Assembly: GCA_018697195.1 (NCBI GenBank)
Contig: CM031858.1
Coordinates: 130,123,765-130,187,764, forward strand
From: Certhia americana
Taxonomy: Eukaryota > Chordata > Aves > Passeriformes > Certhiidae
Direction: 5' to 3'
DNA length: 64,000 nt
Position 1 is the first letter of the stretch. Each line of letters starts with the position of its first letter. A program made the translations under genes and the position numbers. The notes beneath the pieces are model-generated. The model had not been told where the DNA came from, ran no database searches, and was given only the letters and a program-made list of their open reading frames with translations. This document shows, piece after piece, positions 1-64,000 of the stretch.

Positions 1-250
1 TTCGTGTTTTTATTTTATTCTGTTTTTTTTTTTTTGTTTCTTTTTTAGAGTATTTTTTTTTTTTTCGTTTTTTAATTTTTTTTTGTTTTTTTTTTTTTGT
101 TTCTATTAATATTTTGTGCATATATTTTATTATTTTATTATTTTTATTTTTCGTATTTTTTTTTTTTTTTTTTTTTTATTTTTTTTTTTTATTTTTTTTT
201 TTTTTTATTTTTTTTTTTTTTTTTGTTTTTTTTTTTTTTCTACCTAAAAA
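1..250. repeat. T-rich low-complexity stretch at the window edge
   Basis: Almost pure T runs of 8 to 25 bases are broken by isolated A, G and C. The only reading frame through it is a string of phenylalanines and is meaningless. It could be a real pyrimidine-rich tract or an unpolished homopolymer region. The irregular run lengths favour sequencing or assembly noise at a difficult site. Confidence 0.85.
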
Positions 251-559
251 GAAAAAATAAAAATAATAAACAAGAAAACCCTGTCCTTTAAAATAAAATC
301 AACAGCGCTCTTGTACTTGAGCCATTGAGTTTGTCAGGGGAAGGGCGGATGCAGGGTTTTTCTTTTTGGTCAGAAAAACTTGTTTTCAGTCGTACCTTAA
401 TGTGAACGAATGCATCTCAGGCTCCATGTCACTCATTTGTTATAAGTCCAGCTGCCTTCCTCTTTGATATTCACATTTTTTTTAAAACTGCTTCATACAG
501 TCCAAACGAGAAATAATAACAATAAACGTTAAAATAACAACAATAAACCCCAACAAAAA
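251..559. other. A/T-rich spacer before CpG island 1
   Basis: The sequence is ordinary non-coding in composition and ends in an A-rich stretch (about 505-570) with AATAATAACAATAAA-like wording. I see no exon, RNA gene or repeat that I can name. Confidence 0.5.
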
Positions 560-620
560 CCAAAACCAGCCGGAGGGGAAATGAACACCTCCCGCCGTGG
601 TCAGCGAGGATTATTGCAAA

Positions 621-781
621 ATGGCTCCTCGAAGACGGAGGATCTCCGCGGCCGCGTGGGACCGGACGGCGGGGGGGTCCGCGGGCCCCGCCGGGCTCCC
701 CGGCGGGGGAGTAGGGAGGAGGCGGCGCCCGAGGAAGGCAGAGGAAGGATGGGGGCACAACAACAGGCCTCGGGGCGGGCG
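621..781 (+). CDS. Possible short first coding exon, unidentified
   Basis: An ATG at 621 sits in good context (A at -3, G at +4) inside a YY1-like element. It opens a frame beginning MAPRRRRISAAAWD that continues to a donor-like GGGCG|GTGAGC at 781/782. The rest of the exon product would be arginine-, glycine- and alanine-rich (GGVGRRRRPRKAEEGW near its end). YY1 sites overlapping start codons are a known arrangement. I do not recognise the protein, and arginine/glycine runs are expected by chance in a CpG island. A matching downstream exon is not visible, so this is a weak candidate. Confidence 0.2.
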
Positions 782-900
782 GTGAGCGCGGCCTCGCCGG
801 CTGCGGCTGGCCGGGGTCCGCGCCGCGGGTGCGCTTGGGGCTGGGGGGTTCGGGCCCCTCCCCGCCGCCACCGGCACCGGGGGGCTCGCCGCCGGGACAC

Positions 901-907
901 ACTTACA
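901..907 (-). other. Candidate splice donor of a minus-strand first exon
   Basis: ACTTAC on the plus strand (901-906) reads as a perfect GTAAGT donor on the minus strand, preceded by CCAGGAT, which ends the putative exon at 907. Exon 1 would start somewhere in about 1300-2050, below the minus-strand CCAAT and GC boxes. No frame entering this donor begins with an in-frame ATG in good context, so the exon may be 5'UTR only. The rest of the gene would lie to the left of the window. Confidence 0.4.
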
Positions 908-3900
908 TCCTGGCGAAGCCCGCACCGCTCTCCCGCAAGCCCGCCCGGCGGGGGCTCCGCCGCCACCAGCACCCGCAGTCCTTGCCCCGCTCACGGCCGC
1001 CGCTCGTCCCCGCCGGCTACTGCAGGGGCTGCCCCGCGCCGCCTCCGCCTCGCCGTTCCGCGCCGCCGCCCCCGCAGATGCGCTGCCGGCTGGAGGCCGC
1101 GGATGCCCTGCTGCCGCCGCCGCCCCGCCAGCTGCAGCAGCCGAACGGCTTCTTTGATGAGGTTGCCGGAAAGGATGAGGCTGCTGAGAAGGAGCCGGTG
1201 CGGGTCCTCCTCCTCGCCGGCCGTCCGCCCGGCCCCGGCGAGGCGGCTTCCCTCGGCGGGCGGCGCTCCCCAGCAGCCCCTGTCCGCACAGCTGCTTGGT
1301 CACCCGCTGCTGGCCGCTCCGGTCCGGCCGCGGACCTCACCGTTGTTTGCGGTGGCTTGCGCGGGGCCGGTCCCCGCGGCGCCAGCAGCCCGGCCCCGCA
1401 ACCGCCCCCCGGCGCCGCTGCAGCACCGGGGGGGGGGGGGCGGCGATTAGTGGGCGGCGGCGGTCGCGGGCGCTGCCCTGGCCCCAGGTGCTTGTGGGCG
1501 CGGGGCGGCGGCGGCGCCCGCTGGGCGCTTCAGCTGCAGGCACCTCGCCCAGCTGGCCACCAGCGCGTCCACCTCTTTGGAGCCGCCTGTCCCACGCGAC
1601 CGGGCGCTCGCAGCAGCAGGAAGCGCTCGCCCCGGGCGGCACGGATCTCTGGCCGGGTCCACGCCGTGCCCGCAGCCCGCCGCAGCGGGACTTCGGGGCC
1701 GCCGCCCGCCCGCCCGCCCCCGCGCGAGAGGGGCGAGCACCGCGGCTCAGGCCTGCGGTCGCGGCTGGAGCTCGGCCGCTGCGTTGGTTTGTAAAAACAA
1801 TGGGTTGATCGCGCGCGCTGGGCACCTTCCCACGGCGCCCGGCCGGGGGGGGAGCCGGGGCGCCCTCAGGACCAACCGCTCGCCTGCGCTCCCGGGGCGG
1901 CCCACCCCCGAGCGGGGGTGGCTCTGACCAACAGCGCGGAGCGGCTGTTCCGCGCCGCCTGCAGCGACCGGCCGGCGAGGCCGCCCCGCCACCACGCGAG
2001 CGCGCGACACCCCCTATTCCGTCCCCTTTCCCCCCCCCCGTCTGCGCACCGCGTGGACCGGCCCGCTTTCAAACCCCGCACCTCGGGTCTCGGGGGCGGG
2101 GCCGCGGTGATTGGCAGGAGGAGGCGGGGCGGGCGGCTCGGCGGAGGGTCCCGCACCGCGCCGCACCGCCGCTTCGGGACGGTCCGAGCGGAGGGGGCGC
2201 GGGGGGCAGCGGGGAGGGCGAGCGGCGCCCGGTGACCGCCCCGTGACGGCCCGGTGACCGCTCGGCCGGTGCCGCTCCCGCCCCGCCGTTAACGGCCCGC
2301 GGGGCGCCGGTGCGGGCGCGCGCCGGCGCCCCCGTGAGCGCCCGGCGGTTGCGCGCGTGCGGCTCTCCCGCAGCACCGCGCGCCTGGAATCGGGAGCTGG
2401 CGCTTCCCAGCGGAGCGCGCCCGGCCCGCACCGGCCCGTCCGGGAACGGCCGCGGCGCTGCGGTCCCCATCACCCGGCGCAGTCCCCGCAGGGTCCCGTG
2501 CTGGGGTCGCGGCGCGTTCGTACCGCAGCGCCCGGCTCTGGCCGCCCGGTTCGCGCTCGGCGGCCGCCTGTGCCCGGACTGGTATGCCCGCTGCGTGCCC
2601 ACACCTGGCAGCGCATTGGTTTGGGGTTTGATTCCTTAACATAGAAATGCCTTAGGAGCCGTGTTTTGCATCACTAGAATTAGCAGACGTGCAGCGATTC
2701 TGTGCAGGTGTTGTGTCAGGATTTCTCTCAGCCTTCGGTTTACTTCATCACCTGCATCAAGGCTCTGCCTTGTCTCTTCATGTCCCAGTCCCATTCCTTT
2801 GCTTGTTCTGTCACTGCATCATTCAAGCAGGTGCTGAAATTTCTATGATGAGCCTTAAATAAGGTTTTCTGGGTGTTGGAACTCTGGGGACATAGTCCAG
2901 AACACGCTTATTCACGTGACGGGGCATGCGGTCGGCTCCGCTGGGAACAGCTTGTAAAGTGTGAGTTGCTCATAAACATAACTGCTCTCGCCACTGTGCC
3001 CTTGATTAATCAGTAAACAGTTGACAAAGGAGAGGGCATGTCCTTTGGTCCGTTTGTCCTCATGTTCTGCTGAGCCACTTCCACTCGCTTTACAGAGCAA
3101 GAGACGCTGCGCATAAATGCACGTGTTTGTGAACATGCCTGCTATCCGCACGCGGTTCTGGTCACTCCAGTCTAGGCGTCCAAGCCCATTGCTACATCCC
3201 CTGCCTGGATTTATATGAGCTGCGCATAAATCAGGTTACTTAATTACATATTATTTATTCATGTGCATACTTAAGATACCTATACTTTCTTATTTTCAGC
3301 ACCTTTTTGATAACTGTCAAATAAAACTCAGATCACATCTTTTCTACAGGTGATGAAAAAGTGAGATTTTGTTGCCCCCCACCCACCCCAAATATTTTTA
3401 AGAAAACACTTCCACCTTTATTCCTTATTTATGCAGTATCTATTCAAAAGCAATAGAAGCAGGCCTGCATAGATGCAGTGGATGGATCTACTTCAGCTCC
3501 AAGGGAGATCTATATTCAGATCATTTCTGAGTAGGTAATCTGGTATTCTATACAAGCAAAACTGCAATAAAGAGTACAGCTTATTCCAGCCTTTTCTTCT
3601 CCCACAAAAGCAAAATAAGCTATACCAGCAAAAGCTCAGTGCTGCTTGTGATTACATCTACACCTGGGGCTTTCATGAGCCAGGGAATGATAATCGCAAA
3701 TCGTGCTTCATTGCATCCCTAACCGACGGCAGTGCTGGGAAAAGCTCGAAGGATCGTGCAGATCAGTGCCACAGATAGGGAGCTCAGAGCGAAGTCATTA
3801 GCAGAATCCTGATGTCCTCAGATCTTCTTAAATGCAAAATTTTAGTGATGACTGGTTGACAATGGGCTGGGTACCTGCCGAGGGTTTTGGGACTAAGCAT

Positions 3901-6900
3901 ACTGCAAATGTTTACATTGAATGCTACTGATCAGGATTAACAACATGAGATTTATGCACCTTCAGGAGAAGGGGGTTTCAGATTATGTCCTCCTAGAGGA
4001 ATTGGGAACCCCAGCCATTACTCTGGTACTATGTGCTCTTTTCACTGGATGGTGAGAGAAAAGCTAAAATGCTGGAGAAGACAGTATATCCTGTGTCTGT
4101 GGTTCTCCCTCAAAGATTGATTTATGTGGGAAAACTGTACCAAAGAGGGCTCAATATGAATTTACATCATAACCATATCTGTGGAATGGATCTCAGTCTG
4201 TCAGCACCCAGAGACCTCTCTGGAATTAAACCCAAATCCATCCAGGGGCAGATCTAAACTGTTTGCAGCCATTATCAGACATTCCTGGCAGAAATTCTAC
4301 AGCAATTCGGGAACAGGTAGCTGTTTGCTAGAGCCTCTCCGTAGAAATGAGAACAACAGTGGGTTTTGTAATAAAGGGGCTGTAATAGGTGTCCTGATGC
4401 AGAGTTTGTCAGCTTAAGTGACAGGGTTGACTGCCAGGTCAGCCCCAAAGAAGCTGAGGCCTCGTTAGTTTTAACTATCAGGTCATTTAGCCAAAGTCCT
4501 GAGTAAGCTATAGCTTACTCACTGTATTCTCTTTTTAATTAGGAGCATCACAGCCTGGCTATCATACTTGGTCTTCTACCGCTGGAGTCATCTCTGACAT
4601 CGTGCTCTGCAGCACTGCTTTTACTTTAGCAGTTTTACCACAGTAATTGCAATTTTAAAAATCCCCAAAACCCCGAAGTAGTAAGGATAGGGGAAGTTTC
4701 TTTTTGAAATAATAGTACTAAAGGAGTTGCAAAACTGTTGACAAAATTTTTCTGACCTCTGACAGTATTTTTCTGAGCAGAAATTTGAAATTTCTGAGCA
4801 CACAATTTGATATGTTGCTGCTATTCTTTTTTTTTCCAGATGCATTTCTGAGAAGCATGGTCTGCTTCTCTTCTGGGATTCCCAAAATTCTCATGGCAAC
4901 TTGTCATCTAAGTCATTCTACTAGCAAGGCAATACAGCTGAGAATAGTGATTGGTCCCTTTTTATGATTATTGTTCACTTGCATTTTCATTTTATTTGCT
5001 CAAATATTTAGAAAACAGTTTTTAAGATACTTTTAGTAATACTTGTCTTTCAGATACTCATAGCAGAGGACAAAATTTGAGTTTCATAAGCAACTATTAA
5101 TTATATTATGTGTCCATCTATAAAAATTTGACACAATTTCATTGTGTTTCCTGAAGATCCATTTTAATTTCAGAATATAAAGGTCAAATTATTTATTTTA
5201 CCTTTTGTATTGATCCTGACAACATGGACAACTGCATGTGAATTCTGAGCTTTAAACCTATTAAAGACAGAGAAAGAAAACCCTTTAATCCTTTAAAGTC
5301 TGCAGTCCAGTGTAATCTCAGTCCTTTGACTACATGTATGTGTTCAGGAACATGCAGGTGTTCTAATCTGTTATGGAGATCCTGTAACCCAGTCAATGTG
5401 AAAATCATAAATAATGCTTCATGTATGCAGGTGTTTACATTTCAAACCCTTTTGCCAGAGCTGCCTGATCCATGATCTCAGACTTTGGCGTGTGTAGAAA
5501 AAATCAGGTTGATAAATTCATGATAGAGACTATGTAGTGTTGCATCACAGTGTTAAAGTATTTATAGTATTGTTTACAAAACAGTAAGAGAGCTTTGAAC
5601 TGGGTGAACCCAGTGACTAGGAGGTCCTTTCCAGTCCTTTCTTTTTGCAGGCGTTTCTCACATCCTTTTTTTTTTTCTGCAGAAACTTCTGTCGTAATTG
5701 GTAAACATGTAGAGCTTCTCTTCATAACAGTAGTGTCAATGAAGGATGCTTGTGTGAAGTAAATTAATTTCCTGTGCACACTTCAAATGCAGAATGGGGA
5801 AAGGCCAGAACTCCATCCAAATAAGACAAGTTTAGATTTCCTAATAATTGTTTTGTAATCTGCATTTATAATAGATTTCCAAGAACAAAAGACATTCCTT
5901 TAGAAACAACTGAAGTTGCTAAGTGACATGTATTTACTGTGTCATAACTTGCAAAAGTCAAGCACATTAAAACAAGAGCTTTAATAAGCAGAAGTGTCAT
6001 GAACTCACCTTGACTCCCAGGGTAAATATAAACCTGTTGGCCGACAGCTTTACATATTTTGGGATGCCCAGTCTGAGATCTTAATGAAAACAGGAAACAT
6101 TAATTGTTTTAGAAAATACATAATTTCACTCTTAAGGAATTGAAATATACATACTTTGTCCCAATGGAAGCTTGGGACTTGTTTCTTTCATGTATTGTTT
6201 CTGTTTATCCTCATTCAATTACCTAAGAATTTGCATGTAGGGATACTGCTTCCTAACAAGGCTGGAAAGTATGCTGTCAGTTGTGAGGCTGTTACTTCTT
6301 TTTGCTGAAGTTGTCACTGTTTCTTTTATCTTTTAGATACAAAAAACCATCTCCAGTCTTTTGGGGAAAGCAAAAAGCTGGCAACTTCTTCTGTCTTCTC
6401 ACCTTCTTCTAGTGTCTGACACACCAAACTGCTGTATTTCACCTTGTCCAAGCAATCAGAACACAGGGCCCCTTTGGAGGGACTACAGTAGCATTTCTTT
6501 GGCCTGAGAAGCTGATCCTTCTCTTTCCCTAAGCTGCAAAAGCTCTTCTTCTTCTTTCGATACACACAAGATGCAGTCAATGCCTTGTGCCTGCAGCAAA
6601 TGTGCAGAGGTGGACAGTGTGAAGGAATTTCTTCCGAGGAGTGCATTGAGCTACCTGTTCATTAGGAGCTGCCAGCTTGCCTTGCACAACAGCCTCTGCT
6701 AGTTTAGGAATGAGACAGGAGGCGTGGGAAAGGAGCCTACAGACGTCTCAGGGATGCACTAAACTATGGGGCAACCAAGTCTTTGTTTGTTTATTCAAAT
6801 AATTGACTCACTTCCAGCTTTCCTAATAACTGGAATATGTTTAATGGTAACCCGTATTATAAGTAATGAGACAGTGTAATCCATTGTGTGGGCTCATAGG

Positions 6901-7287
6901 TTTTCCATACAGGCAGTTTCTGAGAATAATTTCCATTTGTTCAGTCTTTTCAAATATTGAAATATAGGAAGCAGAGGTGAAAACAATATATTGAACCACT
7001 CCTAAAATGTCATTGAATGGACTTTAGGAGCATCTCTTAAAAAATACCAGATTCAAGAGAAAAGCCCTTTCACCTTTTGTCAAAATACCCTGCACATTTC
7101 TGTGTGTCCTGACAAAATCCCTGTGTTTGTTTCTACACCTTCAATTGGTAATTGTTAACCAGATATGTCTCTTGACAGTTTTGTTAAAACAAGCATACCT
7201 ACAGAGAATACTGAAAAGCCATGATCAATAAACTAGTATACAATGATTACAAGTAATGCGTCTCACTCAGCATGTAGGGCAAAAAGG

Positions 7288-7305
7288 AAAAAAAAAAAAA
7301 AAAAA
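7288..7305. repeat. Poly-A run (18)
   Basis: Uninterrupted A18 after AAAAAGG. No adjacent retrotransposed gene copy or target-site duplication is evident, so it is treated as a simple repeat. Confidence 0.9.
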
Positions 7306-7695
7306 GCCTCTTGTCTAATTATATTTGAAGCAGACTTGTCTAAAATTAAGGGAGCACTTGTCCCACAAGGACTGCAGCCAATTCCCCTGAATCAATGGAA
7401 CCTGGACAGGACTGCCAGCTTTCCTCATTGAAATTCCTCCTTCAAGCATACTTTTGGCATTAAGCCATTAGAAAAAGGTGACTGTTACTTAAAAAGAAAA
7501 ATGAAGACCAGGCACCACCTGAGATCTGACAGCTCCTTCTTGGTTTGAGTCTGTGCTGTTAGTGCAATGCAGGCCCTGGATTTGCTCCTCACAGAAGCGT
7601 GATCAACCTTCAGGTAAGAAATCACTCAGGGCAGCTATGGTGCTTATAGATGTGGTCACATTTCCTTCTTTTGCTCCCTGATCACAGCTCATCGT

Positions 7696-7749
7696 CTTTT
7701 TCTTTTTTTTTTTCTTTTTTTTTTTTCTTTTTTTTTTTCTTTTTTTTTT
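7696..7749. repeat. C(T)10-12 pyrimidine microsatellite
   Basis: C residues at 7702, 7714, 7727 and 7739 are separated by 10 to 12 T, giving a near 12-bp periodic polypyrimidine tract. The phenylalanine-rich frame across it is an artefact. Confidence 0.9.
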
Positions 7750-8136
7750 GCGGTATTACTCATCTCATTGTGAATTCCTCAGTTTTCCTTCTTAATCTAA
7801 TCATGCAGAGCACTGTAACGTTCACTTGTGGTACTCAGTATGATATTTAATCTCTGCCATTATTCCCTGTGAGAGAGATTAGTAAAAGATTTTAAAACCA
7901 ACAAACTCCATATCCGTTTCTTTCAAGACTTATTAGCCCTTTAAAACAAGACAGATAGACCTAGCTTCTTGAAACACCTTTCCTTCTTCTCTTTAAAAAT
8001 ATTACGCCCATGACAGCCTGATTCCACTGCACATGCTCCTTTCTGTTTTACCTAAAATAGTCCTTTTGATCTGCTTACAGTCCTTTTTTAATTTTCTTTT
8101 TTCCTCCAGTAACTTCTAAATATCCAAACATATTTC

Positions 8137-8656
8137 ATAGAATCATGTCATGGTTTGGATTGGAATGGACCTTAAAGATAATCTAGTTGCAACCCCCCTA
8201 CTGTGGCCAGGAATGCCTTCCATTAGATCTGGTTGCTCAGAGTTCCATGCAACTTGGCCTTGAACACTTCCAGGGATGGGGGATCCACAACTTTTCTGCC
8301 CAACCTGTGGGCAGTGTTTCACTACCCTCACAGAAAAAAATTTCTTCTTAGTATCCAATCTAAACTTAGGCTCTTTCAGTTCAAAGCCATTCCCCCTTGT
8401 CCTGTCACTACCCTGGTCATAAGTCCCTCTCCAGCATTGTTTTACACCTCCTTGAGGTCCTGGACAAGCCTGTCCTCACAGGAGAGGTACTCCAGCCCTC
8501 CAGACATGTTTATGAGCTGCCTCTGGAGTCACTTCAACAGGTCTACATCTTTCTTGTGTTTGGGGGACCCAGAGCTGGTTGCCATACTCTGGGTGGGGTC
8601 TCACAAGAGTGGAATAGAGGGGCGGGATCACCTTCTTTGATCTGCTGGTTGGAATG
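8137..8656 (-). mobile_element. CR1 LINE fragment (3' end), minus strand
   Basis: The left edge reads TCATAGAATCATG, the reverse complement of the CR1 terminal repeat. The body has the usual CR1 3' wording in reverse: a GACCTTAAAGAT-type block, a CAACCTGTGGGCAG-type block, and CTCCTTGAGGTCC near 8447. It covers only the last part of ORF2 plus the 3'UTR, about 520 bases, the typical 5' truncation of CR1. Frames in it are interrupted, so it is not active. It lies 550 bases from another minus-strand CR1, but the two belong to visibly different subfamilies. Confidence 0.88.
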
Positions 8657-9204
8657 TGAAGAAGTGGCTTATTTCGAGGGGGTTGGGGGTTTTTGTTCCT
8701 CTGTCTGCGTATTTTATCTTCCAGCCATCTATTAGGTTAGCCTAATTTTCCCTTTTTAAAATCAGGCCTACATATTAAGACAGTGAATTTCCCAATAGAA
8801 AAGTCAAGAAACAACACCCATATATTACTACACAGTAATAATTCCCATCACATTAACAACTGTGTTTTCCTGTATGTTTTGTTTAGGGCTAAATTCACCC
8901 TCAGTGGATAATGTAAAACAGCCCTTTATGTTGCAAACCTTTCAGCATATACTATTCATCATAATAGATTTCATTATATCCTTGGATGCTATTATACATG
9001 CATAATTTAGAGTAAGTATCACAGGTCATGTCGCTTACCTCCTTCTGGTGTGGGGATCTCAAGACTTTTGTATAAAAATATCTTTAGCTCCCAATAAGAG
9101 ACATGAAGAATGTTCTTGCCTCATTCAATTTTCCTCTCTCCAGGGTCCTGCTGAACCACCACAGTTCACATGGCACGCACATAAACTGTCCATGATTTTA
9201 AATT
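8657..9204. other. Spacer between two CR1 copies
   Basis: AT-rich unique sequence with no recognised feature. Confidence 0.5.
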
Positions 9205-9965
9205 ATAGAATCATAGAATACAGGTTGGGAAGAAGTGACCTCAAGGAACATTTCATCGCACCTTTCTTGGTAAAAGCACAGTCTAGGCAAGATGGCCCAA
9301 CACACTGGCAGACAAATCTCAGGATTTGTCTTACGTTATTGGGGAGATTATTCCAATAGCTGATTGTTCTCAGTGTGAAAAGTTTTCCTTGTGTGAGTAG
9401 TTGTAACTTCCCCAGGAGTAACTTGTACCCAACACCCTCTGACTTCTTCATGTGACTCCTTGTAAAAAGGGAGTCTCCATCTTCACTTTAAATAGTGGAA
9501 CATGGTGAGGCAGTCTCCACTAAGCCTTCTTTTCTCAAGGCTGAACAAACCCTGTTCTCTCAGCCTTTGCCCCTGTCACCAGCTTCCCAGTCATTTGATC
9601 ATTTTTGTGGCACTTCTCTGAACCTTCTCCAGCCAGTCTACAGCTTTTCTGCACAGCAGGGACCAAAACTGAGCACAGAATTCCAGTGTGGCCTGATAAG
9701 CCCTGAGCGGAGTGGGACAATAACTTCTGGATCTCTGCTGGTGATGCCCTTGTGGATGCATCAGCCTGGATTTTTGTCTTCATGGCTGGGGGCCCAGTGG
9801 TGCTGGTGCAGACAGAGGTGAAGGAAGTGTTGAGAACCTCTGCCTTTTCAGCATTGTCAGTGACAAAGTCACCTCTCTTATCAGTGGGATAGTATTTTCT
9901 TTCTCTTTCTTGTTGTTTATGTATCTGAAGAACCGTTTCTTTTAGTTTTGAGCAGACTAAGAAGC
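9205..9965 (-). mobile_element. CR1 LINE fragment with internal deletion, minus strand
   Basis: The 3' end (plus-strand 9205) begins ATAGAATCATAGAATAC. Reading the minus strand, the ORF2 C-terminal signature is present at about 9450-9330: GYKLLLG, then FT, RTIS and WNNLP, followed by diverged 3'UTR. The upstream part (about 9900-9780 minus) has the linker between endonuclease and reverse transcriptase (GDFVTDNAEKAEVLNTSF). Between them the reverse-transcriptase core, including the catalytic FADD block, is missing. This copy therefore joins an ORF2 linker directly to ORF2 C-terminal sequence. Frames are broken and it cannot be functional. Confidence 0.85.
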
Positions 9966-9974
9966 ACACAGTTA

Positions 9975-10007
9975 CAATTAATTAATTAATTAGTTAATTT
10001 TAATTTT
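9975..10007. repeat. (ATTA)n simple repeat
   Basis: ATTAATTAATTAATTAGTTAA and a degenerate continuation, immediately beyond the 5' end of the minus-strand CR1. Confidence 0.85.
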
Positions 10008-13000
10008 CCTGTATAGCAAGACTTGGATTTGCGGCAGTTCTGTAGCTGCAGAGGAGCAGAATGAGTTGCCCCTGAAACAGGAAAACCGGGCAGTGCCCAA
10101 GTGGTGGGGAGTAGCTCTTTCAACCATCTCAGTGAGAGCTTTGCCTTCCCACTTGGGGCTGGAGTGCTGTGCTCAGATTGAGTGGAGACCTACAGGTGAG
10201 TCCTTAGGAGAGCCACTACTTTTTTGCATGATTTGAATTGCTCTTATTGGACTCCCACTGTTGTTTTAGAGAAATGTGCTCTTCTACCTTTGAAGCCATT
10301 TAATGCTTCAGCAAAATTCCCTCTCTTTCTTGAGTATAGCATCTCTTAAACTAAGACCAGCAAAACAAAATTCCTGCCAATTATGAACAAAGTTTTTCTA
10401 CACTTTAGAGCCAAATAGCAATAACTTTCCCGCCTCACTCTGTGTTTCCTCTTCCCCACACTGCCTGCTACAAGACAACTATGATTGCCATTTTGATTCC
10501 TGCGTTACATCCTTTTTGCTCAAAGATGTAACATTTCAAAGGAGTCAGTCATGGGGATTCAAGTGGGTTTTATTGTCAGGTAAATTACAATTAGCCCTCT
10601 CCAATACTCCCTGAGCACTGGCTGCATTTTTGGGGCATTTAGAAGTATTCTATGTGCTCTTGCAGCAGCTGCCTCAAGCCTCTTGCTGGTTTATGAAGGG
10701 GCCTTTGCAGCCTCTGCCCCCAGAGCATGTCTTTATGCCTTCCCTTCTATCTCCTGCAGTTGCCACAGCTTCACAATGCCACGTTTTGTAAAAAGATTGT
10801 TTTAAGCTTTCTGACCCTGCATGCCCACTGCCATGCCAATGTGCAGACCTCATTGTTGTGCTGGAGAGGTTGTTGTACCACACTAGGAGCCACTGAGCTG
10901 TTTTTTGGAAATGTATCTTTTTCAGGACTCTAAAAATACTGGATCAGCAGATATGAACAATGCAGGGGCAGAGGAAAGCAGGACTGAGGAACAATGTTGA
11001 AATGGGAACACTAAAAAGTGGGTTCTACCCTTAAAAATCTTCACACCATAAAACCAAGCCCCAGGGTTTCTGCCAGCCTTAAAGGTTCTTAGCAGTACCA
11101 TAAGCTGGCAGTTGCAGGCATGAGCAGAAGGCCTCTGGCAATAAGGAAGAAGGAATGGAAAGGCATTGAAAAAGTAATTTCATTCAAGTGGTGGAAAAAT
11201 ATCCTCATCGTACAGAGTAACTGACAAGACAGACACTTCAGGATCAGCCTTTATCCTCCTGTTAAACTGGCTGCCTCAAATAAAAAGCAACCACAGGCTT
11301 GGGTTTCATATTTTTTGTGTAGAAAGGATTCCATTTATACCTGGAATAACTTACAACTCAGGTTAACTTTGCAGTGAAATTGAGTTCAAAGAGCTTAGAA
11401 ACAGAATTCTTTATTGCGAAATTGATTTTAAACTGTATACTTCTGTTGGCACCATGCTATTTTAGCAAGGATGACAGGACCCCTAAGGCCAACATTTCTA
11501 AGGCAATTTGTCCAAGAAAGAAACATCTTTTCAGTTAATGAACCACTTTATAAAAAACTTAATATTCTTAGCTTTCACTATACCTTTACTATAAAATACA
11601 TCTTCAACTAGGAAGTCACCACTTCGAATATGTGCCATTGGCATCATGAGTTCATAGATTTTAGGAGTTCCTTCCTTTACTGTTTTCACAAATTTACTTT
11701 GATCTTTTTCCTACCTAAGATCTATTTCCAAATGGTCCCTACTTAAAGTTTGTGTCTCTTACTGAATGTCAAGCTGCAATAAGAAAACTCTTCACCGCAT
11801 TTACCAAAATTCGTTGGTGTTGCAGCCTGGTGGGTTTTATTACTTTCCTTTAACGTTCATTTGAATAAGATAGTAAATTGGGCAAAACAGTACTAAAACC
11901 AGAAGTTGCAACATGGTTTGTGAGGACACAAACTTTTAAATGAGCAACAAAGCCAGCAACCAGGGAAACTAGATAACATCTGTCTACATGCTTGAGTCTA
12001 TGTCTACCTTTCTTTCATGGCTTTCCTGCTCTTCATATTTATCAGCACTGGGCATTGCAGTCTGCTACAGCAAATTGTGGTACATTGGAATAGGAACTGC
12101 ACTGCAGAAAATAAAATGTTAATGATGATGATTAAAGTTTTCCTGGGATCCCCATATGCACTCATTATCACTGCTGCCATCATTCACTCTCTGTGCTGTG
12201 CTCACTGAAGGCTCTGCAACTGAAGTAGGTAGGATATACTGAAACTGAAATAATTTCTCAAAAATAATGTGAGCCTAAATTCATCTTCCTTCACAAAATA
12301 ATTCTGAAAGAACAATGCAGTCCCAGAATCCCAAAAGAAAGCCTCTTCTAAGATACAAAAAGAGGAGGTTGGTTGCATTGCTCAGTAAGAAACCCCTTGA
12401 AAATGACAAGCAGAAGGGAGTGACCACATGAGTATTTCCTGTGCTGAGGTACCCCAGCTTTTGCAGGGGTGTTGTAAGGTGACTTGTGTAACTTGTGGGT
12501 AGTCTGGATGGCACCTCATTGTGGAGATGGCATTTGATAATGACCAAACCTGACTAAGCCAACATAATGTCAAGCTGCCTTTGAAAGCCCTTCCCCACCT
12601 GCTCCCCTTTCTGTGTTTCTAACACATCCGTTGTGCTGTCTCTGGTGCTCTTTGGAGCAACAGGCAGTCAGATCAGAGGATCCAGACAGCAGAAAACTAG
12701 GCCTGCAAAAAAGCATTGAGTTGTAGATGTTAACTTTCTGCTCTGGATTATTTATGGTTTGATGTACATCCCTAGCAAAGAGCTTGCAGAAAGCAATGGC
12801 TGTCAGGCAGGAGAGGGAGTGGGACTTCTTTCAGCTATTAAGTCTGATTTAACTGAGTCATAAACCTGCAGGAGAAGTCTCCCCACTGCACTGACTTTGG
12901 TAGTGAAGCTCTTTTAAACAGTGCCTGCCATGCTCCAGGCCCATCTGACTGCTTCTGGCTTTGTGTTGAAATTCATCACCTCTTCAGGTGGGACTGTGAA

Positions 13001-16000
13001 ATCAATCTCTGTAGAGATAGACTATAAACTGGGCTGTGGCTCAAGGTTCATAGTTTCTGACGCAACAGCAGAGGTGATGAGCTGTGGTGTAACACCAGGA
13101 GTGAGTAGCTGGAGGTCATAGGGCAGGAACTTCACCCACGTGGTTGCTGGAACCAGTCTCTCATGAAACTACATTTGGAATGGTCTCAATGGCTCATGTT
13201 CCTTGAACTTACCAGCACCTGCAATTCCTCTGTGCTTTTTATTTAAAGAAGATGCTCTGTGTGGCAGCTACATTAGTGGATTCAGTATTTTTCCCAGAAA
13301 ACAATCTGCTGAGGGAACAAATTAACACATAGTGATTGTAGCATGGCATTGTGGGCTTGTATAGGACATGATGGTTATCCATAATTCAGTCTTGCAGCAT
13401 AGACAGGCATGGTAGAGAAGACACTGCTACAACAGCAGTGCAGTTACTAGGGCTTACTGGTGTCACAGATTTCCTTTGCAGAATGGAGCCATGCAGATCT
13501 ACTCCACATACTCATTAGCTCACATTACAGACCTTCAAAATCCATTACTTTTACCATGATTTAGGAATAAAAAGCAATCCAATTTCTTCCATGCTGGCAA
13601 CAAATCACAGATTATGCTGGGGATAGAAAACACCTTAAGAGTGCCTGTATTTAGACTTGGACCAAAGCGCCTGAAGGCATGGTCTTCATGGGTCGTCTCA
13701 GTGTTCCACTGGGAGTTTGCATACTGTCAAATCTCCAGAAAAAGTGTGATTCTATATGCAACCATATGACTTGCAGAAATGGTGTCAGAGACGAGAACCA
13801 GTCACCATAAAGTTCAGTCTCTGTTGTGGCTGGTGTAAGGGATGAGTAAACCTTTTCTATGTCCGAGAAAACATTGCAAAATATTTTACTTATAATACAT
13901 TTTCTGCTTGGAAAGTGTGTCAAAGTTTGAATTGATTGTCTACTATGAGTGAGCTCTTTCTTTTGTCCTTGGCTCTTTGAATTGCCCAGCGCCCAATGGA
14001 CGCCTTCTCTTATTACAGCCAAGACAAAATGTGTAATGGATTTTAGCATATCCCCTCTCACCTCTGCCAATATCTAAAGGAGGCTAATACTGCTTGTAAA
14101 AAAAATTCATGCGCACAGTTTCTCATTCTGATCACAAGGCAAAGACAAGTATGATGGAAAGCATTTTCCCTCTGATTTGTTGTATATATAATTCTGTTTG
14201 CAGCAACAAAGATGCCTTGGTAATATAAAAATGTCAGTCCTCAGGTTGAATTTGTAGGTGCAGCTATCTGATGACATAAAAAGAAATGCTGAAGAACTGT
14301 AAAACTCTCAAATATTTATTCAGCAAAAAAGCTGAATCCTGTAGGCTCTTCCTTCACCATGCACATGTATATGTTTCTTGTATACTATTTAGTGTGTACT
14401 GCTTTTTATAGCATAGTTTGTGTAATTTGTTACTTTGATTTACTGTATTATTTCCTGAGTATGGAACAATCCTGAAGTGATCCTGAAGTGATTTTGTGGG
14501 TAGCAAAGTATTTGAGTGCAGCTCACCACCTCCAATGTGAGCTAGATCTATTGCACAGCTATTAATGGCGTGTTCAGAAGAACTTTTACACTAATATTGA
14601 AATTCTTTTAAGACCATATTTAGCTTTGGCAAATGTTTCCCACATGTCTTTGAGTGGCAGTCCATCTTTTGATGTTTATATTTGCCATCTGGATATGTCA
14701 GCTTTGTGCAACAGAAGTATGAGATGGTGTAAGTAAATCTCAAGAAGTGGAAAGAACATTTTAAAAGGTTTACAAACAAATGTACCCATAATTAGTTTAG
14801 AAAAATGAATACGTAATGCTGTGGACATACTTTTTTGGCAAGTCACTCTACAATCTGAATTTTTTTTAGATCTTATTGCTTTCATCCCAATAGATATCCC
14901 AGAAGAAATTTTGAGGAAGCTATATAAGAGAAATAATATACATTGTAGTTTTTAGTTTGTTAATTTTATGCATATGGTCCTATGTTCAGTATGATCAAGC
15001 TCACATTTCATCCAGTACTTCTTATAAAGAAGCAGATTTCCTGATTTTCACGGATTTTTCCACATAACTTTTGTGGAAAATATTTGAACAAAGGATAAAC
15101 TACATGTAAAACATTAAAAAATCCTTGATTCTTTGGACAGGCAGATGCATTATGCTTATGGCTGTTGCCATTACTCTTGTTACTTAACAAGAATTTGAAT
15201 GCAGAATCTGTTTTTCCTTGTACTCAGCTACAACTCAGATAAGCATCAGGAGAGATTAAATATAACCATGTAAAGGACGTAACCTCCTGTTAGGCTGCAA
15301 TGGGTTTGTTTTGCCACCAGCTATTGCAGGATAACATGAAATTCAGATCTTGGCAGGTAAAACACTTCCAGTTGAACTTCATCATTTCTGTAAGGTGGAA
15401 TATTTGAAGCCATAGCCATGTTAAATATAATTAGATGCAACCAATGGTTGAATACCACAGAACAATTAGAGTCCATTTCCTAGAAATGTGTTGAAGTTCT
15501 TTCCAGTTATTTATGCTGTTGAGATAGGCAGAGCCATATACAGTACTCAGAAGTGATATGCATTCATCTATGTTTATATCACCAGGAAAGGCACTGCCAT
15601 CTGCCCTTAGCAATTCTCTCTACTCTTTGCTCTTTGTAAGATGAGCCCAGCTTCAATGTCATGTTACGATTTATTGCTAGTGATCTGCTTCAAGTTGTTT
15701 TCTGGTCACCAGTAGTTTGTTTGGATTCCCTTTTTTCTTGTCTGTTGTCTCATGTCACTGTGGGACTTGGGCTTGTCGGACTTATTTTATACATCATTAG
15801 CTCAGCAGTGCAGGGGATGATTTCTTTCTCATGAAAAATTAATTCTTTCTCAGAAGACACGTCGATTTTGGCTGTTGAGACCATGTTTTTGCAAATTTCC
15901 CTGAAAGCCGAATACTCAGGATTTTAGTCTTCATTGCCTCACACCTCTTGCTGTCATTTAAACTCTTGCCAAAGAACATCACTGAAGCAGTGGCTCTGCA

Positions 16001-19000
16001 CTCTGCATATTCCAACCTTTGAGACTGCTGCTTTGTAATCTTAATGTCCTTGTAATCTTATTTACTTTGTTTTATGTCATCCCAAGCTCATTTCCTTTAA
16101 TGATCAAAAGTCCGTGGCACGGTTTAGCCCTGAAAAGGACTGATACTACAGCCCTTGCTGTGTTACTGAGTGTAACTAGGGCAGAGGCCAGCTGGGCAGC
16201 AGCCAGTGCCTGGCTCCAGCATTTGAGAGCTGGGAAGCTCTAAGGTGAAACATTATTGGACACACTTGAGAACTAGAGGCTGTAAATAGAATAAAGCAAA
16301 TAAAAACATTCAAAAAAATTAGGGCTTCAAGAACTGGGCGCTTTCCAAACACTCTTCCATTTTGTTTGTTTTTTTAACAAAGTCTTCATTTCATTTGTAG
16401 GTTAATACAAGTTCTAGATCTTGGCGCTGCCCTTTCCACAGCACAACATGTGCTCAATTCTCTGTCCTATTTCTTCTTGTGATGTAGTTTGCTGAAAGGC
16501 TCTGGTACACAGTTGTTAAAGTTCATTACAAAGTGACTGGTGGGGTCAGGACACAGCAATTTTTTAAGTGTATTTGGTGTGCCTCAGTGGTCGTCTGCCA
16601 TTTGTGCACAAGGGTATTCACTTTCATAACCTGAGAGCTGCTCTGTCATTGAAACCTGTAAGAACTTGGAGCTGCTCCATGTTTCTCCAAAGAAAAACAA
16701 TCAAAGTTTATTGTAGAATAATTTGTCCAAAGTCCTGTTCTGTTCCTGTTTTGATGGTATTCTAATACTACAGCAGTGTCTGCTGTTAATAGGGAGCCCA
16801 GGCTCACAGTGAAACAGGTACATTGTGGCAGCAGCAAAGTTGTCAACCATCACTCCACAATCCAAATTCTTCAATACCCAGGTGGGCCCACATATGTGCT
16901 AATATTTGTTAGCACATAACTTTATTAACCAAGCTGTCAGCCTGAGTCAAAGCCTTTTCCATTCAATCTTTATGTCCTCTGAATTGCCCAACTTCATTTT
17001 TCCACAATGAGCTCTGCCCGTCATTATCAAGAGCAGCACTTTCTGGAGTAATCTGGAAGAAACTGTGATTCCTTTGCCTTCCATTTATAACATTTTATTT
17101 TAATGAAAACTCGATTTTTTTTCAGTCTCCCTGCACTGTAGCAATATCATCGAAGGAATGATATGTTCCACTCAGCAAAGGGAGGACAGTTCCTTCTACA
17201 ATTTTTTTGTGAAATTCCAATAGTGTTTGCTTTATTTAATGGCTGCACAAATTACCTCCCAGAGGAGGCTGCAGATTTAATAAAACTTATGTCCCTTGGC
17301 CTAATTCTCTTCTATCTTGGTTTCTTGTTAGCCATTTATCCATGTGCAAGATCTATATCCACTATTAAGAGGAGTATATAATTGGGATACAGTAACATTT
17401 TACCTTCATCCACAAAAACCTACAGTGACCCAAAAGTCATGCCAGCACTACTTCTGGCCAAAGCTGTCTTTTGGTGTGTCCCACCTGCAGGAATGACTAG
17501 CATACCTGGAGCATAGCACAACACAACCCTTCCAGATATACACCAGCCCATGTACACCATGATGGAGAATCATCATGGAAAATCTTTCCTAGTGGAAACC
17601 AAGCTGGTAAGACCTAGAGCAACTCTTTCACAAGCACTTCAGAGAAGTTTACACACTTAGATCCCCATAAAGGACTTTTGTGTTTGAGATTTTGAAGGGG
17701 ACAGAGTCCCTGAGTGGAATTGTGTGGCTCTGAGCATACATCATAGTCAGTGGGTTCCCACTATGATCTTTCTGTGATGGAACTAGGTTTCAGACCATAA
17801 CTCCACTAAAGGAATCACCACGGCACTGATAACTGCAGGTATTTACTTCTCTGACATTTGTCTATGTCTCTGCCAGTGCTGCTGCAGGCTGATCCTTTGT
17901 TCTATCAGCTTAAAAGGTAACCCTGGGGGGTTACTGCTGACTTTTCAAAGCTGGACCAGTTTTTCAATCACTCCTACAAAGAGCTGGGTAGGCTTCCCTG
18001 ATGGGGAGTTTCATTGTGATTTGGGGACTGGAGACTTGTGATCAAGATGGATAGAGAAGGATGGAGAGGGGCTCTGTGGTTTTGTAACCCACCTTCTTGG
18101 TGGTTATATTCCAGATATGGGAACATATTCTGCCTGAAGCAGATTTACTGGGGTGTGCAAGAGAGAATGACTGCTTTGCAGTCAGTGTGTAAGGGTGAGT
18201 TACCATATAACATGAACAGGAACTACAAAATGAAATATCCAAATGTATGACTGCCTCTGTTCAACCTTAAAAATGTAGTCTAAAATATTACTTCATGAGA
18301 GGCTGCAAGAAAGAAGCCAGAGAAAAAGGAAAAACTGGAATAATTCACAACTGTCAGTTAGAAAGTGATGCAGTATGTCAAAAAAGTAGAGACTTTATGA
18401 AAGCCAACTACACACTGCAGTCATTTATGCTTACTAAAGCTTGTAACTATTGATATGTGTAGAAGGATAGCAAATAATTAACATACAACTGGTTAGTTAT
18501 TACTTGGGCATGGAGCCAAATCATGTTATGGCTGATTTACTGTAAAGGCTTATTTGCACTCGAGCTGTCCCCACCCTTGCTCTGGTATCAGCATGGCTTC
18601 ACTGGTGGTAACAATTGCAAGAGCTCTTGTCCGACCAGGCAGGGGCACTTTTACTGCCATGTGGCCTAATCTGGTTGTGCAGTCATGTGTGCAGAGAGCA
18701 GCATACGGGTGTGTGTTTTACAGCTCTTCCTTAGAAATGGCCTTAATATGCACACCAACAGCCAGCGCATAAAAATCATTTCCATCAAGTGATTTGGGGA
18801 TATAGGAAGGACAGATTTCAAGGCTTGTTATTATGCTACTGTGATGGGCTTTAAAAAGGAAACATTTTTCCTAGCATGTTATAAATATCTCATCATGCCA
18901 TTATGATCACGGGCTAGGAAACCATCGCGGCTATGCACGAGAAAGGCAACACTGCAGGAACATAAAATCTCTCACTCTCTTTTGTTTTCCTGGTGGAATG

Positions 19001-22000
19001 TTGCAGAATGAAAAATTGTCAATGTCCAGACATTTTCTTGCTTGTTTTTAAAAATCAGATTTTTTTCTTGTTTACCTTAGAAGTTGTGGCTTTGTTTATG
19101 GTGTGTTCTGTTCCGTGAAGCACATGGAAATACAGGCAGACTGTGCTTGAGAAGGCTCCTTACTCACTGATCTACTCCAAGGCTACGTACTCACAGGGGA
19201 ACATGTGCTTGGGTTTGGTGATTAACCCAACACATGTAAGTGTCTCAGAGGACTCAGGCAGTTGAGAACCTAAGCTTAAGTTTCTAAAAGTAAGCAAGGA
19301 GTTAAACAATAAACCATATCAGGTAGCCAGTTTATTACCACATGGCCATTTCCACTGCTGTTCTCCATAAAATTGTGCAAGCACTTTCATTTTAAACATT
19401 GTTTTTCATTAGTTTATATAATACAGCTGTAAATATTTTTTTCAGGCTCAAACTTGGAATTTAAAGGGAGAAACTACGAAAAAAACCATACCCCTGACTA
19501 CTCTGCTTTTGAATGATATAAAAGTGAAATTGCTGGGAGTATTGCATGAGGTGGGTATGTCCACCTCAATAAAAGCTTTGGATTAGCAAGTGGAGCATCC
19601 TCCATCTACAAAGCCATCTCTGCAGATGTCCTCCATGAGGCAGATGTCCTGGAAAAGGCCAGGGAATGAGCCTGTGTGTTGAATCTTGAACTAGAATGGA
19701 AGAGTTCAATAAACAAAATACCAGTATAGTAATGCTGAAGGAATATAATTAGTCACCACATTCTTGACTTGTGCTCTCTGGTATTTGCATTGTAAACATG
19801 GATTGTTTTCATCAAGCATAAGGACAACCATGGATACAACTGTGTGTCCTTGGGTAAGTGACAACATCAAATCACTGAGGTTGACATCATCATACAAGAC
19901 ATACCCTAAACTATCTAACAGCCTGGTGGAAAATTTTCTACCCAGCCTGCCTAGTTTCTGCCAAGTTAGGGAGCCCAGTTACTCTGGTGAAGCCTCCAAA
20001 TACTAGAGCCAACACAAGCAAAATGGCTCAAGCGAAGACCCTCTTGACAGCACCTGCTGATGTATCTCAGACCCTTTGCATCACCAACCTGGGATCATCT
20101 TCCAAGGGGGACATTTTGTTGGTAGTAGTGTTGAGCAGCAGTTTCTACTTCCTTGCCCTGGACCCCGTGCCACCTGTCTGTGGGGCTGGCACAGCTGTTT
20201 GTGCAGCCAGGCAATGAGCTGTGCCGGGGAACATCCCTACACTGGGCTATTTCCTAAGGTAGTTTGCTGCATGGTTACACAAACAGTAGGGCTGGTGCAA
20301 CTCAGGAGGCTGCAGGGAGGCACACAAGATCAGCTGATGGGGACAGGGTAAACAGCAACTGCTATAGCCAGTTCCAAAGCAGTAGTGAGATCAGAAGCCA
20401 AACCACAGGCTCAAGTTATTTACAGTCCTTTCCATTGGCTTCAGTCAACAGCAGTTAGTCACCCTATTCCAACCCCAAATCCTGGCAAGACTGAAATCAG
20501 TGAACTATTCTTTTCCCCATAATATAAACTGATTTGTTTATAGAGTAAAAAACTTACCTGAGTTTTGATATTATCTGTGAGGGCATTTGGAGTGGGTACT
20601 AAAAGACCATTTGGGTAGCAACCCGTAGATTTTATCCTACTTCCTGGTTTATTCACCATGGTCTCTGTTGTGATTAGGGATGATATAAAATAATGTGAAT
20701 GCATGTTCCTTCAATCTGAACCACAGGGGAAATAAAAAGCCATGGCTGAGAGAGGTTCCTATGCATCCAGCTCAACTGAGAGCACCGGCTGGGGAAAAAA
20801 GCACCTGATGCCTGGGACATGTCCTCTGAAAGAGAGCATCCAGTCTTCTTCTTCCTCGTGCTAGGCCACATACTCTGTGACTGTGTTGTTTTAGCAGTTG
20901 TGCAGAGAAAGTCCCATGCTGGGTCCCTAAAAGCCATCATGGACTTGACCATCTGGGTAGGTCAGTACATCCATAAAAAGCATCTTGCATTAAACCAAAA
21001 TGAAAAATAGCTTTTCAAATCCATCAAAGGAAGTCCAACACGTGGGTGTCAATACAATGGATTCTTTAGGTGTGTAGCTCTTGTCTACAGAAGGATTAAA
21101 AACTAAAACCTCATTTATTTTTGACTTGTTTTGAATCTAGGTGCCCACTATCCAGTGCAAGTATCAAAGTTTTGGGCCAGGAACGCCCTAGGTGTGGAGA
21201 TACCAAATGGTAATTCCTGCATGAACATGTGAGGACTTGGTTCTTTGGAAGGAGGATTCAAGCACTCCTAGGAAAAAAAACGAGAAAACAACTTGATGTC
21301 TCTGGCAGGAGATTTGTTTTGCAATCCCTATATCTGAAAAATTCCTACAATTACACCTAACCTAACTGAAGAGCTCTGAGTCTTGATTAGTGCTTGCAAA
21401 ACCCATCAGTGTGTACATGGTGAAGTCTATAGCCCTGAGAAAGGAAGGAATGAGGTGGCCCAATAACTCTGCAGTGAGTCAGTAACGTTACCTAATCTAT
21501 AGTACAGCTGTGCCACATGGGATACTCGCTATAAACACACTGCCTTATCACCTGTTTGTTGGGAAGGGTACACTGGTTCAGCTAAAATAAGAACAGGAAT
21601 AAACCTGTGTCCAACAGCACTTCCATCTTACCTCCAGTTATGCTCCAGCGCTCCCTGGCCCAAGTGAAATGAACTCCCAGAGATTTTTTTTTCCTTGAAG
21701 TATTGATTATTTCATTGAACAAAAAGAGGGAGGATGAAAATAACCCAAGAAGTGGGGGTTTGTGTGGTGTTTCAGCCAAGGCTTCCAAGCAATAAATATC
21801 AGTGACCAGCTGCTTCCTTTCTTACGTGAGTCCATGTGGAGATGGCGATTCCCTACAGATCTATCCTGGGAAACACTGGATCAGAGCATTTTTTAAAAAA
21901 AGAAATAAGGTTGACAGCAAACAGAAGTGAACTTTGCATTATTCCCGTCTCATTTTCCCCTTTACAGTCCACCAAGTTCCATGGCTATGTTCATGGAGAC

Positions 22001-24099
22001 TCATGAAACCATCTGGGTTACAGAGGCTTCGCTTCCACTGGAGTTACGTCCTGCTTCCCACCACCGTGCAGAAGGAAGGGGACCAAATATGGAAGCACAG
22101 CACAAGGAGTCAGCAGATGTTGGTTCTCATGTCTGGAGGGACATGTTATGTGTCCTGTGTCACATCACTGCGCTCATGCATGGTTTGTCACCTCTGGAGG
22201 ATCCTCCAAGCTCCTTAGAGCTAGGTAGGTGGACGATTGCAGAGGAGATGCTTAGGAAGTGCATAACTCCAGACATCTTAAGACTGCAGGCAATGAGTGC
22301 TTTATGTATTATTTTGATGATTATATGGCATTTATATTGCAGGAGTGATCAGATGTGCTAGAAATTGTACAAACTGATAGGGTAATATAGTCTCTGTCAC
22401 TAGGGAACATTTTTAAAAGATAAAAGAGATGAGTCCGGGGGAAGGTAGTACTCTATCTTACAAATATATACCAAGGTAATGATAAGAGTTCTTGCACATG
22501 CTCATAGGTCTCACCCAGAAAAATACACTTGTAGCAGAATCATTAATCTTGGTTTTTCTACTTGGTTGTGTTCTTTTTAGTAATCCAGTTCTTGAATCAG
22601 AAACAGCTCATCAGAATAGAAATGAGGAGGGGAAGGGCTAATCAGTAGGGGGATAAGGAAATAAGAAGATCAGAATAAGGAATGAACAGAAAGAAAGAAG
22701 ATGAGTGCAAGAGGAATAGAAAAGCTTTTGAGAACATTAGCATGGGGAGATTACAGAGTTAGGAGAAGTGCAGTGTACAGCAGGGACAATTGCCATTGAT
22801 AGTTTAGGATAAGAATGAAAAATAGCCAGAGTTTTTAACATGTGTGAATGTTGGCTTCATGAGCCCTAGAGGCATCAGAAAGAAGCTGGTGACTACTGGG
22901 ACTAAGACAGGGGCACTACCTGAGCAAGGACAGTAGAGGATGCTGCCACCTTCTCCCACACTCCTTCCCATCAGCAGCCCCCTTTTTAGAGTCTGTTCTT
23001 AGAGTAGTTGCTCCTAAGACCACCTGTCTTGATCCAAGCAGTCCTGCACCCCAGTGCTGAGAAATGTGCGAAATACAGAGTAAGTCCATTTGCAGTTGTC
23101 CTTTATCCAGTGAAGTCCCAAACCAAATCTGGGTCTATGTTTAAGAGGAACTCTTGTCAGGGACAGGCAGTTCCTTAGGTACAGTTCTCCACACTTACTA
23201 AATAGCTCGCCAAAGTAATTTCTCCCTGAGCAGTGCAAGAAAGCCAGGACTGTCCTTCCATAAAACACCCCTCCCAAATTTTAGATTCTTCCTTACTTCC
23301 ACTAGAAATGACACACCATCCCTTCTCTGATTTTTCTCCTTTCTTTCCATTTCCTATGCACACACACGCTTCGGTCTGTAATCAGTCCTAAGAAAGCTCT
23401 TTGGTACTCAGTGATGCTTCCTGCTTGGATCACTGTGCATCCCCACTACCCCTTCAGATCTGTCCTCACCACTGCTGCGGTGCCAACCATCAAGCAGGAA
23501 TGGCAAACTGATCCAGGTGTAAAGTAATACCCTAAAACTGGGAGACTGGGAGTGGGAAAGAAGCATGGACATGTTTAACCTGGATTGATTCCCTTGGCCA
23601 CTTCATGCTGCAGCCTCACAGACACTTGCACCAGTGGAGCAGGCAATAGCAATGAACTGGTGACTGGGGGATCTGTGCTGCTGAACATTCCTTGCCCAAA
23701 AGACAAGGGTGGCACGTGCATGTGCTCTGACCTGCTCAGCCCATGCCGTGCTGGTTCGTGGCTTCTGTTGCACTTCTCCAAAATGAACCCTTCCTTCCTC
23801 CTTCCACATGGGGAGCTCACAGCAGCTGGAGTTGAAAGTTTTTATTCCCACAGAAAACCAGGGGTGTATAAGCTCAAGGTGACATTGTTTTAACTGAGTT
23901 GTGTTGGCCCATCACACAGATGGGGGTGTGTTTGACTGTGTCGACTGCTCTCACAGCATTATCTTAAGTTTTGTGATATCAGGTGATGTTGGTAGGGGCC
24001 AGCTGTTGAAATCAGATGATCATATGTTAATCCCAGATTTCTTCTTCCTTTCTTAAAGCAAGCTTGTGGCAGTAAAGTAAGGGAAGCCTGACAGCATGG

Positions 24100-24300
24100 C
24101 ACAAAGCCTGAAACGTTTGAAGGCCCATAAAACACACTTCAAATGAACGCATTTTGCAAAATCTCATTAGTTTTTGAAGCTTGATTCATGACAGCTGAAT
24201 CCTCAGGACTGGCAATATTCATATAATGTAAAAGAGCTATAAACATTAAAGACGTAAAAATGCACAAAGCTTCTACATCAGTCACCAGCTGCAGCCAAGC
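24100..24300. promoter_or_regulatory. Possible conserved non-coding element
   Basis: A block of mixed homeodomain-like (CATTAG, ATTCAT) and C/EBP-like words. It includes a perfect 12-base palindrome ATTTTGCAAAAT at 24151-24162 containing TTGCAA. The composition is unlike the neighbouring CT- and CA-rich DNA and no transposon is recognisable. Function is inferred from texture only. Confidence 0.2.
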
Positions 24301-24681
24301 TATGGCTCATTGGAATTTATTGCAGCGTCTTCAAGCGGAGCAAGTGGTGAAGTGGTGCTATTACTTCTGATTACAAATGGACTGGGTAAGAGCATTGGTG
24401 CTATAAACACCCCATTACAGAATGGGCTGCACAGTACAACACCTACTGTATTAATAACATTCAATTCTTCAGATTTAAAAATAGTGCTCTTAGGAAGAAA
24501 AGCAATTGCATTCTAGTCTGACACCTAAAAGGAAATGTGGGAAGGAAATAACTGTAACTGGCACAGCTAATAATGGATTATGATGTTCCCCTCCTGGGAA
24601 CTGAGGGGAATTGTCCTGCACTTTAGATTGGAACTAGTCTGCTTTCTCAAACATAAATCTGTGCTAATCTTTCTAAAAGCT

Positions 24682-24705
24682 AAAAAAAAAAAAAAAAAAA
24701 AAAAA
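24682..24705. repeat. Poly-A run (24)
   Basis: Uninterrupted A24 with no gene-derived sequence on its 5' side, so not an obvious processed pseudogene tail. Confidence 0.9.
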
Positions 24706-25574
24706 GCCCAGGTGAGCTTTAGGTTCCCATGGAGCTCCTCTGTGCCATTTTGATGAAAGAAAAGGATCAGAAAGCTGCCTCTATGGTGTATCTGAAAGCA
24801 CCCTTCTGAAAAGGGAGCCAGAGACATCCTTGATACCTACCAACACAGTGCCTCCACACCTGCTGACAACAAGAAGAGGCTGGAGCAACCTGCCCTTTGG
24901 TAGGCTTTACCTAGCATAATGATCCCTCAAGGCCTTTGGCAATTCAAAGATTAGAGTGCTCAGCTGAACACAGAAGCTGCACCAATTTAACTTATATCAT
25001 GGCTTTGATTTGCATTCCCAGAACCAGTTCAAGGTGTGGTTTCACAGGTTCCTAGGTCTCTGTTCCCATCCCCTTGCCAGAGGTCTGTCTCTCTCAGCAG
25101 AGCTGGTGGCCCTTGCCCTGGGTGCTCATCTCAGCTGGTTTTGTGCAAAAAACCCCACAAACCTTCCCACACACCTGCCTTCATCAGCCACTTGTGGGAG
25201 AACACTGGACTTTTGCCCTGGAGCAACTGGGGCACAGGGAGGCTTGTTTCTGCTAGCTCACAGCAGGATGATGATGATAGCACAAGCGCTGAGTAAACAC
25301 CTGAGGAGGGGACTCCTCCAACAGAGCAGCAAGGGCTGTCAGACTTCGTCAGTCAGCACAGCTGCTCCACAGCCCCAGGGAGTTCAAACCCTTCCTCTCC
25401 CACACCCCAACATTATGCCCAAGCCACATGACTGTGGGATAGCTGGAGAGGAAGGGAACACTCTCTGTCTCAGGATTTTTTCCCAGGATTTTTTAAGTGC
25501 TGAAAAAAAAGAAATCAAGATTCAGGCAGGAGGAACAAAGTGAGGCTTTAGGTATCACTTCCCACTGGTGGATC

Positions 25575-25735
25575 TCAAAGGTGTGTTGGAGGTAGATAGT
25601 TTTAAATCCATTGCACAGGTACTGCACCAATAACATTGAGTAGGTGGTTAATCTGCTGAAGGTCATCTAGCAAGCAATGGGAAAAGATGTTACCTTAGAC
25701 CCTGTCCAGTAGCCCACTAACTTCATACTGCCTCC
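25575..25735 (-). mobile_element. Ancient MIR-like SINE relic
   Basis: The order of words matches a MIR element read in reverse. A CCATTGCACAGGT block (MIR: cccattttacag) is followed by GTAGGTGGTTAAT, then AAGGTCATCTAGCAAGC (MIR: aaggtcacacagctagtaag). It ends in CATACTGCCTCC, corresponding to the start of the tRNA-derived head. MIR copies are old and shared by amniotes, so strong divergence is expected. Identification is by eye only. Confidence 0.5.
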
Positions 25736-28700
25736 AACTATGAACTCCTCTGGCAGAGATAGACCCTAGTTAAATACTTGCATCTTCTTACTATTCCCTG
25801 TCCAGGTATCAGATTTTAACCAAACCTGTCTTATCCTTGCCTAGGCCCCCTTCCACCACCCATCATGCACAAGGGGCCTTACATGACTGCACTTGCCCTC
25901 ACACACACTGGAGGAGTGGGATGCTTTGAGACACACCAGTTTATTCATCACAGACCAACCTTGCATCTTGGCTAAATTGATGAGACATTACACATGGGCT
26001 ACAACAAAAAACCCCACGACCTCTGGAAAATAAAATGGCTGAAGAGGGGCCTAAAGGTTTGTTTAAACTTTTGTCCCTGTTTTTTGCAGACTGAGTAGTG
26101 CATGAGCACAGCTGATGATCCAGCCCATTTTGTAGCAAGTGTAGATTTAATAAATCTGTTTCAACTCCAGTTGTACAATGAGAAGCTGTTATAATGGGAG
26201 GAAGTCGGCTGAGCTCATATTCTTCCCTGAGACAAAAGTTCTGGGCACAGCTAGATGAGAAAATAGCTACAGCTTTCTTTAAAGAGCCAGTGAAATAAAA
26301 TCACTGGCAGAAGTACTCCAAAACACTTCAATACAGCAAACTATGTAGGCAAGCAGTACAAGCAAGGATTACATCATTGCCAGAAACAATCAAATAGCCT
26401 CATCAAGGTAATTACCAAGTATGAGGCAAACAACTGGATCAGGGTATGGGTAAATACTGCTAAAACAGAATACTGAGCATGTTATCCTGGAGAACAGAAT
26501 GGGAGCTTTTCAAGGCATATGTTAATTCATCAGCTCTCACCATTATTCTTGATCAGAAGTGCTTGTGTTTCAATACTGTCTTGGGAAGCTGTGAACATCA
26601 AAGCCCAGACATACACACACACATCCAGGTCCACCAGCTCTACCAGGCAGGTATGAATCTCCAGCAAGCAGATGATAACAAATAGCAGGAAGCCCATGAA
26701 AATACATCTTAAGCCAGCTCTGGGAACAGGAATCAAAGCCACAGTTTAAGTTACTTTGATTCAGCCCCTGTGTAGAGACTAGAAACTGAAAATCAAAGTG
26801 GGGCTTGCTACCTTTTTAAAGGAGCCAATTCACCACAGCCTAAATGAAAAGAGTTAGTAGCTCCCACAGAAGTGCAGGTACAATCCTCAGCCGAGATGTG
26901 AGAATCTCTTTTCTCTTTTCAGAGCTGGTAACACAAAGAAGTTTACTTTGAAATATGTGGTGCCACAGTAATTGCTTCATATAAACTGGGATGCAGAAGC
27001 AGTCTCCAAACGAACACAGGGCTTCTTCCTGAGTCATTGTTTCTGCTTGGAGAAAACAGGTGAGGATGCTTCAGCTGGACACCAGGGTACCTGGCAGAGC
27101 TGCTAGGCTGTGGAAAAGCTCCAGTGGCACCCAGTGGGGCAGGTGACAGAGCATAGGCAGAAGTCACAAATTTCCACCCAGATGTTCACACCATCAAATC
27201 TCTGTGATGCACCTTTTGGGTGTTATCATTGTTCAAGTTACCAACAAATCACCGAGAAGAAACCAGCTCTCCCCAAAGTAACTGGGCGTAGGTGGCCATC
27301 ACTGGGGGGATACTTGGCATACCAGTGTCAGACAGCTGCAAGCTGCATGAGACAGGTACAACTCCTCCATGTAATTTTAGCTGCCATTTTGCCAGCTTCA
27401 TCTTGCTCACCCAGCAGCAGTGCCACATGTACAAGGATGTAGAGGAGAAGCAGGAGTACAATATGGTGCTCTTCCGGTAAAACTGCATTTCCTATGTTTT
27501 CTCTCCTTGTCATGAGCTTAGGAGAGTGGAGAGGAGTATGCTGAGGTCCACCACTGACCCACAGAATGTGCCTCAAGGTGTGAAAAGGTCTTTTTCCACA
27601 TGCAGTTACCAGAGAGATATGCATCAGACTTTCCTTCAAAAGGACACAGTCATCACCATCCAAAAAGGTGTTGTCAGGGCAGCATGTGGAAATCCCCCGG
27701 ATTTGGAGTGTTGTTAGTATCACCTATGAGGGTCCCTAATTTCACTGGTCTGGCACAGCCCTTGCTGTAATCCCTGAGCCAAAGCTTGCACTTAACAAAT
27801 ACAACCAGGTACAGGTAACTGGGTGCAGCCCTGGCCTCGATGGGGCAGACCACCCAAGAGCAGGATCACTCCTGCTTACCTGCACCAGTCCCATCTTGGG
27901 CTATGCCCCTAATAGTACCTCAAGCCACACAGTTTTCCAGTACGACTTCATCCAGGAGTTGTCTGCTCTACTTCAGGACTTCTGAAAACCTCACAGAGGT
28001 CTTAGCTTTACAGTGTATGCTGACTCTACTGATGAAAAAAAGAGGATTGACATCCCACATTAGAGTGTTATTAGCACTGCCAGGGTTTCTTCTTTAGTTT
28101 CTAGAAGGTTCTGTGATGTGTGGCTCAGTATTGGTGGGACATCTGGACCATAGAAAAATCCATTTAATGACTGCAGGAGCAGTGCTGTTCCCCATCACCA
28201 CAAGCTGTGTGGAGACACTAGCCAGGTTCCATGAGCTGAGAGCCATTGGTCCCCTCACTGCACCAGAGAGAGGGACAGCTGGAGACCAGGGTTTAGATGT
28301 TATAAGGCTGGCTTAGCAGCCTGTATTGTTCGTCCATCAGAGTGGTAATTTCCAGAGCATGTGTCAGACAGCCCTCCCACACTGATGCTGAGAGCAACAC
28401 CTTGGATAAAGGCCTGATATTATACTAGGAATATTTGTCATGATTTATGGTATGCAGTATCACTGATACAGTGACATGACCTGATGAGCTCTGTGAGACA
28501 TCTCCTTTGCTATGATGTGCAAGCTCTGCATGCTTGGCAAGCTTTTATTAATTTTAAATAAAATAGGGGATGTCAATTAACTGTGGGAAGTATGTCAGCC
28601 TTTGTTAATGCACTTTGTACTCCTTTATTAATTTTTCATACTGCCATGGATGCAAGTCTGCTTGGGGGAAATGCCAGTCATACACAGTGCATTTCCCTGC

Positions 28701-29419
28701 AGGGTCCTGTGTTGGCAGGCAGGGAGTGGAGAAGAGGGGGAGGCCCTCTGTTATTGCTCAGTAAGATTTTCAAAGTGCCTGAGTACACTCATGAGTGTAT
28801 AAAACTGTGCAACTTGTGCATAATCAGTTTGAGTGCTTGAGTGCTGGCCTATGGGGCCTCTCTTCCTGCCTGCAGCATCATTCCAAAAGCTTATGTTCCT
28901 TTCTAGGTCATGATCAATTTTATGTATTGGACTACATGTTGGATAATGCTGGTGCATTAAAAAAAAGTAAAATTCAGCTTTAAAATTATAAATATTAGAC
29001 AAAAGGTTTTTTTCTGCCTGGAAAGTGCAGTGCTTTAATGCTGTGCAAACAGAACAAAGGCAAGGGGCTTAATAAAGGACAAGGGAGAGTCTGGTATACA
29101 GTGCCTAGTGCTCTTGGCATGCTGTGGAGAGTCTTCCAGTGTGTGTGACTAGCTTTCCTTTCCAAGAATCTTGGGAACTGGTGTGACATGGCTCTGTAAT
29201 CAGCTCACAACATCAAAGGTGGATCCACCTCCATGAACAAATTTTTGCACTGGTTCTTTGATAAGGGAGAGGTCTGTCTTGCATTCCCTGAACTCTGCTC
29301 CTCCCAGAGCATCACACCCCTGGCCTGGACATTTCCACATTTCTCAGGGCTCAGATAAGGTCACCAAACATTTCTTTCTTTTTTTCCCCTTTCTTTGCTC
29401 TCAGGTTTTCTCAGGCCCA
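25736..29419. other. Non-coding span, no exon recognised
   Basis: No family signature or RNA gene is visible. One small perfect inverted repeat (26286-26308, GCCAGTGA and TCACTGGC around AATAAAA) is present and is probably chance. Confidence 0.55.
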
Positions 29420-31270
29420 GATCTTGGTATCTGTGATCTCAAGGAGTGTGAGCCTGGAAAGAAGCAAAGTCAAAACCCTGAACTTTGCAAGAGCAAACTT
29501 CCAGCTCTTTAAGAAGTTGGTAAATAAGATTCACTGGGAAACTAACCTTAAGGACAGAGGTGATGACCAGCCCTGGCAGCTCTTTAAGGCCTCTTTTCTT
29601 AGAGTGCAAGAGTGCTCTTCCAGTGTGTAGGAAATGAAGCAAGGCAGGCCAGAAAGTGACATGGATTTGCTCCTCAGACTGAGGAGTAAGGAAGAAATAC
29701 ACTGCCAGTGGAAGCAGAGACAGGTGACCTGGGGAGACTACAGGGACACAGTTCATATGTCTAGGAATGGGGTCAGGAAAGCCAAGGCAAAGCTAGAACA
29801 GGATTTGGCAAGAGATGTAAGGAATTACAAGAAGGGATTCCATAAGGACATAGGTCAGAAAAGAAAAGGCCAAGGAGAGTGCAGCCCCTGTGATAAACAA
29901 GAATGGGAACACTGATATGGAAAAGTCTGAGATAGTCAATGAGTTCTTTGTTTCAGTCTTCACTAACAGTCAGGCTTCCCACTTCTCTTATGTTCCTGAT
30001 CCTCTGGGTGGGTATGGGGGGAATGAAGCCCCTCCCTCTATAAGTGAAGAGCAGGTTCAGGATCACTTGATGAAGCTGGATAGCCACAAGTCTATGGGAC
30101 CTGAGGAGATGCATCCCAGGGTCCTGAGGGAACTGGTCAATGTTGTTGCTAAGCCACTCTCCATCATATATGAAAAGTCATGGTCATCAGGTGAAGTCCT
30201 TGATGATCAGAAAACTGGAGACATCACTCCCATTTTTAAAAATGTGAAAAAAGAAGATCCAGGGAACTACATACCAGCTAAGGCTGGGAGAACCATGGCG
30301 CAGAACCTCCCAGAAGACCTGCTAAAGTGCATAAAAGACAAGGAGGTGTCAGCCAGCACATCTCTACTGAGAGCAAATCATGCCTGACCAATTTGGTGGC
30401 CTGTGTTGCTGGATGGCAAGAGTTGATAAGAGAATACCAAAAGACATCAGTTATCCAGTCGTCTGTTAGGCCTGTGGTATGGTCCAACATGATTTCCTTA
30501 TCTCCAAATTGAGGAGACATGGATTCAATGGGTGGACCTTCCAGTGAATAAGGAATTGGATGAATGAATGCAGCCAGAGAGTTGTGATCAATGGCTTTAT
30601 GTCTAAGTGGAGGCCAGCAATGAGTTGTGTCCCTCAGGGCCCTGTCTTGGGACCAATGCTCTTCAATATCTTCATCAGTGACACTGACAGTGAGATCAAG
30701 TGCACCTTCATCATGTTTGCAGATGACCTGAAGCTGAGTGGTACAGTTGACACAAAAGAAGGACATGATCATTTCTGTGGGGACCTGGACAGACTCAAGA
30801 AGTGGCCCATGAGAAATTCCTGAAATTCAATGAGTCTAAGTGCAAAGTGCTGCACCTGGTTCAGAGCAATACCAGATAAAAGCACAGACTGGAAGGAGTC
30901 ACTGAGATCAGTCCTACAGCAAAGGACTTGGATATTCTCAGGGATGGAAAGCTGGGCATAAGCCAAGAGTGTGTGCTCACAGCCCAGAAGGCCAACAACA
31001 TCCTGGGCTCTGTCAAAAGAGATACGGCCAGCACATCAAGGGAGGCTGTTCTCCCCCTGTACCCTGGCCCACAAGGTCACCACCTACAGTAGTGTATCCA
31101 GGTCTGAAAGCTTTAGTACAAGAAAGATACAGGCCTGTTAGAGTGGGTCTGGAGAAGGGCCATGAATATGGTCAGAGGAATGCAGTACCTCTACTACCAA
31201 GACAGGCTGATGTTCTCCCTCAGCAGGTAGGAGATAGTCAAAAATTTGGGATCCCAGAGAAGGCACTATG
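29420..31270 (+). mobile_element. Long CR1 LINE copy with broken ORF2, plus strand
   Basis: This is the longest transposon in the window. In plus-strand order it shows the end of the endonuclease/linker part (LNFARANFQLFKKLVNKI near 29480; LEQDLARDVRNYKKGF near 29800; EIVNEFFVSVFT near 29935). The start of reverse transcriptase follows (HKSMGPEEMHPRVLREL near 30085; KSWSSGEV near 30180; ITPIFKNVKKEDPGNY near 30230). The catalytic block FADDLKL is near 30720, and degenerate C-terminal sequence (KCKVLHL-like, then KANNILG-like) runs to about 31230. Frame changes occur near 29633, 29890, 30390 and 30820. Stops interrupt each part, and both the 5' half and the normal CR1 3' terminus are missing or unrecognisable. 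It is a dead copy that once encoded an endonuclease-reverse transcriptase. Confidence 0.9.
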
Positions 31271-34200
31271 CTTTGGGCACCTGAAATGCTGCCTACCTCC
31301 CTTACAGCTCTGCTCTGAGTCCAAACAGTCTTTAATGCTGATTTTCAATAGATCTGAAGGCTCACGGAAGTAACCTTATCAAAGCTTCACTAACAGAACT
31401 CTGCAGTGTGTCCTACTCGGACTGCCTACACTTCTGAGAGAGAAATGTCACTTAAAAATGGTTAGCAATAGAAAATGCTTGTGTGAGTATTATAGGGTCT
31501 TGCACTAGCCAAGGTGTGCTGGCTGACAGGAAAATGGACTATATGAGGACTGTGCATGGTGATGAGGTGCTGGGAGAGAGGCAGGGAAGACGATGAAGGG
31601 CTGGCTGTGAGGCATGCAGACTCCCTCTTCACTCCATGTTTGTAGGAAGGGACACTGTAATGTGTTGTTCCTCAGTGCTACAAACCAGTCTCAGGTGGAG
31701 CTGCCATGGGGTGCATCCTCCTCTCCAGCCACAGCTGTACTGGCCTTGCACCCTGGGACTGCAGGGAGCTGAGCTGGCTGAAAGCTAACACTACTTATCT
31801 TCAGAAAAACAAGCCCCCTCCTTACCCAGCCATTGTGTCATTGCACTGGTGCCAGTGCTAGTGCTGGTGTGGGAGACAGCAAGGGTGGCTGGAGCCCCAG
31901 ATTACACCAGCAGGGTGGTGTCCCAGCTTAGAAGACTCCTCCTGGTCGACTTCTTCCTTCCTTGTCCATCCAAAGTGCAGTGAAGTGCCAGAGGGGTGCT
32001 CAGTTCCCAAAGGCAACAGGATGTTAATAACTCAGATGGCTGTAGGCTTCTCCCTTGGCCCTAAGGGCAGGTGGCATAGCTAAACTCTCCTCATCCATCC
32101 TGCCTTTTGAGGAATGGTACCTGGATTTTTCATATCCATATTATCAAACTGGACTGTAGCATGGAACCAAAATCATGCTGGAGAGTGCTCTAGTAGCAGG
32201 TAAATGGCATGACAGGGCAATGAGATGGCTCAGGAGGGTGAATGCCAGAGTGCAGGATTCAGCTGCAACACAACATAGAAGTATGGGAGTTCCTTCCACA
32301 AGGAATCACCAGTTGCCACAGGTTATAACCCCCTGGAGGGTTATTCAGGGTTCTCTGAGATGCAGTGCACTCTGTAAGTACAGATACCCTCCTGGCCCCA
32401 AAGTAAATATGTATCTGTAAAAAACACTGTGCATTTCATAGCTGAGGTTGCTGTAAGGAACTGTGCCTTTCAGTGTTGTGCAGTGCTTGGATAGCCCAGA
32501 GACCTGAGAGATGCTGCACAGTCTGCTCTGTGAGGGCCTTTGTGGCAAGATCTTCAAATGTCCTGGCCTCTCCACGCTGATATTTAAAGGTCAGTTGTAT
32601 TCTGAAAAGTTACCTGGATAGGCATAGTGAAAATTTGTCTTTCTAATCAACAAATTTGCCCAGCTGACAACAGAAAACATTAATTTTCAGATGTGCCAGT
32701 TCAGGGTAAGTTCAGCAGAGAAAGCCAGAGCAGCTTGTTCTGTGTCTCAGCCTCAGTAGTACGGGCTGTGTAAAAGAGGCTTCCAATTCTGCAAATGTGA
32801 CTGGAGTTGGAGTAGAAATGTGCTATCTTGGGTGAGGAAGTTCTGCAGCCTTAGCTGGCATAAAATGTAGCAAATCTTTATTTTAGTGAGTGAATTCCCC
32901 AGATGTGTCTGGGAGCAAGTCAACTGACTACAAAAGATCTATTTATCCACCATCACTATTTAGAGTAAAACTGCACTTTGAAGTTTGGAAGGCACTTTCG
33001 CAATAGAGGGGTTTGCCCTGATGTCCTTGGCCAAAAATAGTGGCTTATTTTTGTCCTGCTAACACATGCCAGCTGGCTGCCACCCTCCATTCCTGACGCA
33101 GCTGCATTTCAGTTCTGCTGTTTATGTAAAGTTTGTGCAGTGTGATTTAGGGTCCTTTGGGATGAAATGTACTATGTAAATATAAACTTTTATTTCCAAT
33201 GTCTTTCTGTAGCCATTAAGGGCCTAATTCATCCCACCGCACGGGTTTACATCAAGAGTTGGCCAAACAGATGCAGATCCCAGCATCATCTGGCACCTAG
33301 TGGGTTCAGTCTCTGGAGAAAGCTTCCATGAGCAGCTTCTGGAAACACCTCAGTACTGCTCAGTGTCCCAGCACTCAGCCCCAGCTTGGCCCAGGATTTG
33401 GAACATCCAAGTGGAAGACTGTTTTGAAGACAAGGGTTTAGCTTGGCATTTTGCTACAGAAATTTGTTGTTTTCTAACAGATTGGAATCTGGATTTGAAG
33501 TTTTGCATATTCCTTCACACTAGGCTGTAGGATAGTTTGGATCCATCTGTTTTATTTACCAATACAGCTGAGCAAGTGATAAGGAATAGAGTATGCTACA
33601 GCCATCTAAGTGCTTCTCTTGCAAGGTCAGATCCCCCCATAATTGGGAATAATGGAATTCTTTGCTTTCACAAAGAAATAAGCCCTGCTGAGGAATTGGG
33701 AGAACTGTGAATCTGGGCAAGTTCAATTATATCTTGCCATCTCTTGACAAGTATGGGCCTATCCCAGACTATATGAAACACATATCCATATTCACACTAC
33801 ACAATACCAAATGCAACATTTGCAACATAGTAAAGTGGATGATCTGCAAGATATAGCTGCCTATTTAAATAGTGTCCTGAATATTTATCCATAAGAAATT
33901 CCATGTCACTTCAGCTGTAGAAAGAGGGGGAAAATGTGGGCTAAATAAAAAGTAGAGGCAAAGTTTGAAAATTCAGGATGGAAAACTCAAGGGTCTAGGA
34001 TCACATGCCTACAACACCCTCACAGCAGTTTAGTCAGGGGTGTTCAGCCTCCCCTGCAGCAGAAATGACATTGAACAAGAGATTTCCCTTAGATTTTAGA
34101 AGCTACAAAACATAGAGCAGACTTCATGTTCCTTGATAGGAGGTGAAGTTGAAATTTCACCTGTGCTCAGCCAGCACCAACTTCTGCCAGCCCAGGCAGA

Positions 34201-35879
34201 GCCTGTGACATGAAATCTCATCCCCATATTTGTGAGTTGGTAAGAAGAATAGTCTGCTTCCAGCTACACCTCCTGCAAATGATTCAGCTCAGGTGAATGT
34301 CTCTGCCTCCAAGAGCAGCAGTGTAGGGCAAACCTGAAAATGTGTCTCTCCCCAAAAGTCTGTCTCCTTTGCAATGAATTCAGTTTTCACATGTGCAAAA
34401 GCAGCAGCACATGCTCTCAGGCTAAACCTTTCACACACACTTTGAATCATCACTGTGGCCACATTCTCAAAAGAAAAGGGGAGCTGCCTCACACAGAGGC
34501 TGCTGAGGATCTCCTTGCCAAAACTAAAAGACACTTGTGGACTTCTGTCCCAGGCAAGAAAAATTATGGTCATAAAGAGCTTGCTCTTCCTGATATGAAA
34601 TTCTGACAGTTGCTCATTACAACAGGGAGGTCTGCTGGCAGATCTCCTTGCTTCTGATACCAGAAGTCACCAACAAAGCTCCTTGTAAGCACTGGGACAC
34701 CATTCTGAAGCTGACCAGATGCCTTTCTCAGGCAGGGTATTGGGACTTCACAAAGCAGGTGGGAATAGTTCACCAAAAATTAAATCCTGGAGCTGCTGAA
34801 TTTACAACAACCAGCAAGACTAACCTGAACATTGAAAAGGCAGATTAAGTATAATCCAGATCTCCAGGCCAGAGATGCCATCCTGCTGCACTTATGGGAT
34901 GATGCACCCCACTCCAGCAGAACCTGTCCCCTTCCTGCAGAGTGGACTCACTTGTCTGAAGGCAGAGGAGACCATGCCCATCAATCCTGGATCAACCCAT
35001 CCCCAACTCCACCTGCTGTAAAGTCCCACCAGAGCCCATATAATCACCGTTTGCTGTGTCCTTGAGCCTGACTAGATTCCCATTGGGCTCCCACAGTCTG
35101 TGCTGGAAGGTGAGATCTGGGCCCTGTGCTATTCTCAACCAGCAGCACAGTACCTCTTGTTTTCCCCTTGCAAATTCAGAAAAAGAAGGAAATTATTTGA
35201 TACTTTCAAAGGTGCCTAGGACTGCTTGAGGCTACCTGATCCCAGGGAAGAAGATGGAAGTGTTCTGTAGCCTTTCCCATTTTCCTTTGTATCCCCATGC
35301 CCATTACTGCTGCACCAAACTTAAGAGCATATTAGCTAAAAAGGAATTGCAGAGGAATTTGCAGAGGAGCTTAGGAGACTATTTTGGGTCCAAACGAGCT
35401 CAGAACCAGTGGGGAGCAGAGATTGGCTGCAGTGGTGATGCTCACAGACCTCCAGAACTGGGGTGACTATGAACCCCATGCTGGTCCTTTGGCTCTGATC
35501 TGGCACTGTGAAATGTCAACCCGTCCTTAAAACAAAACAAAAATTTAAGTATTGCCAGAACCCTGTCATATCCAGAAAGAGATGAAAGACTGCACATCAC
35601 CTGTACCTTGCTGCTACAGAGGTTGCTGCTTCACTCATGGTGAGTACATCACCACCACTGAAATATGGGACTGGTGCCAACATGATACACTTTTACCAGA
35701 AGTGCACAAAAGGGAATAATCTCTTTTTAAAAACCCTCTTCCTCTCTCAGGAGCAATCCTATCTCATTTTTTCTCTCCAAGAAACCCTCTCCTCTATATA
35801 CTCACAATGATTTTATTTTTTTTCCTCCCTGTTTGGCAAAGAAAAGTTGTTAAACCTCATGGGAGTTACAGGGCAGCAG
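31271..35879. other. Non-coding span, no exon recognised
   Basis: Unique-looking DNA with short frames only. Nothing is recognised beyond scattered short repeats. Confidence 0.55.
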
Positions 35880-36080
35880 AAGGTGTATCCGAGGCTGCCG
35901 AAGGGGCAGTGGTGTGCAGTTTGCTTATCTCTGGTGTCAGCTGGGTTTGGGATGAGTCAGGAAGATAAGTTAGGTAACAAACAAGTGGGAGAGCTAATAG
36001 ACCAGTTGGTAGCGTGGTGAGGGTGCGTCCGCTGCTGACTCAGAGACCTAATCAATGTCTTATCATTTCTCACGCCTTCC
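35880..36080. promoter_or_regulatory. Candidate enhancer: AP-1/NF-E2 and GATA motif cluster
   Basis: Within about 140 bases there are three GATA motifs: CTTATCT at 35924-35930, AGATAAG at 35963-35969 and CTTATCA at 36059-36065. There are also two AP-1-type motifs, TGAGTCA at 35953-35959 and TGCTGACTCA (NF-E2/Maf type) at 36033-36042. TGAGTCA and AGATAAG lie 3 bases apart. NF-E2 plus GATA pairs are a known feature of erythroid and megakaryocyte enhancers. The motifs are directly visible; enhancer activity is inferred. Confidence 0.35.
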
Positions 36081-39000
36081 AGCCCCAGCATCAAACCTCC
36101 AAGTTCTCATCAGGGGATTAATTCCTCCTTCTCATCTTCATCAGGAGCATGCACTTGAGCCCTCTGCGTGGGAAATAGACACATCTCCATGTGGCAGAAA
36201 CACCCAGCCAATGATTACACCCATCAGCTAATGGATGGACACATATCCCAGCCAGTTCTGCCTAGGTACAGAATGCAGACATATTATCCCCAGCTGCAAG
36301 CACTATCAAGGAATTATTATATATATTTTATAATGGAATAAAGAGATTGTAAGGGAAATGGAACCTCAAAGGAAGAAGTTCAGACATCCTGAAGACAACA
36401 AGCAGAGGTACTTAGAAAGATGAATATTAAGCCTAAACACAAGTTTATCAGAGGTAGCTGAGTCCCATGTCACAGAATAAGATGATCTTTTGGTGTCATT
36501 CTATGAGAGCTATGATGATTCACCTGAAGATCCATTGTGAAGGCTGGAAGCCATGTTGTCAAAGGACTTGTCCTGAGAAAAAAACCACAGGATGAATGCT
36601 AGCCCAGTGCCATGCATATGAATCTTGTTGTCTGGAAGGGAGCCATCCTGCAAGACTCTCCAGCACCAGTAGGCTCAAGTAGGTCCCTCTTTGGCTCCTT
36701 GGTGGCACACATGAGCACCTCCTAAGGCTCTTTGTCTTGTTCTTGTCTTTTTCCTCACCTGCTCTCTATGGCCCTTCACTCTGGGCAGGGTTCTGGTGGT
36801 TGCTGGTTGCTGCTGATCATTTCAGACAGACTTTTTAGCTCCCTCAATGTTTCTGACCCTGCCCCATCCTGGATGTGACTATAAATGATGTTCCTTCTTC
36901 ACATCTTGCCCCAGATTTTCTTCTATCTTCTCTCCCCATCCTTCAGTCTCCAAAGTGCTTGGCATATGTCTTTCTTCCACCTGGTGTGGGCTCCATGGGT
37001 ATGCAATGGGCACAGATGCTAATTAGTGACTGATGCAATGGTGCAGCCATGCCTTGGATGTAAATAAGGCACGTGCTTCTGGGTGAATATGTGAGGTCCT
37101 TTGAGAGCACTTCAGAGGAGACCAACCTGCTGCTCAGGCCAGGTGTGACCGCTGCAAAAAATCTCTCAAATACTCAGAAGACTTCCTGGGTGCTATTCAC
37201 ACAGTGCTTTGAAAACTTCCCTCAGTGCTCAACTGTGAAAAGTGAAAAATTCACTATGAATCTTTAGAAAGGGATCTATAGGCAGATTTGGAGGAGTTGG
37301 TCAAACTTTCAGATGGCATCCATTTCTCACCCCCTCTCTGGCCCTATTTACTAAAAGAAATCGAGTTCAAAAAAAGGAAGTAAAATCAAGGAAAAGATGT
37401 TTCTAAAGTGAAGTTATTAACAATAAATAAAATGAGAAAACAAATCAGAATAAAGTAAGTGCATCAAGATGATCCCAATAATTTCAACACAAAACCAGTT
37501 AATCCTTTTAAGTGTTAAGAGAGGCTCTTCAGGAAGCAGCTGTCCCTTTGGTTACAAACACACTAGAGCCAATTTAGCATAGAAACTGGAGCTGCCTAAA
37601 TAGTTTACTTTTGAGACATTACTATCTAATGTTCACATCACAGAGCCAGTTATAAAGCTCCCTTCTTAGATTTCCGTTCTCACATTGTAGGTAACCCTTT
37701 CCTCCCCTCTGCAGGCAGATTCCAACAGATGAGAGATTTCAACAGAACAACTCAGAAACAGACAACTCATTTCTACAGAAAACAGAATTTTGACAAGTCT
37801 TATTAGCCAGAAATTATTTGGGGCAACAGCAAGGGCTCTTTTAGCACAAAATAATTTTTCTTTATGAGCCAACATTTAAATCTAAAATATTTTATTCAGA
37901 GTAGAGATTCTAGGGACAGACACATGCATGCGTGCACACATGGCATAGAGTGAAGTCCAAGAAAGCCCAGACATTTCCTAGACGTCAAACACAAACAGCA
38001 AACATCGATAAAGAAGCCACTTCCCAGAGGACTGGGCCTGGAGCTGCAGTTGCAGACGCAGCAGATGTCCTCTTGGCTCAATGCTTCTTCTGCACAGACT
38101 TTGTTTGGGCGCTGGCTGGGAAGCAGAAGACAGGGACAACAGAGAGTTTTGACAATGTCTCTGTAAAACAACTGTACTTGGGGGAACTGGAGAGCCAGTC
38201 TTCTCTCAACAGTCTCACTGACCTTAAAGGTGAGACATCCCAGACTGGTCCTAAGGGTTCATGAACTTTGCTGACTCGGCCAGGTGACCTCTCCCTCCCC
38301 AGGCTGCAAGCAAATCTGCTGCAAGGACTGATTGGGACTACCCCAGATTTGAACTTGGCAAGTGGCAGGTTTGGGAAAAGTCCCATTTACATCCACAGAA
38401 TGAAAAGTATATGGTGCCTTATAGAGCAGACACTGCACATCTGCAAACATTTCCCTAAGCCTTCATTTCCCTCCCTCTCCCCTGCTTTGTAAGTAAAAAA
38501 ATTAACATGCAAGATGTTTCCTGAAGATTTTGGCATAGTCTTATCTGGATAAAAGGTCTCATAATGACTCTGCTGCCAACTTATAGAAATTTCAACACAG
38601 AACTATTCTATAAAAATAGCTGCTTGCCAGGGTTTGTTTGTTTTCTTCCCAACCGCTGCTTGACATTCCCTCATCTGCAAACTCAAAAATAAACGTGTAC
38701 AATTTATTATTTCTGTCATCATTCTTCTCCTAAAGAAGGCAACTTGCAGTCAGCTTTCTATTTTGGAAATAAGCTAGAAGTCAAGTAGTTTGTCTCTTGT
38801 ACACTTTTAGAGTAGTAAAACTTGCTAGTTATTTCTTTGCTGACTTAGCCTCTGAGCAGTGTTGGGCATGCTGCCTGAAGCTTCCACAGCTGATTCCAAA
38901 ACCTCCTGTACCCCACCAAGAGCAGTACTTGCAGTAAAGCTTGCAGGAGTGATTTTGGGGTTTCCAAGAGGCTGGGATTTTACTACCATCCCCCAGGAGA

Positions 39001-40009
39001 CTGCCCTGGCTGAACGGCAAGACAGGGAGCAGGGGCTGAGCCCTGAGAGCTTTGCCTGAGGGTGATGCTTTCTATTCATGTGCACCACCATGCTGATGGG
39101 CACTGAGCAGCAGTGAGGCAGTGTCACCCTGTGCCCCTTTTTAAGGAAAAGTGGAGAGAACGGAGCTGTTATGTTTTCCCCTCCACAGCTGGCTGCTCTT
39201 CTTTCCCATATTTTGGAGGAGCAGTGATGATAGTACCACTCTGATGCTGTCATTATACTAAATAGTAATAAAAAATGTATATTCTGGGTTCTGGAATCCT
39301 ACATTCTTGGCCTTGCCTGACAGGGCAGAATCCTTGTCTCTCATCCAGACAGCTTGGAATCTGAGGGTGAATAATTGAGTGGGTGTGGGAAGACCCAATT
39401 TTCTATCTTCCATCACAGACTCATTTTGTGACAAGAAAAAGAGCTACAGAGAAGTGCCCAGTTGGCTCATCCTTTGAAAACCAGACCCTAAACCTTCTGT
39501 GCCCAAGCTCTCCATCCCCAGTTAGTGTAAGAAGCACTTCCCTGTGTCCTGTTGAGAAATGTATTCAAAACTGGGAAGCACTTAGTGATGGGGATAGATG
39601 CTCCCTGTAACCTGGGGATTATTGTCTTGGCATGTCTGATTGCTCTTGGTGGGTCAGGACCACCCACACTGGCGGAAACTGAGCCCCTGCTGCCACACTG
39701 GCTTTGTGAGGGCATGGGGAGCAGAGGGCTTTGGCTGGGTGAAGCAAGGGGCTGGAGGTGTGCTTCACCCAGGACTCATGGCAAGGACAGCCCCAGCAAG
39801 AGGAGACAGGCCTATGGCTTCCTCACTCCAAAGAGGAGGGAAAGAGAAGATTCGGACCCAGTTGTCTGGTATAAACATTAAAGGGATTTTGCATGCTTGT
39901 ATTTTTTTCCTCAGAGAAAAATCATGCTGCTTTGGGTTGCCATGGTTCCTGGTTTCCCTGGTTACCTCTCAGTATGGGAGTAGGGGATGAGCGATGAGGG
40001 GAGGGAAGG
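36081..40009. other. Non-coding span, no exon recognised
   Basis: No exon or transposon recognised. A block at 38630-38780 with forkhead-like GTTTGTTTGTTTTC, RUNX-like AACCGC and AT-rich words could be regulatory, but the evidence is thin. Confidence 0.5.
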
Positions 40010-40200
40010 AGGAGCCAAAAAAAGACAGGGGCCAATTACAAAGATCCTGAGCAAGGCAGATGACGTCAGCAGGCCTTTTTTTCTGGGGAAAAAGAACAAA
40101 AAGACTGAATGAGTGTTTCTCGGCAAGGACGGTGGCCGTGTTTTGTACCCTTTGATGTTTTATAATTCAAAAGGGGGAGAAGATTATACAACAGAATTAA
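40010..40200. promoter_or_regulatory. Candidate regulatory element: CRE and TCF/LEF motifs
   Basis: A full palindromic CRE TGACGTCA lies at 40061-40068, extended to TGACGTCAGCA, which also fits a Maf half-site. A consensus TCF/LEF site CCTTTGATGTT is at 40149-40159. The interval has no recognisable transposon and is bordered by GA-rich DNA. A CpG-containing full CRE is rarer by chance than an AT-rich motif because CpG is depleted in such DNA. Confidence 0.3.
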
Positions 40201-42239
40201 TCACCAGTGAAAACGTACGGCCCAGTGTTTAATACTTCCTCAAACTTAGAAGCAAGAGGATCATTGGCGAGAGAACCATGATGCAAAATAAGAAATCACA
40301 GCCATGGGAGTACCTGGGACCATGTGTAGACTGGCAGGCAAGGCCAGGCTGCTGGTAATGGCTTTTGCAATGGACCATTGCAGCCAGGCAGGAGAAAAGT
40401 GTTGATGTAACTCCAGCTCCAGAGAGCTCCAACACAGCACTCTTGGCCAGCCCCATCCTGCAGAGCCTCATGCAGATCATTCCCTTCCAAGAATTAACAG
40501 GATAATGTATGCAAGAAAGGCTTCTTTACATGGCCAAGTCCTCAGTCCTTACTGAAAGTCCCATGCTGTTTTTGAGTAGTCAAGCTCCGAGCAAGGACTA
40601 AACCAAGCCTGTGTAAACCCTCTTTATACAACCACATGTTTCAGTGGTGGGACAAGAAACCCAATCTGATCCCAGCGGCAGGGCGCCAATAATCCTCTCA
40701 CCTTTCTCTTAATATCCTGGGACTCAGTGATATATGTCAGGCCATTTAAACCCCAGCAGCAGAGTTCAGGTGCTGTGCCAATTATATTGAGTGGATGGGG
40801 AGATATGCTAGTTGAACAAGAAATAGGTCAGAGGAACGATTTAGCTAATAAATTATAGTAATGAAAAGTTCTTTCGGGAGCTGTTGGGTTTGTAGTTCTG
40901 CAGAGGAGAAGAGGGTCAGCAGGAGCAAAGAGAAAAATGGGAGGACCTGGCAGTAGACCTCAGTGGAGCAATGAACAGGCAACTGAGAAGATGGGAAATC
41001 AGATGAACTGAGCACATCTGGTCTTTGTGGCACAGACCCTGCTATAATGGCACTAAATGTGGCACAGAGGTTCTTGGGGCAAAACTGCTGCCCTAACTGA
41101 GCTTCTCTGCCCAGGTCAAAATAGGCAGTTTCTCATCATGGCTACTTAGCTGGGATACAGTGTCTAAGCTGCACAGCAGTATTGGCCTCCAGCCCAGACA
41201 GTGGCTCACTTAGCACTGGGCATCTTTGTACAGCGTTTCATTCACCCCCACAGAAATATCTACATCCCTGTCCAAAATCTGCTGATGTCAAGTTTTTCCA
41301 GTGCTGGGCTTTGACTCAAGTCCAAGTCTGGTGTCTAGATACAGTTAGCAAAACTGAAATCGCTGCCAGGAACACATGGAATCCTTAAGTTGCCTTCGTT
41401 ACCAGCTCACTTTGAAATGATTCCTAAGGACTCTCTTGTGTTCTGATTGATGGGGTTTGGAAGGGCAGGGGAAAGTTTCTCTGCAGAGTCCCACGGCTGC
41501 ATGTGTTCTACCTGATAGATAGATAAACCATGACAAAACACACTTTCCAAAAGTACTAATGGCAATCTATTGAAGGTTCTACAGGGAGAGCAGGACATTA
41601 CTGCATATTGGGCAAAAATTACAAAAATGAGTAAACAAGGTATTTTTGGAGTTCTGTTTCTGTTTGCAATAACAGAGATAACTTCAAAGTTAAGTTGTAC
41701 TCACTGCAAACGAAGGCATAGAGATTTGTGACATCTAATTTTAGGTGTTTGGAAGTTAGATGACTGTTGCCAGCCAGAGGCATAGAGAGGAGGGCAGCCA
41801 GGACTGCACACCTTGGAGCTGTCCCTCCTGGGCACCTCTTGTAGGATGGGATAAAGCCTCTCCTGGTGGTGCCTATTTCTCTCCACCATTTTCAGACAAA
41901 GCCCAGCAAACTGATTTTAGTTATCTGACTGCTGAGTGCACCATGTCAAATGTACAAGGTCCACCTGTACTTTCTGTGATGGCTGTTGACAGAGTAGCGT
42001 CTCCTGTCCCCAGAGCTCCTGCTGATTGTGCCCAGGCCTGGAACTCCTCCTCGCAGCATCAGCTAAAACTGACACTGGAAGGAGATAGGCAGAGGAAGGA
42101 ACACTCCCCTATAGAGAAGACACTTTGGGTTTCTGGTTTCTCATTTCTTTCTGCCATACAGAATCCAGACCACAAAGGTTATTGCATATTGTTGGCGAAT
42201 TTAATTTAGGCCTGATGCTGAGCGAACCACAGAAACAGG
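40201..42239. other. Non-coding span, no exon recognised
   Basis: Short frames only. A possible small conserved-looking patch at about 40680-40780 (homeodomain-type ATAATCC, T-box-type TCACCT) cannot be judged without comparison. Confidence 0.5.
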
Positions 42240-42480
42240 GCCTCCATCAGAGCACTTATTTTTGTAGTGAGAGTTGAAGAAGTAGTTTGAAAAATAATCT
42301 CCATCATTCATGAGATGTTATAAATTGGCTCCTTTATGCATTAGAGACAGGGCAATAAATGCCAAAGGGGATTTATTGGTTATTGCTGCTCTGATAAAAG
42401 GGTCATTAAGAGTTGTAAAAGTCTAAACGATAATGGGGAGATGTTGTAAATGCTGTAAGTGAATAGAATGAAAGAACATG
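42240..42480. promoter_or_regulatory. Possible conserved non-coding element with homeodomain-type motifs
   Basis: AT-rich and organised: TTTATGCATTAG near 42333, CAATAAAT at 42353-42360, TTTATTGG near 42373 and TGATAA at 42392-42397. CAATAAA/TTTATTG words resemble posterior HOX/CDX sites. No repeat family fits. The assignment rests on motif density only. Confidence 0.22.
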
Positions 42481-45400
42481 ATATACCCGTCAGCTGAGGT
42501 CACTTCCTAATAGTTTAGAACCCTCTTCTAAACACTGAAGAGAAATCTGGGTTTGTCCAGCCAGGCAACTGAAAATTCCCATCAGCCACTCTGAGCTGAG
42601 CTCCTGGAGCTTCCTAAGCAGCACCTGATTGACAAGCATCCTGCAAAAGCCCAAGCCTGCAGAATAAGTCTCTGTACCATGTAGGGACTGGTCTCTGAAA
42701 GGGCAGGCATGAGGCACAGGGGTGTGTCATATGTGATACAGCACCAGGGACTGTTCAGAGAAAGGCACTAAAACACTCGTGTGGAGGAACAGACCTACAT
42801 GCCCCAAATCTGCACCTCTGATGCAGACAAGCCTCATCCTCCTCTTAAATGCAAAGGGAGTTTTTTTTAAATATCCTCGCAGGTCTGCCAGCTATTTGCT
42901 TTACCTGCTCTGCACACACCGTCTAAGTCCCATCAAAATTTAAATGTGAAAATCATTCTTAAATGAACGCCATCAATTCCCATAGCTTATTATTAGCAGA
43001 GCTGCTGAAAGCATCTGTTATTAGGGTCTTCCTTCTTAAGCACGTCCCTTAGGAGCCTTGTTTTCTGTTTATGATTTTGTCAAACTTGAACTGAAATTTT
43101 TTCATTCTGAATCTCTCTCTCCTGCTGAATTACTGTGGAACATTTTAGGTAGAACAGTACAGCTGTGAGGCTAGAGGAAAAGACATCATTTTGTCTGTGT
43201 TAAAGTAAGACACTGGTGACTTTTTCTTCGAGGAAGGCTAATTTCTCTGTACTCAGAAGTCTGTCAGGACAGCATGATTTCTTTTCAGTTATCTGCTTTT
43301 TTGCAATTTCACAGGTAAGTTAGGGAAATCCGTTAAATTATGTTCTTCGGCAGTTGAAAAAATCAACATAATCAGTCAAGATGCAGTACATGGCATCCTA
43401 TTTCCTGGGTGCTCCAGCCCAAGGTGGCCATAACCTTAGATGCAGTTACAGGACAGAATGTCAGTCCAGCAAGGGCTAGATGTCAATCTAAGGGGAGATT
43501 GCAATTTTAGGTCCCCTAATAGGAGCTGTGAATAAAGAAGAAGTGTGTTGCCATAAAGAAGAAGTTGCCCAGTATGAATGCAGAGCTGTGAGAGATGTAG
43601 GGCCTGATTTATAGAATATAGGCAGGATAAACTGTGGGAAGAGGGAGAGGAAGTTTACATCAAGGCAAGAAATTGTGGATGCAGATGGAAATGGAAATTG
43701 AGATGGAGACAGATAAAACTGCAGGAGGCTTTTAGTTTGCAGGTGAGTTGGATGGGCTTCTCTGCAGTAGACCTGAGGGAACTACCCTTGGTTTGTCCTC
43801 CCCACTCCCTTGTGTGGGTAAAACACCCCCTCTCCTACCTCTTGGGAGTGTTATTGCAATTGTAAGGTCAAACATCTGCAGATGGGAAATGTTGAGGATT
43901 CTGCACATCTTCTATTTTGCAGAGCTACTCTAGCAATACAATCATATGAAAAATCCTGAGTAAGAATAAATAGCTGTCTCCAAAGCAGGGTTTGAAGAAT
44001 GTACAGTAACCAAGGATTGGGCACACTCAGCACAGAGTAAACAAACTGCTCATCCTGAGCACCAGGGCAGGAGAAAACACCACTGGGTGATCAAGTGGCT
44101 AGAGATAAATGTATCATGAATCATTTGCCACCTGGAAACAAATGTCAGTTGAGTAAGCATCCTAATTCTGGCATTTCTTAAATTTTCAGTATTTGCCTTT
44201 GCAACCTAAGCATGCTTCTGTGATACATTTGATATCATGGCACACTGCATATTGAGACACTGCAGACTGTCTCTGACCTAGTAAGTGAGGCACGTCAGAT
44301 TTATTCCCGTAACAAGACTCGAGCAGGCACACCACAGACCTGTTCTCTGCAGCAGATGAGCTAAGGAGCTTGGCACTTCACCTGGCCTTAATTCCCCCAG
44401 CCCAGGCTCAGACCAGCCAAGGCTCCTTGTGACACCTGATGGAATGCAGAAACTCTATGGAGCCCAGCTTGGTTAGTAACTCATGTGCTCTGGGAGGTAC
44501 TGTAAGTACCTTGAAATATCAATTTCACACACGTAAACTAATCTGAAGAGGATTAAAAGATTGGTTGGCATTTGAGCAAACAAGAAGGATTTTTTTTTTT
44601 CCTAGGGGGATCTATGAATCATCTTTTATTTGACAAGTCAGAGAATTTTCAGATATTAAAATACATCTTGAAAATAATTCTAAACCCTTGACTTATTTTA
44701 ATCCAAAGAGAACTGTTGTTGACTATACCTGGTTTTAAAAGCTTTTCATGTTTTGGTCAGGAGCAAGTACAATGATGCATTTTACAGCTTCACTATGAAA
44801 TATAAGGAATAAATAATTTCTGAATGTCACATAAAATGAGAAGTTATTGTTTGAATTATTTACTGAATACTCACAAATAAGGAATTTGTGTAGAGAAAAT
44901 AGGGACAACTGTGCATACACAATTGGGAAGAAGTATGTCAATAAAATAGTATGAACAACTGTAAATTGTAAACAACTGTAAACAACATTTTAAAAACAAG
45001 TAACAGTATCAGAGGTTTCTCAGACAAATATCTTCAAGCAATTGACTAATTATGACATTAGTCAGAAAAAAATGGACCAGTCCCAGCCCAGCAAATTATC
45101 AGCATCCTCAGAGAGGATAACCTCATTTCCAGGGCACCACTGAGAACAGACAAACAAGTTGGTTCTGTTTTACATTTAAGTTCTGTTTTCTTGTTGCTAT
45201 AAATTGGATGCTGTTGTTTTGGTTTTCAGTGCTTATGGCTAAGTTACTTACAAGCAGCATGACTGTAACTTCATCCAGGAAAATGATTGTGGATTTATTT
45301 ACAAGATATTCATTTACACTTGTGTAACCAAGCAGAGAATTTTCCTCCAACCTGCATGTTCTCACCTGGCATTCTTCCTGTTTGCTTGCTTTTAATTACT

Positions 45401-46037
45401 TCTAATATGCATGCTAATGTTCTTAATAACTTGGCTCATGAAATCTACATCTGCAGTGGGCTTTTAATTTACAGCTTGAATTATATTGTTTTAATTTTCT
45501 TCTTTCTAATAACAAAGCAGCTACTGATCTTTCAGATGTGATCAGAGGATTTAAACATTTCTTTGTTGTGCAATGGGATGCTCATTGGTATACCAGTACC
45601 TTTCCTGGAGTGAGGCTGGAACACACAGAGGACAACCTTGCATTTGTACTGGTCAGTACTTCATCCACTGACAAGCCCTGAGCATCCTTTTGCACAAAGG
45701 AACCTTGTTCCAGCCCCTGTTCCCTTTATCAGTTCTGCTTCTTGACTCTCATATCCCTTCCCTTTTCCACATTTAAAGCAATCTCACAGCCTTCATAGAC
45801 AGCAATCTGCCCCCTCTACCCCAAACCCTGACTGAGATTGCTGTTTTTTCCTTTACTCACGTGCCAGTCTGGCTCTCACAACTTACAGCACAGCAGGAGC
45901 CTCCCATGCACTAACAAACCTCACATCCGGGGATTGACTTAGAAGTCACGAGTGTAAGATAATGGGGAGGCATTTGCTTTCGTGGTTTCAAGCCTTTCCA
46001 TGTTTCTATCTAATCATGAAGGTTGGGAATTCGTTTG

Positions 46038-46040
<3 letters not shown>
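42481..46040. other. Non-coding span, no exon recognised
   Basis: AT-rich non-coding DNA with no nameable exon or transposon. Confidence 0.55.

Positions 46041-46075
<35 letters not shown>
46041..46075. repeat. Poly-T run (35)
   Basis: Uninterrupted T35, the longest homopolymer in the window outside the left edge. No SINE or processed pseudogene is seen on the side where it would form an A tail. Confidence 0.92.
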
Positions 46076-46080
<5 letters not shown>

Positions 46081-49000
46081 AAAGAAGAAGTATAACTGAG
46101 ATTATTCATCAGGCACTTCTGGAATGTGAGTTAAAAGCAAAACATAAAATGAATATAATGCTTTAGAAGTTCAAGAGAAGCAGAACCACTGCGGAGAATA
46201 ATTTTTGGATTACTTTCATTGTGTTACACAGTAGATAATTAATAAAAGTAAATAAATTCTGAGTTCACATAGCAAATAATGATTGTGACAGATAATCTAC
46301 ACTGTAAAAATTCTAGGCTTGGCCCAGATTTTTAAACATAAACTAGTTTTCTGAAAAACAGTGTTTTATATACATGCACTTTAAAAGCTCTTTAACTCTG
46401 CTGTACTATGTGGAGTAAATAAATATCAAACTCTGTATTTACATACACTGAATGTGCACAGTAATGTGTTTTGAGAGTTAATAATGCATGAAGGGTGCCC
46501 AGGGTAGAGGTGGAAGCTTGGCCTCTGCTGAGATGTAAAGGGGGTCATGTGGATTTAACTGTTACCTGTGAGATTTTTCTGGGGTTTGTTGGTTTGTTGT
46601 TTGAAAACAAAAAAATTTTTTTAAAGTTTCACAGAAAGCAAAGTGAGAGAAAGGTTTCAAGTGAAACAAATACCAGCTTAATGAAAAATAATACTACAGT
46701 TTTATAAATTTATATTTTTTTACATTCTATATTAAGTAAAATATAATAAAATAAAACCCTTAAAAATAAACTACTGAGAAGATGTTCATAGAACATCTTT
46801 GTGAACTTCTTCATCAACAACATACTAGACAATCCAAGCTGTATAATCTCCTTTGTCCACTACGTTTGCCCTATGTATCCTTGAGCATCAATCTCTGCTT
46901 CCTGTTGTTAAGTCTTTTTCTTTCTTTCTAAGCGCCACAGTTGTGCTCCTCAGGCACAATTCATGTGGTTCCTCACACCTTCCCCAGCCAGCTCTCTCAG
47001 AACGGGGTGAATGGCCCACAGGAGACTCCTCTCTCTCCCCGTTTGCTCAGTTGGAGCCGGGATGATGAGCTGGAGCAGCACACAGGCACTCATCTCAAGA
47101 TAGGCGACAGGAATCCTACCCCTCTTCCCAGTAACTCTCATTTCCTGGTTTTCCCAGGATTAAACACTGTTTGGCCCCAGAGGGAAAAAAAGGAAACACA
47201 ACAACAAAGGAGAAATCTGATTCCAGTGGGAGCTGTTGATGAAAAGCATTTAGGCACAGCTCTAAAAGGGAGGCAGAAATACTCACTTGTGTCTCACTTC
47301 AGGTGACACACATCAATAAAGCAGTGTGAAAGCGAAGGGATCTGCTGACCTTCAGAGCAGAGCTTCCATGGGAAACACATTTTGTGATTTGGCTCAGGTA
47401 TGTCAAGAGTCATTAAATTGGGAAATTACAAAACTGAAGGCCGGTGCTATTGGGAATCAGAAGGGAGCACAGAAATGGACGAATTCTGTACTGATCAATT
47501 TAATAAAAGATAGTGGCAGTTTGAGAGCTGACAAGCAATCAAACAAGAGCAAAGTTCTCCCACAATGGCTGGCATCAGATGGGGCATGGTGTTTACTAGG
47601 TGGGAAAGACTGCCCTGCCCTTCTCCACCAGGAACCAGTTTGTGGACAAACATGTTAATTCAAGGTCCCAAATGACTTCAGTATTTCAGGCCATTAGCCT
47701 GATCCTCAGCTCCTATTGAAGCTTTGTTTATCAGTGCTAACAACCTATTTCACAAGGCAAGCCTTTATTTTGGCTGACATACTGTATTCCCAAAGGCTGA
47801 TGTAACATAGGTCACAAATGTCTGGTGACAAATCTCTTCCATCCTCTCTAATTTCCATGTGAAATCAACTTGCATGTATCCCAGATTATATACAGCCAAG
47901 CAAGGAGATGGTGTCTTGGCACAAGCACGTTTAAATCCCCCAGGTGCAAGGAAGGAGAAACAAAGATTCATTACAGTAATAAAGTTTCAGCCTTCTAGGG
48001 ATGAGGTCAAGTGAGAGCAGCAGAGCACTGGCTAACAGGAGAGCAGATCTTATGCACATGGGAGCTATCAATAAGCCTTCTGACACATGTCTGTTAAGTA
48101 GGGTCCATTGAGGGAAAATATCTACCTTATCACTGAACATTTCACTGGGCAAGAAATGTTCATTGGGCAGTGTTGCACAAGCACGATTTTTTTTCTCTCT
48201 CTCTCTAAATTTGCTTTTTTAGCTTATTACCTTTGAACCTGGTCAGCAAGTAGTAAGTTCTGTCAATCTGTATGTTTAGTTCAACAGAAAAGCATTGTAT
48301 TATTTTGGCAGTCAGCAATTTTGTATTTGCTGAGAATCCTTCCTTTGTAATGATGGAAATTCAGTGTTTAGGGTAGGAACTGTTCACTGAAATCAAGTCT
48401 GGAAACTGCAAGGGTGCATACCAGAATGCTGCCCACTTCTTCAGAGCAAATGAAAATGTGCATTCTCCTTTATACACTACCACATATTAGTATGGTTTTT
48501 ACAGACGAAAGGCTGCTGCTGAAAATTACAAAGCAAACTGAAAAGTACAACTAATATCTAGGTTGCAATATGTTGCCAGAACATTCTTGAGGAACAGGAG
48601 CCTCCTGGGAGCAGTGTAGGTGGCATTCACTCACTTTGGAGCCCCAACGCTTATACCAAATTGCATTCCTTGCCACTGTGCATGCAGAGCCTGACTTAAT
48701 TTAGACTCTGCCCTCATAAGACCCTGACTTCCCTCCACTGCTCCCTATTGCAGACACAAGCAGCAGCCAGAATCTCCCAGGACTGGTCTCAAAAACCTCT
48801 TGCCCCTCCACTCAGTTCAGCAGAATTTCACGATGTACACATTAACTTGGATTTAATTTGGTACTTCTCCAAATGCCAACTGCAAAAACAAGGCGGAGGA
48901 GGAGGAGGAGGGAAGAAAACTCCACAACTGTGATACCTGCAGGCCAATAGTTCCATTAACCTTTCCAGGAAAAGGCAGGCACTCTTGTTTTCTAGCAGTC

Positions 49001-50096
49001 TGTCAGTTTTCTCCCTATTTATATATGTACTCTTTGCCTAGGTCATAAAGTGTCTAAACGAAAATTTATTGCAGGGACTGGTTATTGATTTGCAACCCTG
49101 CACATCTGGAAGACATGACCCTAAAAGAATGTCCATTCTTTGAAATAATGAAAATTTAAACTCTAGCTTAAAAGAAATTGTTTTAGGATAAAATTAACTG
49201 ACATTTTGAATGAAAAACACCGATGCTTGGGTTTATTTTATAGGAAAATCCTGTTTACAAAATACACCAGAGAGGTTTCAGTGATATTTGTGGGGCTGAT
49301 TGAATTCAGTGAAGCCACACTGGAGATTTTCAGAAATTAATTACACCCTGCTAAGTATATTGCAGAGAATGGTTACATGATAGCCACTTTTCAGGGTCCC
49401 TGATGTCAATGGGATGGATACTATAGTAGTCTCTCTTAAGATCCAGATATTTTTTTCTGTGAATGAAACAAGCTAGTCCATGACCAAGCAATTCAAGTAA
49501 ACTCCCTCTCTGGGAGGGAATCCAGGTTTCTCCCTCTGTCACTTTGTGTTTCATTCAATCATATCTTTGCCAAAACCTTGGAGTTCAAGGACTAAGCGTA
49601 AATTTCCTGTCAATTCCTGTCCAAGTCCTTGCTGCTGACATCCTGACTCACTGAAGAGGAAGATATTATCTATCTCTGTCAACAAACATCATTCTTCTTG
49701 CAATTCCTAGGGCAGGACCAACTCTTCACCTGTAAGGTCAGAGTTACATAAAGTTGGGAAGAAATTACTCTAACATGATGTACACAGGAAAAAACAGTGC
49801 AGCCAGCTAAGGCCAACCACAAAACCTGGTTTCCTCAGATTCTTCCATCACAAAAAAAAAACATATAAACATTTGGCTGACAAATTGTCTAAACAAAACT
49901 TTCACTAGCACTGTGCGCCAACACATTGACTCTTTGCTCATCTGAACTGTATATAAATCAACTTCTCCATAAGTTTCTTAATGATAGATCTTGTATCTAC
50001 CTGCCATCCAGGTTGTCTGTTTTATATGTGCAGATTGCACTTGCATTAACTCAAAACCACACAGATTTACAAGCAAAGAATCTGCTTTTGTTTTGA
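46076..50096. other. Non-coding span, no exon recognised
   Basis: Includes a TC dinucleotide run near 48190-48206 and a short GGA repeat near 48894-48912. A frame at 47326-47658 contains MGNTFCDL, which superficially resembles a myristoylation start, but it lacks splice support and domain content. Confidence 0.5.
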
Positions 50097-50222
50097 GAGT
50101 CATAGAATACTCTGAGGTAGAATGGACTTAAGAGTCCAACTCTTGAGTCAGTGACTCATCGGAGGGGGTTGAACCCACAACCTTGGTGTTATTGCACCAT
50201 GCTCTAACCAACTGAGCTAACA
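50097..50222 (-). mobile_element. TguSINE1-type SINE (tRNA-Ile head, CR1 tail), minus strand
   Basis: On the minus strand the head is tRNA-Ile-like: box A wording TTAGCTCAGTTGG (about 50220-50208), an anticodon-arm remnant TGGTGCAATAACACCA, and box B GGGTTCAACCCC. A tRNA acceptor 3' half is absent. The head instead runs into a CR1-type tail ending GAGTATTCTATGACTC at 50100. This composite is the structure known for TguSINE1 of passerine birds, which borrows the CR1 3' end for retrotransposition. The few bases before box A and one anticodon-loop base are lost, so it is an old copy and not a tRNA gene. A 15-base palindrome with two AP-1 sites lies within it (50144-50158). Confidence 0.85.
50144..50158. 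promoter_or_regulatory. Double AP-1 palindrome inside the SINE
   Basis: TGAGTCAGTGACTCA is a perfect odd palindrome carrying TGAGTCA (50144-50150) and TGACTCA (50152-50158). It may be a chance feature of the SINE's central region or a usable AP-1 binding site. Confidence 0.4.
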
Positions 50223-53200
50223 TCAGAAAGACGACTGTATTCCAATCAAACGTCAAATTTAGCCACTTTTTGCTTGAGCAAAGCCATCACTTTCCTTCCC
50301 TCCTTTCACCTGCCAATGCATATTTCTTTTTGGGTAAGTATTACAATAAGGTATTACAGTTACAGTCACTATAACAGTGTCAATGATATCACTAACAATA
50401 ACTACCTTGAACTAATATAGTGTCTTTCTTCTGGGGATCACACTGTGCTTTAAAATCTTCAATGTGGGCATCTCCTCTGGATGATCTACATCTACATGGA
50501 AGAAGCTCAGATCCCTGCCTAGCCAGCTCCTCTCTCAGGGCATTGCTCCTTTGGTGGATTGCTCTCCATCTGAGCAGTAAGGTTTCATCCAGAGCTGAAT
50601 GAGCTAACAAGCTAGAGGGGTTACCAGAAGTAGTACAATGACACCCACTGGGAGCTGAGCACAGATTTGCTGCTTTCTGCACTCAAAGTTTGACAAACTT
50701 GATGTATAACAGATGGTGGGACAGCTCAAGAAGAAATACGCAACTGCAAAAATGAGCCCAAGGCGAATGGCATAAAGGGAAGGGATACTTCACATGGGGG
50801 AGGAACAAAAGAGCCAAATCATTGTTTGTATGCTTAGATTTGTTACCCCAACTGATAAAAATGCATCTGTCAAGAAGAGGAAGAATCAGTCTGCAAACAA
50901 GCTAGTGCTATTCTAGTAACACTATGAGATTTGACAAGTGGAGTAAATTATTTCACTTCTTCAGACAACCCAGTTTTATCAGTGGATCTATCTCTCATCT
51001 TCATTAATTACTATTGAAATTGCAGGCAGTAATCCATTTACCATAGAACAAGCAGGAAACAGAGTATTCAAAGTATGATGAATCAGTGCTTTAACTAGCC
51101 AAAACATGACAGGCAAAGCTTGCTGCCGTCACTGGTGATTCCTCAAGAAAAGCATTTATGTAACTGTACAGTTATACATAATTACACGGTGATAGGCATC
51201 CTGCTTACACACTAGGTCTGTTTGTTCTTTGCATTTTTCATAATGCCCTGTGTCTCATAAAAGCAGTTATACAGGCTGATACTGGTGCCAGTAAAATTAA
51301 TCACTTCAAATGAGGCCATTCAGCTCGGACAACTCCAGGTTTGGAGACCATTAGTTCTGGAAATGAAGTCAAAGCCTGGCAATGCTGGCAGGAAACAGAA
51401 CTACCCTTCCTAGAGGAATCTGCACACTTCCCTGTAAAAAACTGCCTGGCTTATGTTTCCTCCTTGGAAAATTACAGCTGGGATTATCAGAGCTGCTTCA
51501 GAGTCAAGAATCTGCATCCCAGATGGAAGTTGCACCCTACTGCCAAGTATAGTCCCATTCACTTCTTTTCCTGCTGTCTAGGAAATCCTAGCAGACAAGC
51601 AGTAGCTTGGTAATAGCTAATCTGCCTGGTTGGAGTGCATTTTTCCTGCTGGAGTCTGTTTCTACTCACTCCAGTGAAAAGCAGCACCAGCTGCAGAGGG
51701 CTGCTTCAGCCTAAGATGTTTTAATAACACTAGATGCAGCTTTTGAGAAGGGATCTCATGCCTGCTTAGTGTTTAGGCTATGACTTGTATTACTGATTTA
51801 TAATCTTCAAGTATCAGGCCAAATTGCTTCCTGCTCAAAGTTGGAAACCCATCAAAAGCAGTGATATCGCCCTTTCTTCTGCCAGCTGTAACATGGTCAG
51901 ACAAGCATGTGGGGCTAAGACTGCTGGTTGCTATGTTGGGATGGGAGGTGTGCCTGACTAGTGTATTTGGGAAGACATTAAGACACATTAAAGATCACAT
52001 TGCTCCACTTCTCTGAAAAATACTTATATAAAAAAGGCCAGCACAATATTCCAAGAGCAATTTCCTAGAATGCAATCAGTCATTCCTGCTGATATCAGCG
52101 CCAGGGATGGGGTTTCAGTGACTCCAGTCATGCTAGGCCTGCCCTTCAGGGACAACACAGGGCCTGAAAAGAGACATAAATTCTGGTGCTTGTTTTGCTC
52201 CAGCTGAAGTGTTTGCTAAGCCCTCATCATCAGCACCTGTGGGATGACACAATCTCTCTGTCATTACTCAAGGTGTGTTACTGGGAATGCCATTGGAAGC
52301 TGGGGAATGTGTTGCTCCTGGTCAACTGGTGATGGATGGTGAGGATGCTGCATGGGAAGGCAAAGGAAGAGGCTGTCCTTCCATGCTGGCAGGGCAGGTT
52401 GTGTGGGGACCAGCACCTTCATCCTCACAAATGCAGACCAAACAGCTGGGCATCAGAGACAAAAGAGCCTCCAGAAATCTGCAGGGGACATCTGAAAAAC
52501 CAAATGGTATCAAACACAGGAAGTGGGAGAAAGGGGAAATACAGCTTTTACCAACCACAGAGAAAATAAGCACAGTTCTGACCCAGCAGAAATGACAGTG
52601 AAATCAAAGATGTGGGCTGCAAGGGTTGTCGTCATTAGCAATAAAAAAACTAAATTGCAGTTTAGTAAGAGCTGACCAATATACTCGGTGGCAAAGTGTG
52701 AGTCAAAGCAAGTGCAGAGCTGTGAGTCATCCACCTCAAAGGGCTTTATCCTTGGATAAAAGTCAGAGACAGCTCAGGGAGAAAAAAGGAGTGTAGGAAA
52801 GAACAGAGACAATAGCAGAGCAGTGGACCTCCTCACAGAGCAGAGGCCATATGGAGGGCAAGGCAGCTTTTGGTCACTTATGCTCCCTTACTGTTATTTC
52901 TGGCCAGGTATGCAATAGTCTGCACGTTTCACAAATACAAGGGGCAGCCTCCTGCTCTGGGGAACTTCTCCTGTAGCACAAACAAGAACTAGGGTAAGAG
53001 CAGAAAGAGGGAAGTGGTACAGAAAGCAAGTTACATCACTATGGGTGTGTGTTTGTGGGTGTGTGTTTAAATGAACAAACATTTATCATGATTCTTCTCC
53101 TGTAGTCCATTTAACATGACTTTATTACTGACACAGTGCTCTGCAGGCACTTGGGCTGAAGGAGCAATACAGTAATTAGTCAGCTGACATGGCTTGGTCT

Positions 53201-53387
53201 TAAGAGGTTAAGATGAAAAGCAAGAAACTAACAGAGAAAATTACAGGTCAGATAAAGGCAAATGTGATAAGGATCAATGCCATTTAAGAGGGTGAAAACA
53301 CAAAGAAGGAATTCTTTCAGGTGGGATGGAGAGAGAAAAAAAAGGGATGGAGAAGATGATGAGATGGTTAGAAGGACATAGAAGAGA
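50223..53387. other. Non-coding span, no exon recognised
   Basis: No exon or transposon identified. A GT-rich patch lies near 53043-53068. Confidence 0.55.
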
Positions 53388-56128
53388 AAGTGCAGGATGA
53401 GAACCTGTCAAGCATCACACATCTAAACATAGTGACATGAGTTCATTCTAGATTACAGGGAAGCACGAGGAGTGACAGGAAGAAGCAAAGAAAATGAATA
53501 TGCAGGATCTCATGCTGCTTCAAGGACAGTAAATACAAGAGGCAGGGTAGAAAGAACAGGAAAACGGTCATGGCAATCACATCTGTAGTGTCTTCTGTCT
53601 GCGGAGGACCTCAGTTTAAAGAAATTCCAAATGCTGAGCTCAGGAGGAATCAAAACACAGATTTACCACCAGAGGATTGAAGCAAAGAGAGAAGAGCCAA
53701 AGCATGTTTCCATGTCCCCAGCTCAGTTTCAGAGTGAAAATCTAAATCAGCTCCCTCGACTTAATGTGTATTTTTCCTGTTTTACAATACAGCAGATGAC
53801 AATAGAACCTGGCTCACCTATAGCCTAGGCAAGGCAGGTATGAGCTGAAGCAATCAAAACCACTGGAAACTGTGCAAAAATAAGACATGAAAAGAATTAA
53901 ATAGATGGGAAAAAATTCCAAAGGTTCCATATATTTTGTGTAATTTAATTTTCTTAGGACTTCTTAGCTCCAGTTTTAAGTAATGCTTCCACAATACCAT
54001 TATCCCCCCACTTACTTCCTTGCAGTTCCTCATATCAGGTGGGAGATCACACCTTTCCAACTTTAAGAAGAATTTTGTTAACACATACACTTTTGTAGGC
54101 ACTGTTTTTTTACACTTTGGTAGAAGATACACAGCTTTGGGGAGGGAAGAATCTGAAATAATTAAAATAAGCAAAACCTCTGGATACTGACAATCCAGAA
54201 CGATAAGTTTGTAACCTGAAAATTATCCCTACAAAAAGCTGAAATTAGGAGAATGGGTGAAATATCCACAGTCACTACCTGATTATTGAAACATTACAGA
54301 TATTTTTAGGCATGGGATTTTTTAACATAGAAAAAATATAACTTGGTTTGTTTACTAAATAAACAACTGCATATTTTTTTAAGTTTTGTGTAATGACAAA
54401 CATGCCCACTATTATTGCATTATACTAAGGTCTGTTTCTGTCTCCTGACAACAATCTCTAAAGGAGAGAAAGAATGATGGTTAAACTGGAAAGCATCAGT
54501 ACCATGAACTTGTAAATAAAAAGGAAAGTTACATCTGCAGGGCTTAGATATAATATGTAAATAGAGAACAAATGCCACCATGCAGATACGTGATGCATGT
54601 TTGTACAGAGAAAGCTCCGAAAAAGAACACAACATCCCTGTATTTATTCATTGTAATGTATTACAGCACAACGTTTAGGGCACATAATAGGCAGTCAAAT
54701 GTAATAGCTTTCATATAATATTAGTTACAGAAAGCATTTTGAAGATTGAAGAGCAACAGTAATAACATTTTCAACATTACCTTAATAATCATTTCAGCAT
54801 ATTCATTCTGGAAAAAAGAATCTTGCATGAAAAATGACTTTTGGTTCTCCCACCTTCAAATGTGCAATTTTTTTCCTTATGAAAAAATGAAAATTGAGCA
54901 GGCTGGATTTTTCACTTCTCTGCTAACTATACATAACTATACAGTTATGCATGTAAATAATTTGATGTGCATTTATAATTTTACTGAAATCAAGGTGTGG
55001 GATGATCCATATCGGATGTAGAAAACTGAAGTTGCACAATAAATGCAACAAGGTACACTATAAAACAGCAGATACAAAGAAGGCTTAAGAAAAAACAACG
55101 TCTAGAGCACAACTGAGCAATTATGTCTGTTTATGTACTGATGGTTTGAGCACAAATATTTAAAACAATCACTATTCTTTTCATTGCAATGATTATTGTT
55201 GCTTATTCCAGTAACTTTAAAAAAACCCAAACTAGCTAACAAAAAAAAAAAAAAAAAAAACCAAAAAACCAAAACAGATCAAACACAATGCATTAGAAAT
55301 GCAATGGATAATTTGTGGATCATTAAAAACATAAGCAACTCCTTTCACTATCCAATAAATCAACAACTGCAGAAGAATTTCAGATTTTATTAAAAAGTCC
55401 AGGAAACTCATAAATCTCATTTTACACTCCAACAGGACACACATACTGGTTTTGTTTTTCCTTGCAGCTGCCAGACTAGCAATCAGTTCTCCTGATCTGC
55501 TGTTGGCCTGACTGCAGGTCAGGAGACATGCAGCCTCCAAGGGGCAATTCCCATAAACCTCCAAGGGGCAATTCCCATAAGTCTCTTCCATAGAAGAGTT
55601 ACCAGTTCTGTAATCACAGAAGTAATTAGGTTTGAAAAAGCCCCTGACATCATCGAGACCAACCTCTGTTTGAACACCACCATGTCAACTAGACCCTGGC
55701 ACAAAGCACCACGTCCAGTCTTTCCTTAAACACCTCCAGGGACAGTGACTCCACCACGTCCTGGGCAGCCTGTTCGAATGCCTAAGCAGCCTTTCTGTGA
55801 AAACACTCCTCCTGATGTCCAACCTAAACCTTCCCTGGCACAGCTTGAGGCCACGTCCTCCCGTCCTATCTCCGGTTCCCTGGCAAAGACCCTCCCCTGG
55901 CTACAGCCACCTTTCATCAGGTAACGATAGGGAGCGATAAGGTCACCCCGAGCCTCCTCTTGTCCAAGCTGACCTCAGGCCCCGCGGTCTCTCTGAAGGT
56001 GCCCGGTGCCGCTGCAGCGGGGCTGGCGGCGGGGCGGGCGATGGAGGGCAGAGCTCCTGCTGGGGAGCCCTGACACCGCCCGCCGTGCCCCGGGACAATC
56101 GGTACTGACACCGCCAGCCGTGCCCCGG
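53388..56128. repeat. Copy 1 of a 2.74 kb duplicated block, left of the assembly gap
   Basis: The whole block reappears at 56799-59538. This copy is clean: regular homopolymers and well-formed CR1 wording. It contains non-coding AT-rich DNA, an A20 run (55241-55260), a CR1 copy (55600-55985) and the first one to two units of minisatellite A (56080-56128) before the Ns. It is probably the correct, polished version of the locus. Confidence 0.9.
55600..55985 (-). mobile_element. CR1 LINE 3' fragment, minus strand
   Basis: The reverse complement shows typical CR1 3' wording, including a tract equivalent to CACCTCCAGGGACAGTGACT (55730-55749 on plus) and GGCAGCCTGTTCGAATGC (55763-55780). It is unusually CpG-rich for a CR1, including CACCACGTCC and ACGATAGGGAGCGATAAGG, implying a young copy or little CpG decay beside the GC-rich satellite. 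Its far (5') end merges into GC-rich unique sequence at about 55985. Confidence 0.85.
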
Positions 56129-56715
56129 NNNNNNNNNNNNNNNNNNNNNNNNNNNNNNNNNNNNNNNNNNNNNNNNNNNNNNNNNNNNNNNNNNNNNNNN
56201 NNNNNNNNNNNNNNNNNNNNNNNNNNNNNNNNNNNNNNNNNNNNNNNNNNNNNNNNNNNNNNNNNNNNNNNNNNNNNNNNNNNNNNNNNNNNNNNNNNNN
56301 NNNNNNNNNNNNNNNNNNNNNNNNNNNNNNNNNNNNNNNNNNNNNNNNNNNNNNNNNNNNNNNNNNNNNNNNNNNNNNNNNNNNNNNNNNNNNNNNNNNN
56401 NNNNNNNNNNNNNNNNNNNNNNNNNNNNNNNNNNNNNNNNNNNNNNNNNNNNNNNNNNNNNNNNNNNNNNNNNNNNNNNNNNNNNNNNNNNNNNNNNNNN
56501 NNNNNNNNNNNNNNNNNNNNNNNNNNNNNNNNNNNNNNNNNNNNNNNNNNNNNNNNNNNNNNNNNNNNNNNNNNNNNNNNNNNNNNNNNNNNNNNNNNNN
56601 NNNNNNNNNNNNNNNNNNNNNNNNNNNNNNNNNNNNNNNNNNNNNNNNNNNNNNNNNNNNNNNNNNNNNNNNNNNNNNNNNNNNNNNNNNNNNNNNNNNN
56701 NNNNNNNNNNNNNNN
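56129..56715. other. Assembly gap (587 N)
   Basis: 587 undetermined bases. Any protein frame drawn across it is artificial. The left edge stops inside a minisatellite A unit, which explains why the assembly broke here. Confidence 0.99.
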
Positions 56716-56798
56716 GTCGTCGCCGGCCCGCTGCGGCGCGCGGGCCTGCGCGCGTCGCGAACGAGAGCGCTGCATTCTGCGCGTGCCTCTGCCAAGCG
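56716..56798. other. Orphan GC-rich sequence at the gap's right edge
   Basis: About 83 bases of CpG-rich sequence (CGCGCGGGCCTGCGCGCGTC near 56736) match neither the satellite nor the duplicated block. It may be displaced sequence from elsewhere or from a noisy read end. Confidence 0.6.
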
Positions 56799-59538
56799 AA
56801 AGTGCAGGATGAGACACTGTCAGCAATAACACATCTAAACATAGTGACATGAGTTCATTAGGATACACGGAAGCCCGAGGGAGTGACAGGAAGAAGCAAA
56901 GAAAAATTGAATATGCAGGATCGCATGCTGCTTCAAGGGCAGTAAATACAAGAGCAGGGGAGAAGACAGGGAAAAACGGTCATGGCAATACATCTGTAGT
57001 GTCTTCTGTCTGCGGAGGACCTCAGTTTAACAAGAATTCCACAATGCTTGAGCTCAGGAGGAATCAAACCACCAGATTTACACCAGAGAGATTGAAGAAA
57101 GAGAGAAGAGCAAAGCCATGTTTCCTGTCCCAAGCTTCAGTTTCAGAGTGAAAATCTAAATCAGCTCCCTCGAATTAATGTGTATTTTTCGGTTTACAAT
57201 ACAGCAGAGACAAATTAGAACATGGATCACCTATAGCATAGGCAAGGAGGTATGAGTGAAGCATTTCAAACCCATGGAAACTGTGCAAAAATAAGACATG
57301 AAAGAATAAATAGATGGCGAAAAAAATTCCAAAGGTTCCAATATTTTGTGTAATTTCAATTTTCTAGGATTCTTAGGGCTTCCAGTTTTAAGTAATGGCC
57401 TTCCACAATACAATTCTCCCCCCACTTAATTCCTTGCAGTTCTCATATCGGTGGGGAAGGCAAAAAAAAAAAAAATCACACCTTTCCAACTTTAAGAAGA
57501 ATTTTGTTAACACATACATTTTGTAGGCACGTTTTTTACACTTTGGATTTAGAAGATTACACAGTTTTGGGGAGGGAAGAATCTGAAATATAAAAATAAG
57601 CAAAACCTGGATTACTGACAATCAAGAACATAGTTTGTAACATGAAAATTATCCATACAAAAAGCTGAATTAGGGAGAAGGGGTGGAAATATACACAGCA
57701 CTACTGATTATGAAACATTACAGATATTTTAGGCATGGAGTGTTTAGCATAGAACAAAATATAACTTGGATTTGTTTAATAAATAAACAATGCATATTTT
57801 TTACAGTTTTGGAATGACAAACATGCCCACTATTATTGAATATACTAGGTCTGTTTCTGTCTCCTGAAACAACTCTAAAGGAGAGAAAGAATGTATGGTT
57901 AAACTCGGAAAGCATCAGTAACCATGAACTTGTAAATAAAAAAGGAAGTTACATCTGCGGGATAGATATAATATGTAAATAGAGACAAAATGCAACCATG
58001 AAGCTTTACGTGATGCATGGGTTGTCCAAGACAGCTCCGAAAAAGAAACAACACCCTGTATTTATTCATCGTCAGTAAAAGCACAACGTTTCGGCAATAA
58101 TAGGCAGTCAAATGTAATAGCTTCATACTATATTTAGTTCAGAGAAGCATTTTGAAAGATTGAAGAGCAAACAGTAATAACATTTTAAACATTTACCTTA
58201 ATAATCATTTCAGCATATCATCTGGAAAAAAAGACATTATTGCATGAAAATGACTTTTGGGTTCCACACCTTCAAAATGTGCAATGTTTCCTTATGAAAA
58301 AATGAAATTGAGCAGGCTGGATTTCACTTCTCTGCTAAACTATACATAATATACAAGTATGCATTGTAACTAATTTGATGTGCATTTATAATGTACTGAA
58401 ATCAAGTGGGGATGATCCATTTTCGGTTTTTGGATGTAGAAAAACCGAAGTTGCCCAATAATGCACAAGGTACATCTAAAACGCAGATTACAAAGAAGGC
58501 TTAAGAAAAACAACGTCTAGAGCACACCTGAGCCATTATGTCGGTTGATGTACTGATGGTTGAGCACAAATCTTTAAAAACAATCATATTCTTTTCATTG
58601 CAATGATTAGGTTGCTTTCAGTAACTTTAAAAAAAACCAACTAGCTAAACAACAAAAAAAAAAAAAAACAAACCAAAAACCAAAACAGATCAAAACAGCA
58701 TTAGAATGCAATGGATAACTTTGTGGATCATTAAAACCTACGCAACTCCTTTCACTATCCAATTACAATCAACAACTGCAGAAAATTTCAGATTTAATTT
58801 AAAAAGGTCCAGGCAACTCAATAACTCTCATTTTTACACTCCAAAAGACACACCTTACTGGTTTTGTTTCCTTGCAGCTGCCAGACTAGCAATCAGTTTC
58901 CTGATATGCGGTTGGCCTGACTGAGGGTCAGGAGACAGCAGCCTCCAAGGGGCCATTCCCATAAACCTACCAAGGCGGCAATTCCATAAGTCTCTTTCAA
59001 AGAGCGTTACCCGTTCTGTAATCACAGAAATAATTAGGTTTGAAAAAAGCACCCTTTGAATCATCGAGACAACCTTGTTTGAACCACCACCAGGTCACTA
59101 GACCTGGCACAAAGCACCACGTCCTAGCTTTCCTTAAACACCTCCAGGACAGTGACTCACCACGTCCTGGGGCCGCCTGTTCGAATGCCTAAGCAGCAGT
59201 TTCTGTGAAAACCCACTCCTCCTGATTCAACCTAAACCTCCATGGCACAGCTGAGGCCAAGTCCTCCTTACGATCTCCGGTCCCTGGCCAAAGACCCTCC
59301 CCTGGCTACAGCCACTTTCATCAGGAACCGATAGGGAGCGATAAGGTCACCCGAGCACCCTCTGTCCAAGCTGACCTCAGGCCCCGCGGGTCTCTCTGAA
59401 GGTTGCCCGGTTGCCGCTGCTAGCGGGGGGCTGGCGGACGGGGCGGGCGATGGAGGGGCAAGCTCCCTGCTGGGGAGCCCTGACACCGCCCGCGTCGCCC
59501 GGGACAATCGGGGATGACACCGCCAGGCCGTGCCCCGG
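56799..59538. repeat. Copy 2 of the 2.74 kb block, error-rich, probably a false duplication
   Basis: It starts at AAGTGCAGGATGAG, as at 53390, and follows copy 1 in the same order through the A-rich tract (58648-58670), the CR1 fragment (about 59010-59400) and the first minisatellite A units. Total length is almost identical (2740 against 2741). Differences are mostly single-base insertions and deletions every 10 to 20 bases, many at homopolymers, which is typical of raw long reads rather than biological divergence. It contains no gene. Confidence 0.9.
59010..59400 (-). mobile_element. CR1 fragment, duplicate of the one at 55600
   Basis: Same element as 55600-55985, carried in the duplicated block with scattered indels (for example CACCTCCAGGACAGTGACTC). 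It should not be counted as an independent insertion. Confidence 0.85.
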
Positions 59539-60195
59539 GGGACAATCGGTACTGACAACGCCAGCCGTGCCCGGGACAATCGGTCCTGACACGCCAGCCG
59601 TGCCCCGGGGAAAATCGGTATGACAGCGGGCCAGCGTGCCCGGGACCAATCGGACCCCCCATGACCGCAGCCGTGACCCGGGACAATCGGGCAGGACTGC
59701 ACCGCCAGCCGTGCCCGGGCAATCGGTACTGACAGCGGGCCGCCGTGCCCCGGGACAATCGGTTTACTGAGAGCGGGCCAGCCTGGCCCGGGACCATCGG
59801 GACTGAGAGAGGGCCAGCCGGCCCCGGACAATCGGACTGAGGAGCGGGCCAGCCTGGCCGCGGTACAATCGGGTGGATGAGAGCGGGCAAGCCGGTGCAC
59901 GGGAAATCGGTAATGACCAGCGGGCCAGCCGGTGCCCGGGACATCCGTACTGACACCGCAGCCGTTTTTGCACCCGGGACAATCGGGAATGAGGAGCGGG
60001 CAACCCGTTGCCCCGGGGACATCGGGGTACTGAAACGCAGCAGTGCCCGGGACAATCGGGACTGACAGCGGGCCAGCAGTTGCATCCGGGGACAATGGGA
60101 CTGACGAGCGGGCCAGCCGTGCCACGGGACAATCGGTACTGCCGGCGGCCAGCCGTGCCCGGGACGCAATCGGTACTGAGAGCGGGGCCCGCGGG
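59480..60195. repeat. Minisatellite A, about 37-bp unit, about 19 copies
   Basis: A tandem array whose unit begins CCGGGACAATCGGTACTGAC and continues with AGCGGGCCAGCCGTGCC; some units have ACCGCCAGCC instead of AGCGGGCCAGCC. Unit length jitters by 1 to 3 bases and many single-base indels are present, as expected if this stretch is uncorrected read sequence. It begins at the end of the duplicated block in both copies. Long frames across it arise because the unit has few stop codons. Confidence 0.92.
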
Positions 60196-60224
60196 GCACC
60201 GTTAGGGCCCGTGTGCCGCGGATC
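60196..60224. other. Junction between the two minisatellites
   Basis: A short GC-rich stretch (GGGCACCGTTAGGGCCCGTG) that fits neither unit. Confidence 0.6.
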
Positions 60225-61300
60225 ACCTGTACGTCAGCTGTGCCCGCTGTGCCCCGGTTTACATTCGGCTGTCCCCGGTACAGTCGCTGTGACCCGGTAC
60301 ATCACAGTGCCCCGGTACGTTCATTGTGCCCACGTACGTTCGCTGTGCAGCTGTGCCGGTCATTCGCTGTGCCCGGTCTACATTCGCTGTTGCCACGGGT
60401 ACATTCACTGTGCCCCGTACATTCGCGTGCCCCCGGTACGATTCGCTGTGACCGGTACATTAATTGTGCCCCCCTTTCTGTGGATAATTCATTGTGCCCA
60501 CCATACATTCAGAGGCCCGGGTACATCTCGCGTAGTGCCCCGGTCCAATTCGCTGTGCCGGTACATTCGCTGTGCCCCGGTAACATTCACAGTGCCAGGT
60601 ACATTCGCTGTGCACCCGGTTTACATTCGCTCGGCCCCGGTACATTCGCTGTGCACCGGTACATTCATTGTGCCCCGTACGTTCGCCGGGCCCAGGTACA
60701 TTACTGTGCCATTACTTCGCTGTGCCCCGGTACATCATTGTGCCCCGGTACATGCGCTGTGCCCCGGTACATTCGCTGTGCCCCGGTAATTCGCTGTGCC
60801 AGTACCTTCCAGTGCCCCGGTACCATTCACTGTGCCACCCCCGGTACATTCGCTGTGACAAGTAAATTGCTGTGCCCCGGTTAATTCACTTGCCCCGGTA
60901 CATCGCTGTGCCCCGGTAAAGTCAGCGTGCCCGGTACTCACAGTGCCCCACGGTACATTCGCTGTGCCCCGGTTAAATTCGCTGTGCCCGGTGACATTCG
61001 GCTGTGCCCCGGTACATTATTGTGCCACCACGTACGTCGCCCGGGCCCGGTTACAATTCACGTGCCCCCCATACATTCGCGGTCGCCACGGTACATTCAT
61101 TGTGCCCGGTAAATTCGCGTGCCCCGTTACCATTCGCTGGCCACGGTACCTTAATGTGCCCCGGTGACATTCGAACTGTGCCAAGTAGTACATTCACAGT
61201 GCCCGGTTACATTAATGTGCCCCGGTTACATTCGCTGTGCCCCGGTACATGCACAGTGACCCGGTACATTCACTGTGTCCCCGTACGTTCGCCGGGCCCC
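60225..61300. repeat. Minisatellite B, 19-bp unit, about 55 copies
   Basis: A tandem array with unit CCCCGGTACATTCGCTGTG, including variants CATTCACTGTG, CATTCATTGTG and ACGTTCGCCGGGCC. Each unit has two CpG sites (CCGG and TTCGC), so the array is about 1 kb of dense CpG. A perfect unit contains no stop codon in any of six frames, which produces misleading frames of over 200 codons. It directly abuts CpG island 2. Confidence 0.93.
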
Positions 61301-61790
61301 GGTGCGCCGCCGCTCGGCTCCGGCCGCCCCCCGCTCTCCGCAGCCGCAGTTCCGGCGGTGGGAGGAAGCTCGGGCCCGCTCCGCTCCGCTCCGCTCCGCT
61401 CGCCGGGGGATGCGGGAGCGCTCCCGCCCCCGCGGCCGGCGGGAGGCGGGCGGCGGCGCGGGCGGGGCGGACGCGTCGCCCCGCAGAGAGCGGCGGGGGG
61501 ACCCAGCGGCGGGCGGCGGGCACAGGCCGGCGATGGAGGAAGGTGAGGGGCGGCTCCTCGGGCCGTGGAGCCGGGGCCGGGCGGAGGCGGTCGGGGCAGG
61601 CCGCTGGCTCAGGCCGGCGGCGTGGCCGCCCCTGGCGGTTTGTGCCCGGGCCGTGCCGGGACCGCCGCGCCCGGACGGAGGTGAAGCACCGGGCTGCAGG
61701 ACACGGGCGGCCTCCCGGGCCCAGCCCAAGGCAGCCCGTCCTTTGCAGCCCCGGGCGGGAGGCCAGGCCGGTCTCTGGGGGACATGGAGT
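61300..61790 (+). promoter_or_regulatory. CpG island 2: promoter and first exon of a rightward gene
   Basis: GC- and CpG-dense single-copy sequence beginning immediately after minisatellite B. It includes a (CCGCT)5 repeat at 61376-61400 and GC-box-like GGGCGGGGCGG around 61461-61471. A start codon with a strong donor follows at 61533-61548. There is no TATA box, as usual for CpG-island promoters. The transcription start is probably between 61350 and 61530. Confidence 0.75.
61533..61542 (+). CDS. Candidate first coding exon (M-E-E, phase-1 donor), unidentified gene
   Basis: The only visible coding part is ATGGAGGAAG, giving Met-Glu-Glu plus one base of the next codon. It is followed directly by the intron start GTGAGG (61543-61548), in the order AAG|GTGAGG, which is close to the vertebrate donor consensus. 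The start context is good (G at -3 and G at +4). Very short first coding exons ending in a phase-1 donor inside a CpG island are common. The presumed first intron carries a CR1 copy and continues past the window end. Three residues cannot identify the protein. Chance occurrence is possible, and a non-coding first exon using the same donor would look alike. Confidence 0.4.
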
Positions 61791-61889
61791 CTTTTTCTCT
61801 TCCCTCGCCTGGAATTGTGATGCCTTCGTGAGTGTACTTTCGCTTTGGCATCCCTCTGTGTGTTTTAGTCAGTCTTCCCGTTTCGTTAA

Positions 61890-62345
61890 GTACTAGAGAG
61901 CATCCAAATAGGGCTGCGAAGGTGCTGAAGGGCCTTGAGGGGAAGCTGTATGAGAAGCGGCCGAAGGCACTTGGTCTGCTCAGCCTGGCGAAGATTGATG
62001 GAGACCTCATCGGAGTTTGCTCAGGAGGGGAAAAGGAGGGGCAGATATTGATCTCTTCTCTGTGTTGACCAGTGACCCGAGGGAATGGCCTGAAGCTGCG
62101 TATGGAGCGGGTTTTTTAGGTTGGTGTTAGGAAGAGGTTCTTTACCCTCAGGCTGGTTGGGGATGGATCAGGCTCCCTAGGGAAGCGGATGCAGCACAAA
62201 GCCTGACAGAGTTCAAGAGGCACTTTGACAGTGCTCTCAGGCACATGCTGTGGTTACTGAGGTGTCCTGTGCAGGGTCAGGAACTGGACTTGGATCATCC
62301 TTGTGGGTTCCTTCAACTCAGACTATTTTGGGATTTTGTTTCACT
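61890..62345 (+). mobile_element. CR1 LINE 3' fragment, plus strand
   Basis: Begins GAGCATCCAAATAGGGC and encodes the last part of ORF2 in a degraded form (KGLEGKLYEKRPKALGLLSL near 61920-61980). CR1 3'UTR wording follows (GGTTCCTTCAACTCAGACTA near 62308). It lies in the same orientation as the putative gene, within its presumed first intron. It is 5'-truncated and inactive. Confidence 0.88.
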
Positions 62346-62839
62346 TTTGCCCCCTACACAAAGATTTTTCTCTGTGTCTTTTCAGTGCAAACCCCCTTTG
62401 TAGGGTGTAGGAGATAACATCTGGTTTTCTTGGAGAAATCAGCAGAAACAGAACTGTTAATAGGCACCCAGAAAGTGCAGGAGCAAAACAAGCATATGCA
62501 AATCTGTCCTATGGTATATTCCAGCCTTTCAGCTGTTCTCAGCAGGGGTAATTTCAGAGTTGCACGTGGTTTCTGTATGTTTAGGAGTCTCCAGTTGCTT
62601 GTCTGCCACAACTGTGTCCATCTTCTTAGGAATCTGTGCAAACTCTTGGTTTACAGAACATTCTTTGGGTAGGAGTGTTCTGCGTGAAGGTGATGTGCAA
62701 TGAGCTGGTTCTTTTTAGCCTGACTCACTAGGTTTGTTTGAGAACTTCCTGTATTAGAAAAGGTTGAATCACTGCTTTGTATTCAGTGTGTTTGTGCACT
62801 TCACTAACTAGTTGACATCTGGCATATTTCTGTTGGTCA
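62346..62839. other. Presumed intronic DNA
   Basis: No exon or repeat recognised. Confidence 0.5.
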
Positions 62840-63060
62840 TCCTCTTTTCTAGACTGAGGCATCTTCAATTTGCTTCCCCATTCCTTGTATGGGAGCCCTT
62901 GCACAGCTCAAACCACCCTCATGGCCCTTCTCTGAATGTTTCTCAGCCCTGTTTAATCCTTCTTTAGATGAGAAGAGAAAAATTACAGACAGTGCTCAAT
63001 TAGTAGGTGAAAAGTAGATGTGTATAGCGGTACAAAGTAAGGAATGAGTTATGGTTTTCT
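62840..63060 (-). mobile_element. Possible old CR1/LINE relic
   Basis: The wording CATGGCCCTTCTCTGAATGT near 62920, followed by TCAGCCCTGTTTAATCCTT and ACAGACAGTGCTCAATTAG, parallels the reverse of a CR1 ORF2 C-terminal region (the 'cttctctgaacctcttccag' area). It is strongly diverged and no terminus is visible. Confidence 0.35.
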
Positions 63061-64000
63061 GCAGTAGGAACACAAAAATAAGTGGAATGCGTGTTTTTTG
63101 AACACAAACTTGTTTGAACTGGGGACTTACAGGGAACTGAAAAGCAGATGAAAAATTCTGTGCTGGATAGAGAGTTACCAGAGGCTGTTATCAGTTCAAA
63201 GTTCTAGATAATTCTTAGCTGTTAGCTTGTTTAACTTTTATTTCACTCTGAAGGATTCTGGTTTGCAGCAGCAGCAAGAAACAGAAGTAACACATCTTTT
63301 TGTGCTATTGCTTTAGGGGGAAATATGTTGAGCAGTCTTCAAAACGGAGGTGAAGATCATCTGCTGATTGAGATGTTGCTTCAGAAGTGGAATTTTAAAT
63401 TGTAACGTCTTTGGGAGCTTTCTATTGCTGCTGTTAATACTATACTTTTTAAGTTAGCATTATAAGCTTGTTACACTTCTGCTATGGTTCACTTCTCTAC
63501 CAGAGAAGCAAAGGCCTTTTCTTCCAGTGTTCTCAATGCTGTTGCTTTGGTCATAGCTGGAATGACAGGGGCACTCAGTTGTCCTTCCGAGCACGTATCT
63601 GCTCATGTTTGTGATCTAGGGTTTTCTCCCACCATATTTTATTTTGCATGGTACAAGTGATTTTTAACTGCAGTGCACTTGGTGTTCGCATTGCTGATAA
63701 ATTCTCATATACATGTCATAATGAGATGCTGGTATACATTTCATTTTGGATTGACATGATGATAAATGTGATACTGAATACCCTAAACCTTGTGCTGTTT
63801 AGAATCTTTCCAGTTCTTGTCTTGTTTAAGAGGGTGGACATTTTCTGTTCTTTCCATGAAAAACGTTACCGTTGAGATTTTGGTTTGCCCAAAATGATTT
63901 ATAAATTGCTCTGCATTGTTGTCTTGATACAGATGGTCAATCTCTTTAACCATTTCTATTTCTAGTTTCTAACTTTTAGATCTAATAGTAGTTGGGAATT
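63061..64000. other. Presumed intronic DNA to window end
   Basis: AT-rich, stop-laden sequence with no exon, RNA gene or repeat that I can name. Confidence 0.5.

What the first reader, a model, noticed from the sequence alone, without database searches (positions are those of the whole stretch)
53388..59538. A 2.74 kb block appears twice around the gap: probable false duplication from uncorrected long reads
Copy 1 (53388-56128) and copy 2 (56799-59538) run in the same order with nearly equal total length. Copy 2 differs mainly by single-base insertions and deletions, often in homopolymers. Copy 1 ends inside a minisatellite A unit at the gap, and copy 2 passes through the same units and continues. 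The simplest reading is that the two flanks overlap and the N gap has negative true size, so about 3.4 kb (56129-59538) should be removed. Any variant, repeat count or read-depth analysis here would be misled.
Basis: partly seen in the sequence, partly recalled or inferred. Interest (0 to 1): 0.75.

Follow-up and report, generated by a model that had tools for sequence, protein, structure and literature searches.

The report
False duplication from noisy gap filling
The same stretch of an apparently bird-like genome appears twice around an assembly gap, once cleanly and once full of sequencing errors, so the second copy is very probably an assembly mistake and not biology.

Summary
53382-56128 and 56794-59538 are collinear copies on either side of a 587-N gap (56129-56715), and minisatellite A continues in register out of copy 2.

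The differences do not look evolutionary: 214 indel events (187 single-base) against 78 substitutions, of which only 8 are transitions and 59 are A<->C or T>G. In 25 simulations of ordinary divergence the transition fraction was 0.62-0.70. Copy 2 is the damaged copy: a 24-bp tandem pair that is perfect in copy 1 is broken in copy 2.

My addition: the noisy stretch is larger than the duplicate. Similar noise runs through both minisatellites to about 61303. The patch is at least 56716-61303 (4.6 kb): an unplaced 78-bp GC-rich stub, the 2.7-kb duplicate and about 1.76 kb of probably real but error-laden sequence. Removing 56129-59538 would leave that 1.76 kb noisy.

Best explanation: a long-read extension of the right-hand contig ran past the true gap into sequence already present on the left, and the overlap was missed. 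This is a known artefact class. The platform is not settled, and no reads could be examined.

The parts
53382..56128 (+). Copy 1: clean copy of the 2.7-kb block, ending 59 bp into minisatellite A at the gap
   Evidence: Self-BLAST; holds a 24-bp tandem pair scored 100% by TRF at 55534-55580
56129..56715 (.). Run of 587 N
   Evidence: Script
56716..56793 (.). 78-bp GC-rich stub (78% GC, 17 CpG) of unknown origin, not homologous to the sequence left of copy 1
   Evidence: Local alignment; best score in the window 48 against 37-46 in 5 shuffles; no match in plasmids, none for one exact 24-mer in prokaryote contigs
56794..59538 (+). Copy 2: noisy duplicate of copy 1
   Evidence: 78 substitutions (8 transitions), 95 insertion and 119 deletion events against copy 1
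59480..60186 (+). Minisatellite A, units of about 35-37 bp, with noise like that of copy 2; its first 59 bp are part of the duplicate
   Evidence: TRF; consensus alignment: C>A 10, T>G 6, A>C 4 of 40 substitutions, 36 insertion and 37 deletion events
60210..61303 (+). Minisatellite B, about 55 units of 19 bp, with similar noise to its end
   Evidence: Consensus alignment: 49 insertion and 54 deletion events; after setting aside 28 substitutions at three recurrent columns, C>A 16 and T>G 8 of the other 47
56716..61303 (.). Inferred noisy gap-fill patch as a whole (right edge is a minimum)
   Evidence: Sum of the parts above; inference

Best explanation
The two copies are one locus written twice. 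The draft probably had a real gap between a left contig ending in minisatellite A (56128) and a right contig starting near the end of minisatellite B or in the CpG-rich stretch after it (about 61303 or later). One or a few long reads extended the right contig leftwards across B and A, the true gap content (about 1.76 kb), and 2.7 kb further into sequence that the left contig already held. With about 10% errors and a repeat at the contig end, the overlap was not recognised, so the extension was spliced in and leftover Ns were kept. Shown: collinearity, error-like differences, copy 2 as the damaged copy, noise to about 61303. Inferred: the direction of extension, the kind of tool, and that copy 2 is the same locus and not a recent tandem copy. 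The confidence is for the whole mechanism; that this is an assembly artefact of some kind I hold at about 0.95.
For: Collinear tandem copies flanking an N run. 8 of 78 substitutions are transitions and 59 of 78 are A<->C or T>G, a pattern kept under four scorings. In 25 simulations of natural divergence the transition fraction was 0.62-0.70 and substitutions numbered 200-247. P(8 or fewer transitions of 78) is 2e-6 if one third and 9e-14 if one half were expected. A 24-bp tandem pair perfect in copy 1 is broken in copy 2, and copy 2 has 56 CpG to copy 1's 37. Similar noise in arrays A and B. English et al. 2012 describe flank extension that reduces a gap and leaves Ns, and 'overfilled' gaps whose extensions have no identifiable overlap (passages). 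Ko et al. [quoted passage not shown]
Against: Insertions and deletions are balanced (131 vs 133 letters), unlike PacBio reads in the PaSS paper (9.42% vs 3.86%; simulated at those rates, about 221 insertion and 76 deletion events). The A<->C and T>G excess (0.76 of substitutions) exceeds all 75 simulated pairs (at most 0.405), and I found no paper that documents it. The 78-bp stub is unexplained. The two control repeat pairs in the window also gave many indels under this scoring (49 events to 46 substitutions), so the indel excess alone is weak evidence.
Confidence: 0.8

Rival explanations
1. Two overlapping contigs were scaffolded with an estimated gap between them (a negative gap), and the left end of the right contig is itself low-quality long-read assembly, with no separate gap-filling step.
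For: Gives the same layout of clean copy, Ns, noisy copy. English et al. mention negative gaps among overfilled gaps in one assembly (passage).
Against: The noise is followed only to about 61303, the end of array B, which suits a local patch; but nothing beyond that point could be measured, so this is weak.
Confidence: 0.12
2. A real, very recent tandem duplication exists, and its second copy is known only from noisy sequence.
For: Sequence errors alone cannot show that copy 2 is the same locus; once the error-like changes are set aside, only 8 transitions in 2614 aligned bases remain, as a recent copy would also give.
Against: It needs a duplication whose junction falls exactly in an assembly gap; copy 1 stops at the gap in array A and copy 2 continues the array in register. 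Inference from parsimony.
Confidence: 0.03
3. Both parental haplotypes of one locus were assembled side by side (heterotype false duplication), the differences being true polymorphism.
For: Ko et al. report this as the main source of false duplications in the assemblies they studied (passages).
Against: Transition fraction 0.10 against 0.62-0.70 simulated; about 12% difference led by single-base indels. That the noisy read came from the other haplotype is not excluded.
Confidence: 0.02
4. An old tandem duplication whose copies diverged by mutation.
For: About 88% identity between collinear tandem copies.
Against: Substitution spectrum and indel excess do not fit; the ordinary repeat pairs in the window gave 27 of 46 transitions.
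Confidence: 0.005

Closest known systems
Homotype false duplication (Ko et al. 2022, PMC9516828; abstract and passages seen)
   Same: Extra copy made by accumulated read errors, copies separated by an assembly gap
   Different: Their definition rests on k-mers and read depth, which could not be tested here
One-sided flank extension or overfilled gap in PBJelly (English et al. 2012, PMC3504050; passages seen; also PMC7757076, passages)
   Same: Long-read sequence spliced beside a gap without a recognised overlap to the other flank, Ns left
   Different: Overfilled gaps exceed the predicted size; here 587 N remain, so a reduced gap is as likely. The tool used for this assembly is unknown
False segmental duplication from haplotypes (Kelley and Salzberg 2010, PMC2864568; outline and abstract seen)
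   Same: An apparent recent duplication created by mis-assembly
   Different: Their cause is divergent chromosomes, not read errors

Membership tests
Homotype false duplication | Collinear copies separated by an assembly gap | tested here: met
Homotype false duplication | Differences are sequencing errors, not haplotype variants | tested here: met
   Indirectly, by spectrum: 8 of 78 transitions, single-base indels lead
Homotype false duplication | Read depth of one copy below haploid level, or no heterozygous k-mers | not testable with these tools
   No reads available; the genome search did not complete
Heterotype false duplication | Copy-specific k-mers present in accurate reads | not testable with these tools
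   No reads available
Heterotype false duplication or true old duplication | Transition-rich, substitution-led divergence (my own criterion) | tested here: not met
One-sided flank extension (PBJelly type) | Noisy sequence on one side of a remaining N run, joined to a clean contig | tested here: inconclusive
   Noisy from 56794 to about 61303; where the clean right contig begins could not be measured
Raw PacBio subread | Insertions exceed deletions | tested here: not met
   131 vs 133 letters against 9.42% vs 3.86% in PaSS Table 1
Nanopore reads (R9-type mismatch pattern) | Mismatches led by A>G (TAG>TGG, TAC>TGC) | tested here: not met
   A>G is 2 of 78; pattern from Weirather et al. 2017, passages; the opposite-strand form T>C is also 2 of 78

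The most novel reading that the evidence does not exclude
A real, near-identical 2.7-kb tandem duplication next to two minisatellites and a CpG-rich stretch, hidden under noisy gap-fill sequence and possibly variable in copy number between individuals.
Probability: 0.03. Interest if true: 0.25.

Novelty: already known. Interest (0 to 1): 0.12.

Why it matters
It matters to users of this assembly. The duplicate, the gap and the noisy arrays would yield false copy-number, variant and repeat-count calls just before a CpG-rich stretch that looks like a promoter. It also illustrates a check that needs no reads: tandem copies flanking an N run whose differences are poor in transitions and led by single-base indels are suspect.

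Tried and rejected
Tried without result. Placing the 78-bp stub: window alignment (score 48 vs 37-46 in 5 shuffles), plasmids, one exact 24-mer in prokaryote contigs; it was not searched in phages, E. coli or any vertebrate collection. Other copies of the block in the window as an outgroup: only array A units and A-rich or T-rich matches. Rfam: 0 matches at gathering score. Pfam on three ORFs: the only row was one match below its cut-off (E 0.017, 15.4 bits against 27). Of five paper searches, the one on substitution bias and dyes listed five papers, none on the point by title and abstract; those gave leads.

Rejected. Old duplication and plain haplotype duplication, by spectrum. Nanopore R9-type mismatches as described by Weirather et al. 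2017 (TAG>TGG and TAC>TGC lead; passages), since A>G and T>C are 2 of 78 each; a lead only, other chemistries differ. The 'loose homopolymer' mismatches that paper reports for PacBio subreads are weakly present: 46 of 78 substituted bases equal a neighbour, 32.3 expected.

Full report
Observation. The window has one N run, 56129-56715, 587 bases. On either side lie two same-strand collinear blocks, 53382-56128 and 56794-59538, 88.2% identical by self-BLAST with E=0. Copy 1 stops 59 bp into minisatellite A. Copy 2 passes the equivalent base at 59538 and continues through A (to 60186) and then B (to 61303).

What the differences are. A global alignment gives 2536 matches, 78 substitutions, 95 insertion events and 119 deletion events; 187 of the 214 indel events are single-base. 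Substitutions are C>A 23, A>C 21, T>G 15, and 19 others; 8 of 78 are transitions. Four scorings change the totals (indel events 168-214, substitutions 78-139, transitions 8-30), but indel events outnumber substitutions each time and A<->C exceeds all transitions together each time. In 25 simulations of natural divergence of copy 1, aligned the same way, transitions were 0.62-0.70 of substitutions and substitutions numbered 200-247. A BLAST of the rest of the window against itself (bases 1-260 and 53382-61310 masked; E at most 1e-8, 100 columns or more) left two ordinary repeat pairs; they gave 27 transitions among 46 substitutions but also 49 indel events. With this gap-friendly scoring an indel excess by itself is therefore weak evidence, and the lack of transitions is the stronger sign.

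Which copy is bad. Copy 1 holds a 24-bp tandem pair that TRF scores at 100% (55534-55580); the same place in copy 2 (from 58939) is broken by substitutions and indels. Copy 2 has 56 CpG against 37 in copy 1, as expected if random errors fall on CpG-poor sequence (inference).

How far the noise reaches. Aligned to its own consensus, array A (59480-60186) shows C>A 10, T>G 6 and A>C 4 among 40 substitutions, C/G exchanges 16 (partly recurrent at single columns, so perhaps real), transitions 3, with 36 insertion and 37 deletion events. Array B was aligned over 60210-61303. I set aside 28 substitutions at three columns with recurrent variants as likely real unit types. The other 47 include C>A 16, T>G 8, A>C 4 and 11 transitions, so the skew is weaker there than in copy 2; indels are 49 insertion and 54 deletion events. 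Events per 150 bp are 14-27 in the seven bins from 60245 to 61294, so the noise reaches the last units of B. A real minisatellite also varies between units, so the arrays alone would not prove sequencing error; the shared C>A and T>G bias is what ties them to copy 2. Beyond 61303 no repeat exists to measure it by. The patch is thus at least about 4.6 kb: 78-bp stub, 2745-bp duplicate, about 1.76 kb of new sequence.

Best explanation. A right-hand contig beginning near 61.3 kb was extended leftwards by one or a few long reads across B and A, the true gap content, and on into 2.7 kb that the left contig already had. The overlap was missed and leftover Ns were kept. English et al. 2012 (passages) say that flank-extension reads are incorporated and the gap reduced, with the 'appropriate number of N's' left; they define overfilled gaps as extensions without identifiable overlap whose summed length exceeds the predicted gap. 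If such a rule applied here, the predicted gap would have been about 5.2 kb (587 plus about 4.6 kb); that is inference. A bird-of-paradise assembly paper (passages) reports 236 gaps overfilled by PBJelly and says the extended or filled sequence was GC-rich. Ko et al. [quoted passage not shown]

Results against a simple story. Insertions and deletions are balanced (131 vs 133 letters), whereas PacBio reads in the PaSS paper's Table 1 show 9.42% vs 3.86% (passage); simulating those rates gave on average 221 insertion and 76 deletion events. A consensus of a few reads or another chemistry may explain this; untested. The A<->C plus T>G share is 0.76, above all 75 simulated pairs (at most 0.405), and the paper searches showed me no account of such a bias. 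A confusion of neighbouring dye channels is a recalled idea, not a result. The 78-bp stub remains unplaced. No reads or second assembly could be examined: the genome search was unanswered six times.

Organism. Part of the block and an ORF near 30 kb look to me like CR1-type LINE sequence, which suggests a bird or another sauropsid. This is recalled; Pfam gave no family for that ORF. It plays no part in the argument.

Verdict. It is an ordinary, known kind of assembly artefact.

Noticed in passing
1-239: The window opens with a T-dominated stretch (TRF: period 1, 70% matches) with scattered other bases, which could be another low-quality patch or a degenerate poly-T tract.
   Followed up: no
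56716-56793: 78 bp of 78% GC with 17 CpG sit between the N run and copy 2 and match neither the sequence left of copy 1 nor, beyond shuffle level by much, anything else in the window; perhaps a chimeric or low-quality read end.
   Followed up: partly
60210-61303: Minisatellite B has recurrent unit types under the noise: G>A in 16 units at one column, T>A in 7 and C>T in 5 at two others, which look like real variation.
   Followed up: partly
61300-61800: A CpG-rich stretch (72-89% GC, 7-22 CpG per 100 bp) follows array B directly and looks like a promoter; an ATG with a possible splice donor lies near 61533 (seen by eye).
   Followed up: no
54040-54060 and its copy-2 equivalent: Copy 2 carries a 15-bp insertion, mostly A, that copy 1 lacks; it could be a burst of inserted bases or a true length difference.
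   Followed up: no
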